A DNA stretch of 64,000 bases from Longimicrobiales bacterium (GTDB lineage Bacteria > Gemmatimonadota > Gemmatimonadetes > Longimicrobiales > RSA9): NCBI GenBank assembly GCA_035764935.1, contig DASTYK010000165.1, positions 1 through 64,000 of the forward strand, in the 5' to 3' direction. Position numbers and translations under genes: made by a program. Numbering within the stretch: position 1 is the first letter of the stretch; each line of letters starts with the position of its first letter. Under the pieces are notes generated by a model, which worked only from the letters and a program-made list of their open reading frames with translations, was not told the DNA's origin and did not search any database. Positions 1 to 64,000 of the stretch are shown here, piece after piece.

Positions 1-497
1 GGCTTGTACGGCGAGAGCTTGCCCTCGATCGGCCAGTTGTTGTTGGCCGGCACCAGCATCCGGAACGCGATCCACTTCCCGTCCGGCGACCAGGCCAGGT
101 CGTTGGGCGAATCGGTCAGCCGCGTGACCTGTGTCGCCGCACCCTCCGCGTCCATCCACCGCACCCAGATCTGCGTCCCGCCAGGCTCACCGCGTGCGGT
201 GTACGCGATCCGCGTCCCGTCCGGCGACCAGACCGGGCTCCCCCCCTCCACCAGCGCGCGCGGCTTCGTGCCGTCCGCGTTCATGATGTACAGCGACGAC
301 TCCCACGAGTCGTTCACCTTGTCGACCCAGCGCCGTGCGTAGACGATCTCGTCCCCGTCCGGAGAAAGCTGCGGCGAGGAAACGGTCTCGTACTCGAGGT
401 AATCGGCAAGGGTCAGGCGATCGCTCTGCTGGGCGGCCGCGGCGACGGGCACCGCCAGTGCAAGGAGCAGCAGACGCGCAGGTGCGCCGACTCGCAT
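1..497 (-). CDS. S9-family secreted serine peptidase, N-terminal part (runs off left edge)
   Basis: These are the first 165 codons of a leftward gene whose 3' part lies outside the window. An ATG at 497 follows GGAGGT with a five-base gap. Residues 1-22 form a signal peptide (hydrophobic LLLLALAVPVAAAA, cleavage near AAQQ). After it come beta-propeller blade motifs, one LSPDG and two WSPDG, as in TolB-like propellers of prolyl oligopeptidase or acylaminoacyl-peptidase enzymes. The catalytic domain is not visible, so a catalytically silent WD40-like protein cannot be excluded. The two other S9 enzymes in the window make a peptidase the likelier reading. A periplasmic location is inferred from the signal peptide. 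Confidence 0.8.
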   Translation of the reverse strand, partial: MRVGAPARLLLLALAVPVAAAAQQSDRLTLADYLEYETVSSPQLSPDGDEIVYARRWVDKVNDSWESSLYIMNADGTKPRALVEGGSPVWSPDGTRIAYTARGEPGGTQIWVRWMDAEGAATQVTRLTDSPNDLAWSPDGKWIAFRMLVPANNNWPIEGKLSPYK

Positions 498-548
498 CGG
501 GACCTCCGGAGAATGTGGGTGGAGAGCTGCCGTCAGGGTGATGCCGCG

Positions 549-554
549 ATAATA
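549..554 (-). promoter_or_regulatory. candidate -10 element for the left-edge S9 gene
   Basis: Read leftward, TATTAT stands about 52 bases upstream of the ATG at 497, in an otherwise very GC-rich gap. No good -35 hexamer lies 16-18 bases upstream, so this is only a plausible promoter element. Confidence 0.3.
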
Positions 555-654
555 GCACGGCGGCCCCGCAGATAGCCAGCGAGGCCGGTCGCGTGAACGT
601 GGCCGCGCCGGCTTGCCGCCCCGCCGAACTGCCGTCACATTCCGGAAGCGATTC

Positions 655-668
655 CGAACGCTCGTTCG
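655..668. promoter_or_regulatory. 14-bp perfect palindrome upstream of the aconitase-family gene
   Basis: CGAACG-CT-CGTTCG is a perfect inverted repeat ending 27 bases before the ATG at 696, in the divergent spacer between the left-edge peptidase and the dehydratase. The position suits an operator for a dimeric regulator. No regulator is identified. Confidence 0.3.
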
Positions 669-695
669 AACGATCCTCCGTACCGGTAGCTCGCC

Positions 696-2930
696 ATGAA
701 CGACCTCCGACACCTGAACGTCGAGAAGCGCCCGCCGCGCCTGCGTTTCGAGGGGCGCGTCCTGTACCTGGTCGATGACGCCGACCTGGTCCGGCGCCAG
801 CTCCAGGGCGAGGACATCGACCTGGAGACCGCCCGGGCGGCCGGGCTGCGCGACCAGATTTCGACGGACGAGATCACGCCGGCCTACATCTGCTACTACT
901 TCGACGAGACGCTCGGCCAGTTCCCGTACCTGGGGCTGCGCGCGGGGGGCGAGTTCCCGGTGACGCGCGGGAGCGTGAAGAACGGCGGCTTCGCCTGCTC
1001 GGTCAGCGGCAAGCGGCGCGGCAAGGGCAGCTCGCGCGAGCAGTCGCCGTACGCCGAGCTGATGGCGGGCATCCGCGTGGTGATCGCGGAGAACATCGAG
1101 CGCATCTACAACGAGAACTGCCAGAACCTCGGCGTCCTCACCTCCACCGACTTCTCGCTGATCGATCGCATCCGCAACGGCGAGGAGATCGAGCTGGCGG
1201 CGTTCACGAATGACGTCGATCCGATCACGCGCGAGATCATCGAGTATGGCGGCCTGTTCGAGTACAACGTCGCGCGCCTGCAGGGCAAGGTGACGCTGCC
1301 GCCCGTGCATTCGCAGCTCGCACCGGGTGGTGTCGACCCGGATCTCGACGACGCGGAGACGGTGCGCGAGGCGCGCGGCTCCGGTGAGGACGACGCCGGC
1401 GCAGCCACGTACGGCGCCGAGAACGCCGCTGCACAGCTTCATGCGACGTCGCGCCCGTCGCTCGACGCGACCAGCGATGCCAGGCACACGGCCGCTGCGC
1501 ACGACGGTCGCCGACGCCCGATGACGATCGCCGAGAAGATCTTCGCGCGGCACTGGGTCGTGGACGCGTCGAAGCAGCAGTTCGGCGTGCCCTGGGTGCA
1601 GTCCGGGGACAGCGGCTTCGTGCTCACGGACCTGCGCTTCTCGCACGAGTACGTCTCGCCCATGGCCGCGATCTTCTTCGAGCAGAAGCTCGGCGCAGAC
1701 GCAAAGGTGACGGACCCGTCGTCGATCCTGATGTTCCGTGACCACCTGACGTACCTGCACGAGGTGATGCCGCAGGAGCGCGTGCAGCTCGGGCTGCTCG
1801 ACGTCGCCCGGCAGCTCGAGGTGAAGCAGCGCGAGTTCGCCGCGAAGCAGAATATCAAGCTGTACGGCGAGCGCCTGGGCGCACGCCTCGGCTCCGAGGC
1901 GATCTGCCACAGCAAGGTGCTCGAGTCCTACGCCGAGCCGGGCATGATGATCGTCGGCACCGACTCGCACACGCCGCACTCGGGTGCGATCGGCTGCATC
2001 GCGTTCGGCGTCGGCACGACGGCGATCTTCAACTCCTGGATCACGAAGGACGTGCGCGTCAGCGTGCCGCCGTCGTTCAAGGTGGTGATCCGCGGGCAGA
2101 AGCCGGCGAACGTGACCGCCAAGGATTTCATGCTGGAGATCCTGCGCCACCCGTACATCAAGGACGGCCACGCGATCGGCCAGATCATCGAGTACGCCGG
2201 CGAGGCGGTCGAAGCGCTGTCGATCGACGAGCGCGCAACCATGACGAACATGGCTGCCGAGGTCGGTGCGTTCACCGGCATCGTCGCACCGGATGCGAAG
2301 GCGGTCGAGTACCTCGTCACGGAGCGTGGCGTGGACCGGGCGCAGGCGGAAAAGCTCTGCGAGGGGCTCCATTCCGATGGCGACGCCGAGTACGTAAAGA
2401 TCATCGAGATCGACGCCTCGGCGATCCGCCCGATGGTCGCGCTGCCCGGCGATCCCGGCAACGGCCTGTACATCGATGAGCTGGGCGCGGAGCCGATTGC
2501 GCTCGACGTCGCCTATGCGGGCTCCTGCACGGCGGGCAAGAAAGAGGACATGGACATGTACGCAGCCGTGCTGCGCGAGGCGCGCGAGCAGGGGCTGCGC
2601 GTGCATCCCGACGTGAAGATGTTCATCCAGGTCGGCTCGCAGGAGGTGAAGCAGTACTGCATCGATCGCGGCTACATGCAGCTCTTCGAGGAAGTCGGCG
2701 CGGAGTTCATCGAGCCCGGCTGCGGCGCCTGCATTGCCGCCGGCCCCGGCACGTCGAAGACGAAGGACGAGGTGACGATCAGCTCGCAGAACCGCAATTT
2801 CCCCGGCCGCTCCGGCCCCGGCCAGCTCTACCTCGCCTCGCCCTACACGGTGGCAGCGTCGGCGATCGCGGGGCACGTGATCGACTGGGAGCCCGGCAAG
2901 CCGCTGCGGCAACTGGCAGCGGCGGAGTAG
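696..2930 (+). CDS. aconitase/3-isopropylmalate dehydratase-family hydro-lyase with N-terminal swivel domain
   Basis: A 744-residue [4Fe-4S] hydro-lyase. Residues 30-215 resemble the LeuD/aconitase swivel domain, including GSSRE at 111-115 and the following conserved segment ending ENCQN. A polar, low-complexity linker (about 220-275) leads to a LeuC-like catalytic half with TDSHTPHSG at about 422-430. The cluster cysteines are C611, C676 and C679, followed by QNRNFPGR. Typical AcnA has the catalytic domains first and the swivel last, and leucine enzymes are split into two subunits. Here the small domain comes first on one chain, as in AcnB but without a HEAT-like N-terminus. The substrate could be citrate, isopropylmalate, homocitrate or methylcitrate; sequence alone does not decide. 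No strong ribosome-binding site precedes the ATG. Confidence 0.88.
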   Translation: MNDLRHLNVEKRPPRLRFEGRVLYLVDDADLVRRQLQGEDIDLETARAAGLRDQISTDEITPAYICYYFDETLGQFPYLGLRAGGEFPVTRGSVKNGGFACSVSGKRRGKGSSREQSPYAELMAGIRVVIAENIERIYNENCQNLGVLTSTDFSLIDRIRNGEEIELAAFTNDVDPITREIIEYGGLFEYNVARLQGKVTLPPVHSQLAPGGVDPDLDDAETVREARGSGEDDAGAATYGAENAAAQLHATSRPSLDATSDARHTAAAHDGRRRPMTIAEKIFARHWVVDASKQQFGVPWVQSGDSGFVLTDLRFSHEYVSPMAAIFFEQKLGADAKVTDPSSILMFRDHLTYLHEVMPQERVQLGLLDVARQLEVKQREFAAKQNIKLYGERLGARLGSEAICHSKVLESYAEPGMMIVGTDSHTPHSGAIGCIAFGVGTTAIFNSWITKDVRVSVPPSFKVVIRGQKPANVTAKDFMLEILRHPYIKDGHAIGQIIEYAGEAVEALSIDERATMTNMAAEVGAFTGIVAPDAKAVEYLVTERGVDRAQAEKLCEGLHSDGDAEYVKIIEIDASAIRPMVALPGDPGNGLYIDELGAEPIALDVAYAGSCTAGKKEDMDMYAAVLREAREQGLRVHPDVKMFIQVGSQEVKQYCIDRGYMQLFEEVGAEFIEPGCGACIAAGPGTSKTKDEVTISSQNRNFPGRSGPGQLYLASPYTVAASAIAGHVIDWEPGKPLRQLAAAE

Positions 2931-3029
2931 CCTCGAGGGTTCTGTCGTACGGCCCTGACGGCCCCGCGGGCCCACGGACCCTGATACACTGCTTGCGGGG
3001 CAACCCCGACACGGGAGGATCGAAAACGG

Positions 3030-4163
3030 ATGGCGATCACGCTCGAGGACGTCACGGCAGTTCTTTCGGAGCTGGTATCGATCCCGTCCGTCAATCCCCA
3101 CCTGTCCGATCACCCTGACGCGGGCGAGACCGCGATCGCGGACCACATTGTCGGCTGGTGCGCGTCGCGCGGCATCGAGGCGTGGACCGAGGAGGCCGCG
3201 CCCGGCCGGCCCAACGCCATGGCGCGCGTCGGCTCCGGCTCACCCGTTCTGATCTTCTGCGCGCACATCGATACTGTCGCCGTCGATGGCATGACCATCG
3301 AGCCGTTCACGCCGGACGTCTCGGACGGAAAGCTTTACGGCCGCGGCGCGTACGACATGAAGGCGGGGGCCGCAGCGATCCTGTGCGCGCTCCAGGCGCT
3401 CGCGCGTGATCCCGCGCCCGGCACCGTGATGGGCGCGTTCGTCTGCGACGAGGAGTGGGCGAGCGTTGGCGCGTACGACTTCGTCGAGCGCCACGGCGGC
3501 GACGCCTGCGTCGTCACCGAGCCGAGCGAGGGCCGGCTCGTCCTCGCCCACAAGGGCTTCGTATGGCTGGAGCTGACCGTGCACGGCGTTGCCGCGCACG
3601 GCAGCCGGTGGGACCTGGGCGACAGCGCGATCGCGCGCATGGCGCGCGTCGTCAGTGCGCTCGACGCATTCGATGGCGACGAGCTCCGAGAGCGGACTCA
3701 CCCGCTGCTCGGCCCCGCTTCCATGCACGTGTCGCAGATCCAGGGCGGCAGTGGCATCTCGACATACGCGGCGGAGTGCAGGGCCCGGGTGGAACGGCGC
3801 ACGCTGCCCGGCGAGACGCCGGAGCAGGTGCTGCGCGAGGTGCAGGACATCATCGCGTCCACCGGTGAGCTTGCTGACGTGCGCATCCTGATGGACCGGC
3901 CGCCTCTGGTCTGCGACCGCGACGCACCGATCGCGACGGCCGTGCGGGACGCGGCGCGCGAGATGACGGGGAGCGAACCGGAGGAGTGTGGCGTCGGCTA
4001 CTGGATGGACGCGGCGGTCTTTGCCAGCGCCGGGATCCAGACGGTCAACATCGGGGCGGGCGGTGCCGGCGCGCACGGGGCAGAGGAGTGGGTCGACCTG
4101 GAGTCGGTCGTCGTCAACGCGCGAACCCTGGAGCGCACCGCACGCCGCTTCACACTGGAGTGA
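3030..4163 (+). CDS. M20-family metallopeptidase (ArgE/DapE/acetylornithine deacetylase-like)
   Basis: A 377-residue cytoplasmic di-zinc hydrolase without a signal peptide. The metal and catalytic motifs are present: HID at 79-81, GRGAYDMKAG with D109 bridging the metals, and the general-base pair E141-E142. The middle section (about 175-290) corresponds to the lid/dimerisation domain, with the conserved HG in 'AAHGSRW'. The length is normal for the family. GGAGG is 10 bases upstream of the ATG. Family members deacylate or cleave amino-acid derivatives (acetylornithine, succinyl-diaminopimelate, peptides). No arginine or lysine pathway genes are adjacent, so the substrate is open. A second, unlike M20 enzyme lies at 50570-51745. 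Confidence 0.88.
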   Translation: MAITLEDVTAVLSELVSIPSVNPHLSDHPDAGETAIADHIVGWCASRGIEAWTEEAAPGRPNAMARVGSGSPVLIFCAHIDTVAVDGMTIEPFTPDVSDGKLYGRGAYDMKAGAAAILCALQALARDPAPGTVMGAFVCDEEWASVGAYDFVERHGGDACVVTEPSEGRLVLAHKGFVWLELTVHGVAAHGSRWDLGDSAIARMARVVSALDAFDGDELRERTHPLLGPASMHVSQIQGGSGISTYAAECRARVERRTLPGETPEQVLREVQDIIASTGELADVRILMDRPPLVCDRDAPIATAVRDAAREMTGSEPEECGVGYWMDAAVFASAGIQTVNIGAGGAGAHGAEEWVDLESVVVNARTLERTARRFTLE

Positions 4164-4286
4164 TCCGGCCGTCCGTCCGGACGGGATGCAGCCGATGCTT
4201 TTGCACCCGAAGGATGCGCCGCAGCGCGAGAACCCGCAGGCTGCCCGGCCGCTTGCGCCCCTTCCCCCTCCGGCTACCTTCCGCCC

Positions 4287-5333
4287 ATGCTCCGTGAACG
4301 GGTGATCAGGCAGGCCGGCCGTATTTCCGCCGCGCTCCTGCTCGTGCTGGCAGGCTGCGCCAACGACGACGGCAGAACACCCGTTGTCGTCTATTCTCCG
4401 CATGGCCGCGAGCTGCTCGAGACCTTCGAGCAGCAGTTCGAGGAAACCAATCCCGACATCGACGTCCAGTGGCTCGACATGGGATCGCAGGAGGTGCTCG
4501 ACCGCCTGCGCTCCGAGCGAGCCAACCCGCAGGCGGACGTCTGGTGGGGTGCGCCGTCGCCCATGTTCGTGACCGCGACGGAGCAGGAGCTGCTGGCGCC
4601 GTTCTCGCCCTCGTGGGCAGGCGCCCTGCCTGCAGATGCAAAGGACGCCCAGGGCCGCTGGCACGGCACCTTCCTGACGCCGATGGTGATTGCGTACAAC
4701 ACGTCGCGCGTCGACTCGGCGAGCGTGCCGCGCGACTGGGACGACGTGCTCGCGCCGGAGTGGACGGATCGCGTGCTGATCCGCGACCCGGTCGCGAGCG
4801 GCACGATGCGCACGATCTTCGGGATGATCATCCAGCGCGGCATTCGCGCGACCGGCGACACGGCCGCAGGCTTCGACTGGCTGCGGCGGCTCGATGCCCA
4901 GACCAAGGAGTACGTGCTGAATCCGACGCTGCTCTACCAGAAGCTCGCGCGCGGCGAGGGCGACGTAACGCTCTGGGACATGCCGGACATCGAGGAGTTG
5001 AAGGCGCGCACGACGTTCCCGATCGACTACGTGCTGCCGACCAGCGGCACGCCGGTGCCGGTGGACGCCGTCGCGCTCGTCGCGGGCGCGCCGCACCCCG
5101 AAGCTGCGCAGCGCTTCATCGAGTTCGTAGGCAGCACCCAGGGCGTGGTGTTCGCCGCACGCAACTTCTTCCGCCTGCCCGCGCGCACGGACATCCCGGC
5201 CGACAGCTTCCCGGCGGGCCTCGCCGCAGCGCGCGAGCGGATGGTCACCGAGCCGATGGACTGGGACGCGTTCCAGGAGCGCTCGGCGGAGTGGATGCGC
5301 TACTGGGATGAGCACGTGCGCGGTCGCAACTGA
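4287..5333 (+). CDS. ABC-transporter substrate-binding lipoprotein (iron(III)/family-1 type)
   Basis: A 348-residue periplasmic binding protein. Residues 1-22 form a lipoprotein signal ending in the lipobox LAGC, so it is probably membrane-anchored after lipidation. The mature part begins with VVVYSPHG and contains segments typical of the FbpA/AfuA cluster of solute-binding proteins (VWWGAPS, AYNTSRV, LIRDPVASGTM). The gene is followed after three bases by the ATPase gene and then the permease gene, a complete importer. Ferric iron is the best guess from the family. Phosphonate, thiamine or sulfate-like ligands are alternatives. Confidence 0.85.
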   Translation: MLRERVIRQAGRISAALLLVLAGCANDDGRTPVVVYSPHGRELLETFEQQFEETNPDIDVQWLDMGSQEVLDRLRSERANPQADVWWGAPSPMFVTATEQELLAPFSPSWAGALPADAKDAQGRWHGTFLTPMVIAYNTSRVDSASVPRDWDDVLAPEWTDRVLIRDPVASGTMRTIFGMIIQRGIRATGDTAAGFDWLRRLDAQTKEYVLNPTLLYQKLARGEGDVTLWDMPDIEELKARTTFPIDYVLPTSGTPVPVDAVALVAGAPHPEAAQRFIEFVGSTQGVVFAARNFFRLPARTDIPADSFPAGLAAARERMVTEPMDWDAFQERSAEWMRYWDEHVRGRN

Positions 5334-5336
5334 GCC

Positions 5337-6464
5337 ATGGTCGAGCTCGAGGGACTGCGCAAGGAGTACGTCGCCACGGCGCCGTCGGCTCCGCCGACGC
5401 TCGCCGTCGATGACCTGACCCTCACCGTCGAGCGCGGCGAGCTGCTCACCCTGCTCGGTCCGAGCGGCTGCGGCAAGACGACGACGCTGCGCATGATCGC
5501 GGGCTTCGAGCAGCCGACCGCCGGCACGATCCGCGTCGATGGCCGTGACGTGACGCGCCTGCCGCCCCAGAGGCGCGGCATCGGCATGGTCTTCCAGAAC
5601 TACGCCCTGTTTCCCCACCTCGACGTCAACGAGAACGTCGCGTTCGGCCTGCGCACGCGCGGCGTGCGAAAGGGCGAGGCAACGGAGCGGGTCGAGGCCG
5701 TGCTTCGTCGCGTGGAGCTGGCCGGCTACGGCGAGCGACGCGTGCAGGAGCTGTCCGGCGGGCAGCAGCAGCGCGTCGCGCTCGCACGCGCACTCGCGCC
5801 TGAGCCGCCGCTGCTCCTGCTCGACGAGCCGCTCTCCAACCTCGACGCAGCGCTGCGCGAGAAGACGCGCACGGAACTGCGCTCGCTGCTCAAGCGGCTC
5901 GGAATGACTGCGGTGTTCGTCACGCACGACCAGGAGGAGGCGTTCGCGCTGGCCGACCGCATCGCGCTGCTCGACGCGGGACGGCTGCAGCAGGTCGGCA
6001 CGGCCGAGGATCTGTACAACCAGCCAGCCAACGCCTTCGTCGCGTCGTTTCTCGGACGAGCGAACTTCCTGCCCGCGCACATCCGCGGCATAGCCGCCGA
6101 CTCGCTCGCGTGCGAGGTGGCGAACCGCGCGCACTGGCAGGTGCTGCGCACCCCCGAGCTCGGCGGCGCTGCGGTGCGGGAACGCGTGCTGGTGATGGCG
6201 CGGCCGGAGTCGCTCGGCATGCACCCGCTCGAGGACAACGGCGACGGGACCGGCCTCGACGGCATCGTGGCTGAGCGGCGCTTCGCAGGAGCCGTCACCT
6301 ACTACGTCGTGCAGACGTTCGGTGGTGAGCTGATGATCGCCGGCGGTCCCCACGAGTTCGAGCCGGGCGCACGCATCAGCATCCGCCCGCGCGGCCCCGT
6401 GTTCGCGTTCCCGGAACGAAGGGAACGAGAGCGACCGGACGAGCAGGCAGAGCCGGAGCCCTGA
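5337..6464 (+). CDS. ABC-transporter ATP-binding protein (FbpC/PotA-like)
   Basis: A 375-residue nucleotide-binding subunit of the importer. The Walker A motif GPSGCGKTT is at 41-49, the Q-loop lies in VFQNYALFPH, the signature LSGGQQQR begins at 139, Walker B LLLLDEPLSNLD has D163 and E164, and the H-loop histidine is H197 in VTHDQEEAF. The C-terminal third (about 245-360) is a TOBE-like regulatory domain, as in Fe3+, spermidine and sulfate importers. The stop codon overlaps the permease start (TGATG), which implies translational coupling. Its substrate follows that of the neighbouring binding protein. Confidence 0.93.
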   Translation: MVELEGLRKEYVATAPSAPPTLAVDDLTLTVERGELLTLLGPSGCGKTTTLRMIAGFEQPTAGTIRVDGRDVTRLPPQRRGIGMVFQNYALFPHLDVNENVAFGLRTRGVRKGEATERVEAVLRRVELAGYGERRVQELSGGQQQRVALARALAPEPPLLLLDEPLSNLDAALREKTRTELRSLLKRLGMTAVFVTHDQEEAFALADRIALLDAGRLQQVGTAEDLYNQPANAFVASFLGRANFLPAHIRGIAADSLACEVANRAHWQVLRTPELGGAAVRERVLVMARPESLGMHPLEDNGDGTGLDGIVAERRFAGAVTYYVVQTFGGELMIAGGPHEFEPGARISIRPRGPVFAFPERRERERPDEQAEPEP

Positions 6465-8221
6465 TGGCGATCACACCGCAGGAGCAGCCGATCGCGACTG
6501 CGACGTTCGCAGGGCCCTCTCCCGGCGCCAGGCAGCGGCCACGCCGTCCCCGCTCGTCGCGCGGCATCATGTGGCTGGTCGCCGGTGTCTCCGTCTTCCT
6601 GCTGTGGACGGTTCTCTACCCCAACCTGTTCGTCGTTCTCGACAGCTTCCGCGGCGAGGCGGGCGGGACACTCGAGCACTACCGCCGCTTCTTCGACAGC
6701 CGCTCCGAGATGGAAGCGGTCTGGAACAGCGTGTGGCTTTCGCTCGCCAGCGTGGTGTGCGCAGGCCTGATCGGCGTACCGCTCGCTTTTCTGTTCGCGC
6801 GTGGCGATTTCCCCGGCCGGCGCGTGCTCAGCGGGCTGGTTTCTCTCCCTGTGCTGCTGCCGCCGCTCGTCGGCGTGATCGCGTTCCTGTTCCTGTATGG
6901 CGAGACCGGCTTCTTCACGCGCTCGGTGCAACTGCTGCTCGGCCTCGACGAGGCGCCCTGGCGGCTGAACGGCGCGGGGGCTGTGCTGCTCGTGCATGCG
7001 TACACGATGTACGTGTACTTCTACCTGTTCACGACCGCGGCACTCAGCCGGCTCGACGTGAGTCACACCGAAGCAGCCGCCGCGCTCGGCGCTTCCCGCG
7101 GTACCGTGCTCCGGCGAGTGACCCTGCCGTTGCTGATGCCCGCGATCGGTGGCGCCGCATTGCTGGTGTTCATGACATCGATGGGCAGCTTCAGCGCGCC
7201 CTACGTGTTCGGCGGCGGCTTTCGCGTGCTCTCGACACAGATCTTCTCCAGCAAGCTGAACGGCGACATCGGTATTGCAGCCGTGGAAACCATCGTGCTG
7301 GCCGCCGTCTCCATCCTGTTCCTCGCGATGCTGCAGCGTTACGAGGCGCGCCGTGAGTACACCGGCGCCGGCAAGGGACTCGGCAGGCTGCAGTACGGAG
7401 AGCGGCCGTCGAAGCGGCGTCGCGTGGCGTTCAGCGTACTCGCCTGGCTGATCGTGATCGTGCTGCTGCTGCCGCATGCGACGGTGCTGCTCGTCTCCTT
7501 CGTGCCGGCCGGCACCTGGACGACAGAGCTGTTCCCGCCCGTGTACTCGGTGGACAGCTACCGCAAGATCTTCTCGGAGGCCCAGCAGCTCACGCCCATC
7601 CTGAACTCGCTGCGCATGGCGACCATCGCGACGGTAATGAACGTCGTGCTCGCCTTCGCCGCGGCATACATCCTCGCGCGCAAGCGCGCACCCGGCCGCG
7701 GCCTGATCAACGTGCTGGTGATCCTGCCCTGGGCGCTGCCCGGCACCGTGCTCGCCATGGCGCTGGCATCTACGTTCAGCGTGAACCAGCCGTACATCGG
7801 CCGCTTCGTGCTGATCGGCACCGGCGCGATTCTGCCGCTGGCATACTTCATCCGCAACATTCCGCTGGTGACGCGCGCCGCGCTGACCAGCTTCCGCCAG
7901 CTCGACCCGGCCCTGGAGGAGGCAGCAGCTTCGCTCGGGGCGAGGTGGCTGACCACCGCCCGTCGCATCACGCTCCCGCTCGTCCTCCCCGGCATCGCCG
8001 CCGGTGCGCTGCTCGCGTTCGTGACCGCACTGGGCGAGTTCGTCGCTTCGATCCTCCTCTACACCCACCGCACCCGCCCCATCTCCATCGAGATCCTCGC
8101 GCAGCTTCGCGCCTTCGACTTCGGCGCCGCCGCCGCGTACGCGGTCCTGCTCATCATCCTGATGGCGGTCGCGTTCGTGTTCGGCCAGCGCGCGGTGGGA
8201 GAGGGACGCGGCGGTATCTGA
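6464..8221 (+). CDS. ABC-transporter permease, two fused membrane domains (FbpB-like)
   Basis: A 585-residue inner-membrane protein with a polar N-terminal tail (about 1-35) and two homologous permease halves, about 12 membrane segments in total. Each half has an EAA-type coupling loop that contacts the ATPase: around residues 205-225 (EAAAALGASRG) and 483-503 (EEAAASLGARW). Such fused permeases are usual for iron(III) importers, where one chain replaces a permease dimer. It is the third gene of the importer operon and shares one base with the ATPase stop. Confidence 0.9.
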   Translation: MAITPQEQPIATATFAGPSPGARQRPRRPRSSRGIMWLVAGVSVFLLWTVLYPNLFVVLDSFRGEAGGTLEHYRRFFDSRSEMEAVWNSVWLSLASVVCAGLIGVPLAFLFARGDFPGRRVLSGLVSLPVLLPPLVGVIAFLFLYGETGFFTRSVQLLLGLDEAPWRLNGAGAVLLVHAYTMYVYFYLFTTAALSRLDVSHTEAAAALGASRGTVLRRVTLPLLMPAIGGAALLVFMTSMGSFSAPYVFGGGFRVLSTQIFSSKLNGDIGIAAVETIVLAAVSILFLAMLQRYEARREYTGAGKGLGRLQYGERPSKRRRVAFSVLAWLIVIVLLLPHATVLLVSFVPAGTWTTELFPPVYSVDSYRKIFSEAQQLTPILNSLRMATIATVMNVVLAFAAAYILARKRAPGRGLINVLVILPWALPGTVLAMALASTFSVNQPYIGRFVLIGTGAILPLAYFIRNIPLVTRAALTSFRQLDPALEEAAASLGARWLTTARRITLPLVLPGIAAGALLAFVTALGEFVASILLYTHRTRPISIEILAQLRAFDFGAAAAYAVLLIILMAVAFVFGQRAVGEGRGGI

Positions 8222-8262
8222 GGGGCTTGCCGCTCGTTCGATCGCCAACGTGCGCTCGATAA

Positions 8263-8421
8263 TTCACCACAGAGAGCACAGAGGACGCAGAGTTTTCCTG
8301 ATTGGTTCCTGCGGATGCCTCAGCACCTCGGCATGCAATACAGAATCTGTTGTTTCTCCGCGCCCTCCGCGTCCTCGGCGGTGAATGAATTTCTCTCCGT
8401 GTACTCAGTGCTCGCTGTGGT
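8263..8421. repeat. cluster of three related 29-30 nt arms in inverted orientation (CACAGAG type)
   Basis: A forward arm at 8263-8292 starts TTCACCACAGAG. Arms in the opposite orientation lie at 8356-8385 and 8393-8421. Arms one and two agree at about 22 of 30 positions when inverted, and both keep a three-base rhythm of GAG and CNC. The first two arms can form a long imperfect hairpin with a 63-base loop. Similar CACAGAG-rich palindromes recur in intergenic spaces of many bacterial genomes, as far as I recall, without an agreed function. The transcript end of the importer operon would fall here. Confidence 0.6.
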
Positions 8422-8466
8422 AGACGGAATGGATGGTAGATCGAAGGAATGGTAGACCGAAAGGAA
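8418..8466. repeat. 16-bp tandem repeat, three copies (TGGTAGA units)
   Basis: TGGTAGA recurs at 8418, 8434 and 8450 with an exact 16-base period, each followed by CGGAA, TCGAAGGAA or CCGAAAGGAA. The array abuts the inverted-repeat cluster. An ATG at 8433 lies inside the array, so it is unlikely to be the true start of the DUF72 gene. Confidence 0.65.
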
Positions 8467-8492
8467 CGTTCGTTGCGAATGAAGGCAGAGCG

Positions 8493-9392
8493 ATGGCCAG
8501 CGGCAACCTCTACATCGGCATATCCGGCTGGACCTATGCCGGCTGGCGCGGCGGCGCGTTCTACCCGCGCGGCCTGGCGCATCGCCGCGAGCTCGAGTAC
8601 ACGAGCCATCACCTGAACGCCGTCGAGATCAACGGCACGTTCTACTCCCTGCAGCGCCCCTCCAGCTTTGCGTCCTGGTACGAGCAGACACCGCCGGGCT
8701 TTCAGTTTGCCCTGAAGGGCAGCCGCTTCATTACGCACATGAAGCAGCTGAATGATGTGCGCACTGCGCTCGCGAACTACTTCGCGTCCGGCGTGCTGCG
8801 GCTGGGGGAGAAGCTGGGCCCGATCCTCTGGCAGTTCTCCTCCCGTCGCCGCTTCGATCCGGAACGCTTCGCCGGATTCATGCGCCAGCTTCCGCGCACC
8901 ATGCGCGCGGCGGCGCGCCTCGCCGGGGAGCACGATCATCGCGTGAAGGAGAACGGCTGGACCCGCGCCGTGACTGACGGTCCGATCCGGCACGCGTTCG
9001 AGGTGCGCCACCGGAGCTTCTTCAACGACGAGTTCATCGAGCTGTTGCGGACGCACGACGTCGCGCTCGTATTCTCGGACGCGGGTGCGGAGTGGCCATA
9101 CTCCGAGGACATCACCAGCGACTTCGCGTACGCGCGACTGCATGGCGCCGAGGAGATCTACGCCAGCGGCTACGATGAGAGGGCCCTCGAGCAGTGGGCG
9201 CGGCGCATCCGCAGCTGGAGCGCCGGTCGCGAGCCGCGGGACGCCCGCCGCTGTGCACCACGGAGCACGCCGGGCAGCGGGCCGCGCGACGTGTATGTAT
9301 TCTTCGACAATGACAGGAAGGTGCGCGCGCCGCACGATGCGATGCGGCTCGCGGAACTGCTCGGACTCGACTGGAAGGAACGGCACGCATGA
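8493..9392 (+). CDS. DUF72-family protein (YecE-like)
   Basis: A 299-residue soluble protein of the DUF72/YecE family, predicted to fold as a TIM-like barrel. The opening YIGISGWTYAGWRG, the NGTFYSLQRPSSF segment and the later FEVRHRSFF are characteristic. The biochemical role of the family is unknown. The ATG at 8493 (MASGNLY) is chosen because the upstream in-frame ATG at 8433 lies in a repeat array and because family homology starts directly after MASGN. The last four bases overlap the start of the next gene (ATGA), so the two are probably co-expressed. Confidence 0.85.
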   Translation: MASGNLYIGISGWTYAGWRGGAFYPRGLAHRRELEYTSHHLNAVEINGTFYSLQRPSSFASWYEQTPPGFQFALKGSRFITHMKQLNDVRTALANYFASGVLRLGEKLGPILWQFSSRRRFDPERFAGFMRQLPRTMRAAARLAGEHDHRVKENGWTRAVTDGPIRHAFEVRHRSFFNDEFIELLRTHDVALVFSDAGAEWPYSEDITSDFAYARLHGAEEIYASGYDERALEQWARRIRSWSAGREPRDARRCAPRSTPGSGPRDVYVFFDNDRKVRAPHDAMRLAELLGLDWKERHA

Positions 9393-9709
9393 ACGAGCGC
9401 ATCGAGGCACTGCGGAAAATGCTCGAGAAGAATCCGCGCGACGGGCGCGCGCGCTTCGGACTCGCGGCGGAGTACGAAAAGGCCGGCCGCTGGCACGACG
9501 TCGTCGATCAGCTCAGCGCGTACCTCGCCACGACGGACGACGAGGGCAACGCCTGGGGTCGGCTCGGCCGCGCGCTGCGCGAGATCGGGCGCGAGAACGA
9601 GGCGCGCGACGCGTACCGGAAAGGCGTCGAGGCCGCGGCCCGACACGGCCATCCCTCGATGGCCGCGGATTTCCAGGAAGCGATCGACGAGCTGAACGAG
9701 CTCGCCTGA
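9389..9709 (+). CDS. small tetratricopeptide-repeat protein
   Basis: A 106-residue, mostly helical protein. Residues about 17-33 (DGRARFGLAAEYEKAGR) and 53-86 (NAWGRLGRALREIGRENEARDAYRKG, split across two helices) fit degenerate TPR units, which usually mediate protein contacts. No signal peptide or membrane segment is present. It overlaps the DUF72 stop by four bases, so a shared function is possible, but none is known. Confidence 0.75.
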   Translation: MNERIEALRKMLEKNPRDGRARFGLAAEYEKAGRWHDVVDQLSAYLATTDDEGNAWGRLGRALREIGRENEARDAYRKGVEAAARHGHPSMAADFQEAIDELNELA

Positions 9710-9810
9710 TATCCTGCCCCGCACCCTTGCGCGGACCGAAGCCCGCCCGAACGTTACCCGCGAGCGCGCAGCAGTGCGCGTGCAGGTGACGAATCAGAAC
9801 GGAGCAGCAC

Positions 9811-12336
9811 ATGGCCATGGCAACACGGCGGGAGCGTGTCGTTCCCCGCCTGATCGAGGAAGAGATGCGGGAATCCTTCCTCGACTACTCGATGAGCGTG
9901 ATCGTACAGCGCGCGCTTCCGGACGTGCGCGACGGTCTCAAGCCCGTCCATCGACGCATCCTGTACGCGATGATGCAGGCGGGCCTCGCGCCGAACCGGC
10001 CGTACAAGAAGAGCGCGACGGTGGTCGGCGACGTGCTCGGCAAGTACCACCCGCACGGCGACATGGCCGTTTACGACGCGCTCGTGCGGATGGTGCAGGA
10101 CTTCTCGCTGCGGTACCCGCTCGTCGACGGGCAGGGCAACTTCGGCTCGATCGATGGCGACAACGCTGCCGCCTACCGCTACACGGAAGCGCGTCTTACG
10201 CGGATCGCGATGGAGGTCCTCGCCGACATCGACGAGGACACTGTCGACTTCACGCGCAACTTCGACGACCGGCTCGAGGAGCCGAGCGTTCTGCCCGCGC
10301 GTTTTCCGAACCTGCTCGTCAACGGCAGCAGTGGCATCGCGGTGGGGATGGCCACGAACATCCCGCCGCACAACCTGCACGAGATCGCCGATGCCGTCCG
10401 TCACCTGGTGAAGCACCCGAAGTGCACGGTCGACGAGCTGCTACCCTTCGTGCCCGGCCCGGACTTCCCGACCGGTGCGTACATCCTGGGGCGGAGCGGG
10501 ATCGAGGACGCGTACCGCACGGGACGCGGCCGGATCGTGATGCGCGCCATAATCCAGCGCGAGTCGCGGCGCGGCGGTCGCGAGCAGCTGATCGTCAGTG
10601 CGCTCCCCTACGGCGTTTCCAAGGCAAAGGTCATCGAGCAGATCGCCAACCTGGCGCGCACCAAGCTCGAGGAGATCGCCGATCTGCGCGATGAGTCGGA
10701 CCGGGAAGGGATGCGGCTGATCATCGAGCTGAAGCGGGACGCCTCGATCCAGAAGGTGCTGACGGCGCTGTACCGCAACACGCAACTGCAGGCGACGTTC
10801 GGCGCGATCATGCTGGCACTCGACAATGGTGTGCCGCGCGAGCTCAACCTCAAGGAGATGCTCGAGCGGTTCCGCGATCACCGGCTGGACGTGATCCGCC
10901 GCCGCTCGCAGTGGCGCCTCGACCGCGCGCGTGCCGAGGCACACATCCTGGAAGGGCTGCTTATCGCGCTCGACAACATCGACGCGGTGATCCGCATCAT
11001 CCGGAAGTCGAAGGACCAGAAGGAAGCTGCCGCAGCACTGCGGAAGAAGTTCGAGCTGAGCGAGGAGCAGGCCGACGCGATCCTCAACATGCGGCTCGGC
11101 CGGCTCACGTCGCTGGAGACACAGGACCTCAGGAAGCAGCTCGCCGCGCTCCGCAAGCAGATCAAGGAGCTGGAAACGCTGCTCGCCAGCGAGAAGAAGC
11201 AGCTCGGCGTGATGATCGAGGAGCTGGACGCCGTCGTGGAGGAGTTCGGCGACGAGCGGCGCACCGAGATCCTGGACGAGGAGAGCGGCGCGGTCGTCGA
11301 GGTGGAGGAGGTCGTCTCGGAGGAGCAGGTCGTCATCACCTTCAGCCACCGCGGCTACATCAAGCGCGTGCCGCTTGCGCTGCACCAGCGGCGGCTCGCA
11401 AGCGGGCGCGCGATCGCGGGCATGGACCGCTACGAAGACGACTTCCTCGAGCACGTCTTCGTTGCGAGCACCACGGACGTGCTCGTCTTCTTCACGGACG
11501 GCGGGCACGCGCACGCACTGGAGGTGCAGAACGTGCCCGAGGGTGGCCCGCAGAGCCGGGGGCGCGCGATCGCCCAGCTCGTCTCGCTCGAGCGCGGCGC
11601 AAAGGTGGCCGCGCTGATCCCGGTCGCCGAGTTCGAGGCCGATCGTACGCTCGTGTTCCTGACCGCCGCCGGCATCATCAAGCGCACGGGTCTGGACCAG
11701 TTCGCCAACATCCGGACCGGCGGTATCGCCGCCATCCGCCTGCAGGACGGCGACGTACTGCTCGACGTCCAGCCCTCGGATGGCAAGGCGGACGTCGTCA
11801 TCGTGACGGAGCAGGGCCGCGCGATCCGCTTTGCGGAGTCACAGGTTCCCGCCACGGGACGGGTGACGCAGGGCGTGAAGGGGATCGGGCTGCGCAAAGG
11901 CGACGGGGTAGTCGGCATGGTCGTCGTGCGACGCGATGCCAGCGTCTGCACGGTCACCGCGAACGGCTACGCCAAGCGCACGCCGATCGGCGACTACCCC
12001 GCGCAGAACCGTGGTGGTCTCGGCACGATCACGCTGGATGTGACGGACCGGACCGGCCCGCTGGTCGCCGTCAAGGAGCTGATCGAGGGCGACGAGCTCA
12101 TGCTGGTCGCCCAGGACGGGACCGCCGTGCGCCTCGGTGCGGAAGACGTGCCGGTACAGGGCCGCGCCACGCAGGGCAAGCGGCTCGCGAAGCTGGAATC
12201 CAGGATCGTGGAGGTGGCCCGCGTCGCGCGGGAAGCAGACGATGGTGGGCCGGCCTCACGCGGCAGGACGTCCTCACGCAACAACGGCTCGGCCGAACGC
12301 GCCCGCAGCGGGAAGCAGCTGGACCTGATCGAGTGA
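9811..12336 (+). CDS. gyrA: DNA gyrase subunit A (type IIA topoisomerase A subunit)
   Basis: An 841-residue type IIA topoisomerase A subunit that breaks and rejoins DNA. The catalytic tyrosine is Y124 in AAYRYTE. The N-terminal [19 protein letters not shown] and the HPHGD loop are typical. The C-terminal domain (about 515-800) has beta-pinwheel blades. Two features are unusual. The position equivalent to E. coli Ser83 is M85 (D89 matches Asp87). The first GyrA box, normally QRRGGKG, is degenerate here (QRRLASGR at 526-533), whereas a later blade has QNRGGLG at 732-738. The second feature leaves open a ParC-like or decatenation-biased role. The C-terminal tail is polar and probably disordered. 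It stands alone, without gyrB. Confidence 0.9.
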
Positions 12337-12339
12337 CGG

Positions 12340-13131
12340 CTAGAACGAGGCGAGCAGCCGGCGCACCGCCTCATTGAAGATCTCGGGTGCCTCGAGGTTG
12401 GACACGTGTCCGGCCTCGGGGATCACCTCGATCTGCGAGCCGCGGATCGCGCGCGCCATGAGCTGCGCCTGGCCGCGGTCCGTGATCTGGTCCTCCGCAC
12501 CGACGATGACCAGTGTGGGCACGCTGATGTTGCGCAGGTCCGGCTCCGAGTTCGGACGCACCGCCATGCCCAGCAGGGCCCGCGCGATCGACTCCGGCCG
12601 CGCGGCCGACATCATGCCCCGCACGAACTCCGCGACCTTCGGCTTCGTGTACGGCGTGACGGGCGCGAACAGCTTCTGCATCATCGAATCGACGACGACG
12701 CCGTTGCCCTCCGCCTGCACGCGCTGCGCGAGCTGCAGCCGGTTCTGCTTCTCCTGATCGCCGTCGGCCGTCGCGCGCGTGTCGGCAAGGATCAACCCGC
12801 CCACCATCGACGGATAGCGGCGCTGCATCGCGAGCGCGATGTAGCCGCCCATGGAGAGCCCGCAGATCACCGCGCGCCGGACCCGCAGGTGCGTCAGGAG
12901 CGCGGCCGCGTCATCGGCGAACATGTCCATGGTGTACTGCGGGTCGTCGCTGCCGGCGCTCTCACCGAATCCGCGCAGGTCCATTGCGACGCCGCGCCAT
13001 CCCTTCGGCACCGCCTGCAGCTGGTTGTACCAGAGCTGCCGGTTGAAGGGAAACCCGTGCAGGAAGAGAATCGTGCGCCCCGACCCCGTCTCGTCCCAGG
13101 CCAGCTCACGACCGTTGATCGTCGCCTTCAT
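12340..13131 (-). CDS. alpha/beta-fold hydrolase
   Basis: A 263-residue cytoplasmic alpha/beta hydrolase. The oxyanion-loop motif LHGFPFN is near residue 25, the nucleophile elbow GLSMGG has S93, an acidic residue lies in VGAEDQIT (about 213) and the catalytic histidine is in AGHVSNLE (about 241). This is the pattern of the esterase, lactonase and 3-oxoadipate enol-lactonase group. The exact substrate cannot be read. It lies 28 bases downstream of the DUF59 gene on the same strand and converges with gyrA with only three bases between stops. Confidence 0.85.
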   Translation of the reverse strand: MKATINGRELAWDETGSGRTILFLHGFPFNRQLWYNQLQAVPKGWRGVAMDLRGFGESAGSDDPQYTMDMFADDAAALLTHLRVRRAVICGLSMGGYIALAMQRRYPSMVGGLILADTRATADGDQEKQNRLQLAQRVQAEGNGVVVDSMMQKLFAPVTPYTKPKVAEFVRGMMSAARPESIARALLGMAVRPNSEPDLRNISVPTLVIVGAEDQITDRGQAQLMARAIRGSQIEVIPEAGHVSNLEAPEIFNEAVRRLLASF

Positions 13132-13159
13132 CGCATGCCCCCGGCCACCCGACCGCAGC

Positions 13160-13468
13160 TCAAAGGCCCAGTGAGGCCCGGATCAACGGATCGATCCGCT
13201 CCGGCGTCCACGGCGGATCGAACGTCAGCTCGACGTCCGCGCTCTCCACGCCGTCCATCGCCTCGATCGCCGCCTTCGTCTCGTCCAGGATCTGCGGTGC
13301 GACCGGACAGAAGGGGGAGGTCAGCGAGATGCGCGCACGGACGTGTGAGTCCTGCACCTCGACATCGTAGACCAGGCCGAGCACCACCAGGTCCAGGTTC
13401 AGCTCGGGGTCCTTCACCTTTCGCAGCGCGCGACGCACGTCCTTTTCCGTAACCATATCCCTGCTCAT
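13160..13468 (-). CDS. DUF59/MIP18-family protein (SufT/PaaD-like Fe-S maturation factor)
   Basis: A 102-residue protein almost entirely covered by the DUF59 domain. It has the DPELNLDLVVLGLV signature at about 20-33 and the conserved LTSPFCPVA with C54, the residue implicated in metal or cluster handling in SufT-like proteins. It probably helps mature Fe-S proteins. In many genomes this family sits at the end of the suf operon; here it is about 24 kb from the suf genes and paired with a hydrolase. The ATG at 13468 is used. An ATG at 13456 with AGCAGGG before it is an alternative start. Confidence 0.8.
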   Translation of the reverse strand: MSRDMVTEKDVRRALRKVKDPELNLDLVVLGLVYDVEVQDSHVRARISLTSPFCPVAPQILDETKAAIEAMDGVESADVELTFDPPWTPERIDPLIRASLGL

Positions 13469-13658
13469 CACGAGGAACCCGGTCGCCGCTGCCCGGCTGG
13501 CGAGCTGGCGGCGCCGAACCTGCAAAATCGCCCTTGTGAGGCGAGACGTCCACCCGTACGACGCCGCCCGGCCTTGTTGACACCCTGCGGAGGGCGCGCG
13601 TAGCCTCACGGGCGGCTGCAGCCGCACCCCTCCGCGCTATTTCCACGGAGACGCGATT

Positions 13659-14759
13659 TTGGCTGGTACCGGAACGATCCGACGAGTTGCGCTGAACACC
13701 GGCGGCGGCGATGCGCCGGGGCTGAACGCGGTGATCCGCTCCTGCGTGCTGAGCGCGCTCAGCCGCGGCTGGGAGATCTACGGCATACGCCGGGGCTACG
13801 GCGCGCTGCTGGGCGAGGACGCCATCGTGCGACTGGACAGCGACGCGGTCAGGGGCATCACCCACCTCGGGGGGACCATCCTCGGCACCACGAACCGGGG
13901 CAACCCGTTCGAATGGCCGACGATCGGACCGGACGGCGACATCCAGACGATCGACCGTTCCGACGAGGTGCTCGACGCGTTCCGCACCCACGGCTTCGAC
14001 GCGATGATCTCGATCGGCGGCGACGGCACACTCAGCATCGCCCATCGACTGGCGGAAAAGGGCATGCCCGTGGTCGGCGTGCCCAAGACGATCGACAACG
14101 ACCTGGCGGTGACACAGGTTACCTTCGGCTTCCACACGGCCGTCGAGACCGCCACGGACGCGATCGACAAGCTGCACTCGACCGCCGAGAGCCACGAGCG
14201 CATCATGGTCGTCGAGGTCATGGGCCGGCACACGGGGTGGATCGCGCTGCACTCCGGCATCAGCGGCAGCGCCGACGTCATCCTGATCCCGGAAATTCCT
14301 TACGACATCGAGCGCGTCGCAGCGAAGATCCGGCGCAGGTACCAGCGAGGGCGGCGCTTCGCGATCGTCGTGGTCGCGGAGGGGGCCGTACCGCGGGACG
14401 GCACCGCCACCTTTGTCGAGGAGGCGCATCCGGGCAGTGCCGCCCGCTACGGCGGCATCGCCGAGCGCCTCGCGAGCCAGCTCACGGAGCTGACCGGCTT
14501 CGAGTCCCGCTCCATCGTGCTGGGCCACCTGCAGCGCGGCGGCAGCCCCACGTCGTACGACCGCCTGATCGCGCTGCGCTTCGGTGCAGCGGCCGTCCGC
14601 CTCGTCGCCGAGGAGCGGTTCGGCACCATGGTCGCCCTGGACCCGCCGGAGATTCGCGCCGTACCGATCGCGGACGCGATCCGCCAGCTCAAGCGGGTGC
14701 CGACACACTCGGATATCGTCCAGACGGGCCGCGACATCGGCGTCTCGTTCGGCGACTGA
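13659..14759 (+). CDS. pfkA: 6-phosphofructokinase
   Basis: A 366-residue PfkA-family enzyme that phosphorylates fructose 6-phosphate in glycolysis. The nucleotide loop GGGDAPGLNAVIR begins at 15, GGDGT is at 120-124, and the catalytic VPKTIDND is at 141-148. G123 corresponds to Gly104 of the E. coli enzyme and usually means ATP as donor. K143 replaces the usual Gly124, which is common in pyrophosphate enzymes and in the actinobacterial-type ATP enzymes. ATP is therefore the likelier donor. Translation starts at TTG, with GGAG eight bases upstream and no better start in frame. Confidence 0.92.
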   Translation: MAGTGTIRRVALNTGGGDAPGLNAVIRSCVLSALSRGWEIYGIRRGYGALLGEDAIVRLDSDAVRGITHLGGTILGTTNRGNPFEWPTIGPDGDIQTIDRSDEVLDAFRTHGFDAMISIGGDGTLSIAHRLAEKGMPVVGVPKTIDNDLAVTQVTFGFHTAVETATDAIDKLHSTAESHERIMVVEVMGRHTGWIALHSGISGSADVILIPEIPYDIERVAAKIRRRYQRGRRFAIVVVAEGAVPRDGTATFVEEAHPGSAARYGGIAERLASQLTELTGFESRSIVLGHLQRGGSPTSYDRLIALRFGAAAVRLVAEERFGTMVALDPPEIRAVPIADAIRQLKRVPTHSDIVQTGRDIGVSFGD

Positions 14760-14764
14760 CGTGC

Positions 14765-14782
14765 GACGCCCCATGCGGCGTC
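14765..14782 (+). terminator. hairpin just after pfkA
   Basis: GACGCC-CCATGC-GGCGTC is a six-base-pair stem starting six bases after the pfkA stop. It lacks a T-tract, so it may stabilise the mRNA end or act with Rho rather than as an intrinsic terminator. Confidence 0.35.
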
Positions 14783-14802
14783 CATCGTTGGAGCAGGCCG
14801 TG

Positions 14803-14881
14803 CCGTGTATCACGTACACGGCGCACGCGTGCCCGCCAGGGCACGTCACGATACACGACGGTCGCGCGACCCGTGTCGCGC
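14803..14881 (+). promoter_or_regulatory. three-hairpin leader with mutually exclusive pairing upstream of S9 peptidase gene
   Basis: Three perfect seven-base-pair hairpins follow one another: 14803-14821 (loop TCACG), 14828-14845 (loop GCCA) and 14864-14881 (loop CCGT). In addition CGTGTATC at 14804-14811 is complementary to GATACACG at 14850-14857. That eight-base stem would replace hairpin one and enclose hairpin two. The AAGGAGG ribosome-binding site is at 14896-14902. Alternative folds before a start codon suggest attenuation, a thermosensor or ligand control. No known riboswitch class is recognised. Confidence 0.45.
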
Positions 14882-14910
14882 GCAGCTACACCTGTTAAGG
14901 AGGCAGTGCG

Positions 14911-17298
14911 ATGAAGCGCATGTGCGCCACCGGCGCCATGCTCCTGCTGTTCGCGGCCACGGCGGACGCGAGCGCGCAGCAGCAGCCGGGCACCTTCGAG
15001 CTTTCGGTCGCGAACATCATGCGTGGACCGGAGCACGTCGGAGAACCGCCCTCACGTGTGCGCTGGAGCGACAGCGGCGAGTGGGTCTACTTCTACTGGA
15101 AGCCCGGCGGCCGACCCTGGCACGAGGAGTCCGCGCTTTACCGCGTACCCGCACGCGGCGGCGAGCCCGAACGGCTGCCCGACGTGGTCGCGGACTCACT
15201 GGCCCCGCTGCTCGCCAACGGCGACATCTCCCGGGACCGCCGCTGGCGCGTCGTCTCCAGCAACGGCGACCTGTACCTCGTCGATCGCCGTAACGACCGC
15301 GTGCGCAGGCTGACCGAGACCACCACGCACGAATCGAGTCCGGTCTTCAGTGCGGACGCGGCGACGGTCTACTACCTCAGCGAGGGGCCCGCCGGGTACA
15401 ACATCCTCGCCATCGACCTCGGGCGTGGCGGCATCCGCCAGCTCACGGACATCAGGACAGGACCCGCGCCGCGAGAGCCTGAGCCGGCAACGGGGCAGCG
15501 CGGATTCCTCGAGCAGCAGCAGGAGGAGCTGTTCGAGCACATCCGCACGGCGCGCGAGCGACGGGAAGCGCAGGAGGCGCGGCGCGAGGCGCGTGAAGCA
15601 CGCCAGCTGCAGCCGATCTACCTGGAAAAGGACGAGACGGTTCAGGCGCTGGCCGTCGAGCCGCGCGGAAGCTTCGCGATCATCGAGGTCGAAAAGCCGT
15701 CGGATCAGCCGCGCCGCACGCTGATCCCGGACTGGATCACCGCGTCCGGTTACACCGAGACCCGGGAGATGCGCGCCAAGGTCGGAGACAACACCCCCGC
15801 GAACAGCCGTCTCGGTGTCGTCTCGCTCGCTGACGGCAGCGTCCGGTGGCTGGACCTCGGCCGCGCGTCCGGGGACAGCACTCGCCCCTTCTCCTCCACC
15901 GGGTTCCTCGGCTGGAACGAGCAGGGCAGCCACGGCCTGGTCGCCGCGCTCGACTACGACTTCGAGAACGCGTGGCTCTGGTCCATCGACGCCGCAACCG
16001 GCGCACTCACACTGCTGCGCCACGACTCCGACGACGCATGGCTCGGCGGCCCCTGTGCCTTCTGGTTCGGCTGCGCCGGCTTCCTGCCCGATGGCCGCAG
16101 CGCCTGGTTCGTGAGCGAGGCCGACGGCTTCAGCCACCTGTACACCGTGCCCGTGGGCGGCGGCAGCGCCCGCCAGCTCACGTCAGGCGACTGGGAGGTG
16201 CAGGAGGTCCAGGTCGCACCGACGGAGGATCGCTTCTACCTCACGACCAGCGAGGGCACGCCACACGAGGTGCACTTCTACCACATGCCTCTCTCGGGCG
16301 GGGAGCGCACACGGATCACCACCGAGCCCGGACGCCAGGACGCCACACCATCGCCGGACGGACGACGCGTCGCCGTCGTGCACTCCTTCGCGAACGTGCC
16401 GCCGGAGCTCTACGTGGGCGAGAACCGGCAGCGCACAGCTCTCGCGCGCGTCACGACGTCGCCAACGGCCGAGTGGCAGACAGGGCCGTGGATCGCGCCG
16501 GAGATCATCCGCATCACCGCGCGCGACGGGGTTGCAGTACCGGCGCGCATCTACCGGCCCGAAGATCTGGGCGCCACGCCCAACGGCTCGGCAGTGATCT
16601 TCGTGCACGGCGCCGGCTACCTGCAGAACGTGCACGACTGGTGGTCGACGTATTACCGCGAATACATGTTCCATCACCTGCTGGCGCAGCGCGGATTCGT
16701 GGTGCTCGACCTCGACTACCGCGCGTCCGCCGGCTACGGCCGCGACTGGCGCACCGCGATCTACCGGCACATGGGCGGCACCGACCTCACCGACCAGGTC
16801 GATGCCTCCCGCTGGCTGCAGCAGCAGGGCATCGACCCCGAGCGCATCGGCATCTACGGCGGATCCTACGGCGGGTTCATCACACTCATGGCGCTCTTCA
16901 CCGCAGCCGACGAGTTCGGCGCCGGCGCAGCGCTCCGCTCGGTGACCGACTGGGCCCACTACAACCACGGCTACACGGGCCGGATCCTCAACCTGCCCCA
17001 GGAGGACTCCGTCGCCTACCGGCAGTCCTCGCCCATCTACTTTGCCGAAGGCCTGGAGGATCCGCTGCTCATGGCGCACGGCATGGTCGACGTCAACGTG
17101 CATTTCTCCGACATCGTCCGCCTCACCCAGCGCCTCATCGAGCTCGGCAAGACCGACTGGGAGCTCGCCGTCTATCCCGTCGAGGACCACGGCTTCGTCG
17201 AGCCGTCGTCATGGACCGACGAGTACCGGCGCATCCTCGAGCTCTTCGAGGAGAACCTGACACAGGCGCGCAGCGCCGCCGCGGGACGCGGCAACTAG
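14911..17298 (+). CDS. secreted S9-family peptidase (DPP IV/acylaminoacyl-peptidase type)
   Basis: A 795-residue exported serine peptidase. A signal peptide spans 1-22 (cleavage near ASAQQ), followed by a beta-propeller (about 30-540) and a C-terminal alpha/beta hydrolase domain. The catalytic triad is S652 in GGSYGG, D727 in MVDVNVHF and H760 in EDHGF. Residues about 205-235 form a charged, arginine- and glutamate-rich helix that looks like an insertion in the propeller. It probably trims peptides in the periplasm or outside the cell. The start follows AAGGAGG, and the end is followed by a strong intrinsic terminator. The leader contains alternative stem-loops. Confidence 0.92.
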   Translation: MKRMCATGAMLLLFAATADASAQQQPGTFELSVANIMRGPEHVGEPPSRVRWSDSGEWVYFYWKPGGRPWHEESALYRVPARGGEPERLPDVVADSLAPLLANGDISRDRRWRVVSSNGDLYLVDRRNDRVRRLTETTTHESSPVFSADAATVYYLSEGPAGYNILAIDLGRGGIRQLTDIRTGPAPREPEPATGQRGFLEQQQEELFEHIRTARERREAQEARREAREARQLQPIYLEKDETVQALAVEPRGSFAIIEVEKPSDQPRRTLIPDWITASGYTETREMRAKVGDNTPANSRLGVVSLADGSVRWLDLGRASGDSTRPFSSTGFLGWNEQGSHGLVAALDYDFENAWLWSIDAATGALTLLRHDSDDAWLGGPCAFWFGCAGFLPDGRSAWFVSEADGFSHLYTVPVGGGSARQLTSGDWEVQEVQVAPTEDRFYLTTSEGTPHEVHFYHMPLSGGERTRITTEPGRQDATPSPDGRRVAVVHSFANVPPELYVGENRQRTALARVTTSPTAEWQTGPWIAPEIIRITARDGVAVPARIYRPEDLGATPNGSAVIFVHGAGYLQNVHDWWSTYYREYMFHHLLAQRGFVVLDLDYRASAGYGRDWRTAIYRHMGGTDLTDQVDASRWLQQQGIDPERIGIYGGSYGGFITLMALFTAADEFGAGAALRSVTDWAHYNHGYTGRILNLPQEDSVAYRQSSPIYFAEGLEDPLLMAHGMVDVNVHFSDIVRLTQRLIELGKTDWELAVYPVEDHGFVEPSSWTDEYRRILELFEENLTQARSAAAGRGN

Positions 17299-17333
17299 CC
17301 GCGAAAGCCGCCACGCAAAGTCATGGCAATGAA

Positions 17334-17374
17334 ACGAGGGAGCGCCGGCACGCCCGGGACGCTCCCTCGTTTTT
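17334..17374 (+). terminator. intrinsic terminator of the S9 peptidase gene
   Basis: ACGAGGGAGCG at 17334-17344 pairs perfectly with CGCTCCCTCGT at 17360-17370 across a 15-base loop, and TTTTCTT follows at once. It lies 36 bases after the stop and is the clearest rho-independent terminator in the window. Confidence 0.85.
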
Positions 17375-17438
17375 CTTGATTTCTCTACGCTGCGCCGCCT
17401 GCCGCACGACGGGACTTGCAAACCCTTCGCCCTGCGGC

Positions 17439-18116
17439 TTACCGCCTGCCGAACTTCCGGTTCATCAACGCGACATGCCGCTCGCTCTCGCCCGTCAGCA
17501 CCTTGTCGGCATAGCCGTTGTCCGGATCGCCACCCGACTTCAGTACCCGGTCCACCGTTCCCGGCCCGCGGTTGTACGCGGTCAGCGCAAGCTCCGTGTC
17601 ACCCTGGTACTTGTCGAGCAGCCTGCGCAGATACGAGAAACCGATGCGCAGGTTCGTCTCCGTATCGAACAGCTCGGTCCGGCTCGTGCCCGGCTCGACG
17701 TCCCGCGCGGTGGACGGCATCACCTGCGTAAGCCCGATCGCGCCGACCGGCGAAACCGCCGCCGGACGAAAGCTCGACTCGGCCGCAACCAGACCGAATG
17801 CCAGGTCGGGCTCGATTTCCGCCTCCAGCGCCACGTCGTGAATCTGCTCGGCAAGATTCACCGGCACGTCGAACGCCGACGCCAGCTCGACGATCAGACT
17901 CTGCCGCTTCTGCTCCATCACCCGCGCACCCCACTGCTCCGCCATCGGATCCACCGCCGATGCCTCGACCAGCTCGGTCGGTCGGACACCCTCGAAACCG
18001 CTCGTGCTCAACAGAGCAACCGATGGGACCAGCAGTGCGGCGCCTGCGGCGATGCGCGCTACAAAGCCGCGACGCATCATCGCACGCGGGCCTTTCAGCT
18101 CCGGAACCTTGATCAC
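17439..18116 (-). CDS. lytic transglycosylase (SLT domain), membrane-anchored or exported
   Basis: A 225-residue peptidoglycan lytic transglycosylase. One hydrophobic segment (about 19-38) forms a signal or anchor. The SLT domain runs from about 88 to 215, with the catalytic glutamate E113 in AAESSFRP, the GLTQVMPSTA motif from 128 and AYNRGPG from 180. It cleaves glycan strands during wall growth or turnover. A GTG at 18116 is chosen because GGAGGG stands four bases upstream; the reading frame stays open further upstream, but the extra sequence is arginine-rich and crosses a structured spacer. The gene follows a 240-base leader with several stem-loops. Confidence 0.87.
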   Translation of the reverse strand: MIKVPELKGPRAMMRRGFVARIAAGAALLVPSVALLSTSGFEGVRPTELVEASAVDPMAEQWGARVMEQKRQSLIVELASAFDVPVNLAEQIHDVALEAEIEPDLAFGLVAAESSFRPAAVSPVGAIGLTQVMPSTARDVEPGTSRTELFDTETNLRIGFSYLRRLLDKYQGDTELALTAYNRGPGTVDRVLKSGGDPDNGYADKVLTGESERHVALMNRKFGRR

Positions 18117-18303
18117 GGCTCCCTCCGCTCGCTGTTTGCCTTCTTCAGCTTTCCGCATTGAAAGGGGAAAGCGCGCTCCGCGGCGCGGCGCCGCCCGGGC
18201 GCCCGCCTCGCCATAAAGGTAAAAGCACCAAGGAGTTAGCGTAACCCGCATGTGGCGGATGAAAAGACCAGGCGGCACAGTGCCTTTCGAACCGGGCACC
18301 AAC

Positions 18304-18358
18304 AGCTCCGGTAGCAGCGTGGTGACTGTCCCCTGATAGAGACACCTCGGCCGGAGCT
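18304..18358 (-). other. stepped hairpin in the leader of the lytic transglycosylase
   Basis: Read leftward, AGCTCCGG (18358-18351) pairs with CCGGAGCT (18311-18304), and the interior can pair again as GGTG/CACC and GTCTC/GGGGAC. It touches the stop of the upstream lipoprotein gene and lacks a T-tract. A second stem (GTGCC/GGCAC) follows. It could be a terminator-like element or part of a structured 5' leader (18117-18356) for the transglycosylase. Confidence 0.4.
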
Positions 18359-18692
18359 ATGGCAACCGGATCTGCGTGGTCTGGCCCATGGTCAACCCCA
18401 CCGTGATCGGACCCGAGGTCGCGCCGCTGCTGCTGCGAGCGCTGAGCTGGATGCTCGGCTGGGGCGGTGCGGCGATGACGAAGCGTTCGCGGGTGCCGGC
18501 GCGCACCGTCCCGAGGGTGCGGCTGCCGCGCCCGTCATCGTAGGAGACGACCATGTCGGTCGAGCGCGGGTTGTAGACTTCGATTGCGTAGACGGTGCCT
18601 GGCTCGCTGTTCACTTCCACGGCGCGGGCGCAGCCGGCGACGAGTGGAATGGCGAACCAGACGCCGGCACGGCGCAGGAGTCGGATGCTCAT
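18357..18692 (-). CDS. small putative lipoprotein of unknown function
   Basis: A 111-residue protein with a short positively charged start and hydrophobic stretch ending in the lipobox LVAGC (C21), so it is probably lipidated and periplasmic. The rest is predicted all-beta (VYAIEVYNPRSTDMVVSYDD, then a serine-rich C-terminus) and has no family I recognise. The ATG at 18692 has GGAG six bases upstream. In-frame sequence upstream of it overlaps the neighbouring gene and looks non-coding. Confidence 0.65.
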   Translation of the reverse strand: MSIRLLRRAGVWFAIPLVAGCARAVEVNSEPGTVYAIEVYNPRSTDMVVSYDDGRGSRTLGTVRAGTRERFVIAAPPQPSIQLSARSSSGATSGPITVGLTMGQTTQIRLP

Positions 18693-18760
18693 CGATTGCT
18701 CCGGTTGTCGGATCAGTTTTCCGGCCGCGTGCTTTGCACGAACCGGACCCGCTGATGCCG

Positions 18761-19183
18761 TCAGTCCGGGAAGGAGAAGGAGCGTGCGGTCTCGTCGTCG
18801 ACGGGGCGGCCGGTCATGACCTCGATCAGCAGTGTCATCTCGGCGCCGATGCGCGTGACGCGCTCGAGTACGGCGAGGATGTGCGCGTACTCGAAGTAGG
18901 CGGCAACTGCGTCCTCGGCGGCCGGGTGATGGTCGAGGATCATGCCGTCCATGCGGGCGCGGGTCTCCTCGAGCGCCAGCTCGAGCGCGCGCTGGACGGA
19001 ACGCTGTGCGTGCAGGGTCGGGACGGAGATCTCGCCCGCGAGACGCGGTGCGAGGGCTTCGAGATCTGCGAGGGCACGTGGCGGCGCTGCAACGGAGAGC
19101 TCGCCGCTTCCGTGTGCAACGAGCACACGCTCCGCGGTGGAGGCCAGCGCCGTCAGCTCTTCGAAATTGCAGTGCAGGTACAT
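18761..19183 (-). CDS. hypothetical helical protein
   Basis: A 140-residue soluble protein, largely alpha-helical, with no recognised domain. The start MYLHCNFEELTAL at 19183 is preceded by GAGG with a five-base gap. Further upstream the frame continues but gives cysteine-rich, unlikely sequence. It sits between the small lipoprotein gene and a pair of envelope-stress-type membrane proteins on the same strand, with gaps of 68 and about 209 bases. Confidence 0.6.
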   Translation of the reverse strand: MYLHCNFEELTALASTAERVLVAHGSGELSVAAPPRALADLEALAPRLAGEISVPTLHAQRSVQRALELALEETRARMDGMILDHHPAAEDAVAAYFEYAHILAVLERVTRIGAEMTLLIEVMTGRPVDDETARSFSFPD

Positions 19184-19392
19184 CGCGTCCTCGCTCTGTT
19201 CCTGTTTCACTACGCTGCAGGCGCAAGCGTTGTTCCGCACGCAGCCATGCCCCTGTCCCAACAGGTGGAACGCGCGGCCAAGCTGTTATGTGACTTTACG
19301 TTGCGATGCGCGGCGCCGACCGCTGTCCTGGCGGGTCGGCGGGCCGTCATGTGAAGCGAGTGCGCAACATCGGAACGGAGTAGCGAAACGAC

Positions 19393-19767
19393 TCAGCGCA
19401 CGATGCGCGCGAACACGAATCCTGCGACCGCGGCCGCGACGAGAGCGGGGATCGGCTTTTCGCGGACCCGGGTCTCGAGCTCCAGCCTCATCTCTTCGAC
19501 GTCGTGAGCGCGCAGGTAGTCTGCGCCGGTCTCGAGCATGCGCCCGGCGGATTCTGCGGCGCGGCCTGCCTGCGCGCGTGCGCCGCCGCGTCGGCGCATG
19601 CGACGCCCGCGGTGCTCGATCCGGTCGGCCATGCTGTCGAAGGCGTCCGCAATGCGCTCGCGTCCGCCGTCGGCCTGGCGGCGGCGCCCGGCCGGTGCCG
19701 CGCGCTCGTCGTATTCCGTCTCATCGCGGTAGCGGTGCTCCGGCGACATCCTCTCGTGCTCGGTCAT
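19393..19767 (-). CDS. small membrane-anchored protein, DUF883/ElaB-like organisation
   Basis: A 124-residue protein with a strongly charged, helical N-terminal region (residues 1-100, arginine- and glutamate-rich) and a single C-terminal membrane segment (about 107-122) ending in RIVR. The arrangement recalls the YqjD/ElaB/DUF883 family of tail-anchored, ribosome- or membrane-associated stress proteins, but sequence identity is not obvious. It overlaps the upstream holin-like gene by four bases (ATGA), and such pairs are common. Confidence 0.6.
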   Translation of the reverse strand: MTEHERMSPEHRYRDETEYDERAAPAGRRRQADGGRERIADAFDSMADRIEHRGRRMRRRGGARAQAGRAAESAGRMLETGADYLRAHDVEEMRLELETRVREKPIPALVAAAVAGFVFARIVR

Positions 19768-20258
19768 GACCGCAGCGTCCTTTCCGGTGCATGGCGGATG
19801 GCGGGCTCGATCGTCTCGTGCTCGCCGGCGGTAAGCTCCTGCTTCATCTCACGCAGCTCCTGCCTGGCCCAGGTTCCCGTCCGGTCCAGCGAGGCGAGCG
19901 TGGCCTCCGGCCTGAGCTCGCCGCTGCTGAAGACACGCATGCCGCTCCTGGCCAGCAGCCCCCCGACCAGGAGGAACACAACGCCGACGATGAGGGCGCC
20001 GAACCCGAACCGACCGCCGAGCAGGTGGCCGACGCCGATCGCGGCTGCCGCGGTGAGCGCGATGCCGCCGAACCAGGCGAGCGCGAACGCGATGGCGAGC
20101 TTGCTGGAGTCGCGCATCAGCCCGCGCGCTGCCTCACGCATCTCCAGCTTCGCCAGTGCGACCTCGCCGCGCACGAGCGCGGAGGCGTGGTCGGCCAGGC
20201 GCCGGAAGAGATCGGTCAGGCCGGGCTCAGCGCCGTTGCCTGCGTGCGGCTGTTGCAT
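19764..20258 (-). CDS. phage-holin-superfamily-III-like membrane protein (DUF1469/Holin-X type)
   Basis: A 164-residue protein with an amphipathic N-terminal helix (LFRRLADHASALVRGEVALAK, split at the turn), two membrane segments (about 53-79 and 84-105) and a charged C-terminal tail. This is the DUF1469/Actinobacterial Holin-X pattern. Despite the name, these are usually chromosomal envelope proteins, and there is no prophage here. The ATG at 20258 has AGAGGG seven bases upstream. It is followed by and overlaps the tail-anchored protein gene. Confidence 0.72.
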   Translation of the reverse strand: MQQPHAGNGAEPGLTDLFRRLADHASALVRGEVALAKLEMREAARGLMRDSSKLAIAFALAWFGGIALTAAAAIGVGHLLGGRFGFGALIVGVVFLLVGGLLARSGMRVFSSGELRPEATLASLDRTGTWARQELREMKQELTAGEHETIEPAIRHAPERTLRS

Positions 20259-20315
20259 CGCATACCCTCTGATGGTGACGCGCATGATGCGTGGACCGCC
20301 CGTGTGCCGCAACGG

Positions 20316-21050
20316 TCATGCCCCGTCCTGCCGGACGAGGCGTGGTCCCAGCCAGAAGCCGCCGACCACGTCGATCAGCGCGTGAGCGAGAATCGCAGGT
20401 ACGATGCTGCCGGTCGCGAGCAGCACGACCGACAGCAGGGCGCCGAGGAGTGCAGCCCGCAGCGCGCCGCTGAAGCCCTGGTAGGCGTGCAGCAGGCCGA
20501 ACACGGCGGCGGCGATGAGTGCGGCAACGATTGGCGAGCCAACGGCAACGGCGATCGCCGGTACCAGGAATCCGCGGAAGACGAATTCCTCGCACACGCC
20601 GGCGGTAATGGAGACCCCGAGGAAGGCGAGGCGCTCGGCCGCGGTGCGCGGCAGCAGCCCTGCGAGCGTGGGTGACTCGCGCACGCCCAGGCGGTGTGCG
20701 AGCAGCATGAGGCCGACGCCGCCGAGCGTGAGTGTGCCGGTCCAGGCGAGCGTAGATGCGAGTGGCAGCGCAAGGAGCCCCAGCTCGCGCGCACCCATGT
20801 CGCTCACGAACGCCACGGCCGCGGTAGCCGCCGCGAGCAGCCACAGGCTCAACGAAGTCTGGGCGTACAGCGACATGCGCGACGGCAGCTCGACCTGGGC
20901 GAGCGCACGCGCCTGTGCAACGGAAATCGGCGGCAGTGTCGCGACGAGCATGGTGGTCCAGACGCGCGCGGCGCCTGGAAGGCCGCGTGTGGTGACGTAC
21001 ACCAGGAGTGCAGTGATGACGGTGAGTGCGATCAGCGGCGCTCGCCGCAT
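20316..21050 (-). CDS. CPBP-family intramembrane protease (Abi/CAAX-like)
   Basis: A 244-residue polytopic membrane protein with six to eight predicted segments. The CPBP motifs are present: EEFVFRG (E154, E155, R159), H188 in LLHAYQG and H223 in LAHALID. These are the metal-ligand residues of Rce1-like intramembrane endopeptidases. Bacterial members act in peptide maturation, immunity or unknown roles. The start ATG shares one base with the stop of the PAP2 gene (TGATG), so it belongs to the putative sphingolipid operon transcript, though a role in that pathway is not established. Confidence 0.85.
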   Translation of the reverse strand: MRRAPLIALTVITALLVYVTTRGLPGAARVWTTMLVATLPPISVAQARALAQVELPSRMSLYAQTSLSLWLLAAATAAVAFVSDMGARELGLLALPLASTLAWTGTLTLGGVGLMLLAHRLGVRESPTLAGLLPRTAAERLAFLGVSITAGVCEEFVFRGFLVPAIAVAVGSPIVAALIAAAVFGLLHAYQGFSGALRAALLGALLSVVLLATGSIVPAILAHALIDVVGGFWLGPRLVRQDGA

Positions 21051-21970
21051 CACGCCGGCTCCCCTTCCAGTGCGCGCTGCAGACGGGGCGCGATCAGCAC
21101 CATCAGCGCGCCCAGTGCGGCGCCGACGATGGCGTCGATCGCGTAGTGGAAGCCGCCGTAGACAGCCCCTGCCGCCAGGCCGACGGTGAGCAGGGCAACG
21201 GGCAGTGTCAGCCGGGGCATGAAGCGGGCGACACACAGTGTCTGCGCGACCGATACCCCCACGTGCGACGAGGGGAACGCGGATCCCTGGGCCGAACCCG
21301 CCTCGAGCACACGGTGCGCGACCTGGTAGAAGAAGCCGTCCTCGATCCCGCCGAGCGGTGCAGGGAACAGGTAGCGCGGCCCCTGGACCGGGAAGTAGAC
21401 GAAGAAGAGGTAATGCGCGAAGAACGTCAGCATCAGTGTGAACGTGGTCGCGCGGAACTCCGCGGTGCGCGAACGCAGGTACAGCAGCAGCGGCGGTCCG
21501 AAGATGATCAGGTAATAGCTGAGATACGCGAAGTGCAGCGGCTCCGACAGCCAGAGTTCGGGAACGGCGGCGGCCAGCGACTGACTGGGCTGACCGCCGA
21601 AGAAGAGCGTTTCCAGCCGGATGATGAGCTCATCGAAGTAGCGGCCGTTCCACACACTGCGGTTGAGCACTGCGAGCTCTGTGTAGAGCGCAGGAATCAG
21701 CAGCAGCACGTACCAGTCGTGCAGCAGCGACGTGAGCCGCGGGGCCATCGAGTGCAGCCGGGCACGCAGCGCGCCGAAAGGCGGCGTCCTCAGCAGGAAC
21801 ATCGCCGCCACGATGTGTACCGCGCCGAGCAGTAGCCACCCGTCGGGTCGATGTGGAAACAGGAGCGCGACGCCGGACAACGCCAGGTAAGCGGCGAAGA
21901 GTCGGTCCAGCGCCCGGTTCGAATTCGTGCGCGTGACTGTCTGCTCACGCGCGAGAGACGTTGTGTTCAC
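21050..21970 (-). CDS. PAP2-superfamily membrane phosphotransferase/phosphatase (inositolphosphotransferase/AUR1-like)
   Basis: A 306-residue membrane protein with six or more segments. Its signature sites are GPRYLFP at 197-203, FPSSH at 232-236 and GGFHYAID at 272-279, which correspond to the three PAP2 phosphatase motifs as found in AUR1/inositol-phosphorylceramide-synthase-like proteins. It is the fourth gene after the reductase, palmitoyltransferase and acyltransferase genes. A head-group transferase or lipid phosphate phosphatase acting on ceramide is a reasonable inference but unproven. A GTG start at 21970 is chosen because it follows the stop of the acyltransferase gene by 13 bases and has GGAAG upstream. 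Confidence 0.78.
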   Translation of the reverse strand: MNTTSLAREQTVTRTNSNRALDRLFAAYLALSGVALLFPHRPDGWLLLGAVHIVAAMFLLRTPPFGALRARLHSMAPRLTSLLHDWYVLLLIPALYTELAVLNRSVWNGRYFDELIIRLETLFFGGQPSQSLAAAVPELWLSEPLHFAYLSYYLIIFGPPLLLYLRSRTAEFRATTFTLMLTFFAHYLFFVYFPVQGPRYLFPAPLGGIEDGFFYQVAHRVLEAGSAQGSAFPSSHVGVSVAQTLCVARFMPRLTLPVALLTVGLAAGAVYGGFHYAIDAIVGAALGALMVLIAPRLQRALEGEPA

Positions 21971-21983
21971 TGCTGGGCTTCCA

Positions 21984-23156
21984 CTACTGGAGCTGCTTCT
22001 CGTAAACGCGGTACCGCTTGTATTCGTGTCCACCGGCGCGTTCGATGGCGTTCCGCATCTCGAGGTTGTCCTCCAGGATCCAGGAGCACTCACCGCGCGC
22101 CTGATCGCGCTTGCCTGACTCGATCATGATGTGCGCGATCATCGCCGCATCGAAGCCGCGGTTCCTGTAGCCGGGCTTGATGCCCAGCGTCAGCACGCGG
22201 ATGCGATCGATGTTACGGCGGTGCCAGAGCAGCTTGAAGATACCGAACGGCAGCAGGCGTCCGCTGTCGAGATGGTGCAACGCCTGGTTGAAGTCCGGCA
22301 GGGCGAGGGCAAACGCGACCGGCTCGTCATCCACGAAGACGAGCGGGCAGTATTCCGGTGCGACGACCGGCTTCAGCTCTTTCGCGAGATGCCGGATCTC
22401 GTCCTCCGTGAACGGAACGAACCCCCAGTTCCGCTCCCATGCGCTGTTGTAGATCTGCAGGATCAGGTCGATCTCCGCATCGAGTCGCTTCATGTTCAGC
22501 GACCGGATGCGAACTCCTTCCGTGCGCCTCAGTCGATCGTACATGCGCCGCAGCCGCGGCGGCGGCTCCGGCGCATCCATCCAGTACGCGATCAGGTCGC
22601 GCGCCTTTTCGAGTCCGGAGCCTTCGACGAGGGACTGATAGTATCGGGGCGCATGCGCCATCATCACCGTCGGCGGCGTATCGAACCCATTGATGAGGAC
22701 GCCCGGGCCGTACAGCTCGTCGTTGGTGGACAGGTTCATCGGCCCGCGCATGAGCCGCATGCCCCTGCCGCGCAGCCAATCTGCGGCCGCGTCCAGCAGT
22801 GCGCGCGCCACGTCCGCGTCGTCGATCGTCTCGAACAACCCGAACGTGCCGACCTTCTCGTCGTGAAACTCGTTCGAGCGATGGTTCACGACCGCACAGA
22901 CGCGGCCGACGGCCTCACCGTCGCGCAGCGCGAGAAAGCACTGCATCTCCGCGTGCTGGTGGAACGGGTGCCTCGCGGGATCGAGCAGGTCGCGCACGGC
23001 CATGCGCAGCGGCGGGACCCAGTTCGGGTCGTTCGCGTAGATCCGCCACTGCATGTCGATGAAACGCGCGCGGTCCGCCCGGCTGGTGACCGGACGGACC
23101 TCGACAGCGCCGCCTGCAGCGGTTCTGGATGGGGCGGACGGTGCCGCGCCGCTCAC
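21984..23156 (-). CDS. GNAT-type N-acyltransferase, candidate bacterial ceramide synthase (bCerS-like)
   Basis: A 390-residue soluble protein of the large two-lobed GNAT-like family. Conserved stretches include DPNWVPPL near 40, GPMNLSTNDELYGPGVLI in the centre, PRYYQSLVEGSGLEKARDL after it and an acceptor-domain segment LGIKPGYRNRGFDAAM near the C-terminus. The Caulobacter ceramide synthase is a GNAT-like acyl-CoA acyltransferase of comparable size and works with Spt and CerR. Here the gene overlaps the spt-like gene by four bases (GTGA). Acylation of a sphingoid base is therefore the inferred reaction. A general acetyltransferase is the alternative. Confidence 0.75.
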   Translation of the reverse strand: MSGAAPSAPSRTAAGGAVEVRPVTSRADRARFIDMQWRIYANDPNWVPPLRMAVRDLLDPARHPFHQHAEMQCFLALRDGEAVGRVCAVVNHRSNEFHDEKVGTFGLFETIDDADVARALLDAAADWLRGRGMRLMRGPMNLSTNDELYGPGVLINGFDTPPTVMMAHAPRYYQSLVEGSGLEKARDLIAYWMDAPEPPPRLRRMYDRLRRTEGVRIRSLNMKRLDAEIDLILQIYNSAWERNWGFVPFTEDEIRHLAKELKPVVAPEYCPLVFVDDEPVAFALALPDFNQALHHLDSGRLLPFGIFKLLWHRRNIDRIRVLTLGIKPGYRNRGFDAAMIAHIMIESGKRDQARGECSWILEDNLEMRNAIERAGGHEYKRYRVYEKQLQ

Positions 23157-24334
23157 AGTACGGCGACGCGCTTGCCGATGCTGGCGAACACGTCGAGTGC
23201 GAAGTCGATCTGCTCGTCCGTGTGCGTCGCCATGACGGAGATGCGCAGCCGGCACGAGTTCTCCGGCACCGCAGGCGGTGTTACCGGGTTGGAGAAGACA
23301 CCCGCGTCGAACAGCTCCTTCCAGAAGACGAGCATGCGCTCCATCTCGCCCACCTGGATGGGAATGATCGGCGTCTCGCTCTCTCCGATGTCGTAGCCGA
23401 GCGAGCGCAGGCCGTCCTGCATGCGCGCCGTGTTCTCCCACAGGCGCGCGCGTCGCTCCGGCTCGCTCTCGATCACGTCCAGTGCAGCAATCGCCGACGC
23501 GACCGACGCCGCTGGACAGCTCGCACTGAAGATGAGCGGCCGCGCATGGTGCTTCAGGTAGTGGATCACGTCCTCCGGCCCGGCGATCATGCCGCCGATC
23601 GACGCGAGCGACTTCGAGAACGTCGCCATGATCAGCGAGACGCGGTCCTCGAGATGGAAGTGCTGCGCGGTGCCGCCGCCCAGCTCGCCGAGCACGCCGA
23701 AGCTGTGCGCGTCATCGACCATGACTTCCGCGCCGTAGAACTCGGCGAGCGCGACGATCGCGGGCAGATCCACGATCGAGCCCTCCATCGAGAACACGCC
23801 GTCCGTCACGATCAGCTTGCCGGCCTCCGACGGGGTGCGCGCGAGCTCGCGCTCCAGCGAGCGCAGGTCGCCGTGCGGGTAACGGTGCACGGTGCCCATC
23901 GCGAGGCGCGAGCCGTCGATGATGCTGGCGTGGTTCAGCTTGTCGCTGAACACGTGATCGTCGCGCCCGACCAGCGTCGAGATCACGCCGAGGTTGGTCT
24001 GGAAACCGGTGCTGAACACCAGCGCGGATTCCTGGTTGACGAAGCGGGCAAGCCGCTCCTCGAGCTCCTCGTGCAGGGCCAGCGTGCCGTTCAGGAACCT
24101 GCTCCCCGTGCACCCGCTCCCGAACCGGCGCAGCGCCGTCTCCGCCGCATCCAGCACCTTCGGATGGTGCGTCAGCCCGAGGTAGTTGTTCGAGCCGAAC
24201 ATCACCTTGCGCTCACCGCGGATCACGACCTCGGTGTCGTACGACTCCTCGATCGCGGCGAAGTACGGGTAATAGCCCGACGCTATGACCTCGCGTGCCT
24301 TCGTGAAGCGGTAGGCTTTCTCGAATAGACTCAT
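23153..24334 (-). CDS. spt: serine palmitoyltransferase-like alpha-oxoamine synthase
   Basis: A 393-residue PLP enzyme of the alpha-oxoamine synthase family (Spt, KBL, BioF, HemA). The Schiff-base lysine is K241 in TFSKSLASIGG. That TFSKS-x-AS-x-GG form, with serine rather than GKA around the lysine, is typical of bacterial serine palmitoyltransferases and unlike 2-amino-3-ketobutyrate ligase. Other motifs are NYLGLTHHP and DDAHSFGVLG. It would condense serine with a fatty acyl thioester to 3-ketosphinganine. The ATG at 24334 has GGAG six bases before it. The neighbours (reductase upstream, acyltransferase downstream) support the assignment. KBL is the main alternative. Confidence 0.82.
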   Translation of the reverse strand: MSLFEKAYRFTKAREVIASGYYPYFAAIEESYDTEVVIRGERKVMFGSNNYLGLTHHPKVLDAAETALRRFGSGCTGSRFLNGTLALHEELEERLARFVNQESALVFSTGFQTNLGVISTLVGRDDHVFSDKLNHASIIDGSRLAMGTVHRYPHGDLRSLERELARTPSEAGKLIVTDGVFSMEGSIVDLPAIVALAEFYGAEVMVDDAHSFGVLGELGGGTAQHFHLEDRVSLIMATFSKSLASIGGMIAGPEDVIHYLKHHARPLIFSASCPAASVASAIAALDVIESEPERRARLWENTARMQDGLRSLGYDIGESETPIIPIQVGEMERMLVFWKELFDAGVFSNPVTPPAVPENSCRLRISVMATHTDEQIDFALDVFASIGKRVAVL

Positions 24335-24365
24335 GAATTCTCCAGAAACGGCTGCAGCCCGAGGC

Positions 24366-25346
24366 TCACAACCATCCGTGTTCCCGATACCAGCGGGCCG
24401 TATCAGCCAGCCCCTCGGCGAGCGGGCGCGGTGCGATGGCGAGATCGCGCAGAGCCGGCTCCGTGTCACACAACCATCCGGGCGCCAGCAGCTCCTCTGC
24501 CTTGTCCCGGTTGAAAATGGTGGCCCGGCCCAGCAGGCCGGCACCCCATTCACTCAACGCTGCCGCGACTCGCAGTGCGGACGCCGGCAGCGGCACCGTC
24601 CGACCCGGCCGCCCCACGGCGCCGGCCATCAGCTCGAGTATCTCCGCCCACGTGTACGCGCGCGGCTCGGCGACATGGTATACGCCACTGACACCCGAAA
24701 GTGTTGCAGCATTCGCGACCGCGCGGGCCAGATCCTGCACGTGGACGAGCTGGAGCCGCCGATCCGGGCTGCCGGGGAGCGGCAGCACGCCACGCTGCGC
24801 CAGCTGAAAGAAGGGGAGCAGGTCACGATCACGCGGCCCGTACACAGCCGGAGCGCGGATGATGACGGTCTCGAATGAGCCGGCCTCCTCTGCGCATGCC
24901 ACCTCCCCGCCCAGTTTGCTGCGACCGTAGGCCGTAATGGGACGTGGCGCGGTATCCGCGGCCACCTCGCTCCGGGCGCTGGGTCCGGCGGCCGCGAGAG
25001 AGCTGAGGTACACGAAACGGCGCGGTGGCCGATTCATCTGTCCCAGCGCGCGAATCAGCGTCCGTGTCGCACGCTCATTTACTGCATCGTACTCGGCCGA
25101 AGACCGTGCCCGTGTGAGCGCCGCCATGTGGACGACGCTGACGACTCCGTCCGCCGCACCCGCCACGAGCTCCGCGTCCGTCAACTCACCCGGAATGACG
25201 GTAGCCCCAAGCTCCTGCAGTCGCCTGGTGTCGCTGGTATGACGGACGAGCGCGCGGACCGTGACATCCTGCGCGGCGAAGGCCTCCGCGGCGTGCGTGC
25301 CGACGAAGCCGGTCGCACCCGTCAACAGTACGGTATTCGAAGGCAT
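24366..25346 (-). CDS. NAD(P)-dependent epimerase/dehydratase-family reductase, candidate ceramide reductase (CerR-like)
   Basis: A 326-residue extended short-chain dehydrogenase. The nucleotide-binding GATGFVG is at 10-16, SS at 115-116 and the catalytic YGRSK pair Y140/K144 follow in normal spacing. Family members act on nucleotide sugars, steroids or, in Caulobacter, on oxidised ceramide (CerR). It ends 31 bases before the spt-like gene on the same strand, so a role in reducing the 3-keto group of the sphingoid product is the best inference. A sugar epimerase is possible but no sugar-nucleotide genes are near. Confidence 0.78.
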   Translation of the reverse strand: MPSNTVLLTGATGFVGTHAAEAFAAQDVTVRALVRHTSDTRRLQELGATVIPGELTDAELVAGAADGVVSVVHMAALTRARSSAEYDAVNERATRTLIRALGQMNRPPRRFVYLSSLAAAGPSARSEVAADTAPRPITAYGRSKLGGEVACAEEAGSFETVIIRAPAVYGPRDRDLLPFFQLAQRGVLPLPGSPDRRLQLVHVQDLARAVANAATLSGVSGVYHVAEPRAYTWAEILELMAGAVGRPGRTVPLPASALRVAAALSEWGAGLLGRATIFNRDKAEELLAPGWLCDTEPALRDLAIAPRPLAEGLADTARWYREHGWL

Positions 25347-25409
25347 TCGACGGGTTCAAAATTCGTTTCGGTACGCCCAAAAGGCAATGGTCGGAGCAGT
25401 TTGCGGCCT

Positions 25410-26798
25410 TCAGGCCTGCGAGCGGATCGCGTGCTCCAGGACCTCGAGCGCGGCGTCGAGCTGAGCGCGGGTGATCACGGCTGGCGGCGTGATTGCGAGC
25501 GTCCGGCCGTCCGGTCCTTCGGGAAGGACGAGCACGCCGCGCCGCAGCGCTTCCTCCATCACCGCAGGGGCGCTCGGGCGGCGGAACGTGACTGCCTGGA
25601 GCAACCCGATGCCGTGGGCGCGCTCCACGCCGGGGATGGTCTGCGCCCAGTGCTCCGTCCGCTCGCGTATCGCCGCGCCGGTCTCCCCCGCGCGCTCCAC
25701 CAGGCCCTCGTTCTCGATGGCCCCCAGCTGCGCGAGGGCGGCCGCGCAGGCGACCGGGTTGCCGAGAAACGTGCTGGTGTGGATCGCCTCACCGGTGGAG
25801 GTCGGCCAGGCCTCCATGGCGTCATGGGTCCCGATCGCGGCGCTGAGGGGCACGCTGCCCGTGAGCGCCTTGCCGGCCACCAGGATGTCAGGCACGGTGC
25901 TGACGTGCTCGCATGCGAACCAGCGTCCGGTGCGTCCGACGCCGGTGTAGATCTCGTCCAGGATCAGGAGAATGCGCTGGCCGTCGCAGCGCTCGCGCAG
26001 TTCCGGCAGGAACGACGCTGGCGGCACGACGATGCCGCCGCGGCCGAGCACCGGCTCGACGAGGATCGCGCCGATCGGGTGCGACGTGCGTTCCGCGGCC
26101 TCGATCGCCCGGTCGACGGCATCCAGGGAATCCTGCAGGCTGGCGTCGTTCACGGTCCCGCCGTTGGTCGGGTGCGACGCTGGATCGTCTGCATGCTCGG
26201 CCCGGTCAGCGTCGGTGGCGGGGTAGGGCACGTGGCGCACGCCGGCGAACAGCTGGCTGGCGAACGGCTGGCGGAAATCGCTGCGGTGCGTGACCGCGAG
26301 GGCAGCGCCGGTCAGCCCGTGGTAGGCACCTTCGAAGGCGATGATGCCGCTCCGCCCGGTTCGCAGCCGTGCGGTCTTGAGTGCGGCCTCGACCGCCTCG
26401 GCGCCCGCACTGCCGAGGATGGTGACACCGAGATCGCCCGGCGTGATCGCGGCGAGTTGCTCGAGCAGCGCGACCTTGATCGCGGGCGGGTGCACGTCGC
26501 CGAGGCCGTGCGCCAGCTGCGCGGCCTGGCGTGCGATCGCCGCGGCAACGGCCGGATGCGAGTGACCGGCATGCGCGACGCCGAAGCCCGCGGTCACGTC
26601 GACGAAGACATTGCCGTCCGCGTCGCGCACCGCCGCACCGCGCGCTTCGGTCCAGAAGACGGGGAACGTCTCGCTGAGCTGGGTGATGTTGCGCGACTCG
26701 ACGCGGCGCAGTCGGGTGGCGAGTGCGTGCGATGCGGGGCCGGGGATGGCACCCGCCGGCGCGGGTAGTTCGTCGCCGCGCAGGGGCTGCCGGCTCAC
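25410..26798 (-). CDS. class-III (PLP) aminotransferase
   Basis: A 462-residue fold-type-I aminotransferase of the omega-amino-acid/GABA/ornithine group. The PLP lysine is K310 in VAGKALTGS, and D281 in LILDEIYTGVGRTG binds the pyridine nitrogen. The GSAGAEAVEAALK phosphate-binding segment is at 129-141. Its amino donor cannot be read from sequence. It starts at GTG, four bases after the HTH-membrane protein gene, and ends 63 bases before the CerR-like gene, so it may belong to the same transcript. A link to sphingolipid synthesis is speculative. Confidence 0.85.
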   Translation of the reverse strand: MSRQPLRGDELPAPAGAIPGPASHALATRLRRVESRNITQLSETFPVFWTEARGAAVRDADGNVFVDVTAGFGVAHAGHSHPAVAAAIARQAAQLAHGLGDVHPPAIKVALLEQLAAITPGDLGVTILGSAGAEAVEAALKTARLRTGRSGIIAFEGAYHGLTGAALAVTHRSDFRQPFASQLFAGVRHVPYPATDADRAEHADDPASHPTNGGTVNDASLQDSLDAVDRAIEAAERTSHPIGAILVEPVLGRGGIVVPPASFLPELRERCDGQRILLILDEIYTGVGRTGRWFACEHVSTVPDILVAGKALTGSVPLSAAIGTHDAMEAWPTSTGEAIHTSTFLGNPVACAAALAQLGAIENEGLVERAGETGAAIRERTEHWAQTIPGVERAHGIGLLQAVTFRRPSAPAVMEEALRRGVLVLPEGPDGRTLAITPPAVITRAQLDAALEVLEHAIRSQA

Positions 26799-26802
26799 AC
26801 GC

Positions 26803-27210
26803 TCATTGCCTGCGAACCAGCAGGAAGGTGACCGCCGAGCCCACGGCGGCGCCGATCAGGCCTGCAGCACCCGCCGCAATGATGCGCTCTCGACGATCGC
26901 GCGCCTCCGCTGCGTACGCCCGCACCATCTCCACGTCCTCCTCCGCCTCACCGGCCGGCTCCGCCTCCTCGTCCGCGCGCGCCGCACAGGAGACGCAGGT
27001 GGTGGTGGCAGAGCTGCGGGCGGAGCGGTTGAGGAAGACGAGGGGAGCGCCGCACTGGTCGCAGCTGGCGTCGGTGGGCAGCGGCTCGATCGCATCGTAC
27101 AGCGCACGGCGCGACCAGCCGAGCCGGTCCGCGATGTCCGCGACGGAGACGTCGCTGTCCCAGTACAGCCGGTTCGCTTCGTCGATGGCCTGGCGATCCG
27201 GTACGTTCAT
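26803..27210 (-). CDS. membrane-anchored HTH/zinc-ribbon protein, putative regulator
   Basis: A 135-residue protein with three parts. Residues about 21-42 form a helix-turn-helix (SVADIADRLGWSRRALYDAI). C50-x2-C53 and C72-x2-C75 make a zinc-ribbon-like site. A charged linker leads to a C-terminal membrane segment at 111-132 with LVRRQ inside. This would be a transcription factor tethered to the inner membrane. It is the first gene of the leftward run containing the sphingolipid genes and so a candidate local regulator. No known family name is certain. GGGGGAGCG precedes the ATG. Confidence 0.7.
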   Translation of the reverse strand: MNVPDRQAIDEANRLYWDSDVSVADIADRLGWSRRALYDAIEPLPTDASCDQCGAPLVFLNRSARSSATTTCVSCAARADEEAEPAGEAEEDVEMVRAYAAEARDRRERIIAAGAAGLIGAAVGSAVTFLLVRRQ

Positions 27211-27295
27211 CGCTCCCCCGGGCTGGAGTCAGCGCAAAAGATAGCTGGCGGCCCGGTGCCTGGGGAGGCATGCCGCCTGCACACTGCAACACGTC

Positions 27296-27763
27296 ATGAA
27301 ACCGATCGCCGTCACTCTGCTTGCCCTCGCCCTCGCGGCGGGTACCTTGCCGCTGGCATGCAGCAGCGGCGATGAGCCGCTGCGCGAGGAACGGACCGTT
27401 CCGGCCACCGAAATGGCGACGCCGCTCACCGCAGATTCGTTTTCGGGGCCATCGACGGCGCCCGCCGACGCGGATGCGATGCCGGACCGCGTCTACTATG
27501 TACTCACTGATTTCGACTGGTATGCACGTGGCGAGCCCGTCGTGCTCGAGGGCACATCCTATACGGTCGCAGGCGATCCGATACGCATCGACGCCCGCAC
27601 GCTGGAGCGCGTCGCGGAGTACGGCGGCGTTGAGCTGTACCGGCGCAACGGCGACGCGAACCTGTACGTTCCCGTGTTCAGCGGTTACTGGCTCGGCTTT
27701 GCGCCCGACCCGTCCGCGCCGGCGCCCGCCGTTGCTCCACCGGACAGCACGGCGGCAGGCTGA
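27296..27763 (+). CDS. putative lipoprotein of unknown function
   Basis: A 155-residue protein. The signal peptide (1-21) ends in the lipobox PLAC followed by SSGDE, predicting outer- or inner-membrane lipidation. The central part (YYVLTDFDWYARGEP, then VAGDPIRIDARTLE) looks beta-rich, and the C-terminus is proline- and alanine-rich. No family is recognised. It lies 15 bases upstream of the LD-carboxypeptidase gene, so the two may be co-transcribed and act in the envelope. Confidence 0.68.
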   Translation: MKPIAVTLLALALAAGTLPLACSSGDEPLREERTVPATEMATPLTADSFSGPSTAPADADAMPDRVYYVLTDFDWYARGEPVVLEGTSYTVAGDPIRIDARTLERVAEYGGVELYRRNGDANLYVPVFSGYWLGFAPDPSAPAPAVAPPDSTAAG

Positions 27764-27778
27764 GCCGGCAGAGCTCGC

Positions 27779-28705
27779 ATGACGCCAGTGCGACCGCCGA
27801 GGCTCCGGCCGGGCGCGCGTGTCGCGCTGGTCGCGCCAGCCGGCCCCGTGGACGACGAGCGGGTCCAGCGGGCTCTCGAGAACTGCGGGCGCCTCGACGT
27901 CGAGCCGGTTCTCGGCGAGGCCGCACGGCGACGGATGGACTACCTCGCGGGACGTGACGAAGAGCGCGCGCGCGATCTGCGCGACGCTCTCATGGATCCG
28001 TCGATCGACGCGGTCTGGGCGCTGCGCGGCGGATACGGCACCATGCGCACGCTCGCCGAGCTCCGGCAGCTGCCGCCTCATTCGCCGAAGGCATACATCG
28101 GCTTCAGCGACAATACCGCAGTGCACCTCGCCCTGCTGCGCAGCGGTGTGGTGTCGTTCCACGGCCCCCATGCGGGCGGCGAGTTCCCGGAATTCTCGGA
28201 GACGGCGCTGCGGCGCGTGCTGTTCCACGCGGAGCCGGCCGGCATGCTTCCGCTCGATCCGGACCGCGACCGACCGGTCACGGTCCGGGGCGGCAGCGCG
28301 GAGGGCGAGCTGAGCGGTGGCAACCTGTCGCTGCTGGCCTCGCTGATCGGAACGCCATGGCAGCCGGAGCTGCGCGGCCGACTGCTGTTCGTCGAGGAAG
28401 TCGCCGAGTCGTTCTACCGCATCGATCGCATGTTCACGCAGCTCCGCCTGGCCGGCGTGCTGGAAGGGGTCAGCGGCATCGTGCTCGGCCAGTTCACGGA
28501 ATGCTGCGGCGACGAGCCCGGTCGCACGATTGAGGATCTGTTCGCGGAGCTGCTGGAACCGCCGCGCGTTCCGGTCGCCAGCGGCTTCCCTTTCGGGCAC
28601 GTGCACAACAACTGGACGCTGCCGCTCGGCGTCCGCGCGCGACTGGACGCGGACGAGGGCACCCTCGCGCTGCTCGAGGCCGCCGTCACCCAGGAGGCAC
28701 AGTGA
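27779..28705 (+). CDS. LD-carboxypeptidase (peptidase family S66)
   Basis: A 308-residue S66 serine peptidase related to LdcA, which removes the terminal D-alanine from peptidoglycan tetrapeptides during recycling; some members instead give microcin C7 self-immunity. The opening PGARVALVAPAGPV, the nucleophile S110 in IGFSDNT, a glutamate in FVEEVAES and the histidine in GHVHNNWTLP form the Ser-Glu-His triad. There is no signal peptide, which fits cytoplasmic recycling. The stop overlaps the cobalamin adenosyltransferase start by four bases (GTGA). Confidence 0.9.
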   Translation: MTPVRPPRLRPGARVALVAPAGPVDDERVQRALENCGRLDVEPVLGEAARRRMDYLAGRDEERARDLRDALMDPSIDAVWALRGGYGTMRTLAELRQLPPHSPKAYIGFSDNTAVHLALLRSGVVSFHGPHAGGEFPEFSETALRRVLFHAEPAGMLPLDPDRDRPVTVRGGSAEGELSGGNLSLLASLIGTPWQPELRGRLLFVEEVAESFYRIDRMFTQLRLAGVLEGVSGIVLGQFTECCGDEPGRTIEDLFAELLEPPRVPVASGFPFGHVHNNWTLPLGVRARLDADEGTLALLEAAVTQEAQ

Positions 28706-29259
28706 CCAACCGGATCTACACGCGCACGGGTGATGACGGCAGCACCGGCCTGTTCGGCGGCGGACGCGTTGCCAAGGACGACATCCGGGTCGAGGCGTAC
28801 GGCGCAGTGGATGAGCTGAATGCAGTGCTCGGCGTTGCGATCGCGTTCATGGAAGACGACGGCATCCGGGCGCGCCTGCAGCGGCTGCAGCCCGACCTGT
28901 TCGCGATCGGTGCACACCTCGCCACGCCGGACGCCGCATCGCCGGCTGCCAGGCACCTGCCATCGCTGCCGCAGACACGCGCGGCGGAGATGGAGCGATG
29001 GATCGACGAGGCCGACGCGGAGCTGCCGCCGCTGCGCGTCTTCATCATGCCGGGGGGACGCCCCGATGCCGCCGCGCTGCACCACGCACGCACGGTCTGC
29101 CGGCGCGCGGAGCGCCGCGTCGTCGCGCTTGCGGCGGAGCAGAACGTGCCGACCGCAGCGATCATCTACCTGAACCGGCTTTCCGACCTGCTCTTTGCGC
29201 TCGCCCGGCTGGCAAACCACCGCGGGGGGGCAGGCGACGTGGAGTGGGAGCACGACTAG
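28702..29259 (+). CDS. cob(I)yrinic acid a,c-diamide / cob(I)alamin adenosyltransferase, PduO type
   Basis: A 185-residue ATP:corrinoid adenosyltransferase of the PduO/MMAB fold (five-helix bundle, trimer). The N-terminal TRTGDDGSTGLFGGGRVAKD binds ATP, YGAVDELNAVLG is the conserved helix, and CRRAERRVVAL plus YLNRLSDLLFALAR complete the signature. It makes adenosylcobalamin for dependent mutases or reductases. None lies in this window. A GTG start with GGAGG five bases upstream overlaps the S66 stop. Confidence 0.92.
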   Translation: MTNRIYTRTGDDGSTGLFGGGRVAKDDIRVEAYGAVDELNAVLGVAIAFMEDDGIRARLQRLQPDLFAIGAHLATPDAASPAARHLPSLPQTRAAEMERWIDEADAELPPLRVFIMPGGRPDAAALHHARTVCRRAERRVVALAAEQNVPTAAIIYLNRLSDLLFALARLANHRGGAGDVEWEHD

Positions 29260-29263
29260 GGGG

Positions 29264-29427
29264 CGGGGCCGTCGGGGCCGTCGGGGCCGTCGGGGCGAAC
29301 AGCGAAAAAACGGGTGATCGGGGCCGGCAGGGCGGTCGGGGCGAACAGCGAAACAACGGGTGATCGGGGCCGGCAGGGCGGTCGGGGCGGACGGCGAACC
29401 CCGGATGATCGGAACCGTCGGGGCGAG
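29264..29427. repeat. minisatellite: 9-bp GTCGGGGCC units followed by a 46-bp tandem repeat
   Basis: Four 9-base units (GTCGGGGC plus C or G) run from 29264. Two almost identical 46-base units follow at 29289-29334 and 29335-29380 (one difference), then a degenerate, shortened third copy at 29381-29416 and a final GTCGGGGCGAG. Units start GTCGGGGCGAACAGCG. The array fills the spacer between the adenosyltransferase stop and the next start. Copy number is likely to vary between strains. Confidence 0.85.
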
Positions 29428-29464
29428 CTGCGGCACGGGGTCACGATCAACAGGGAGCGGTGAG

Positions 29465-30118
29465 GTGGAGGGAACGGGGGCGCTGGTACCGCACGAGCGG
29501 GGCCTGTCCATGGCGGAGCGGGTGCGCGTGAGCGTCGATCGGCTGATGGGGCCGGACGCGGCCCTGCGCGTTCAGCAGGCCGTGATCACCGCGCTGGTGC
29601 CGCGTCACGCGCTGCAGCCGAAGGACGTGCGGTACCTGCACCCGGGGCGCACCGTCCTGATCCTGCTCGATGACGCGGAGATCCGTGACGACGCTGTCCT
29701 GATGGCGGGGGCGCTTCTGGAGACCTGGCACCCCGCACTGGCGGCGGCGCCCGGCGCGATCGTCAGCGCGCAGGGTGATGCCACGCTGGTGCTGGACGCG
29801 GGACGTCGCATGCAGGAGCTGCTCGCACGCGTCCCGGTGCCTTCCGGCTCGGAGGACGACGACGCACTGCGCGAGGCGCTCGTGACGGCCGGTGACGACG
29901 CCCGCATGGTGGCGCTCGTCGAGCGCCTCGACCATGCCCGTCACCTGCACCTCTATCCGCGCGAGGAATGGGAGCCGCTGTACGGGAGCATCCTGTCGGC
30001 CTACCTGCCGGTCGCCGAGTGGACCGGAGGACGCATCGGAGCGCGCTACCGCCGGTGGGCCGAGGCGTTTGCGCGGCGGCTGGAGCGGGAGCGCGGCGCC
30101 GACCCGTCCGCGTCGTAG
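29465..30118 (+). CDS. hypothetical protein, conserved-looking, no recognised domain
   Basis: A 217-residue soluble alpha/beta protein. Notable segments are [19 protein letters not shown] around residue 60, [24 protein letters not shown] near 150-170 and a basic, helical C-terminus. No signal peptide, membrane segment or family is recognised. A GTG at 29465 is chosen for GGGAG seven bases upstream. The ATG at 29510 (MAERVRV) is the main alternative. The frame also continues upstream into the minisatellite, which is unlikely to be translated. Confidence 0.65.
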
Positions 30119-30203
30119 CCCGCTGCTTGCGTCGCAGGGAGCTGGCCTGCACTATCAGCCTGTGCAGCCTTATGCACGAGTCGCTTTTTTTCGAGATAAT
30201 GTC

Positions 30204-30437
30204 ATGCCTTACGTCATAGCTGAACCCTGCATCGGGACCAAGGACGCGAGCTGCGTCGAGGTCTGCCCGGTGGATTGCATATACGAGGGCGAGGATCAGT
30301 ACTACATCCATCCGGACGAGTGCATCGATTGCGGTGCATGCGAGCCGGAGTGCCCGGTCACCGCGATATTCCCGGACAGCGATGTTCCACCCGAGTGGAC
30401 CAACTACATCGAGAAGAACCGCGCGCATTTCGACTGA
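30204..30437 (+). CDS. fdxA: 7Fe ferredoxin ([3Fe-4S][4Fe-4S])
   Basis: A 77-residue low-potential electron carrier. Cysteines C9, C17, C21, C25 and C40, C43, C46, C50 follow the bacterial 7Fe pattern: C9, C17 and C50 for the [3Fe-4S] cluster and C21, C40, C43, C46 for [4Fe-4S], with the spare C25 typical of this group. The opening MPYVIAEPC is characteristic. The preceding 85 bases are comparatively AT-rich and likely hold its promoter. The following lipoprotein gene appears to start inside this one in another frame. Confidence 0.92.
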
Positions 30438-30897
30438 GCGCGTTCTCCTTTCGCTGCTGCTGCTGAGTGCCGGCTGCGCGACGGGCGCGCCGGCGCCGGC
30501 AGAGTCCGACGCCGCGACTGCCGTTCCCGCCATGCTGCGCGCGTCCGCCGAGGACTGGAATCGTGGCGACCTGAACGGCTTCCTCGACGACTACCTCGAC
30601 TCACCGGAAACCGCCTTCGTCGGCAGTGACGTCTCGTTCGGCGTCGACGAGATCCGGGCGCGCTATCTGCGCAGCTACTGGAGCATGGGCCGGCCGGAGG
30701 GGCTGCTTTCGTTCGAGGACATTCACGTGCGTCCGCTCGGCAGTGATCACGCTCTCGCGCGCGGCCGGTACGTGCTGAAGGATCGGAGCACGAATCGACA
30801 GACGTCGACGGGGATGTTCACGCTGGTGCTGGTGCGCACGGCGGATGCCTGGCGCATCATCCACGATCACTCGTCGGAATCTCCGCCACAGAACTGA
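30382..30897 (+). CDS. putative lipoprotein with DUF4440/SnoaL-like (NTF2 fold) domain
   Basis: About 171 residues as drawn. A hydrophobic run [12 protein letters not shown] with a lipobox predicts lipidation. The mature part ([21 protein letters not shown], in two helices, then [20 protein letters not shown] and [10 protein letters not shown]) is a DUF4440/YybH-like NTF2-fold domain, a ligand-binding or enzyme scaffold of unspecified function. The start is uncertain: the nearest in-frame ATG (30382) lies inside the ferredoxin gene and leaves a long basic leader. A rare ATT at 30427 just before the hydrophobic run would fit a signal peptide better. Confidence 0.68.
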
Positions 30898-30899
30898 CA

Positions 30900-30932
30900 G
30901 AGCGTGCTGCCCCATCAGGGACGAGCACGCTC
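30900..30932 (+). terminator. nine-base-pair hairpin after the DUF4440 lipoprotein gene
   Basis: GAGCGTGCT pairs perfectly with AGCACGCTC across a 15-base loop, starting two bases after the stop codon. There is no T-tract. Confidence 0.45.
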
Positions 30933-30985
30933 GAGCCGCGCGCTGGTGATGTTGCGCGCAGCGCCGTCGTCGGCGCATACCGATT

Positions 30986-31014
30986 CCGCGGCTGCGATGA
31001 TGGCGCAGCCGCGG
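30986..31014 (-). terminator. eleven-base-pair hairpin just beyond the small leftward ORF
   Basis: CCGCGGCTGCG and CGCAGCCGCGG pair perfectly around a seven-base loop, 13 bases beyond the stop of the leftward small membrane ORF. There is no T-tract. Its place mirrors the hairpin at 30900-30932 on the other side of this convergent junction. Confidence 0.45.
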
Positions 31015-31027
31015 TTGCCGCGGAGTG

Positions 31028-31234
31028 CTAGAGCCCGGCTGCGCGGATCGCAGCGAGCGACTGCTCGGCCGGCTGGGTCTCACCCGCCGGTACGAGCGCT
31101 GTCGCGTCCTGCTCATCACGACCACGCGTGATGATCAGGCTCGCTGCGACTGCTGCAACTGCCAGGATGCTGACGCTGAGAGTACGAATCGGAAATCTCC
31201 CGTTGTTGATGCGCGGCGCGAAATGCCACGGCAT
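31028..31234 (-). CDS. possible small single-pass membrane protein
   Basis: A 68-codon frame with one hydrophobic segment (about residues 18-35, LSVSILAVAAVAASLII) after a basic stretch, and a polar C-terminus. In-frame extension to an ATG at 31411 is possible but adds arginine-rich sequence of doubtful reality. The ribosome-binding site is weak. A perfect hairpin 13 bases beyond the stop supports a real gene. The rest of the 30898-31435 gap holds only this frame and two hairpins, plus the AGGAAG site of the next gene. Confidence 0.35.
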   Translation of the reverse strand: MPWHFAPRINNGRFPIRTLSVSILAVAAVAASLIITRGRDEQDATALVPAGETQPAEQSLAAIRAAGL

Positions 31235-31435
31235 CGCTTCGCACGAGGTGTGCCGGACGCGGGCAGCAGGCTCCCCGATGTCCACTGCAAGAACGCGCAG
31301 GGATGCCACGGCGTGACGGCTGGAGCGGTGGAATGCGATGACGATTTCGTAACGAATCGCGCGCTCCACGCTGGCGACGTCGCATCGGCGCCGAGAAGAC
31401 AGAAGCCGCAACTCACCCGGTCACAGGAAGAACGC

Positions 31436-33112
31436 ATGAAGATCCGCGCCTTCAGCTCCGCACCTGCCATCTGCCTGGCGGCCATCGTCGCGTGCGCGCC
31501 TGCGACAGATTCGGCTCCAGCGCAACAGGCCGACCTGGTCCTGGTCGGGGGCACGGTATGGACGGGCGAGCCTGACGGTGGGCGTGCAACGGCGGTCGCG
31601 ATCGGCGACAGTCGCATCCTCCACGTCGGTACGGACGAGGAAGTACGCGCCCACGCCGGGGCCGACGCACGCATCATCGACCTGGACGGCCGTTTCGTGA
31701 TGCCGGGCTTCGCCGACGGGCACACGCATTTCATTGGCGGCGGCTTCCAGCTCGGTAGTGTGGACCTGCGTGACGCCGCCACGCCGGAAGAGTTCGCACG
31801 TCGGATCGGCGAGTTCGCGGCCACGCAGCCCGCAGGTCGCTGGATCACCGGCGGCGACTGGGACCACGAGCTGTGGGGTGGTGCCCTGCCGGAGCGCGCC
31901 TGGATCGATTCGCTCACACCGGAGCACCCCGTCGCCGTGCAGCGGCTGGACGGTCACATGATGCTCGCCAACACCGCGGCGCTGGAGCTCGCCGGCATCA
32001 CGCGCGCGACACAGGACCCGCCGGGTGGCACGATCGTGCGCGACGCTGGCGGCGAGCCGACCGGCGTGCTCAAGGATGCGGCGATGGACCTGGTGTTCGC
32101 GGTGCAGCCGGAGCCGTCGGAGGCGGAGCTGGACGAGGCGTTCGAGCGCGCACAGCAGCATGCGCTGGAGCGCGGCGTCACGATGATCCACGACATGGGC
32201 AGCTTCAGCGCACTGGAGACGTACCGGCGCGCAGCGGAGCGCGACGCACTGCGCATGCGCATCTATTCGCTGGTGCCGATTGCACAGTGGCAGCAGCTCG
32301 CCGCTTTCGTGGCGCGGGAGGGGCGCGGGGACGATCTGCTCCGCTGGGGCGGGCTCAAGGGCTTTGTAGACGGCTCGCTCGGCTCGACGACGGCATGGTT
32401 CTACGAGCCGTACCAGGACGAGCCGGGCACGTCCGGGTTGATGGTCACGGACACGGCGGAGCTGCGCACACAGATCGTCAGCGCCGACTCCGCGGGGCTG
32501 CACGTGGTAGTGCATGCGATCGGCGACCGCGCGAACGACTGGCTGCTCGACACCTTCGAGCAGGCGGCGTCGCGTAATGGCGCACGCGACCGCCGCTTCC
32601 GCATCGAGCATGCTCAGCACCTGAGCCGCGAAGCCATTGGCCGGTTCCAATCGCTCGGTGTGCTGCCGTCGATGCAGCCGTACCACGCGATCGACGATGG
32701 CCGCTGGGCAGAGAAGCGCATCGGGCCGGACCGCATTCAGCGCACATACGCGTTTCGCTCGCTGCTCGATGCCGGTGCGGGCCTGCACTTCGGCTCGGAC
32801 TGGACCGTGGCTCCCATCGATCCGCTGCTCGGCGTGTACGCCGCAGTAACACGGCGCACGACGGATGGCGCCAACCCGGGGGGCTGGGTACCCGCGCAGA
32901 AGATCGGCGTCGAAGAAGCACTGCGCGCCTACACGGCGGCGAATGCGTACGCCGCGTTCATGGAGAACAGGCTGGGGACCCTGCAGGCGGGAAAGCTCGC
33001 GGACATCGTCGTGCTCTCGCACGATCTGCTCGAGGTCGATGCCGCTTCGATCCCGGAGGTCGACGTGCTCTACACGATCGTCGGTGGCAGGGTCGTGTTC
33101 GAGCGGAACTGA
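31436..33112 (+). CDS. amidohydrolase-superfamily lipoprotein (YtcJ-like)
   Basis: A 558-residue metal-dependent hydrolase of the YtcJ/NfdA type. The lipobox IVAC ends a signal peptide at about residue 20, so the enzyme is exported and probably lipidated. Metal and substrate motifs are GHTHF near 100, [10 protein letters not shown] near 168, HAIGDRAND near 360, EHAQHL near 390 and GSDWTVAP near 450. Known members hydrolyse N-formyl or amide bonds of small molecules. No substrate can be assigned here. AGGAAG is five bases upstream of the ATG. Confidence 0.9.
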
Positions 33113-33157
33113 CGGGTTGAACAGCGGCCGCCATCGAGTGGTCCGGCTCGCGCGTGC

Positions 33158-33186
33158 CGGCTCGCGCGACTCAGATCCGCGAGCCG
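33158..33186. terminator. nine-base-pair hairpin at a convergent junction, overlapping the SLC13 stop
   Basis: CGGCTCGCG and CGCGAGCCG pair perfectly around an 11-base loop that contains the stop codon of the leftward SLC13 gene. It also lies 45 bases past the amidohydrolase stop. With no T-tract, it may block both transcripts by a non-intrinsic mechanism. Confidence 0.45.
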
Positions 33187-34637
33187 AGCAGCAGCGCGGC
33201 GAGGGTGCAGACGATGACGGACAGCACGTTGAGCAGTGCGCCCGCGCGGATCATGTCACGCATGGAGATGTAGCCGGTCCCGAACGCGATTGCATTCGGC
33301 GGTGTTCCGACAGGGAGCATGAAGGCGGCCGACGACGCGAGCGCGCCGACGACCATGAAGATCATCGGGTCGTAACCCAGCCCCTGGCCTGCGGCCGCGA
33401 GCACCGGCATCCCCATGGCGGCCACGGCGGTGTTGGAGGCGAGCTCGCTCAGCAGGATGAACAGTGCAGCGGTTGCGCCGATCAGCAGCCAGAGCGGCAG
33501 CGTGTGGAATGCGACGACCATCTCGCCGAATGCGGTCGTCAGACCGGAATCGTCGAACGCCCGCGCCAGTGAGAGTCCGCCGCCAAAGAGGATGAGCACC
33601 CCCCACGGCAGCTCGCGCGTGTCCTCCCACACCAGGATCGGCCGCCGCTCGCCGGACGGCAGCAGGAACAGCAGCACCGCCCCTGCCATGGCGATGGTCG
33701 CATCATCGATCCAGGGCGCAAGCGACGTCAGCCCCGGCAGCGTCACGTCACCGATCTGCTTCGGCTGGCGCAGCAGCCACGCAACGGCCATCGACGTGAA
33801 CACGACGGCAACGATCGTTTCCGCACGGCTGCGCGGTCCCAGGCGACGTCGCTCGATCTGCAGCATCTCGTGCGCGCCGGCGGGCAGCGCGGGCGAGCGG
33901 AACAGCACGAAAACCAGGAGCGCCCAGGCAGCCGGCAGCAGCACCAGCGTCACTGGCAGGCCGACCGTGAGCCAGCTCGTGAAGCTGATGGTGCGACCGG
34001 CAAGCTCCACGGCCGATGCGGCGAGGACAGCGTTCGGCGGCGTGCCGATCAGCGTGGCAATGCCACCGATCGTCGCGGCGTACGCGATCCCGAGCATGAG
34101 AGCGGTGCCGAAGGGGAAGGCTGCGTTGTCCGTCTCCGGCGGCCGCAGCAGCTCGGCGAGCGCGAGGCCGATCGGGATCATCATCGCGGCCGTCGCGGTG
34201 TTGGAGACCCACATGCTGAGGAACGCGGTTGCGAGCATGAAGCCCAGCACCAGCGTGTGCGGCCGCGCGCCCGCCCGGGCGACGATCGCGAGCGCCATGC
34301 GGCGGTGCAGCCCCCACCGCTGCATGGCCATGGCGACTACGAACCCGCCCAGGAACAGGAAGACGACAGGATTGGCGTAGGGCGCCGCTGCGTCGGTGGC
34401 GGAGAGCACGCCGAGCGCGGGGAAGAGCACGAGCGGCACCAGCGACGTCACCGCCAGCGGCACTGCCTCCGTCAGCCACCAGGCCGACATGAGCGCAGCG
34501 ACCGCGGCGGTCCGCTGTGCCGCCGGCGGCAGAGGAAGCGGCAGCAGCAGTACGACAGCGAACACCGCGACGCCGGCCCACAGGCCGCGTCGCACGGACC
34601 CCGTCGTTCCCGGCTGCTGCGTCTGTGCGGTGCTCAC
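33171..34637 (-). CDS. SLC13/DASS-family anion:Na+ symporter
   Basis: A 488-residue inner-membrane transporter with about 11 segments. The two inverted-repeat hairpin motifs are intact: SNTATAAMMIPI in the first half and SNTAVAAMGMPV in the second, each followed by a GTPPNA loop (GTPPNAVLAAS, GTPPNAIAFGTG). The family imports dicarboxylates, citrate or sulfate with sodium. Spacing of the SNT motifs suggests di- or tricarboxylates. A GTG start overlaps the stop of the upstream gene by four bases. Confidence 0.9.
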   Translation of the reverse strand: MSTAQTQQPGTTGSVRRGLWAGVAVFAVVLLLPLPLPPAAQRTAAVAALMSAWWLTEAVPLAVTSLVPLVLFPALGVLSATDAAAPYANPVVFLFLGGFVVAMAMQRWGLHRRMALAIVARAGARPHTLVLGFMLATAFLSMWVSNTATAAMMIPIGLALAELLRPPETDNAAFPFGTALMLGIAYAATIGGIATLIGTPPNAVLAASAVELAGRTISFTSWLTVGLPVTLVLLPAAWALLVFVLFRSPALPAGAHEMLQIERRRLGPRSRAETIVAVVFTSMAVAWLLRQPKQIGDVTLPGLTSLAPWIDDATIAMAGAVLLFLLPSGERRPILVWEDTRELPWGVLILFGGGLSLARAFDDSGLTTAFGEMVVAFHTLPLWLLIGATAALFILLSELASNTAVAAMGMPVLAAAGQGLGYDPMIFMVVGALASSAAFMLPVGTPPNAIAFGTGYISMRDMIRAGALLNVLSVIVCTLAALLLGSRI

Positions 34638-35005
34638 TCGGTCGGCGGCGTGTCGTCCTCGAACATCGGGCTGATCTCGCGCCACAGGTCCTCGACCATG
34701 CGCCGGAGCTCGCGGACGCGATCCTCCTCCGCGGGATGGTCCTGCAGGTGGTAGCGCGCGGCGGACAGTGCGCTGAACGCGCGCCACAGCGCCTTGGACG
34801 CCGGCGTGCGATCGCGCGGCTGGCGCTTCTCGTCACGGAGCTGTGCGAGCACCCACTCCTGCAGCTCCTCGTCGAGCTGCACGACGCCTCCCTCGCCCCT
34901 GGACTCGTCCTCGATGATCTTCGACAGCTTGCGTTTGAACGACTTCGGCACGCCCGCCAGGACGTAGACCGTCAGATCCTCGCGTTCGAGCAATTCCGCG
35001 GACAT
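34634..35005 (-). CDS. hypothetical acidic helical protein
   Basis: A 123-residue cytoplasmic protein rich in charged residues and predicted helical, with no recognised domain. The phrase LDEELQEWVLAQLRDEKRQPRD and the acidic C-terminus (MFEDDTPPTE) stand out. GGAGGGAGAGA precedes the ATG. It overlaps the SLC13 gene by four bases and follows the thiolase gene by 35 bases, so all three may form one transcript. Confidence 0.65.
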   Translation of the reverse strand: MSAELLEREDLTVYVLAGVPKSFKRKLSKIIEDESRGEGGVVQLDEELQEWVLAQLRDEKRQPRDRTPASKALWRAFSALSAARYHLQDHPAEEDRVRELRRMVEDLWREISPMFEDDTPPTE

Positions 35006-35040
35006 TCTCTCCCTCCGTCAGGGGTAGTGCTTCGGCGCGT

Positions 35041-36330
35041 TCAGCGCTCGACCACCATCGAAAAGCCCAGCCCGCCCGCAGCGCAGACGGTGATCAGGCC
35101 GAGACCAAGACCGCGACGCCGCATTTCGCGCAGCAGCGTGATCGTCAGGCGTCCTCCCGTGGCGCCGAACGGGTGCCCGATCGCGATACTGCCGCCCATC
35201 ACGTTGATGCGGCTCTCGTCCAGGATGCCGACCTTCCGGTCGCGTCCCAGCTCGCGGCGGGCAAACTCGTCGGAATCCAGCGCCTGCAGGTTGGAAAGCA
35301 CCTGCGACGCGAACGCCTCGTGCATCTCCCACAGCTCGATGTCCTGCATCGTCACGCCGGCGCGCTCCAGTGCGACCGGCGCGGCATATGCCGGACCCTG
35401 CAGCAGCTGTGCACCGGGGTTCAGCGCGCTGTACGCATAGCTGCGGATGTAGCCGAGCGGCTCGTACCCCAGCGCCTTCGCCTTTTCCTCGTCCATCAGC
35501 AGCACCGCCGATGCGCCATCCGTGAGCGGCGATGCGTTGCCTGCAGTGACGGTGCCGTACTTCCTGTCGAAGACCGGCTTGAGCGACGCGAGCTTGTCCA
35601 GCGACGTGTCGCCGCGGATGCCGTTGTCGGTGTCCGCCACTTCCTCGTAGTCGGGCGGGATGAAGACGGGAACGATCTCCTCCTTGAGCCGCCCGTCCGC
35701 ATGACCCTGCTGCGCAAGCTGATGCGAGCGCAGTGCCCACCGGTCCTGCGCCTCGCGCGAGATGCCGTTCTCCTTCGCCATGCGCTCGGCGCTCTCGCCC
35801 ATCGACTCGCCCGTCGACGGCTCCGCGATCGCCGGCGTGCGCGGCGCCAGGTCCTTCGGCCTCACGCCCGCGAGCGCACTGACCCGCTGCGCGACCGTCT
35901 TCGCCTTCGATGCCGTGAGGAGTGCACCACGCAGCTTCTTCGAGAGCAGCATTGGTACATCGCTGAGCACCTCCACGCCACCGGCGATCATGATGTCGGC
36001 ATGCCCCCGGTGGATCTGGTCCGCGGCCGAGGTGATCGCCTGGTTCGCAGACGCGCACGCCCTGCTCACGCTGAACGCTGGCTTGGTCGGCGGGATCCCC
36101 GCAGCAAGTCCCACCTCACGCGCCACGTTGGGGGCGTCGATGTTCGGGACCACGACGCCGTAAACCAGCTCATCGATCTGATCCGGCACCAGGTCGGCTC
36201 TGGACAGAAGCTCACGGACGGCGACGGTGCCGAGCTGGGTGGGAGACATATCGCGGAAATAGGAGCCCGCCTTGCTGAAGGGGGTCCGGCAGCCATCGAC
36301 GATCGCGACTCTACGCCCGTTTTCCGCCAT
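35041..36330 (-). CDS. acetyl-CoA acyltransferase (thiolase, FadI/FadA type)
   Basis: A 429-residue thiolase. The nucleophilic cysteine is C92 in SRACASANQ, H337 lies in MHEAFASQ, H386 in IGHPFGATGGR, and the second active cysteine C416 in CAAGGLGF. The length and N-terminal TPFSKAG fit the degradative FadI-like branch that cleaves 3-ketoacyl-CoA in beta-oxidation. No partner hydratase/dehydrogenase gene is adjacent. It reads leftward into a small acidic protein and an SLC13 carrier. Start at ATG 36330. Confidence 0.92.
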   Translation of the reverse strand: MAENGRRVAIVDGCRTPFSKAGSYFRDMSPTQLGTVAVRELLSRADLVPDQIDELVYGVVVPNIDAPNVAREVGLAAGIPPTKPAFSVSRACASANQAITSAADQIHRGHADIMIAGGVEVLSDVPMLLSKKLRGALLTASKAKTVAQRVSALAGVRPKDLAPRTPAIAEPSTGESMGESAERMAKENGISREAQDRWALRSHQLAQQGHADGRLKEEIVPVFIPPDYEEVADTDNGIRGDTSLDKLASLKPVFDRKYGTVTAGNASPLTDGASAVLLMDEEKAKALGYEPLGYIRSYAYSALNPGAQLLQGPAYAAPVALERAGVTMQDIELWEMHEAFASQVLSNLQALDSDEFARRELGRDRKVGILDESRINVMGGSIAIGHPFGATGGRLTITLLREMRRRGLGLGLITVCAAGGLGFSMVVER

Positions 36331-36503
36331 GCGGCCTCCTTACAGCGGGTTGCGGAAGCTTGGGGCGTGGAAGGGCGGGTTGCAAGGCGGGGAGCGGTCG
36401 CGGCGAGCCGGTTGTGTGCTGTCTCGCTCTGCAATTCCGGACACCCGTCTGTACTCGACCGTGGCGCGCGCCGCGCCCACGCCGACGGACTGCGAGCTGC
36501 CTT

Positions 36504-36548
36504 CGGGCAGAGTTGGCGCGCAGGCGCCCGCGCCCGGGCAGGTGCGAG
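36504..36548 (+). repeat. left 45-bp arm of the inverted repeat
   Basis: Begins CGGGCAGAGTTGGCGCG and ends CAGGTGCGAG. It ends 95 bases before the start codon of the enclosed gene. The preceding CTGCCTT with the arm's first bases can form a small hairpin (CTGCC/GGCAG). Confidence 0.9.
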
Positions 36549-36643
36549 TATGGCGAGTGCTTCTGCGGATGGCTGATTGCTGATGGCGGGTTTCGCTATG
36601 CTCGAGCCCCTCTCGACGATCAACGTTCACTGGGAGGGGGATC

Positions 36644-37018
36644 ATGGACTACTACTTCGATCACGAAAAGCTGCAGGTGTACCAACTGGCGAGGGAGCTG
36701 AACCGCGAGGTGGTTCGCCTGCTCGGTCGGTTACCGCGGGGGCACGCGGATTCACGTGACAACCTGAGACGCGCGTCCATGTCCGTGAGCCGCAACATCG
36801 CCGAAGGTGCCGGCAAGTGGAGAGTTCCGGACAAAATTCATTTCTATCAGATCGCCCGCGCCTCGGCCACCGAATGTGCGGCCTCGCTCGATGAGCTTGT
36901 GGATTGCGCAGGGCTCAAGAGCGGGGATGTCGAGGAGCTGAAGCGAACGGCCGCACGCATCGTAGCGATGCTGATCTCGATGATCCGCTCGCTGGAAACC
37001 CGCACGGCGGCGAACTGA
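36644..37018 (+). CDS. four-helix-bundle protein (23S rRNA intervening-sequence protein family)
   Basis: A 124-residue, all-helical protein of the S23/IVP family (TIGR02436-like), first known from intervening sequences in 23S rRNA genes of Leptospira and related to Avd of diversity-generating retroelements. Hallmarks are the start YFDHEKLQVYQLARELN, the central NIAEGAGKW at about 50-58 and ARASATECAASLDEL near 70-85. The surface is basic, which suits nucleic-acid binding. No rRNA gene is present. Instead the gene lies between long inverted repeats. GGGAGGGGG at 36632-36640 is a strong ribosome-binding site. Its molecular function is unknown. Confidence 0.88.
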   Translation: MDYYFDHEKLQVYQLARELNREVVRLLGRLPRGHADSRDNLRRASMSVSRNIAEGAGKWRVPDKIHFYQIARASATECAASLDELVDCAGLKSGDVEELKRTAARIVAMLISMIRSLETRTAAN

Positions 37019-37065
37019 AGGAAACATCGGGGCGCGAACACTGTTCAGTCTACCCGCCTACGATG

Positions 37066-37110
37066 CTCGCACCTGCCCGGGCGCGGGCGCGTGCGCGCCA
37101 ACTCTGCCCG
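37066..37110 (-). repeat. right 45-bp arm of the inverted repeat
   Basis: Inverted copy of the left arm with a single mismatch. It starts CTCGCACCTGCCCGGG, 47 bases after the stop of the four-helix-bundle gene. Its outer end runs into a 22-base direct repeat. Confidence 0.9.
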
Positions 37111-37151
37111 AGCAGTTCCGCTCTCCCACAACTCTGCCCGAGCAGTTCCGC
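37100..37151. repeat. 22-bp direct repeat, two perfect copies, 30-bp period
   Basis: AACTCTGCCCGAGCAGTTCC plus GC occurs at 37100-37121 and again at 37130-37151. The first copy overlaps the outer end of the right inverted-repeat arm by 11 bases. The copies carry a small dyad (CTGC/GCAG) and end six bases before the sufU stop. Confidence 0.9.
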
Positions 37152-37156
37152 CGTTC

Positions 37157-37615
37157 CTACCTGGCTTTCACCTTCTTCAACGCCTCTGCGACTGCATCCC
37201 ACCCCAGCAGCGCGCATTTCACCCTCACCGGAAACTTCGCCACGCCCGCGAGCGCGCGCGTGTCTCCCAGCGCGCGGTCGCTGGCCGCAGCGTCATCGCC
37301 GTGCATCATCGCGGCGAACCGCGCTCCCAGCTCATGCGTCTCGGACGGAGTCTTCCCCACGAGCAGCGACGTCATCATCGATGCCGACGCCTGTGAGATC
37401 GAGCAGCCCTCCCCCAGGAACTTCACGTCCGAGATGCGACCGTCGGAATCCAGTTTCAGCCCGAGATGAATCTCGTCGCCGCAGGTCGGGTTCTTCATGT
37501 GCACGGTCGCGTCCGCGTCCGGGATGGCGCCGCGGTTGCGCGGCTTCTTGTAGTGCTCGAGGATCAGCTCCTGGAACAGCGCGCCGAGTGCGGGGGTGGA
37601 GCGGTCAATCGTCAT
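37157..37615 (-). CDS. sufU: SufU, zinc-dependent sulfur acceptor/scaffold of the SUF system
   Basis: A 152-residue SufU protein. The ligand residues C45 and D47 (NPTCGD), C71 (GEGCSIS) and C134 (RVKCALLGW) match the zinc site of SufU, and the extra loop between C71 and C134 separates it from IscU. SufU takes sulfur from SufS and passes it to SufBCD. It is the last gene of the suf operon, 26 bases after sufS. The translated C-terminus (KKVKAR) ends beside the repeats of the four-helix-bundle cassette. Confidence 0.93.
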   Translation of the reverse strand: MTIDRSTPALGALFQELILEHYKKPRNRGAIPDADATVHMKNPTCGDEIHLGLKLDSDGRISDVKFLGEGCSISQASASMMTSLLVGKTPSETHELGARFAAMMHGDDAAASDRALGDTRALAGVAKFPVRVKCALLGWDAVAEALKKVKAR

Positions 37616-37641
37616 GGCAGGTTTGCGGGTCGCGACGTGTG

Positions 37642-38883
37642 TCAGCCGATTGCGAACAGCTCGCGCGCCGTGATCAGTGCCGCGGCGAGCCGGTCGATCT
37701 CTTCGGTGGTGTTGTAGAGGTAGAACGACGCGCGCGCGGTGGCAGGCACGCCGAGCCGGGTCATGAGCGGGCCGGCGCAGTGGTGTCCCGCGCGAACGGC
37801 GATGCCCTCTGCATCCAGTACTGTCGCGATGTCGTGCGGGTGCACGCCCTCCAGGGCAAAGGAAAATACCGCGAGGCGCTCTTCGAGGTTCTCGGGGCCG
37901 AACAGCCGTATGCCTTCGACCTGCGACAGCCTGTCCATCGCGTGCCGTGCGAGCTCATGCTCCCACGCGAGGAGCGCGTCATGGCCGATGCCGTCGATGT
38001 AGTCGCATGCCGCAGCCATGCCGACGGCGCCGGCCGCGTTGGGAGTGCCGGCCTCGAACTTGTGCGGCACCCTGGCCCAGGTCGAGCACTCCATGGAGAC
38101 CGACTCGATCATCTCGCCGCCGCCCTGGTAGGGCGGCATCGCGTCGAGCAGCTCGCGCCGCGCCCAGAGCACGCCGATGCCCATCGGGCCGCACATCTTG
38201 TGGCCGGACAGGGCGTAAAAGTCACAGTCGAGCGCCTGGACGTCGACGGGCAGGTGCGGTGCGGCCTGGGCGCCGTCCACCAGGACGAGCGCGCCTGCCG
38301 CATGTGCCTTCTCAATGATTGCGTGCACGGGGTTGATCGTGCCCAGTGCGTTGGATACATGCCCGACCGCTACCAGCTTCGTCCGCTCGTTCAGCAGGCG
38401 ATCATACTCCTCGAGAACGAGCCGTCCCTGCTCATCGATGTCGACCCAGCGGATCACGGCGCCGGTCCGCTCCGCGACGAGCTGCCAGGGCACGATGTTG
38501 GAGTGATGCTCGAGCATGGTGACGATGATCTCGTCGCCGGGCTGCAGGTTCGCACCCCCCCATGACGATGCCACCAGGTTGATCGCCTCGGTCGTGCCGC
38601 GGACCCAGATCACCTCGTCCGGGGATGGCGCATTGATGAAGCGTCCGAGGCGGACTCGGGCGTTCTCGTACGCGTCGGTCGCACGGCGGGCCAGGTCGTA
38701 CAGACCGCGGTGTACGTTGGCGTTGTCCTGCAGCAGGAACTCGTTGACGGCGTCGATGACCGGGCGCGGCTTCTGCGACGTTGCGGCGTTGTCGAGGTAG
38801 GCGAGCGGCTTGCCATTCGCCGTCTGGTCCAGCAGCGGGAAATCGGCGCGCAGCCGATGGATGTCCGGCATTACGGTGGCCAC
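37642..38883 (-). CDS. sufS: SufS cysteine desulfurase
   Basis: A 413-residue PLP enzyme that removes sulfur from cysteine as a persulfide. The PLP lysine is K229 in SGHKMCGPMG, and the persulfide cysteine is C369 in RAGHHCAGPL, the group-II position. LDNAATSQKP and EHHSNIVPW are further family marks. A GTG at 38883 is preferred because AGGAGG stands six bases before it; the ATG at 38871 (MPDIHRL) is too far from that site. It lies between the Rieske gene and sufU in the operon. Confidence 0.93.
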   Translation of the reverse strand: MATVMPDIHRLRADFPLLDQTANGKPLAYLDNAATSQKPRPVIDAVNEFLLQDNANVHRGLYDLARRATDAYENARVRLGRFINAPSPDEVIWVRGTTEAINLVASSWGGANLQPGDEIIVTMLEHHSNIVPWQLVAERTGAVIRWVDIDEQGRLVLEEYDRLLNERTKLVAVGHVSNALGTINPVHAIIEKAHAAGALVLVDGAQAAPHLPVDVQALDCDFYALSGHKMCGPMGIGVLWARRELLDAMPPYQGGGEMIESVSMECSTWARVPHKFEAGTPNAAGAVGMAAACDYIDGIGHDALLAWEHELARHAMDRLSQVEGIRLFGPENLEERLAVFSFALEGVHPHDIATVLDAEGIAVRAGHHCAGPLMTRLGVPATARASFYLYNTTEEIDRLAAALITARELFAIG

Positions 38884-38979
38884 GGTGGCCCTCCTGAACG
38901 CTGCGGCCGCCATGACAGCGGCGGCCGCGCTGGCGGCGACGCGGATCGCATCGCCGTGATCGTGAACGTATCGGTCGCG

Positions 38980-39303
38980 CTAGACCGCCACCCAGATGCC
39001 GCCGTCCTCGACCTTCACGTCATATGTCCTGAGCGGCTTCACTGCCGGCAGCCGTGTCGCGCGGCCGCTCTCCATCTGGAACTTCGCACCATGCCACGCG
39101 CACTCGACCTCGCCGTCGTCGATGGTGCCGGCGTGCATCGGGAAATCGCGGTGCGTGCAGTTGTCGGCGAACGCGTAGATGCGGCCGTCCGCGTTCGCCA
39201 GGCAGATCTTCTTCCCTTCGATCTCCACGCCGTGCAGTGCGTTGGGCGGCACGTCATCGACGGCCGCCACACGCACGAAGTTGCCAGCCTCCACGTCAGA
39301 CAA
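38980..39303 (-). CDS. Rieske [2Fe-2S] ferredoxin of the suf operon
   Basis: A 107-residue Rieske-type protein. The ligands C49 and H51 (CTH) and C68 and H71 (CAWH) have the standard C-x-H-x16-C-x2-H spacing. It resembles the small ferredoxin subunits of dioxygenases and NirD. Such genes occur inside suf operons of several phyla, where they may supply electrons or serve as a first client. A TTG at 39303 is used, overlapping the sufD stop by eight bases. A GTG at 39294 is the alternative. It lies before sufS. Confidence 0.85.
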   Translation of the reverse strand: MSDVEAGNFVRVAAVDDVPPNALHGVEIEGKKICLANADGRIYAFADNCTHRDFPMHAGTIDDGEVECAWHGAKFQMESGRATRLPAVKPLRTYDVKVEDGGIWVAV

Positions 39304-40612
39304 GCTTCTTCTCGATCGCGCTGCGAAGCTCCTCGACCACTGCCGGCATCGGCAGCCGCTCGAGCACTTCACCGAAGAAACCGAAGACGACGAGCCGCTC
39401 CGCGATGCTGCGCGGGATGCCGCGGCTCATGATGTAGAACAGCTCCTCCGCGTCGAGCTGACCGACGGTCGCCGCGTGTGAGCAGCGCACGTCGTCCGCC
39501 TCGATCTCCAGGTTCGGCAGCGACGTCGAATTCGCCTCCCGGGAGAGCAGCAGGTTGCGGTTCGTCTGGTACGCGTCGGTCCGCTGCGCCTTCGGGAACA
39601 CCTTGATGATGCCCCGGAAGACGGCGTGCGCCGAGTCGTCGAGCGCACCCTTGTAGAGCAGGTCGCTCTGCGCGTGCGGCGTGCGGTGGTCCTGGCGCGT
39701 GTTGTGGTCGAAGTGCTGGTCGCCCTTGCCGAAGTACAGGCCCAGCATGTCGCTGCGCGAGCCCGGCCCCTCGAGCGAGGCCGCGAGGTCGACACGTGCC
39801 ACGTCGGCACCGAGGTTCACGATCAGCGAGTCCAGGTTGGCATCGCGCGCGGCGACCGTGCGCTGCGTGGACAGGTGCTTCACGCCCCGGCCCCACTGCT
39901 GCATCGCCACGTACTGCACGTTCGCGGACGTCGCCGCGATCACCTCGACCACGCCGTTCACGAAGGTGGTGCCCTCCATGTCCGGCGACGACATTTCCTC
40001 GACGAAACCGAAGCTGCTCGCGTCCTCCGCGACGATCAACGTGCGCGGCATGTACGCCAGCCCGGGCTGGTCGATGTAGCGGGCAACACGGATCGGTGCG
40101 TCGATGCGCACACCGCGCGGGACGTACAGGAAGATGCCCGCCGTCCAGAGCGCGCCGTTCAGTGCGGAGAACTTGCCGTGCTTCGCCGGGACCGCCTGCG
40201 TGCCCAGGTACTTCTCGATCAGCTCGCCGTACTCGTCGGCGGCCTTTGCCATATCGAGCAGCAGCACACCCTTCTTCGCGAGCGCTTCGTCCAGCTCGAT
40301 CGAGACGATCGAAGCGCCAGCCTGGACCACCCTGGCCGACGCTTCGCGCCCCTGCAGCAGCGCGTGCGCCGCGTCAGCAGACGTCGTGTTTGCCGCGGGG
40401 TCCGCGAGCGTGACCTGGTCCCAGCTCAGCCGCGACACCTCGGTGTAGCGCCACTCCTCGAGCTCGGTCGTCGGCAGCGGCAGCTCTTCCCAGGCCCGCC
40501 ACGCCTCCGCCCGGCGCGACTTCAGCCAGTGCGGCTCGTTCGCCGAGCGCTTCTCCACCGCTTCCCTGCTGTATGCGGCCGCACCCTCGACCGCCGTAAG
40601 AACCTCAGCCAA
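39296..40612 (-). CDS. sufD: SufD subunit of the Fe-S assembly scaffold
   Basis: A 438-residue SufBD-family protein. It has the right-handed beta-helix core and the C-terminal segment [20 protein letters not shown] that binds SufC. The N-terminus is a longer helical domain, as in SufD. With SufB and SufC it forms the SufBC2D scaffold for de novo cluster assembly. It starts at TTG within the sufB stop (eight-base overlap), with GGAGGG six bases upstream. Confidence 0.92.
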
Positions 40613-42020
40613 CGGAACCCTCCATCTCCAGCTCGATGAGGCGGTTCAGCTCGACCGCATACTCGAGCGGAAGCTGCTTCGCGATCGGCTCGATGAAGCC
40701 ACGCACGATCATCGCGCTGGCCTCCTCCTCCGACAGCCCCCGGCTCATCAGATAGAACAACTGCTCCTCGCCGATCTTCGAGACCGTCGCCTCGTGACCG
40801 ACGCTCGCGCTCTGCTCCTCGATCTCGATGTACGGGAACGTGTCCGTACGCGAGGTGTCGTTCAGCAGCAGCGCGTCACACTCGACGTTCGACTTCGCGT
40901 CGTCGGCTCCCTCGTAGATCTTGCACAGGCCACGGTACGTCGAGCGGCCGGTCCCCTTGGAAATCGACTTGGAGATGATGCGTGACGTCGTGTGCGGCGC
41001 CGCGTGCACCACCTTGCCACCCGTGTCCTGGTGCTGGCCGTCGCCGGCGTAGGCGATGGACAGGATCTCGCCGTGCGCACCCTTGCCGACCAGGTAGCAC
41101 GACGGGTACTTCATCGTCAGCTTCGAGCCCAGGTTGCCGTCCAGCCACTCCATGTGCGCACCTTCGTGCACCAGCGCCCGCTGGGTTACGAGGTTGTACA
41201 TGTTGTGCGACCAGTTCTGGATGGTCACGTACCGGAAGCGCGCGTTCGGCTTCACGATGATCTCGATCACGCCCGAGTGGAACGACTCCGTCGAGTACGA
41301 CGGCGCCGTGCACCCCTCGATGTACTGCGCGTTCGCACCCTCGTCGACGATGATCAGCGTGCGCTCGAACTGCCCCATCCGCTCCGCGTTCACGCGGAAG
41401 TACGCCTGCAGCGGGATGTCGACCGTCACACCCTTCGGGATGTAGACGAAGCTGCCACCCGACCACGCAGCGCTGTTCAGCGCGGCGAACTTGTTGTCCT
41501 GCGGCGGCACCACCGTGCCGAAGTACTCCCTGAAAAGATCCGGGTAGAGACGCAGCCCATCCTCGATCGACTCGAAGATGACGCCCTTCTCCTCCCACTC
41601 CTTCTTCAGCGAGTGGTAAACCATCTCGGACTCGTACTGCGCTCCGACACCCGCGAGCACCTTACGCTCCGCCTCGGGAATGCCGAGCTTCTCGAACGTG
41701 TCCTTGATCTCCTGCGGCACGTCGTCCCAGGAGCGCTCCATCTGCTCCTGCGGCCTGATGTAGTAGTAGATCTCGTCCAGCGTCGCATCGAGCGTCGACA
41801 GGTCGCCGCCCCACGTCGGCATCGGCTTCGCCGCGAAGATCTTCAGCGCCTTCAGCCGGAAGTTCAGCATCCACTCCGGCTCGTTCTTGTGCGCCGAGAT
41901 CTCGCGGACGATCTCCTCGTCCAGACCCGGACGCGCCTTGAAGACCGGCTTGCCCTCGGTTACGAACCCGTACTTGTACTCTTCCAGGCCGAGACCGGCG
42001 ATCGTTTCATTCTCTGGCAT
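40605..42020 (-). CDS. sufB: SufB subunit of the Fe-S assembly scaffold
   Basis: A 471-residue SufB. Family landmarks are the N-terminal [26 protein letters not shown] in the beta-helix, [17 protein letters not shown] around the conserved cysteine and the C-terminal [19 protein letters not shown]. SufB is the subunit on which the cluster is built. AGGAGTAGAG precedes the ATG at 42020. In-frame sequence upstream (rich in P and G) belongs to a hairpin-containing spacer after sufC. Confidence 0.94.
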
Positions 42021-42056
42021 CTCTACTCCTGGCTGTGAGCCCGCCGGAACGGACCC

Positions 42057-42081
42057 GGGCCCGGGCACGGTGCCGGGGCCC
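42057..42081. other. GC-rich hairpin between sufC and sufB
   Basis: GGGCCCGGGCAC and GTGCCGGGGCCC form a 12-base stem with one mismatch about a single central base. It lies 16 bases past the sufC stop and 36 bases before the sufB start. It could stabilise the sufC end or pause polymerase, and so tune the SufC to SufB ratio. Confidence 0.5.
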
Positions 42082-42096
42082 GCATGTGCAGATCAT

Positions 42097-42873
42097 TCAC
42101 GGCTGCGCAACGACCGGCTCGCCCCGGTACTCCTCGTAACCGCGCGCCTCCAGCTCCTCCGCCAGCTCGAAACCGCCCGAGCGAGCAATCCGGCCGTCGA
42201 CCATCACGTGCACGTGCGTCGGACGGATGTAGTTCAGGATCCGCTGATAGTGCGTGATCACCAGGAACGACATCTCCGGTCGCTCCTCATGCAGCTTGTT
42301 CACACCACTCGAGACCACCTTCAGCGCATCGATGTCCAGGCCCGAGTCCGTCTCGTCCAGCACCGCGAGCGCAGGCTCCAGCATGGCCAGCTGCAGAATC
42401 TCGTTGCGCTTCTTCTCACCACCGCTGAAGCCCTCGTTCACCGAGCGCTGTGCGAACGCCACATCCATCTCCAGCAGCGCCATGCGCTCCTGCAGCGTCT
42501 CCTGGAAATCGAAAATGTCGACTTCCTCGTCCGGGTTCGCCGCCTGCACGCTCGCACGCAGGAAGTTCGCGATCGATACGCCAGGAATTTCAACGGGATA
42601 CTGGAACGCCAGGAAGATCCCCGAACGCGCACGCTCGTCGACCTCCTGCTCCAGCAGGTTCTCCCCCTTGAACCACACCGCGCCGTCCGTCACCTCGTAC
42701 GCGGGGTGGCCGCTCAGCACCTTCGACAGCGTGCTCTTGCCCGATCCGTTCGGGCCCATGATCGCGTGGATCTCGCCCGTCCCGATCTCCAGGTCCACGC
42801 CACGCAGGATCTCCGTGCCGTCCTCGGCAATCACGGCGTGCAGATTCTCGATCTTCAGCAGCGGCTCGCTCAT
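42097..42873 (-). CDS. sufC: SufC ATPase
   Basis: A 258-residue ABC-type ATPase that drives the SufBC2D scaffold. Walker A is GPNGSGKST (about 40-48), the signature is FSGGEKKRNE, Walker B is LAVLDETDSGLD, and the H-loop lies in LVITHYQRIL. It is the first gene of the operon, 38 bases after the -10 element. A palindrome that could bind an iron- or redox-sensing repressor lies in its leader. Confidence 0.94.
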   Translation of the reverse strand: MSEPLLKIENLHAVIAEDGTEILRGVDLEIGTGEIHAIMGPNGSGKSTLSKVLSGHPAYEVTDGAVWFKGENLLEQEVDERARSGIFLAFQYPVEIPGVSIANFLRASVQAANPDEEVDIFDFQETLQERMALLEMDVAFAQRSVNEGFSGGEKKRNEILQLAMLEPALAVLDETDSGLDIDALKVVSSGVNKLHEERPEMSFLVITHYQRILNYIRPTHVHVMVDGRIARSGGFELAEELEARGYEEYRGEPVVAQP

Positions 42874-42891
42874 TGTATCCGGTCGTTTTCA

Positions 42892-42902
42892 AGAATGATT
42901 CT
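42892..42902. promoter_or_regulatory. operator-like palindrome in the suf leader
   Basis: AGAAT-G-ATTCT is a perfect dyad between the suf promoter and the sufC start. It is AT-rich in GC-rich surroundings and resembles 5-1-5 or 7-1-7 sites of Fur/PerR-type repressors. The regulator is not in the window. Confidence 0.45.
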
Positions 42903-42917
42903 GGATATCAACACCGC

Positions 42918-42946
42918 AACGTACCCCAAGCGGCGGGGGGTGTCAA
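42918..42946 (-). promoter_or_regulatory. suf operon promoter (sigma-70 type)
   Basis: Read leftward, TTGACA (42946-42941), exactly 17 bases, then TACGTT (42923-42918). The -35 is a perfect consensus and the -10 a moderate one. Transcription would start near 42911, about 38 bases before the sufC ATG. Confidence 0.65.
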
Positions 42947-43106
42947 CGGGCGCCGGATGGGATTCGACAACGGCCGCGCACTTCGGACACTGGCGGGTTA
43001 ATTTGCTCAGGGCAGACGGGCACAGTTCGGTCGATTCCGCGGCGCGCGCAACACGTGGAGCGGCGTCGGTGTCCGTGCTCGCTGTCCGTTCCCGATTGGA
43101 GGCTGG

Positions 43107-43949
43107 ATGTCCCGAGTCGTACTGGTGCTGGGCGGAGGCGGGATCAAGGGGCTGACGCACGTCGGCGCCTGGCGCGCGCTGCTGGAGGCCGGCATCGAGG
43201 TGGACGAGATCATCGGCACGAGCATCGGCGGGCTGATCGGGACGCTGATCGCGGCTGGTGAGGGGCCGGACACGCTGACGGCCCGTGCACTGGCCCTGGG
43301 GCGGACGGATATCGTGGCGCTGAACCGGTGGGCGGTGCTGCTGAACGGGATCCGCCAGCCGGCCGTATTCCACGACGTCCCGTTCCGTGAATACATCTCC
43401 CGGCTGCTGCCGGTGCGGACGTTTGGAGAATTGCGGCTGCCGCTGTCGATGAACGCAGTGGACCTGGAGAGTGGGGAGATGGTGTGGTTCGGGGCCGGCG
43501 GTCGCCAGGACGTCCCGCTCGACGATGCGATCTACGCGACCTGTGCGCTGCCGCTGTTCTTTCCCCCCGCGTCGATCGATGACCGGCTGTTCGTGGATGG
43601 GGGCGTGCTGGACACGCTGCCGCTCGCGCGAGCAAAGACGCGGGGTGCCACGCGGATCATCGCGATCGACGCCGGTGCGGAAGGCTCGGCGTCGGCGTCC
43701 TCGATCCTGGAGAACGGCCTGGTCGGCATCCACCAGCGCGTCTATCAGCTGATGGCGACGCAGTGGAAGCAGCGGCAGGTCGAAACGTGGGAAGGCCCGC
43801 CGGTGACGTTCGTGCGTCCGCGCCTGGAAGGATACGGCACCTTCGACTTCGACCGGACATCGTACTTCCTGGAGGAAGGCTACCGCGCCACGCGGGAAGT
43901 GCTGGAGTCGGAAGGCCACACGTTCCCGGTCCGCGAGCGCGAGGCCTGA
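43107..43949 (+). CDS. patatin-like phospholipase/esterase
   Basis: A 280-residue cytoplasmic lipid acyl hydrolase of the RssA/NTE-like group. The oxyanion glycine loop GGGGIKGLTHVG is at 9-20, the nucleophile S39 sits in GTSIGG, and the dyad aspartate D164 in VDGGV. There is no signal peptide or transport domain. It could turn over membrane phospholipids. It is divergent from sufC across a 233-base spacer and converges with the coiled-coil membrane gene. Confidence 0.88.
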   Translation: MSRVVLVLGGGGIKGLTHVGAWRALLEAGIEVDEIIGTSIGGLIGTLIAAGEGPDTLTARALALGRTDIVALNRWAVLLNGIRQPAVFHDVPFREYISRLLPVRTFGELRLPLSMNAVDLESGEMVWFGAGGRQDVPLDDAIYATCALPLFFPPASIDDRLFVDGGVLDTLPLARAKTRGATRIIAIDAGAEGSASASSILENGLVGIHQRVYQLMATQWKQRQVETWEGPPVTFVRPRLEGYGTFDFDRTSYFLEEGYRATREVLESEGHTFPVREREA

Positions 43950-43984
43950 GGGCCCGCCGCGACGCACCCGCACCAACCACCTCC

Positions 43985-44022
43985 GCTCCGGCCGTTCCGG
44001 GGTGCTCCGGCCGGTCCGGGGT
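43985..44022. repeat. 19-bp tandem repeat, two copies
   Basis: GCTCCGGCCGTTCCGGGGT and a second copy with G for T at position 11 stand head to tail, directly before a strong hairpin at a convergent gene junction. Confidence 0.8.
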
Positions 44023-44027
44023 GGACT

Positions 44028-44060
44028 GCGCCGGCCACATGTCCTGACCGTGGCCGGCGC
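44028..44060. terminator. eleven-base-pair hairpin at a convergent junction
   Basis: GCGCCGGCCAC and GTGGCCGGCGC pair perfectly around an 11-base loop, between the patatin stop (43949) and the stop of the leftward gene (44085). No T-tract follows on either strand. Confidence 0.5.
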
Positions 44061-44084
44061 TCATCACACTGCAGAACGGCCCGT

Positions 44085-44582
44085 TCAGCCCCCGGCCGTA
44101 TCCGCCACCAGCGTGTCCGCGGGTGCCGTGTCGGCGGGGGCCGGCGCCGGTGCCGGCGTGATCCGCTGGGTCGGTCCGATCTGCTCACCGAGTGCACTGC
44201 GGTAGCTGCGGAACATCTGGGCGAGCTGGGGTCCTGACTGCACGTCGTTGCGTGAAAGCGCCGTGATCAGCGCATCGCGCCGGGTGAGGAGCTGGCTGAG
44301 CTCCTGCGGCCTGCCGTCGGGAGGCACGCTGTCGAGCGTCGCCTGCAGCTCCGTGAAGAACTGGCTCGCCTGCTGTCGTGCGATCTCGTAGCTCCCGCTC
44401 ATTGCTTCGATCGCGGCCGCGCCGAGCGTGGACTCCATGCGTGCGAGCAGGAGTGCGCGACGCGTCTCCTGGAGGCTGTCCTCGATGTTGTTGGCCCGGA
44501 TGCGCTGCCACGCATACCCTGCGAGGAACGCGACCAGCACGGCCGCGACGACGATGAGCCAGAAGCGCGCGCCTTCTTTCAT
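44085..44582 (-). CDS. single-pass membrane protein with coiled-coil ectodomain
   Basis: A 165-residue protein: one N-terminal membrane segment (about 8-26), then a long amphipathic helix rich in Q, R, E and A (about 28-125), and a proline- and alanine-rich tail. No family is recognised. It overlaps the end of the DD-carboxypeptidase gene by four bases (ATGA), so an envelope role in the same pathway is possible. Confidence 0.65.
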   Translation of the reverse strand: MKEGARFWLIVVAAVLVAFLAGYAWQRIRANNIEDSLQETRRALLLARMESTLGAAAIEAMSGSYEIARQQASQFFTELQATLDSVPPDGRPQELSQLLTRRDALITALSRNDVQSGPQLAQMFRSYRSALGEQIGPTQRITPAPAPAPADTAPADTLVADTAGG

Positions 44583-46033
44583 GATCCACCCTCCGCGGCG
44601 ATCATCTCAGCGATACGGTCGATGCCGGCGCGGACTGCGCCGGACGGTCGGCCCGACCCGTTGGTCAGGATACTGAACAGCAGCTCACGGCCGTCGGCGG
44701 CGACCAGGTAGCCGCTCAGTGAGTTGACGTTCGCGATCGTACCGGTTTTTGCGAACATCCGGCCCTCGAGCGCGCGCAGCCGGTTGGCGAGTGTGCTCTG
44801 CCGGAGTCCCGGCTGTGCCATGCCCGCCCGGTAGTCGTCCGCCCACGGCTGGGTGCGGGCGTGCGCGAGCAGCCGCACGATGGCCTCGGGCGCCAGCAGG
44901 TTCTGCGCCGAAAGCCCGGAGGCGTCGCGCAGCGAGAAGGACAGGGAGTCGAGCCCTGCCGTGCCGACCAGGTACTCACGCTCCACCTCGAGTCCCGCGT
45001 CCCAGCTTCCGCTGCCGCGATACACGGCCCCCAGTGTCTTGAGCACCTGCTCGGCGATCCAGTTCTGACTCGGCTGCAGGATCGCGGCAACGATGTCGCG
45101 CATCGGTGGCGAGACGATCTCGTGGATGAGCGTGCCGCCCGCCCGGAGTCCGGCCGCGGCCACGGAGTCATGCACGATCTCCAGGCCGGCGACGGTGACA
45201 CCCGCGCGTGCGAGCGCCTCCGCGAGCACGCCGGCCGCGTAGCGCTCCGGGCGGGTAACGGCGAGGGTCGACGTGTCGGCGCCGGCATCGACCGCGATGC
45301 GCCCGGTAATGAAGACGGTGTCCGTGCGCTGCAGGTAGTCGATCGTCAGGCGTGTGCGCGCGCCGGCGGTGTCGGTGACGATCGTCGCGGCCACGGGCTG
45401 TGCCCCCGTGTCGAGAACGCTGATGGTGCCCGCCGCGCCCGGCTGGTGACCCGGCTGCACGACCACTCGGAACGTGCCTTCCTCGATGCTGAAGGCACCC
45501 GTCGGCGGAGCATACGACCATGGCAGGTCGCCGACTTCCCAGCTGCCGTTGATGCGCTCGTCCTCGAAGGCGCTGGCGTCGATCACGAGGCGCTGCGCGT
45601 ACCGGACTCCGCTGGCTGCGAGGGTGCGCGCAATCGAGTCAACGGCCGCGAGCCGCTCCCCGTGGAAACGGGCCGACAGCGTGGGATCGCCGCTGCCGTG
45701 CACGACCAGCGATTCGACGCTGTCGCCGCGCATGCCGAGCGCACGCACTTCCGTCCGATACTGGTAGTCCGGCCCGAGCGTGCCGAGTGCGACCGCCGTC
45801 ACGACCAGCTTGGTATTCGATGCCGGGATGTAGTGGGCGTGCGCGTCGTGCCGGTACAGTTCCCGGCCGGTCGTCGCATCGACCACGAGAACGCCCCAGT
45901 GTGTGCGGTCGAGCGGAGGCGTACGGATCACCGAGTCGGCAACGCCCGCGAGCGTGCGCGGCGCTGCCGGTGCACGCGTTGCGGCGGGGGCACAGGCGGT
46001 CGCGATCAGGGCAAGCAGCAGCAGTCGCTTCAT
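44579..46033 (-). CDS. dacB: D-alanyl-D-alanine carboxypeptidase/endopeptidase (PBP4, family S13)
   Basis: A 484-residue penicillin-binding protein that trims or cuts cross-linked peptidoglycan peptides. A lipoprotein-like signal ends at IATAC. The active-site motifs are S-x-x-K in PASNTKLV (about 73-76), S-x-N in PSQNWIAE and KTG in MFAKTGTIANVN. The long insertion between the first two motifs is typical of PBP4. AGGAGCCC stands before the ATG at 46033. It is divergent from the decarboxylase gene. Confidence 0.92.
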   Translation of the reverse strand: MKRLLLLALIATACAPAATRAPAAPRTLAGVADSVIRTPPLDRTHWGVLVVDATTGRELYRHDAHAHYIPASNTKLVVTAVALGTLGPDYQYRTEVRALGMRGDSVESLVVHGSGDPTLSARFHGERLAAVDSIARTLAASGVRYAQRLVIDASAFEDERINGSWEVGDLPWSYAPPTGAFSIEEGTFRVVVQPGHQPGAAGTISVLDTGAQPVAATIVTDTAGARTRLTIDYLQRTDTVFITGRIAVDAGADTSTLAVTRPERYAAGVLAEALARAGVTVAGLEIVHDSVAAAGLRAGGTLIHEIVSPPMRDIVAAILQPSQNWIAEQVLKTLGAVYRGSGSWDAGLEVEREYLVGTAGLDSLSFSLRDASGLSAQNLLAPEAIVRLLAHARTQPWADDYRAGMAQPGLRQSTLANRLRALEGRMFAKTGTIANVNSLSGYLVAADGRELLFSILTNGSGRPSGAVRAGIDRIAEMIAAEGGS

Positions 46034-46156
46034 GGGCTCCTGGTGTCGATTACGTGGCATCCGCGGGACGATCGCGCCGCGGCCCGTCGCATGCGGCTGC
46101 CGTCCGGGATATCATGGCGCGACGGTGATGACGCACAGTATCCAAGAGGCAGGATC

Positions 46157-47614
46157 ATGACAGCAGATGGCGCGCGTGCGCAAACGGTGAGTGGCGTCGG
46201 CGACATGGATCCCGAGGACTTCCGGCGCTTCGGTCACCGGCTGATCGACTGGGTGGCGGAGTATCTGAAGGATCCCGAGCAGTACCCGGTGCTCGCACGC
46301 GTCCAGCCGGGTGACCTGGTCCGCGCGCTGCCTGCGGCACCACCGGTCGATGCGGAGCCCTTCGACAGGGTGCTGGACGACTTCGAGCGCCTGATCCCGC
46401 CCGCGACCACGCACTGGAATCACCCCGGTTTTTTCGCCTATTTCGGGATCACCGGCTCCGGACCCGGTATCCTGGGTGAGCTGCTGGCCGCGGCGCTCAA
46501 CGTGAATGCAATGGTCTGGCGGAGCGGCCCCTCGGCGACCGAGCTGGAGCAGGTCACCCTGGACTGGCTGCGGCAGATGGCGGGCCTGCCGCCGGCATTC
46601 ATGGGGACCATCAACGACACCGCGTCGACCAGCACGATGTACGCGCTCGCCGCCGCGCGCGAGGCGGACCCTTCGCTGCGGGTTCGCGACGAGGGCCTCG
46701 CCGGCCGGCCCGAGCTCCCGCGCATGCGCGTCTACTGCTCCGAGGAAGCGCATTCCAGCGTCGACAAGGCAGCCATCGCGCTGGGCTTCGGCCTGAGCGG
46801 CGTGCGCCGCCTCCCTGCCGACGACCGCTTCGCGATGCGTATCGATGCCCTGCGCGACGCGGTCCAGGCCGACATTGCCGCGGGCGTGCATCCCCTCGCC
46901 GTGGTAGCGACCGTCGGCACGACCGTCGCCACGGGCATCGATCCCGTCCGTGAGATCGCCGGGGTGTGTCGCGAGCACGGCATGTGGCTGCACATCGACG
47001 CGGCCTACGGCGGCGCGGCCGCGCTGCTGCCGGAGATGCGCCACATCCTGGAAGGCAGCGAGGAGGCCGATTCGATCGTGATCAATCCGCACAAGTGGCT
47101 GTTCGTGCCGGCCGACTGCTCCGCGCTCTACACGCGCCACGACGACATCATGCGGCGTGCGTTCTCGCTCACGCCCGTGTACCTGACCACTGCCGAAGGA
47201 GACGCGGCTCGCAACCTGATGGACTACGGCATCGCCCTCGGCCGCCGGTTTCGCGCACTGAAGCTCTGGTTCGTCATCCGCGCGTTCGGTGTGCACGGCA
47301 TGCAGGAGCGACTGCGTGAGCACATGCGCCTGGCCAGGCTGTTCGCCGAGGAGGTCGACCGCGATCCGCACCTGGAGCGGCTCGCACCCGTGGACTTTTC
47401 CGTGGTCGTGTTCCGGAGGATCGCTGCCGGGGCGGACGAGGAGGAGCTCGACCGCATCAACGAGCGTCTTCTCGAGCGCCTGAACGCGAGCGGCGAGGTG
47501 TTCCTGTCGCACAGCAGAGTGAAGGGCAAGTATGCGCTCCGCCTGGCCATCGGAAACCTGCGGACACGCGAGCGCCACGTGCGACGGGTGCTCGAGCTGG
47601 TCCGCAAGGAGTGA
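46157..47614 (+). CDS. aromatic-L-amino-acid decarboxylase-like PLP enzyme
   Basis: A 485-residue group-II decarboxylase. The PLP lysine is K313 in INPHKWLFVPAD, D281 in HIDAAYGG pairs with the ring nitrogen, and H199 in EEAHSSV stacks over it. WNHPGFFAYF near 87-96 is the substrate-pocket signature of tryptophan, tyrosine and phenylalanine decarboxylases. Products would be tryptamine or related amines, used in signalling or secondary metabolism. No biosynthetic partners are adjacent. The ATG follows AGGCAGGATC. Confidence 0.9.
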   Translation: MTADGARAQTVSGVGDMDPEDFRRFGHRLIDWVAEYLKDPEQYPVLARVQPGDLVRALPAAPPVDAEPFDRVLDDFERLIPPATTHWNHPGFFAYFGITGSGPGILGELLAAALNVNAMVWRSGPSATELEQVTLDWLRQMAGLPPAFMGTINDTASTSTMYALAAAREADPSLRVRDEGLAGRPELPRMRVYCSEEAHSSVDKAAIALGFGLSGVRRLPADDRFAMRIDALRDAVQADIAAGVHPLAVVATVGTTVATGIDPVREIAGVCREHGMWLHIDAAYGGAAALLPEMRHILEGSEEADSIVINPHKWLFVPADCSALYTRHDDIMRRAFSLTPVYLTTAEGDAARNLMDYGIALGRRFRALKLWFVIRAFGVHGMQERLREHMRLARLFAEEVDRDPHLERLAPVDFSVVVFRRIAAGADEEELDRINERLLERLNASGEVFLSHSRVKGKYALRLAIGNLRTRERHVRRVLELVRKE

Positions 47615-47818
47615 CGACCATTACGATCTCGTCACTTTATTTCTCTTGTGGCGGGGCCAGCAGCGTTTTAGCCTAGAACCTCTCCCCGACAGCATGGCAA
47701 CGGCCCACCCGGGCCGGGACTTCTCTTTTGTGAGGGCATTCTGGGTCCGACGAGGGACACCATACCCGCACCCGCAGGTGCAGCCGGAGCCGCGCGCGCG
47801 CAGGTCGCTGACGTTCCC

Positions 47819-49711
47819 GTGCGCCCGGTCGTGCTCACGGCATGCATGTTTGCACTGCTGCTGGCCGTCGCGCTGGCGGTGCGCCTGACTGCGAACGGCA
47901 CTGTGCTTCAGGGTGGACTGCTCGTTGCCGCGCCACTGCTCACGGTGCTGTTCGCCGTACGCGCAGCGCGGCCCCTGTCCGCTGCGGCCGGTCGCGGCTG
48001 GAAGCTCTTTGCAGCGGCCGGCACGGTCGCGGCGCTCTCGGCCGCGGTGCGTCTCGTGGACGCGGAGGGTGGCTGGAGCGACGTCGCCGGCGGCGCCCAC
48101 CTGTTCGGCTATGCCCTGCTGCTCGCAGCCCTCGCGATCCAGCTCCGGCCGTCTGCCGACGCGCGCCCGGCCGAAAGCATGCTCGACGGCTCGCTGCTCG
48201 CCACCGCCGCGTGCGTGCTGGTGCTGCACTGGGCGCCCGGCGCAACGCTGGTTGTCGGCCGCGAAGTGCGCTTCACGATCATCGAGCAGCTGGTTCTGTC
48301 CGTGCTCCCGGCCGTCGCGCTGTGCGTGCTCACGCTCGGTGCGCTCATCATGATGCGACGGCCGCTCTTCCTGCCCCGTCTCGCACTCGGTGCCGGCGCC
48401 GCCATCCTCTCGTTCGGCGTGCTGCCGGCCGTGCTCGGCCGGGCGCTGTGCTGCGATGGCTCCTCACCCGCCGCATTCGCGGTGATCGGTGGCTGGGGCC
48501 TGATCGCGGTCGCTGCGGCCGCGCAGACCGGACGCGACTACCCGGCGGACGAGACGCTGGGGCCTCCGCTGCGCAATGCGACGCCGGTCCTGGTTGCGGG
48601 CGTCATGGGTGCGCTCGCGCTGCAGGCGCTGCTGCGGCCCGTGTCTCCCCTCGTCGGTGTCGCAATCGGCCTGCTCGGCGCAATGCTCGCGCTCCGGTCC
48701 GCCCAGCTGCTGCGCATGATGCGCAACCTGCCCGCCGAACGGCGCGCACTCGCGCAGAGCCGGGCACTGGTCGACCTCAGCCGTGCCCTGGCGCAGACGC
48801 GCGATGTCGATGAGACGCTGGCACTGGTCAGCCGCTGGGCGTGCCAGCTCCTCGGTGCGGACGCCGCCGGGATCGAGCTGCTGGAAGGCGGCGGCAACAC
48901 GCTGGTCTGCCGCGCAACCTATGGCCTGCCCGACGAACTGATCGGGATGCGCTTCTCGGTCGATGGCAGCTTCTCGGGGTGGGTGACCACGCACGCGCGA
49001 CCGCGCGCGACCGACAACGTGGATGCGGATCCGTTCGTCAGCCAGGCGAGCCTGCCGTACATCCAGGGCGCCTGCATGGCCGCCGCGCCCATGCGCTACC
49101 GCTCGCTGATGCTCGGCGCCCTCACCTGCATCGGCAGACATCCGTTCTCCGCCGAGGACCTCGAGCTCCTCGGCGCGCTCGGTGACCAGGCGGCAATTGC
49201 GATCGAGAACGCACGCCTGTTCCAGCAGGTGCACGTGCTGTCCTACACGGACCCGCTCACCGGACTCGCCAACCGCCGTCAGCTCGAGCGGGATATCGGC
49301 CGGGAGTTCGCTGCTGCGCGCCGCGGCCGCATGCTGGTCGGCGTGATGTTCGACCTCGACAATTTCAAGGACTACAACGACACCTTCGGCCACGTGGCGG
49401 GCGACGCCGCGCTGCGTGCGTTCGGTACCGTGCTCGCGCGCGAGACGCGTGCAATGAACCTGGCCGCACGCTACGGCGGCGACGAGTTCTTCGTCCTGCT
49501 GGCGGATGCGACGGAAGCGGAAGCCGCCGTCTTCGTGCAGCGCGTGCTGAGCCGGTACCGCGAAGAGGTGCGGATGCTCGGGCACGATGTGATCGAGGCC
49601 GCGGCGGGGTTTGCTGCCTACCAGCCGGAGATGCGCGCGCCGGAGTCGCTGATCGAGGCGGCCGACCGCGCGCTGTACGCGTCCAAGCGGGAGCGCGCGC
49701 GCAGTTCCTGA
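47819..49711 (+). CDS. membrane GAF-GGDEF protein, putative diguanylate cyclase
   Basis: A 630-residue protein. Eight or so membrane segments occupy residues 1-300, a GAF-type sensor domain spans about 320-465, and a GGDEF domain runs from about 475 to the end. The catalytic loop YGGDEFF is canonical and FDLDNFKDYND provides metal and substrate contacts, so it should make cyclic di-GMP. The inhibitory RxxD site five residues before GGDEF is replaced by RAMN, so product feedback is likely absent. It starts at GTG. The 204-base leader holds a possible TTGTGG/TAGCCT promoter with 18-base spacing. Confidence 0.9.
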   Translation: MRPVVLTACMFALLLAVALAVRLTANGTVLQGGLLVAAPLLTVLFAVRAARPLSAAAGRGWKLFAAAGTVAALSAAVRLVDAEGGWSDVAGGAHLFGYALLLAALAIQLRPSADARPAESMLDGSLLATAACVLVLHWAPGATLVVGREVRFTIIEQLVLSVLPAVALCVLTLGALIMMRRPLFLPRLALGAGAAILSFGVLPAVLGRALCCDGSSPAAFAVIGGWGLIAVAAAAQTGRDYPADETLGPPLRNATPVLVAGVMGALALQALLRPVSPLVGVAIGLLGAMLALRSAQLLRMMRNLPAERRALAQSRALVDLSRALAQTRDVDETLALVSRWACQLLGADAAGIELLEGGGNTLVCRATYGLPDELIGMRFSVDGSFSGWVTTHARPRATDNVDADPFVSQASLPYIQGACMAAAPMRYRSLMLGALTCIGRHPFSAEDLELLGALGDQAAIAIENARLFQQVHVLSYTDPLTGLANRRQLERDIGREFAAARRGRMLVGVMFDLDNFKDYNDTFGHVAGDAALRAFGTVLARETRAMNLAARYGGDEFFVLLADATEAEAAVFVQRVLSRYREEVRMLGHDVIEAAAGFAAYQPEMRAPESLIEAADRALYASKRERARSS

Positions 49712-49741
49712 CCGCTGTCCGCCAGCACTGCCGGAGCGGTC
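49710..49741. terminator. seven-base-pair hairpin between convergent genes
   Basis: GACCGCT pairs with AGCGGTC across 18 bases, overlapping the end of the GGDEF gene and preceding the stop of the leftward GNAT gene by 17 bases. No T-tract follows. Confidence 0.35.
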
Positions 49742-49757
49742 CCGGTGACTCGAAACG

Positions 49758-50594
49758 TCAGCCCGTGAAGTCGCGCTCCAGCACGTATGCGCTCACGTGC
49801 TCATCCCTGCGCACCAGCTCGGTCACCACATAGCCACGGCCGAGGTATGCCTCGAACGCGGTGCGCGTGCATTCGCGCCACGTGCGCGCCGCGTACCTGT
49901 CGCTCGAGCGCACGCGGTCGAGGTCGGCGGGGACGAGCAATGCGATCGCCTCGTCGGTCCTGCCGGTGTCGAGCGCACCGCATGCAGGGATGCCTGCCCG
50001 CACCTCGACTGCATTGATCACGGGAAGTGATGCCGCATCGAAGCGGGGGGCGTGCTCGCGCGCGAGCCTGCGCTCGACACGTGCACTGTCCAGGTCCCAG
50101 TCCACGATCAGTCGATCCGTGCCGATCACGCCGTGCAGCGGCGAGTCGGACTCGCCGTAGACGTCGCGTTCATAGGTGCGCACGACCCCGCCGAGCCGCA
50201 CGAGGTTGAGGTGGGCGTTGCGCGACTCGAGCGGCTCGAAGGTCCACTGCGCGAGTGTGACACCTGCGCTGAGCAGCGCCTCGCGCTGCGCGCGCTTGAG
50301 CTGCATGCCGATCCCGCGATCACGCACATCCTTCCGCACGGCGAGCATGTCCGACCAGTGGACAGGCCGGCCATCACGCCACCCCGTGACGCCGAAGACG
50401 TAACCGACGAGTTCGTCGTCCGAGAATGCGCCGATCAGCACACCCCCGATGCGTCTCGTGAACCACAGCACCGCGTAGGGCACCTTCTCGCTGAAGCCCG
50501 GCCCCCATGTCGCCTCCTGCAGCCTGACGCAGGCGCGCAGTTCCTCCGGCGTCTCGAGTGGCCGGATCGTCAGAGCGTCTTCAGCAGACCGCAC
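49758..50594 (-). CDS. GNAT-family acetyltransferase (COG3375-like)
   Basis: A 278-residue protein with a GNAT fold in its first half: VGYVFGVTGWRDGRPVHWSDMLAVRKDVRDRGIG contains the beta4 strand and the acetyl-CoA loop (R-D-R-G-I-G, about 90-95). The second half extends well past a minimal GNAT domain. It recalls predicted acetyltransferases of COG3375, which have no defined substrate. A GTG at 50594 overlaps the M20 gene by 25 bases. It is the last gene of the glc-like operon. Confidence 0.75.
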   Translation of the reverse strand: MRSAEDALTIRPLETPEELRACVRLQEATWGPGFSEKVPYAVLWFTRRIGGVLIGAFSDDELVGYVFGVTGWRDGRPVHWSDMLAVRKDVRDRGIGMQLKRAQREALLSAGVTLAQWTFEPLESRNAHLNLVRLGGVVRTYERDVYGESDSPLHGVIGTDRLIVDWDLDSARVERRLAREHAPRFDAASLPVINAVEVRAGIPACGALDTGRTDEAIALLVPADLDRVRSSDRYAARTWRECTRTAFEAYLGRGYVVTELVRRDEHVSAYVLERDFTG

Positions 50595-51745
50595 AGGAGC
50601 GCGAGCCGAAAGGGGAGGTCCTCGATGAGTACATGCTCATCGAGCGTGTGCGCGCCCGCACCGCGTGGGCCGAGGCCATCGAGCACTGCGGCACCGACCG
50701 AGGCCGCGAGCGAGCCGTCACTGCCGCCGCCGGTCGCGCCTTCGCCCAGTTCCTGGCCGAGCGTGGCAGCGACATCGCGGGCCTTTTCGTAGAGCGCAAC
50801 GACGCCCGGGGTGCGCACGAGCGGTCCGCGATGCTCCGTGCGACGCACATGGACCTGCGTGCGCGCGTCGTGCGGCTGCAGCGAGAGGAGCGACTTGTGC
50901 ACGCGCTCTCCCTCTGCCGGCTCCGCGATGCGGACGTCGATCGTTGCCCACGCGTTCGCGGGGATCACGTTGCTCGCGGTGCCCGCTCCCAGCACGCCGA
51001 CATTGATGGTCGTGCCACGCGCGTGGTCCGCGAGCGCGAACACGTCTACCAGTTGCCGGGCCAGCTCGTGCGATGCGCTGATCCCGAGGCCGGGATCGAT
51101 GCCGGCATGTGCCGCCTGGCCTGTCGTCTCGAGCCGGTACGTGGCCACGCCCTTGCGGCGCGTCTTCACACCACCGTCCGGCATCGAGGGCTCGGGCACG
51201 AGCACCGCCGCAGCCGTGCGCGCATGCTCCTCGATCAGCGCGCGCGAGCTGTGCGAGCCGATCTCCTCGTCGCACGTGACGAGAAAGCGGACTGGCCGCC
51301 GCGGCCTTTCCCCGCGCTCGTGCAGCAGCGTCAGTGCTTCGACGAGCAGTGCGGCACCACCCTTCATGTCATACACGCCCGGCCCGATCGCACGCTCGCC
51401 CTCCACGCGCAACGCACCGGTACCGAATGCACCCACGGGATGAACCGTGTCGAGATGGGCGAGCAGCAGGACGGGCGCATCGTCGACTTCGCCCCGCACG
51501 TCGGCGACCAGGTTCGTGCCCAGGCCCGCCGCCTGGCGCGACGTCACTGTCGCACCGGCGGCGCGCAGGTCGGCCGCAACAGTGGACGCAAGTGAATCGA
51601 GCAATGCCGCGTGCGCGCTCGGGCTCTCCTGGGCGACATACGTCCCGAGCCGCGACAGCACGCGCTGGCGCGCCTCGTCCCAGGTCATTCCCAGCGCGGC
51701 GGTCACTGCCGCGCGATCGTGGTCCAGCGTTGATGCAGTGCTCAT
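50570..51745 (-). CDS. M20-family metallopeptidase (CPG2/glutamate carboxypeptidase-like)
   Basis: A 391-residue di-zinc peptidase. Motifs are HLDTVHP (about 96-102), GPGVYDMKGG, TCDEEIGS with the general-base pair, and AAHAGIDPGLG from the lid domain, nearest to the carboxypeptidase G2 branch. There is no signal peptide. It starts four bases after glcF. Its link to glycolate oxidation is unclear and may only be operonic. Confidence 0.88.
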   Translation of the reverse strand: MSTASTLDHDRAAVTAALGMTWDEARQRVLSRLGTYVAQESPSAHAALLDSLASTVAADLRAAGATVTSRQAAGLGTNLVADVRGEVDDAPVLLLAHLDTVHPVGAFGTGALRVEGERAIGPGVYDMKGGAALLVEALTLLHERGERPRRPVRFLVTCDEEIGSHSSRALIEEHARTAAAVLVPEPSMPDGGVKTRRKGVATYRLETTGQAAHAGIDPGLGISASHELARQLVDVFALADHARGTTINVGVLGAGTASNVIPANAWATIDVRIAEPAEGERVHKSLLSLQPHDARTQVHVRRTEHRGPLVRTPGVVALYEKARDVAATLGQELGEGATGGGSDGSLAASVGAAVLDGLGPRGAGAHTLDEHVLIEDLPFRLALLCGLLKTL

Positions 51746-51749
51746 CGGT

Positions 51750-53273
51750 TCACTCGCCTGTCACTCCCGCACGACGGTAGCTCTCGTCCAGCAACTCGAT
51801 CGGGTGCAGCACGGGCCGGTCGTCGCCCCGCAACACCAGGCCGGCACCGATCTGCATGATGCAGCCCGGGTTCGGCGTGACGACGACCTGCGCGCCCGTT
51901 CGCGCGATCGCGTCCAGCTTGTCGTTGACGATGCGGCCGCCGAGCTCGGGGTGCTGGATGCCGTACACTCCGGCACCGCCACAGCACTCCTCCGCATCCT
52001 CCAGTGGCACCAGCTCCAGTGACGGGATCGACGCGAGCACGTCCAGGGGCGCACGCGTGATGCGCTGCCCGTGATGCAGATGACAGGGTGCGTCGTACGT
52101 CACGCGCAGCGGCAGCGGTGCTCCCGCGCTCACGCCTCGCTCGACGAGGAACTCGAACAGGTCGCGCACCCTGGTCGAGAAGCGTGCCGCCCGCTCGCGC
52201 CATTCGGGGTCGCGCTCGAGCTGCGCCCCGTACTCCTTCATCATGGCGCCGCAGCCGGCAGCGTTCACGATGACGTAGTCGATGCCTGCGGCCTCGTATG
52301 CGGCGATGTTGCGGCGCGCGAGGTCGTGCGCGTCACCGAGCTTGCCCGAATGCGCGTGCAGCGCGCCGCAGCATGCCTGTTCCGGCACATCCACGATCTC
52401 ACAGCCGTTCGCGCGCAGCACGCGCAGCGTCGCTTCATTGACGCGGCCGAACAGGCCGTCCTGGACACACCCGCGCAGAATTGCGACGCGTGGACGCGCG
52501 GCACCCGCCACATCCCCCGCCTCCGTCATCTCGCCCATGCCGGTACCCATCGGCACCTCACCGGCACGGGCGTGCGGGTCCGCAAACTCGTAGTTGTCAC
52601 CGGCCGGGCTGTCGGGCCCCAGCGGTTCGCCCGGCTGCCCCAGCGCGGTACTCTGCACCGGCCCGGTGGACACCGGCTCGCGCTGCTGGTGCTGCAGCCC
52701 CGCATCCGACGAGCCGCGCCGCAGTGCAGGCCAGGGCCGCGTCGCTGCGAGCATCGCGAGGCCGGTGCGGACCGTTCCAAACCTGAGCGGCGTCAGCCGC
52801 GCGAGCGCGCCGGCCAGCCCACCGGCCCGCAGCAGCCGACCCAGGCCGGAACTGGCAAAGGACGCGCTGCGGTTCGCAAAGCCGGCCAGCAGCATCCTGG
52901 TGAGCCAGCCCGTGCCCTGCTCGGCGGCGATCACGGTACGCGCCCGCTCCAGCAGAAAGCCGTATTCGACCCCCGACGGACAGACGGTCTCACAGGCACG
53001 GCAGCCGAGACACTGATCGATGTGGCGGGCAAACGCCTCGGAGTCCGCTTCCAGGCGACCTTCCGCGACCGCCCGCATCAGGACAAGCCGGCCCCGCGGC
53101 GAGTCCGCCTCGTCACCGAGTCTGGTGTACGTCGGACATGCATTCAGGCAGAAACCGCAGTGCACGCATGCGAGCAGGCGCTCCTCCTCCGCACGCAACA
53201 CGTCCAGGGCAGTGCCCGTCCGTTCGGCCATCGCGCCCGCGGGCAGCGAGGTCGCAGCGTCGCGGCTGCTCAT
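51750..53273 (-). CDS. glcF: glycolate oxidase iron-sulfur subunit GlcF
   Basis: A 507-residue Fe-S protein. Two ferredoxin-like motifs, CVHCGFCLNACP and CLGCRACETVCP (about 36-100), hold two [4Fe-4S] clusters. The C-terminal half has two CCG domains (EQACCGALH and EECCGGAGVYG) typical of GlcF, LutA and GlpC. It carries electrons from the GlcDE flavins to quinones. A longer than usual, low-complexity linker lies at about 190-245. Overlap ATGA with glcE. A lactate-oxidising complex is an alternative role. Confidence 0.9.
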   Translation of the reverse strand: MSSRDAATSLPAGAMAERTGTALDVLRAEEERLLACVHCGFCLNACPTYTRLGDEADSPRGRLVLMRAVAEGRLEADSEAFARHIDQCLGCRACETVCPSGVEYGFLLERARTVIAAEQGTGWLTRMLLAGFANRSASFASSGLGRLLRAGGLAGALARLTPLRFGTVRTGLAMLAATRPWPALRRGSSDAGLQHQQREPVSTGPVQSTALGQPGEPLGPDSPAGDNYEFADPHARAGEVPMGTGMGEMTEAGDVAGAARPRVAILRGCVQDGLFGRVNEATLRVLRANGCEIVDVPEQACCGALHAHSGKLGDAHDLARRNIAAYEAAGIDYVIVNAAGCGAMMKEYGAQLERDPEWRERAARFSTRVRDLFEFLVERGVSAGAPLPLRVTYDAPCHLHHGQRITRAPLDVLASIPSLELVPLEDAEECCGGAGVYGIQHPELGGRIVNDKLDAIARTGAQVVVTPNPGCIMQIGAGLVLRGDDRPVLHPIELLDESYRRAGVTGE

Positions 53274-54583
53274 GGCCACCGGCCCGGTGCGAGGACCCCG
53301 GCCGGGTCGAACACGCGCTTCAGGCCGCTTTCCAGCCGCTGCGTGACCTCGTCCCCCGGGGATCGTGCCTGCACCCGCTCCTGCAGCGATGCGGGCGCAC
53401 ATTCCAGCACCACGGTGCCCCCCGCCGCCTCCGTCTGCTCTCGCAGAGCCGTCAGCGGCCCGGCAACGTGATCGAGGTCGAACGCCGCCGACGGCCACAG
53501 GCGGACCATTCCGCTGCGTGCGTGCGCGGCCACGTGCCAGTCTTCCAATCTGGTGTCGGACGCGGAGATAAACGAAAGACACCGCTCCAGTACGGCGGGC
53601 AGGTCGGAGGACACCCCGGCCACGCGTATGAGCGGACGCGCCTGCAGCTCCAGGCGGGCCAGCCCGTCCCAGGCGGGGCTCGCCAGGTCGCGGTACTCGA
53701 CCCCTGCCGCGCTCCCGGCGATGCGGACCGCCGCCGCGGTGAGCTCCGCGGGCCCGCCCCGCAGCCGCAGCGCCAGTGTCCAGTCGCGTGGCAGGCCAAG
53801 GCTTGCGGCCGTGGCCGGGGCCAGCAGCTCCGCCGCCGCCGCTCCCATATCCTGAAGTCCGACAAGCATTTGCAGAACCGCCGGCAGCTCTCCGGAGAGC
53901 GCGAACGAGCGCTCGGCGGCCGGCCGCGCGCGGACGCGCAGCCAGACGTGAGTGATGACACCCAGCGTGCCGCGGCTGCCGGTCAGCAGCCGGACGGCGT
54001 CGTAGCCTGCGACGTTCTTGACGACGCGTCCGCCGAAGCGAAGTGACCGGCCGTCGCCGGAAACGGCCTCGATGCCGAGCACGTGATCGCGCGGCGTGCC
54101 GGCCGAGGCGCGGAGAGGTCCCGCCGCGGCGAGCGCGATCGTGGCGCCGATCGTTGCGTCCGGGTGATGCGGCGGATCCAGGGTGAGCTCCTGGCCGTGG
54201 GCGGCGAGTCGCTGCTGCACGGCGTCCAGGGGAACGCCGGCCCCAGCACCGATCACGAGGTCCGCCGGTTCGCTCTCGAGCCGGCTGGTGAGCCGGCGCG
54301 CGGACAGGATGATGTCGGCGGGACGCGCGGGCGCGCGCCCGTGATCCAGCCAGGTGCCGGCACCCGCCGGCTCGACGGTCCATCCTTCCGCACTGCAGAG
54401 TGCGAGCACGGCCGCCACGGCGTCACTGTCGTGCGGCGAAACGAGCGCCCGGGGCACGCGACCGTGCACGCGCCACTGTGCGGGCGCCGGCTCGACCGCA
54501 TCACCACCCGCGGCGCGGCGCAGTGCGTCGAGCATGGCCTCGGCGCCGTGCACGCCGTGCGTCCCGTGCGCTGCCTCGATCAC
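53270..54583 (-). CDS. glcE: glycolate oxidase FAD-binding subunit GlcE
   Basis: A 437-residue PCMH-type FAD protein. The HHPDATIGATIALAAAGPLRASAG segment (split here at the pyrophosphate loop) and VKNVAGYDAVRLLTGSRGTLGVI are typical of GlcE, which lacks the full catalytic set of GlcD and works only beside it. A GTG at 54583 overlaps the glcD stop by four bases; glcF follows with a four-base overlap. Confidence 0.88.
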   Translation of the reverse strand: MIEAAHGTHGVHGAEAMLDALRRAAGGDAVEPAPAQWRVHGRVPRALVSPHDSDAVAAVLALCSAEGWTVEPAGAGTWLDHGRAPARPADIILSARRLTSRLESEPADLVIGAGAGVPLDAVQQRLAAHGQELTLDPPHHPDATIGATIALAAAGPLRASAGTPRDHVLGIEAVSGDGRSLRFGGRVVKNVAGYDAVRLLTGSRGTLGVITHVWLRVRARPAAERSFALSGELPAVLQMLVGLQDMGAAAAELLAPATAASLGLPRDWTLALRLRGGPAELTAAAVRIAGSAAGVEYRDLASPAWDGLARLELQARPLIRVAGVSSDLPAVLERCLSFISASDTRLEDWHVAAHARSGMVRLWPSAAFDLDHVAGPLTALREQTEAAGGTVVLECAPASLQERVQARSPGDEVTQRLESGLKRVFDPAGVLAPGRWP

Positions 54584-56079
54584 GTGCCGACCTCGGCGTG
54601 CACGTGGGTGCCCGGCCCGGCCCATTCACGGCAGACCCGGACGGGCAGGATCTTCGCCGGATTCGCGAGCCCGGTGGGATCGAACACGCGGCGGATGGAG
54701 CACATGCACTCGAGGGTGTCGTCGTCGAAGATCAGCTCCATGTACGCGCGCTTGTCGAGCCCGACGCCGTGCTCACCGGTAATCGTACCGCCCATGTCGA
54801 CGCACGCCTGCATCATCGCCTTGGATGCCTTCTCCACGCGCTCGACGAGCGCCGGGTCGCGCCGGTCGAAGGGGATCGTCGGGTGCAGGTTGCCGTCACC
54901 GGCGTGGAACGTGTTGCAAAGCACGAGATCGTACTGTGCGGCGATGCGGTAGCAGGCGGCGAGTGCTTCAGGCAGGCGGCTGCGGGGCACCACGGCATCC
55001 TGCACCAGGATGTCCGGCGCGAGGCGGCCCATCGCCCCGAAGGCTTTCTTCCGCGCGTGCCACAGCTTCTGCCGCTCCGCCTCGTCCTCCGCGATGCGCA
55101 CCTCGCGCGCGCGATGCGCGTTGCAGATCGCCAGCGCGCGCTCCACGTCGGCTTCGACGGCCGCTGCGGTGCCGTCGAACTCGATCACGAGTGCACCCGC
55201 CACGTCGGTGGGCATGCCGGCAGCGTAGACGCTCGCCTCGACCGCGATGATCGCCTGTCGATCCACCATTTCCAGCGCGGCAGGCAGCAGACCATCCGCG
55301 ATGATCGCGCTGACCGTCTGCGTCGCATCATCGATGTCATCGTAGAGCGCGAGCATCGTGCGGACGCGCTCCGGCAGCGGTTCCAGCCGCACCTCGATCT
55401 CGGTGGCGATGCCGAACGTGCCCTCGCTGCCGATGAACAGGCCGAGCAGATCGTAACCCTGCTCCCGCCCCGCTCCTCCCAGCCGGACCACCTCGCCCGT
55501 CGGCAGGACGACCGTGGCGCCGAGGATGTGGTTCAACGTTACGCCGTACTTGAGACAGTGCGGTCCGCCGGCGTTCTCGGCGACGTTTCCGCCGACGGTG
55601 CACGCCGTCTGCGAGCTCGGGTCCGGCGCGTAGTACAGGCCGTGCGGCGTCGCCTGGCGCGTCAGCTCCACGTTCACGACGCCCGGCTGAACGCGTGCGC
55701 GGTGATTCTGCGGATCCATCTCCAGGATGCTGTCCATCTTCGCGGTCGAGACGAGCACGGCTCCCCTGAGCGCCAGTGCGCCACCCGAGAGACCGGTGCC
55801 TGCACCGCGCGCGACCCACGGGATGCCGGCCTCGTGCAGCACGCGGATCACCGCAGCGGTTTCCGCAGTGTCGCGGGGCGCGACCACCGCACACGGCCGT
55901 TCGCGGTACGCCGTGAGGCCGTCCGATTCGTAGACGAGCAGCGCACCGGGATTCCGGATCACGCTGGAGTCGCCGACAATGCCGATCAGCCGGTCCGCGA
56001 CGTCCGCCGGGAGCGTGACTCGCTCGATCGTGCTCATCGCATGGCTGGGCGCATGTGAGCTGCCATCCGGTTCGTCCAT
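54580..56079 (-). CDS. glcD: glycolate oxidase catalytic FAD subunit GlcD
   Basis: A 499-residue flavoprotein, as long as E. coli GlcD. It contains ARGAGTGLSGGA (FAD pyrophosphate loop), CTVGGNVAENAGGPHCLKYG, GSEGTFGI and the C-terminal FHAGDGNLHP and GEHGVG motifs with metal- and substrate-binding histidines. It oxidises glycolate or D-lactate. The ATG at 56079 is used; the ATG at 56037 (MSTIERV) is a good alternative. Neither has a strong ribosome-binding site. Confidence 0.92.
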   Translation of the reverse strand: MDEPDGSSHAPSHAMSTIERVTLPADVADRLIGIVGDSSVIRNPGALLVYESDGLTAYRERPCAVVAPRDTAETAAVIRVLHEAGIPWVARGAGTGLSGGALALRGAVLVSTAKMDSILEMDPQNHRARVQPGVVNVELTRQATPHGLYYAPDPSSQTACTVGGNVAENAGGPHCLKYGVTLNHILGATVVLPTGEVVRLGGAGREQGYDLLGLFIGSEGTFGIATEIEVRLEPLPERVRTMLALYDDIDDATQTVSAIIADGLLPAALEMVDRQAIIAVEASVYAAGMPTDVAGALVIEFDGTAAAVEADVERALAICNAHRAREVRIAEDEAERQKLWHARKKAFGAMGRLAPDILVQDAVVPRSRLPEALAACYRIAAQYDLVLCNTFHAGDGNLHPTIPFDRRDPALVERVEKASKAMMQACVDMGGTITGEHGVGLDKRAYMELIFDDDTLECMCSIRRVFDPTGLANPAKILPVRVCREWAGPGTHVHAEVGT

Positions 56080-56086
56080 CCTCGAC

Positions 56087-56809
56087 TCATCCGACCTCGA
56101 CGCCCAGGTAGTCCAGGTACGCCTCGAGTGTCGAGCGTGTCCACGCGCGCAGGGCCGGAGGCACGGCGTCGCCGTACACGGCGTCGACCAGCGCTTCCCG
56201 GTCGCGGATCCCCGCGGCCAGGGCCGACCGTACCTGCTCCAGCCGCTCGATCCGGTGCGCCCGGTAGCGCTCGAACGCCCCGGCCGGATCCGTAAACTCA
56301 AGTCCGTGAGCAGGATACAGGATCCGAGCACCCAGCGTCCGCAACCGCTCGAGGGAGTCGAGGTACGCCCGGAGATCGCCCCCCTCGGCCGGCGCGACCA
56401 GTGCCGTGTCCAGCCCGCCCATCATGAGGTCACCGACGAAGATAGCCGCCGCGTCCGGCCAGTGCAGCGCCACGTGGTCGGGCGTGTGACCCGGGGTCGG
56501 CACTGCGCGCAGCTCACCGGCGTCGGTCGGGATCACGTCACCCGCCCCCAGTGTGCCCGCGGCATGGCTGCGGATCTCGGCGCCGAGCAGGCGCGCGAGC
56601 TCAGGGGCACCCGCCGCGTGGTCGGCATGCTGATGGGTGAGGAGTATGACGGCGTCGCCGTCACCCACCGCTGTCGCAAGGCTGGCCAGGTGCGATGGAT
56701 CGGCGGGTCCCGGATCGATGATCGCCACACGGCTGCGGCCGACGACGTACGTCCGCGTGCCGTCGAGCGTCATCGGGGAGGGGTTGGGCGCGAGCAGCGT
56801 GCGCAGCAT
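56087..56809 (-). CDS. metallo-beta-lactamase-fold hydrolase (LACTB2-like)
   Basis: A 240-residue MBL-fold protein. The opening LLAPNPSPMTLDGTRTYVVG and IDPGP are typical of the LACTB2/hydroxyacylglutathione-hydrolase-like branch. The metal motif HQHADH is at 59-64, followed by GHTPDH and GDLMMGGLD. Two zinc ions and thioester, ester or nucleic-acid substrates are possible. It precedes glcD by seven bases as the first gene of the operon. The 56810-56932 spacer holds no further gene. Confidence 0.83.
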   Translation of the reverse strand: MLRTLLAPNPSPMTLDGTRTYVVGRSRVAIIDPGPADPSHLASLATAVGDGDAVILLTHQHADHAAGAPELARLLGAEIRSHAAGTLGAGDVIPTDAGELRAVPTPGHTPDHVALHWPDAAAIFVGDLMMGGLDTALVAPAEGGDLRAYLDSLERLRTLGARILYPAHGLEFTDPAGAFERYRAHRIERLEQVRSALAAGIRDREALVDAVYGDAVPPALRAWTRSTLEAYLDYLGVEVG

Positions 56810-56932
56810 CAGCGGATCGGTGTGACGACCCGGGCGGCCGGGAGAGTCCGTGCGCTGTGAGGACGGGCGCAGCGCGCCCGGGGTGCGTGCTGCAATGGGC
56901 CGGCACCGGCAGGCGATGCCGGCCACACCGCC

Positions 56933-57403
56933 TTAGAGCCGCTCGGCGACGAAGACTTCCGCCAGCTTGTCGGAGATCAGCTCGAGGCTTTCCTGCGCGC
57001 TCTTCGTGAAGCAGTCCTTCTGCCGGCAGTCGATGTCGATCTGCCCGAAGATCTCATCCCCGGCACGGATCAGGACCACCAGCTCCGACTTGGTGCGCGG
57101 GCTGCACGCCAGGTAGTTGTCGATCGCCGTGACGTCGGGAACGTTCTGGTTCTTCTTCTCGGCGACCGCCGTGCCGCAAACACCCTGGCCCACCGGGATC
57201 TTCGCGTGCTCCGTCGACTCACCCATGTAATTGTGCAGCCACAGCTCGTTGTCGCCCTCGTTGAAGAGGTAGACGCCCACGAAGTTGTAGCTGGACTCCG
57301 ACGCCTTGATCTGCTTCACCGTCTCGCGCAGGATCGCGTCCGAGAGGTACCCCTCGTCGCGCATCTCCTGGATCTTCTTCACCATCTGACCGGCATCAAC
57401 CAT
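56933..57403 (-). CDS. GAF-domain protein, free methionine-(R)-sulfoxide reductase-like
   Basis: A 156-residue cytoplasmic protein made of a single GAF domain. GQGVCGTAVAEKK with C76 and YLACSPRTKSELVV with C100 match the cysteine-bearing segments of fRMsr (GVCG and AC-x-x-x-x-SE). D124 and C126 follow in IDIDC. It may repair oxidised free methionine or act as a redox GAF sensor. The ATG at 57403 is chosen; the frame upstream is a proline- and glycine-rich, hairpin-prone spacer. Confidence 0.75.
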   Translation of the reverse strand: MVDAGQMVKKIQEMRDEGYLSDAILRETVKQIKASESSYNFVGVYLFNEGDNELWLHNYMGESTEHAKIPVGQGVCGTAVAEKKNQNVPDVTAIDNYLACSPRTKSELVVLIRAGDEIFGQIDIDCRQKDCFTKSAQESLELISDKLAEVFVAERL

Positions 57404-57530
57404 CGTGTCCGAACCTCTGTTGCTGCCCGCGCTCGGCGCGGGCGGATTGTACGGCGCCTGGATGCCTGTTGCCCGGTACGCGCCGCAGCGCACCGGGCGG
57501 CAAAGTCCTGTTTCGGGTACTGCGGGCCGG

Positions 57531-57553
57531 GGCCCCGGGCCCGGGCCGGGGCC
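57531..57553. other. GC-only hairpin between kynB-like and GAF genes
   Basis: GGCCCCGG and CCGGGGCC form an eight-base stem around GCCCGGG, inside a run composed only of G and C. It separates the stop at 57614 from the start at 57403 on the leftward strand and may act as an mRNA-stabilising or pausing element. Confidence 0.45.
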
Positions 57554-57613
57554 TGGAGCGGCGGGTGGCGCTGCGCGCGTCCGCTGTTCCTCGACCCCCG
57601 TCATCGCGTGCTT

Positions 57614-58273
57614 CTAGGCCTGCTCCAGCTCGAGGAGCACGGCGCGGACCGGGGCGCTGTCCGCCTCCGTCAGCCGCAGCGGCAGTGCCACCAGCGAATA
57701 CCGCCCGGCCGGTACGTCGCTCAGCACGACGTTCTCGATGATCACGACGTCGCCTGCCTGCAGCAACCGGTGCGACTCCAGCGTCTTCGATCCGAACGTG
57801 TCGATCGACGGCGACTCGGTCGCGACCAGCTTCACACCGGCATCGGCGCACGCGCGCGCCAGCGCCGGCGTCACTGCCGGGAACGGATCCGGAAACCGGC
57901 CCGGCACGAACTGCTCGAAGCAGCGGAACAGCAGCCGCTCTTCTGTGCCCGCGTCGATGCCGTCCAGGAGATCGACGTCGAGCGCCTCGCGGCCACGGGC
58001 ATCGATCACGCGCGCGCGGCCGATCAGGTGCTCGAGCGGCACGCTGGCCGCGGTCCCGCCGCCGTCCTCGAAATGCAGCGGGCCGTCCATGTGCGTGCCG
58101 GCATGCACGCTCAGGCAGAGCGATGCGACGTTCACGCTGTCGCCCCGCTCCCGGCGCATCGTCCAGTCCATGGAGACCTCGCGGTCCCCCGGCCACACCG
58201 CAGTCCGCTCGTCGAGCGGCTGCGTGATGTCGTGGATGCGACGGATCCGTGCACCTCCGGAGCCGAGCAACAT
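57614..58273 (-). CDS. cyclase-family/kynurenine formamidase-like hydrolase
   Basis: A 219-residue KynB-type zinc hydrolase. HAGTHMDGPLHF places H57, H61, D63 and H67 as metal ligands. ESPSIDTF and the later SHRLLQAG complete the family pattern. N-formylkynurenine is the classic substrate. No other kynurenine genes are near, so another cyclic amide or ester is possible. It follows the M42 gene by five bases. Confidence 0.85.
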   Translation of the reverse strand: MLLGSGGARIRRIHDITQPLDERTAVWPGDREVSMDWTMRRERGDSVNVASLCLSVHAGTHMDGPLHFEDGGGTAASVPLEHLIGRARVIDARGREALDVDLLDGIDAGTEERLLFRCFEQFVPGRFPDPFPAVTPALARACADAGVKLVATESPSIDTFGSKTLESHRLLQAGDVVIIENVVLSDVPAGRYSLVALPLRLTEADSAPVRAVLLELEQA

Positions 58274-58278
58274 AACCG

Positions 58279-59349
58279 TCAGCGGGGCACGAAGTCCACG
58301 TCGCCCGCCAGGTCACGGCAGAATGCCGCGATCAGCCTGGCCGCCGCATCCAGGTCCTTCCGGCTGACCAGCTCGTTGGGCGAGTGCATGTACCGGTTGG
58401 GCACCGACACGATGCCGGTCGGCACACCCGCGCGCGACAGGTAGATCGCGTCTGCGTCGGTGGACGTGAAGCGGGGCGATGCACTGATCGTGTACGGGAT
58501 CGACTCGCGCTCCGCCGCGGCGACCAGCCGCTCGAACACGACCGGGTGCGCAGCGGAGCCGCGCGTCAGCACGGGCCCACCCCCGACCCTGTGCTCGCCC
58601 AGCTCCTTCTTTTCCATGTCGGGCGAATCGGTCGCGAACGTGACGTCGACCACGATCGCGACCTGCGGGTCCAGCGAGTACGCACTGGTCCGCGCTCCTC
58701 CGCCGCTGTAGCCGATCTCCTCCTGGGCGGTCGCGACCGCTGCGACCTGCGCGGCGGGCCGGTCCTGCGCCAGCAGCCGCAGCGCCTCCAGCACGACGAA
58801 CGCGCCAATGCGGTTGTCGATCGACCGGCTGACGATCAGGTCCTGGTCCAGCTCGAGCAGCTTCTGATCGATGACGCCGGGATCGCCCACGCGCACGCCG
58901 CGCTCCAGCGCGCGGTCCTTCTTCCCCGCGCCGATGTCGATCCACAGGTCGGTGATCTTGGACGCCTTTTCGCGCGCGTCCCCCTTGATCAGGTGGATCG
59001 GCTTCTTGCCGATCACGCCGTGCACCGGCCCGCTGCGTGTCAGCACGATGACGCGCTGCGCGACGAGCACCTGCGGATCCCAGCCGCCGATGCCTTCGAA
59101 GTAGAGGTAGCCTTCATCGTCGACGTGCGTGACCATGATGCCGATCTCGTCGATGTGGCCGGCCAGCATGACACGCGGGTTGCCCTCGGAGTTGAGCAGC
59201 GCGACGGAGTTGCCGCTGACATCGGCGCGGACCTCGTCCGCGATGCGGCCGGCTTCCTCGCGCCAGACGGCGGCTGCCGGCGCTTCGAAGCCGGACGGCG
59301 CCGGGGTATCGAGCAGCCGCTTCAGGAACTCGAACGAATTGCTGTCCAC
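58279..59349 (-). CDS. M42-family aminopeptidase (glutamyl aminopeptidase/FrvX-like)
   Basis: A 356-residue cobalt or zinc aminopeptidase that usually forms a dodecamer. Motifs are AGHIDEIGIM (first metal histidine and aspartate), SRSIDNRIGAF (bridging aspartate), AQEEIGYSGGG (catalytic glutamates), VVDVTFA and the C-terminal MHSPNE histidine. It acts on intracellular peptides, in step with the secreted S9 enzymes. It starts at GTG and is divergent from the S9A gene across 181 bases. Confidence 0.92.
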   Translation of the reverse strand: MDSNSFEFLKRLLDTPAPSGFEAPAAAVWREEAGRIADEVRADVSGNSVALLNSEGNPRVMLAGHIDEIGIMVTHVDDEGYLYFEGIGGWDPQVLVAQRVIVLTRSGPVHGVIGKKPIHLIKGDAREKASKITDLWIDIGAGKKDRALERGVRVGDPGVIDQKLLELDQDLIVSRSIDNRIGAFVVLEALRLLAQDRPAAQVAAVATAQEEIGYSGGGARTSAYSLDPQVAIVVDVTFATDSPDMEKKELGEHRVGGGPVLTRGSAAHPVVFERLVAAAERESIPYTISASPRFTSTDADAIYLSRAGVPTGIVSVPNRYMHSPNELVSRKDLDAAARLIAAFCRDLAGDVDFVPR

Positions 59350-59530
59350 GGGAACGACGTCTCCTGGAAGATCGGATCAGGGGCGGCCAACGATAGGGCG
59401 GAGCGCGGCAGCGACGCAACGGTGGGACAGCAGGCGGCTGATCTGGCGGGCGGCCCCTGTAATCCCTGCGCCCGTGCGGAATTCCGCGGAGCGCGGCATA
59501 TTCGGGCACCATCCCGAAGGAGAACCAGCC

Positions 59531-61684
59531 ATGCCTGCAGCCGTGCGCCGTTGCCGCTTTCACCTGCTCGTCGTTGCCGCCGGCGCGCTTGCGCCGCTGC
59601 CGCTGTCCGCACAGCAGACAACCGTCCAGCCGCCGGTCGCGGAGCGCCGCGCCCATGTCGACACGCTGCACGGCGACGTGCGCAGCGACGACTATTTCTG
59701 GCTGCGCGAAAAGAGCGACCCTGCCGTGGCAGCGTACCTGGAAGCCGAGAACGCGTACGCGGAGCAGGTGCTCGAGCCACTCGCGGGACTGCGCGAAGCG
59801 CTGTACACGGAGATGCTGGGCCGCATCAAGCAGACGGACCTGTCCGTGCCGTACCGCGACAACGGCTACTTCTACTACGCGCGAACGGAGGAAGGGAAGC
59901 AGTATCCCGTGCTCGCCCGCAAGAAGGGCTCGCTCGATGCGCCGGAGGAAGTGCTGCTCGACGTGAACGCGCTGGCCGAGGGCCAGGAGTTCATGTCGGT
60001 CGCGTACGAGGAGCCCAGTCCCGATGCACAGCTCCTCGCCTACGGCACCGACTCGACGGGCTACCGACAGTACGTGCTCCACGTGAAGGACCTGCGAACC
60101 GGTGAGCTGCTGGACACCCGCGCGGAACGGTTGCGCTCCGTTGTGTGGGCGGATGACAACCGCACGCTCTTCTACACGGTCGAGCACCCGGTCACGAAGC
60201 GCGCGTACCGGCTGTACCGCCACGTGATCGGCACGCCCGCGCACGAGCTGATCTACGAGGAGCCGGACGAGCGCTTCGGCCTGTACGTCGGTCGCACGAG
60301 CAGCGATGCCTACATCCTGCTCGGCATCGGCAGCCTGACCACGTCCGAGGTGCGCTACCTGCGCGCGGACGATCCGACCGGCGAATGGCGACAGGTCGCG
60401 CCGCGCGTGCAGGACCGCGAGTACGACGTCGAGCACCACGGCGACAGCTTTTACATCCGCGTCAATGACGCGGGCCGCAATTTCCGCCTGGTCAGGGCAC
60501 CCGTCGCCGACCCGGCGGAGTCGAACTGGACGGAGGTGATCCCGCACCGTGACGACGTCATGCTGCAGGGCGTGCAGCTGTTCCGGAACCACATGCTGGC
60601 ATACGAGCGGGCGAACGCGCTGCCGCGGCTGGTCATCCACGACCTGCGCACGAACACGTCGCACGAGGTAGCGTTTCCAGAGCCGGTCTACTCGGTGTTC
60701 CCGACGTCGAACTACGAGTTCGACACCAGCGTGCTGCGCTACAGCTACCAGTCGTTCGTCACGCCCTCATCCGTGTACGACTACGACATGGACACGCGGC
60801 AGGCTGCGCTGCTCAAGCGCCAGGAAGTGCTGGGGGGCTACGACCCGGCGCAGTACACGTCCGAGCGCGTCTGGGCGACGGCGCGCGACGGGACGCGCGT
60901 GCCGGTTTCCCTGGTGTACAGAAAAGACACGCCGCGTGATGGCAGTGCACCGATGCTGCTCGGCGCGTACGGCTCCTACGGCTCGTCGTCCAACGTGACG
61001 TTCAACTCGAACCGGCTCAGCCTGATCGACCGCGGCATGATCGTGGGCACCGCGCACATCCGCGGCGGCGCGGACCTCGGCAAGGCGTGGCACGACCAGG
61101 GTCGCATGCAGCACAAGATCAACACGTTCATCGACTTCATCGACGTGGCCGAGCACCTGGTCGACAGCGACTACACGTCCAGTGACCGGCTCGTCATCGA
61201 GGGGGGCAGTGCCGGCGGGCTGCTGATGGGCGCGGTCACGAACATGCGGCCCGACCTGTTCAAAGCCGTCATCGCGCACGTCCCGTTCGTCGACGTGATC
61301 AACACCATGCTCGACGAGACGCTGCCACTCACGGTGGGCGAGTTCGAGGAGTGGGGCAACCCGAAGGTCGCCGAGCAGTACCGCTGGATCCGGGCGTACG
61401 ACCCGTACACCAACGTGGCAGCGAAGGACTATCCGGCAATGCTCGTGAAGACCTCGTTCAACGACAGCCAGGTCATGTACCACGAGCCGGCGAAATGGGT
61501 GGCGAAGCTGCGCGCCCACAAAACTGACGACAACCCGCTCCTCTTCGTGACCAACATGGCGGCCGGCCACGGCGGCTCCTCCGGCCGCTACGATCGGCTG
61601 CGGGAAATTGCCCTGGACTACGCGTTCATGCTGTGGCAGGTAGGGAAGACCGGATCGCGGCCTGGGGTCACGAGCCCGCAATAG
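59531..61684 (+). CDS. ptrB: prolyl oligopeptidase-family S9A peptidase (oligopeptidase B-like)
   Basis: A 717-residue enzyme with a signal peptide (1-27, ending LPLSAQQ), a seven-bladed propeller (about 90-420) and an S9A hydrolase domain. The triad is S560 in EGGSAGGLLMG, D645 in SFNDSQV and H680 in AGHGG. RGGADLGKAWHDQGR and NPLLF mark the oligopeptidase B branch, which cleaves after basic residues, here probably outside the cytoplasm. A small hairpin TTCGGG/CCCGAA (59501-59518) touches the GGAG ribosome-binding site and may modulate initiation. Confidence 0.92.
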   Translation: MPAAVRRCRFHLLVVAAGALAPLPLSAQQTTVQPPVAERRAHVDTLHGDVRSDDYFWLREKSDPAVAAYLEAENAYAEQVLEPLAGLREALYTEMLGRIKQTDLSVPYRDNGYFYYARTEEGKQYPVLARKKGSLDAPEEVLLDVNALAEGQEFMSVAYEEPSPDAQLLAYGTDSTGYRQYVLHVKDLRTGELLDTRAERLRSVVWADDNRTLFYTVEHPVTKRAYRLYRHVIGTPAHELIYEEPDERFGLYVGRTSSDAYILLGIGSLTTSEVRYLRADDPTGEWRQVAPRVQDREYDVEHHGDSFYIRVNDAGRNFRLVRAPVADPAESNWTEVIPHRDDVMLQGVQLFRNHMLAYERANALPRLVIHDLRTNTSHEVAFPEPVYSVFPTSNYEFDTSVLRYSYQSFVTPSSVYDYDMDTRQAALLKRQEVLGGYDPAQYTSERVWATARDGTRVPVSLVYRKDTPRDGSAPMLLGAYGSYGSSSNVTFNSNRLSLIDRGMIVGTAHIRGGADLGKAWHDQGRMQHKINTFIDFIDVAEHLVDSDYTSSDRLVIEGGSAGGLLMGAVTNMRPDLFKAVIAHVPFVDVINTMLDETLPLTVGEFEEWGNPKVAEQYRWIRAYDPYTNVAAKDYPAMLVKTSFNDSQVMYHEPAKWVAKLRAHKTDDNPLLFVTNMAAGHGGSSGRYDRLREIALDYAFMLWQVGKTGSRPGVTSPQ

Positions 61685-61762
61685 AGCTCGGGCCGTGTGG
61701 GCCGGCTGGGCCAGCGGGCGCTTCAACCGATGCGCCCCCGCGCCCCGCCGCAGCCGTTGCGA

Positions 61763-64000
61763 CTATTCCTCCCGCAGCGCCTGCGTCGGTTGTATGCGCA
61801 ATCCGCGACGCGCGGGCCCGGCGGCGGCGGCGAGCCCGACGGCAACCATGAGGGCGGCGACCAGGGGAAGGAGGGCGGCGTGGCTGCCCTCCAGCCCCAC
61901 GTCGAGTGCGCTGGCGAGCACGAGGCCGACAGCCACACCCACCGCGAGCTGGGCTGCCGTGCGTGCGAAGATCGCGCGCAGCAGCTGTCCGGGCGGCGCG
62001 CCGAGCGCCGCGCGGATGCCGACCTCACGGCGTCGCCGCACGACGGCGAACGACGTCATCGCATAGATGCCTGCAGCGGACAGCAGCACGACGCTGAGCG
62101 TCGCGAGCATCACGACCAGCGCGATCATCCGCATCAGCCCCTGCTCCTGCTCGATGGCATCGTCCAGGGCGATCGGCTCGTCGATGACCAGACTGGCGCT
62201 CGTCTGAGCAGCGATTTCGCGCAGGCGCCGCGTGTACGCCGTCGGATCGATGCCGCGCGTACGCACGATCAGGTTGAATGACCGAGTCGGCGAAAGCGCC
62301 CGGTACAGCCGCGGATACTGCTGGTCCTGCATGTCGTTCGTCGGGAAGTCAGGCACGACCCCGACGACTTCCAGCAGCTGCTCGTCCGCGCTCGCTCCGG
62401 ATCCACCGAGACGAACCGTCCGGCCGAGTACGTCACCACCGCCGAGCACCCGGTCCGCGAAGGATCGGCTGACGATTGCGGTGCGAGCCGCTTCGGCAGC
62501 ATCACCGGCACCGAATGCCCGTCCCGCCAGGATCGGCTTGTCGAACGCGGCGAAGTAGTCGGGGGCGATCCGGTTGAGGGCAACGCTGTGCCAGACGGTG
62601 CCGCCTGCTGAGTCCGTGGATGCACGCCCACTGACGGCCGTCACCGATACCGTGCTCTCCTTGCCAGGCATGTGAAACGCGAACGTCGCATCGGCGACCC
62701 GTTGATCGCGGTCGAGCGCCGAGAGAAGCCGCGATGCCGCGTCCGCGAACGCTCCACTTGCCGGTACGTCTGCTTCCGCGGCCTGCGACGCTTCCTGCTC
62801 CATGGACACGAACGCGCGCAGGTACTCGTCGGCCTCGTAGCCGGGATCCGCCGTCCCGTAGCGCATCGCCTGCATCGCGCCCTGGAGCGCCAGTGGCAGC
62901 ACTGCCACCGCGACCGCGACCTGACCCACGATGAGCACCGTCCAGGTCCGTCCGAGTCGGCCGCCCGCGCCGGCGCCTCCGGGCGCGCGCAGCCCCGTCG
63001 CGATCCGGCGCCCGGTCGCCTTCAGCGCCGGCACGGCACCCATGATGACCGCCGCGAGAACCGCGAGGCCAGCGGTGTACAGGGCAAGCCCGGGCGTCAG
63101 GCCCGGCGTCAGCCAGAACGGCATCTCTCCGGAAAACTCGTTCTGCATCATCGCGCTGATGCGGCGAAGTGCAGCGCTTCCCGCCGCGAGGCCGATCACC
63201 GCTGCGAGCAGTGACAGCACGAATGCCTCGGCAAACAGCTGAAAGACAATCCGCCGGCGGCTCGCGCCGAGCGCCGTGCGCACCGTGATCTCACCCAGCC
63301 GCGTCGTCGTTCGGGCGTACATCAGAACGGCGACGTTCACGCCCACCACGACCAGCAGCAGCGTGATCAGCGCCTGCCCGAGCAGCAGCGCGCGCGCAAT
63401 GCCCGGCTTGTCGATCGCGAAAAAGGGGTACGTGTACGGCAGCACCTGCGGCAGGATTCCTTCGTAGACTTCGGGCCATGTGCTCGCCAGCCCATGCCTC
63501 ACGGTCGCCACTTCGGCGCGCGCACCCTCGAGCGATGCTCCCTCGGCGAGTCGGCCGAAGACCATCACCGGGGGCGCTGCGCCACGTTCGTACGCGCCCG
63601 CTTCGAGACGCAGCGGAATCCAGTAGTGGTGGTTGACAGGGAACCGGTAGCCCGGGGGCATGACACCGACTACCGTAAACTCATCGTCGCCCAAGCGGAT
63701 GCTGCGCCCGACAATCCCCGGGTCACCCCCGAAGCGGCCCTGCCAGGCATCGCCTCCGATTACGACCACGTTGCCGGCCTCGGCCCGCTCGTCGGACGAC
63801 AGCAGTGGTCGGCCGAGAAGCGGCGGTGTACGCGTGAGCGCGAAGGCTGACGGCGAGATCTCCGCCACCCGCACCAGCTCCGGCGTCGCCCCCTCCTCGA
63901 GCAGGTTGCGACGCACGGTGCGGAAGGCACCCAGCTGCTCCACCGAGCTCAGCGACTGCCGCCACGTCTCCAGGTCATGCAGATGCGTCGACTGGTTCGG
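61763..64000 (-). CDS. ADOP/MacB-type FtsX-domain permease, 5'-truncated by the window edge
   Basis: The frame stays open to the right edge, so the start is missing. About 745 residues are present. A MacB-like periplasmic core (ARAEVATVRHG and GGDAWQGRFGGDPGIVGRS, in separate parts), then an FtsX membrane block, a second core region (about 62.3-62.8 kb in the gene) and a final FtsX block with RRREVGIRAALGAPPGQLLRAIFAR are visible. The duplicated arrangement is that of 'acidobacterial duplicated orphan permeases', usual in Acidobacteriota and Gemmatimonadota without an adjacent ATPase. Its role is probably export or envelope mechanotransmission. Confidence 0.88.
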   Translation of the reverse strand, partial: PNQSTHLHDLETWRQSLSSVEQLGAFRTVRRNLLEEGATPELVRVAEISPSAFALTRTPPLLGRPLLSSDERAEAGNVVVIGGDAWQGRFGGDPGIVGRSIRLGDDEFTVVGVMPPGYRFPVNHHYWIPLRLEAGAYERGAAPPVMVFGRLAEGASLEGARAEVATVRHGLASTWPEVYEGILPQVLPYTYPFFAIDKPGIARALLLGQALITLLLVVVGVNVAVLMYARTTTRLGEITVRTALGASRRRIVFQLFAEAFVLSLLAAVIGLAAGSAALRRISAMMQNEFSGEMPFWLTPGLTPGLALYTAGLAVLAAVIMGAVPALKATGRRIATGLRAPGGAGAGGRLGRTWTVLIVGQVAVAVAVLPLALQGAMQAMRYGTADPGYEADEYLRAFVSMEQEASQAAEADVPASGAFADAASRLLSALDRDQRVADATFAFHMPGKESTVSVTAVSGRASTDSAGGTVWHSVALNRIAPDYFAAFDKPILAGRAFGAGDAAEAARTAIVSRSFADRVLGGGDVLGRTVRLGGSGASADEQLLEVVGVVPDFPTNDMQDQQYPRLYRALSPTRSFNLIVRTRGIDPTAYTRRLREIAAQTSASLVIDEPIALDDAIEQEQGLMRMIALVVMLATLSVVLLSAAGIYAMTSFAVVRRRREVGIRAALGAPPGQLLRAIFARTAAQLAVGVAVGLVLASALDVGLEGSHAALLPLVAALMVAVGLAAAAGPARRGLRIQPTQALREE

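Follow-up and report, generated by a model that had tools for sequence, protein, structure and literature searches.

Intervening sequences (IVSs) of 23S rRNA genes carry a gene for the 23S-rRNA-intervening-sequence protein (IVP; Pfam family PF05635, also called S23p). The IVS of Coxiella burnetii is 428 nt long and has a 28-bp terminal stem, with tandem GACAGAT heptamers before the S23p ORF (PMC4990558). In the REPIN/RAYT systems, a gene lies within inverted repeats, relatives of which are scattered as short-spacer inverted doublets and are presumed to be mobilised in trans (PMC3116915, PMC2817692). Arrays of a few heptamers, largely intergenic, have been described in Xanthomonas and Nostoc (PMC4692102), Geobacter metallireducens (PMC2700814) and Beggiatoaceae (PMC4679880), where they were read as G-quadruplex, regulatory or unexplained sequences. 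There are about four heptamers per array in both Xanthomonas and Geobacter (PMC4692102, PMC2700814). Most Xanthomonas arrays have four units, and Xcc and Xac hold 70-75 convergent pairs (PMC4692102). In G. metallireducens, the GGACCGG heptamer occurs in 49 elements, four times in each, and most of the 16 class-3 sites consist of five MTYCTGA heptamers arranged as a fold-back; both were described as regulatory (PMC2700814). These elements appear to be repeats of the kind that forms the arms of the IVP loci described below. IVP genes are not mentioned in the searched text of the Xanthomonas and Beggiatoa papers (PMC4692102, PMC4679880), and no paper linking IVP genes with these repeats was found in the open-licence literature.

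The window, which is the whole 64-kb stretch of DNA analysed here, contains one such gene framed by an inverted repeat (Table 1). A first-pass annotation, made from the letters of the window, had described 45-base arms matching at 44/45 positions around a single IVP-family gene. This core sits within arms of 49 nt that are 47/49 (96%) complementary and spaced by 511 nt, or 53/58 when a short outer extension is included (36494-36551 with 37063-37118). The sole gene between the arms does belong to PF05635, with a profile score of 75.5 bits against the curated cut-off of 33.8. Among inverted repeats of at least 25 nt within 1 kb, the window has no second one that is more than 80% complementary. 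The local inverted-repeat score was 44.5 at this locus, compared to a median of 12.5 and a maximum of 20.5 over 1,418 random placements in the host genome. The cassette yielded no match to a nuclease or transposase domain.

Table 1. Coordinates of the cassette, its parts and its neighbours in the window
Feature	Position	Strand	Remarks
Left arm of inverted repeat	36503..36551	+	Outer extension from 36494; strongest self-match at shift 6 (0.49)
IVP gene, PF05635 four-helix-bundle protein, 124 aa	36644..37018	+	PF05635 E 4.6e-21; AlphaFold model
Right arm of inverted repeat	37063..37111	-	Outer extension to 37118
23-nt direct repeat (family D2), copy 1, outer edge of right arm	37099..37121	+	30-nt spacing
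23-nt direct repeat (family D2), copy 2, just beyond right arm	37129..37151	+	
Whole cassette, 625 nt	36494..37118	.	Between sufU and thiolase genes
sufU (NifU/SufU protein) neighbour	37157-37615	-	
Thiolase neighbour	35041-36330	-	

Like a 23S rRNA IVS, this cassette has one PF05635 gene and stem-forming terminal inverted repeats, and the cassettes found here measure about 400-700 nt. It differs in lying at a junction of protein genes and not in an rRNA gene, in having inverted arrays on both sides and in having dispersed gene-less copies. No Rfam family matched positions 36000-37700, and rRNA is therefore absent from the locus, in line with the annotation, which had seen no rRNA gene nearby; the neighbours are protein-coding. 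A location inside 23S rRNA was also rejected for the other fetched loci, where a motif scan found no conserved 23S motif. The annotation had further expected the transcript to close into a loop like an IVS stem, and in the RNA fold of 36490-37122 the arms do pair as a long stem around the gene (z = -7.5 against 20 shuffles). The cassette resembles a RAYT locus in its layout, but its only gene encodes a non-catalytic-looking four-helix bundle instead of a Y1/HUH transposase, and its arms are tandem arrays instead of single palindromes.

Further copies were found in the host genome (G000; 3.83 Mb, 195 contigs, 96% complete). It has four PF05635 genes, each within long inverted arms, and the four arm sequences are distinct; the arms match at 48/54, 50/57 and 63/72 positions in the cassettes on contigs C90, C59 and C173, respectively. 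By pattern and BLAST searches, whose reach is limited, the window arm occurs at nine further clear places in this genome, mostly solo and not in pairs. Two gene-less inverted pairs, C90:7403-7561 (159 nt) and C56:4943-5185 (243 nt), were read directly. Their arms are those of the C90 and C59 cassettes, and therefore at least these IVP genes are each accompanied in trans by a repeat family of their own. These pairs, and GGGAATC pairs in Luteimonas and other Xanthomonadaceae, are dispersed doublets of the kind known from REPINs. A solo C90 arm, a GC-rich GGGCCGGGGCCCGGGG array, also lies in the window itself at 57521-57560 (+), far from the IVP gene.

To survey the architecture, PF05635 genes of related genomes were combined with 80 named loci from many phyla, giving 191 loci in total. 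The sample holds one genome per species, and several are drafts with contigs that break at repeats. Each flank was compared with the reverse-complemented opposite flank, with gene edges set by a trimmed core HMM. A score of at least 15 was reached at 155/191 loci. When right flanks were swapped between loci, this score was reached in 1.7% of the diverse set and 2.6% of the window's own family, and in 11-18% of two groups whose members share units. Flanks compared in direct orientation reached it at 21/191 loci. One query of phage records returned no IVP genes.

The arms are degenerate tandem arrays, with a period of 6 in the window's family and of 7-8 elsewhere. Arrays of period 7 or 8 have a density of 2.64 per kb within 150 nt of an IVP gene, compared to 0.056 per kb for all periods at 3-10 kb; for periods 7 and 8 the near density is about 47 times higher than the far one. 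Within the same 150 nt, the named set has no arrays of period 5, 6 or 9. Flank periodicity is strongest at 6 for the window's own family and at 7 for both the diverse set and family f3, although these group means used untrimmed gene edges and the flanks may miss part of the arms. In Xanthomonadaceae flanks, periods 6, 9 and 15 are as strong as period 7, perhaps because coding sequence adds multiples of three. In the named loci, arrays located farther out are far more similar to the local arm (0.48) than to other arms (0.18), and 58% of them rank in the top 5%.

Several cassettes stand out by their units or settings. One from the window's relatives (L077 172-794, on G004:C17) has arms of the GGGTTA type, like eukaryotic telomere repeats. 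A type I-D CRISPR-Cas operon on a Pseudanabaena plasmid (L317 2263-2956) has a cassette with inverted heptamer arms between its cas6 and cas4 genes. On a Nostoc edaphicum plasmid (L316 2445-2933), a cassette with TAGGGAG arms lies between two ribonucleotide reductase genes.

Occupied and empty forms of the same site were found at gene junctions and inside a gene. The gap between sufU and the thiolase gene is 826 nt in the window, compared to 119 nt in G008 and 103 nt in G002, both of which are without an IVP gene there; the two genes are likewise neighbours in G004. The annotation had asked for empty sites in relatives, and had held that a lack of other copies, with the same arrangement in distant relatives, would argue for a fixed locus. 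Other copies were found, and the junction is empty in relatives. Between accB and accC of Xanthomonadaceae, 27 IVP loci are filled by cassettes of 433-532 nt, and 14 genomes are empty with gaps of 5-15 nt. At this junction, G177 has a 159-nt remnant with both ends kept, and in G165 the gap is taken by a gene-less element of 136 nt; its arms are GGGACCC, as are those of the IVP gene that G165 has elsewhere (L198). At L306 and L292, accB-accC junctions of two genomes, the place of the full cassette is taken by a gene-less element or by a cassette with an internal deletion.

An operon of three genes, A-B-C, occurs in nine Nostoc plasmids (L318, L312, L311, L319-L323) and forms a natural filled and empty set for two IVP cassettes. 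Its copies are mostly about 90-98% identical. Both junctions are empty in pC052_B, p057_H, pC052_A and pNsp_b. The A/B junction holds a cassette with AGTCAGR arms in pC052_D, pNsp_a and pNPM1, and the B/C junction holds a different cassette with GGGAAAA-type arms in pNsp_c. The IVP gene is uninterrupted in pNsp_a but is cleanly split in pNPM1 by a 182-nt gene-less element, which has AATTCAG/AGTCAGR arms. This element (L322 1290-2000; L328-L333) was found at 98 places in 43 Nostocales plasmids with a conserved interior, and one copy separates two annotated halves of rarA in Calothrix. A 170-nt internally deleted cassette was found in pC052_A. These short gene-less elements with inverted ends resemble MITEs, and some are internally deleted cassettes (L327, L292), but no transposase ends or target duplications were identified here, and the interiors of the Xanthomonadaceae mini-elements are unrelated to one another. 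No clear target duplication was found at the insertions compared. The 182-nt insertion in pNPM1 leaves at most 1 nt of ambiguity at its junction, and the possible TTCTA or ATG duplications at the Nostoc cassette junctions may be part of the element. Two Calothrix NIES-22 plasmids with one cassette were rejected as a case of transposition; they share the surrounding genes and therefore look like copies of one segment. Trichormus and Scytonema plasmids were rejected likewise, as their context is shared.

The gene-less repeats follow the IVP genes across genomes. Among 120 Xanthomonadaceae genomes, GGGAATC arrays were found in 31/53 IVP-positive and 10/67 IVP-negative ones (Fisher P 7e-7), although these genomes are related and the counts are therefore not of independent events; the ten negative genomes that still hold arrays count against the main explanation given below. 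Luteimonas and its relatives have convergent GGGAATC pairs with four heptamers on each side, similar to those described in Xanthomonas (PMC4692102). Among 20 named genomes, the GGGAATC pattern was found only in Luteimonas and in a planctomycete with a GGGATTC-like IVP arm. The AGTGCNN pattern gave 49-574 matches in each of seven genomes of genus g13 that have IVP genes, most with AGTGCNN-type arms. Elsewhere in the window's order it gave a few matches in some genomes, and none in the window's own family (f1) and family f2.

Arm similarity was correlated with IVP protein identity, with Mantel r values of 0.71 in f3, 0.74 in Xanthomonadaceae, 0.35 in f1 and 0.14 in the diverse set. When restricted to pairs with less than 60% protein identity, the values were 0.40, 0.41, 0.12 and 0.06, respectively; distant comparisons are therefore of little use, and simple co-inheritance could account for much of the coupling. 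At accB-accC, both arms changed together between genomes, among GGGATTC, GGGAATC, GTGATTC and GTGAATC, and 0/10,000 shuffles equalled the observed pairing (permutation P < 1e-4). Such joint change may require gene conversion, selective upkeep of the stem or machinery of the element that renews the arms, or it may reflect repeated independent insertion. Because both arms change unit jointly, near-identity of arms is not by itself a sign of recent origin, which the annotation had offered as one reading beside conversion or selection; the arms appear to be kept matched. Its core view of a mobile cassette is supported, but no result points to a passive passenger. Because arm sequence tracks the IVP protein, these comparisons suggest that the IVP gene belongs to the mechanism.

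The AlphaFold model of the window IVP (pLDDT 93.8) has a four-helix-bundle fold, and its best PDB matches are 2GSC (XCC0516) and 2RLD. XCC0516, a solved relative that forms a pentamer, is highly similar to the accB-accC type of Xanthomonadaceae (L224, E 8.5e-42). Its N-terminal RES, which precedes RPHERL, has the form of the final heptamer translated in frame, and L242 shows the same. We know of no catalytic site in the IVP family, and therefore an enzyme is missing from the account. Weaker matches of the model were to Avd of diversity-generating retroelement (DGR) complexes (4DWL, 8UB7); 2GSC and Avd 4DWL are homologous (PMC10053308).

The architecture, its specificity for IVP genes, insertion at junctions and dispersed gene-less derivatives with the same unit are direct observations. 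We consider that the window feature is probably an IVS-like mobile cassette outside rRNA, in which an IVP with no known catalytic domain serves its own arms in the manner of RAYT and REPINs.

An unlikely alternative is that the arms are ends recognised by an HUH (Y1) transposase encoded elsewhere, such as a RAYT or an IS200/IS605 enzyme, with the IVP as a passenger or accessory. IS200/IS605 enzymes use a fixed target. The right end of the 182-nt element adjoins GATAA or a near match in seven Nostocales copies, and the pNPM1 target already held GATAA before insertion, which suggests a fixed target and gives this alternative a hint of support. The absence of observed target duplications also fits it, as does the resemblance in structure and spread to REPINs (PMC3116915). 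It is opposed by the arm unit tracking IVP identity, by the genes between the arms being consistently IVP and by the cassettes themselves, at which no GATAA boundary was seen.

It is more doubtful still that these are fixed regulatory or RNA-structural loci, with the arms as a selected transcript stem or terminator around a resident IVP gene. The accB-accC cassette, common to the 27 Xanthomonadaceae loci, looks stable over long times, which counts against mobility; its arms stay complementary despite sequence change, and the window transcript folds well. Against a fixed locus are the empty sites in close relatives, the two different cassettes in one Nostoc operon, the insertions into genes and the many copies of gene-less derivatives. 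Retrotransposition with a partner reverse transcriptase, as with Avd and the DGR reverse transcriptase, is very improbable. The window IVP model shares the Avd fold and the arms resemble templated repeat addition, but the host genome has no RVT_1 (PF00078) match, in agreement with the annotation, which had seen no reverse transcriptase nearby. One of 12 genomes in the family has RVT_1, yet 9/12 carry IVP, and RVT_1 is common in the sister family f2, which is without an IVP gene. That the inverted repeat arose by chance in GC-rich intergenic DNA has a negligible probability: the window arms are GC-rich and partly repetitive, but the window-wide, random-placement, swapped-flank, direct-orientation and array-density controls all refute it.

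For a mobile cassette served by its own IVP, the following route may be proposed. The IVP would bind its own arms as a hairpin, as RNA or single-stranded DNA, and would direct the copying or insertion in trans of anything bounded by those arms, whether cassette or mini-element, with an enzyme supplied by the host. Once transcribed, the arms would pair, and the stem could be trimmed by RNase III, protecting host transcripts; insertion inside operons would therefore be tolerable. The IVSs of 23S rRNA would be the subset of cassettes that landed in rRNA, a view consistent with the terminal stem and tandem heptamers of the Coxiella IVS (PMC4990558).

The IVP family has so far been known mainly from odd inserts in rRNA genes, and it is now tied to repeats of unexplained origin. 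It is quite possible, and we propose this tentatively, that these loci form a new class of mobile DNA spanning phyla, in which a small, non-catalytic, pentameric IVP that binds RNA or single-stranded DNA recognises its own inverted arms of short tandem repeats and spreads both cassettes and gene-less repeats. Such a class would explain the heptamers of Xanthomonas, Nostoc and Geobacter as well as the origin of rRNA IVSs. Two questions, the role of the very common S23p/IVP proteins and the origin of intergenic heptamer arrays in cyanobacteria, xanthomonads and others, merge into a single testable one. If the IVP does spread the arrays, the rRNA intervening sequences would gain an origin, the empty sites and matched protein-repeat pairs would be ready for experiments, and bacteria would host a class of mobile elements that annotation pipelines leave unnamed.
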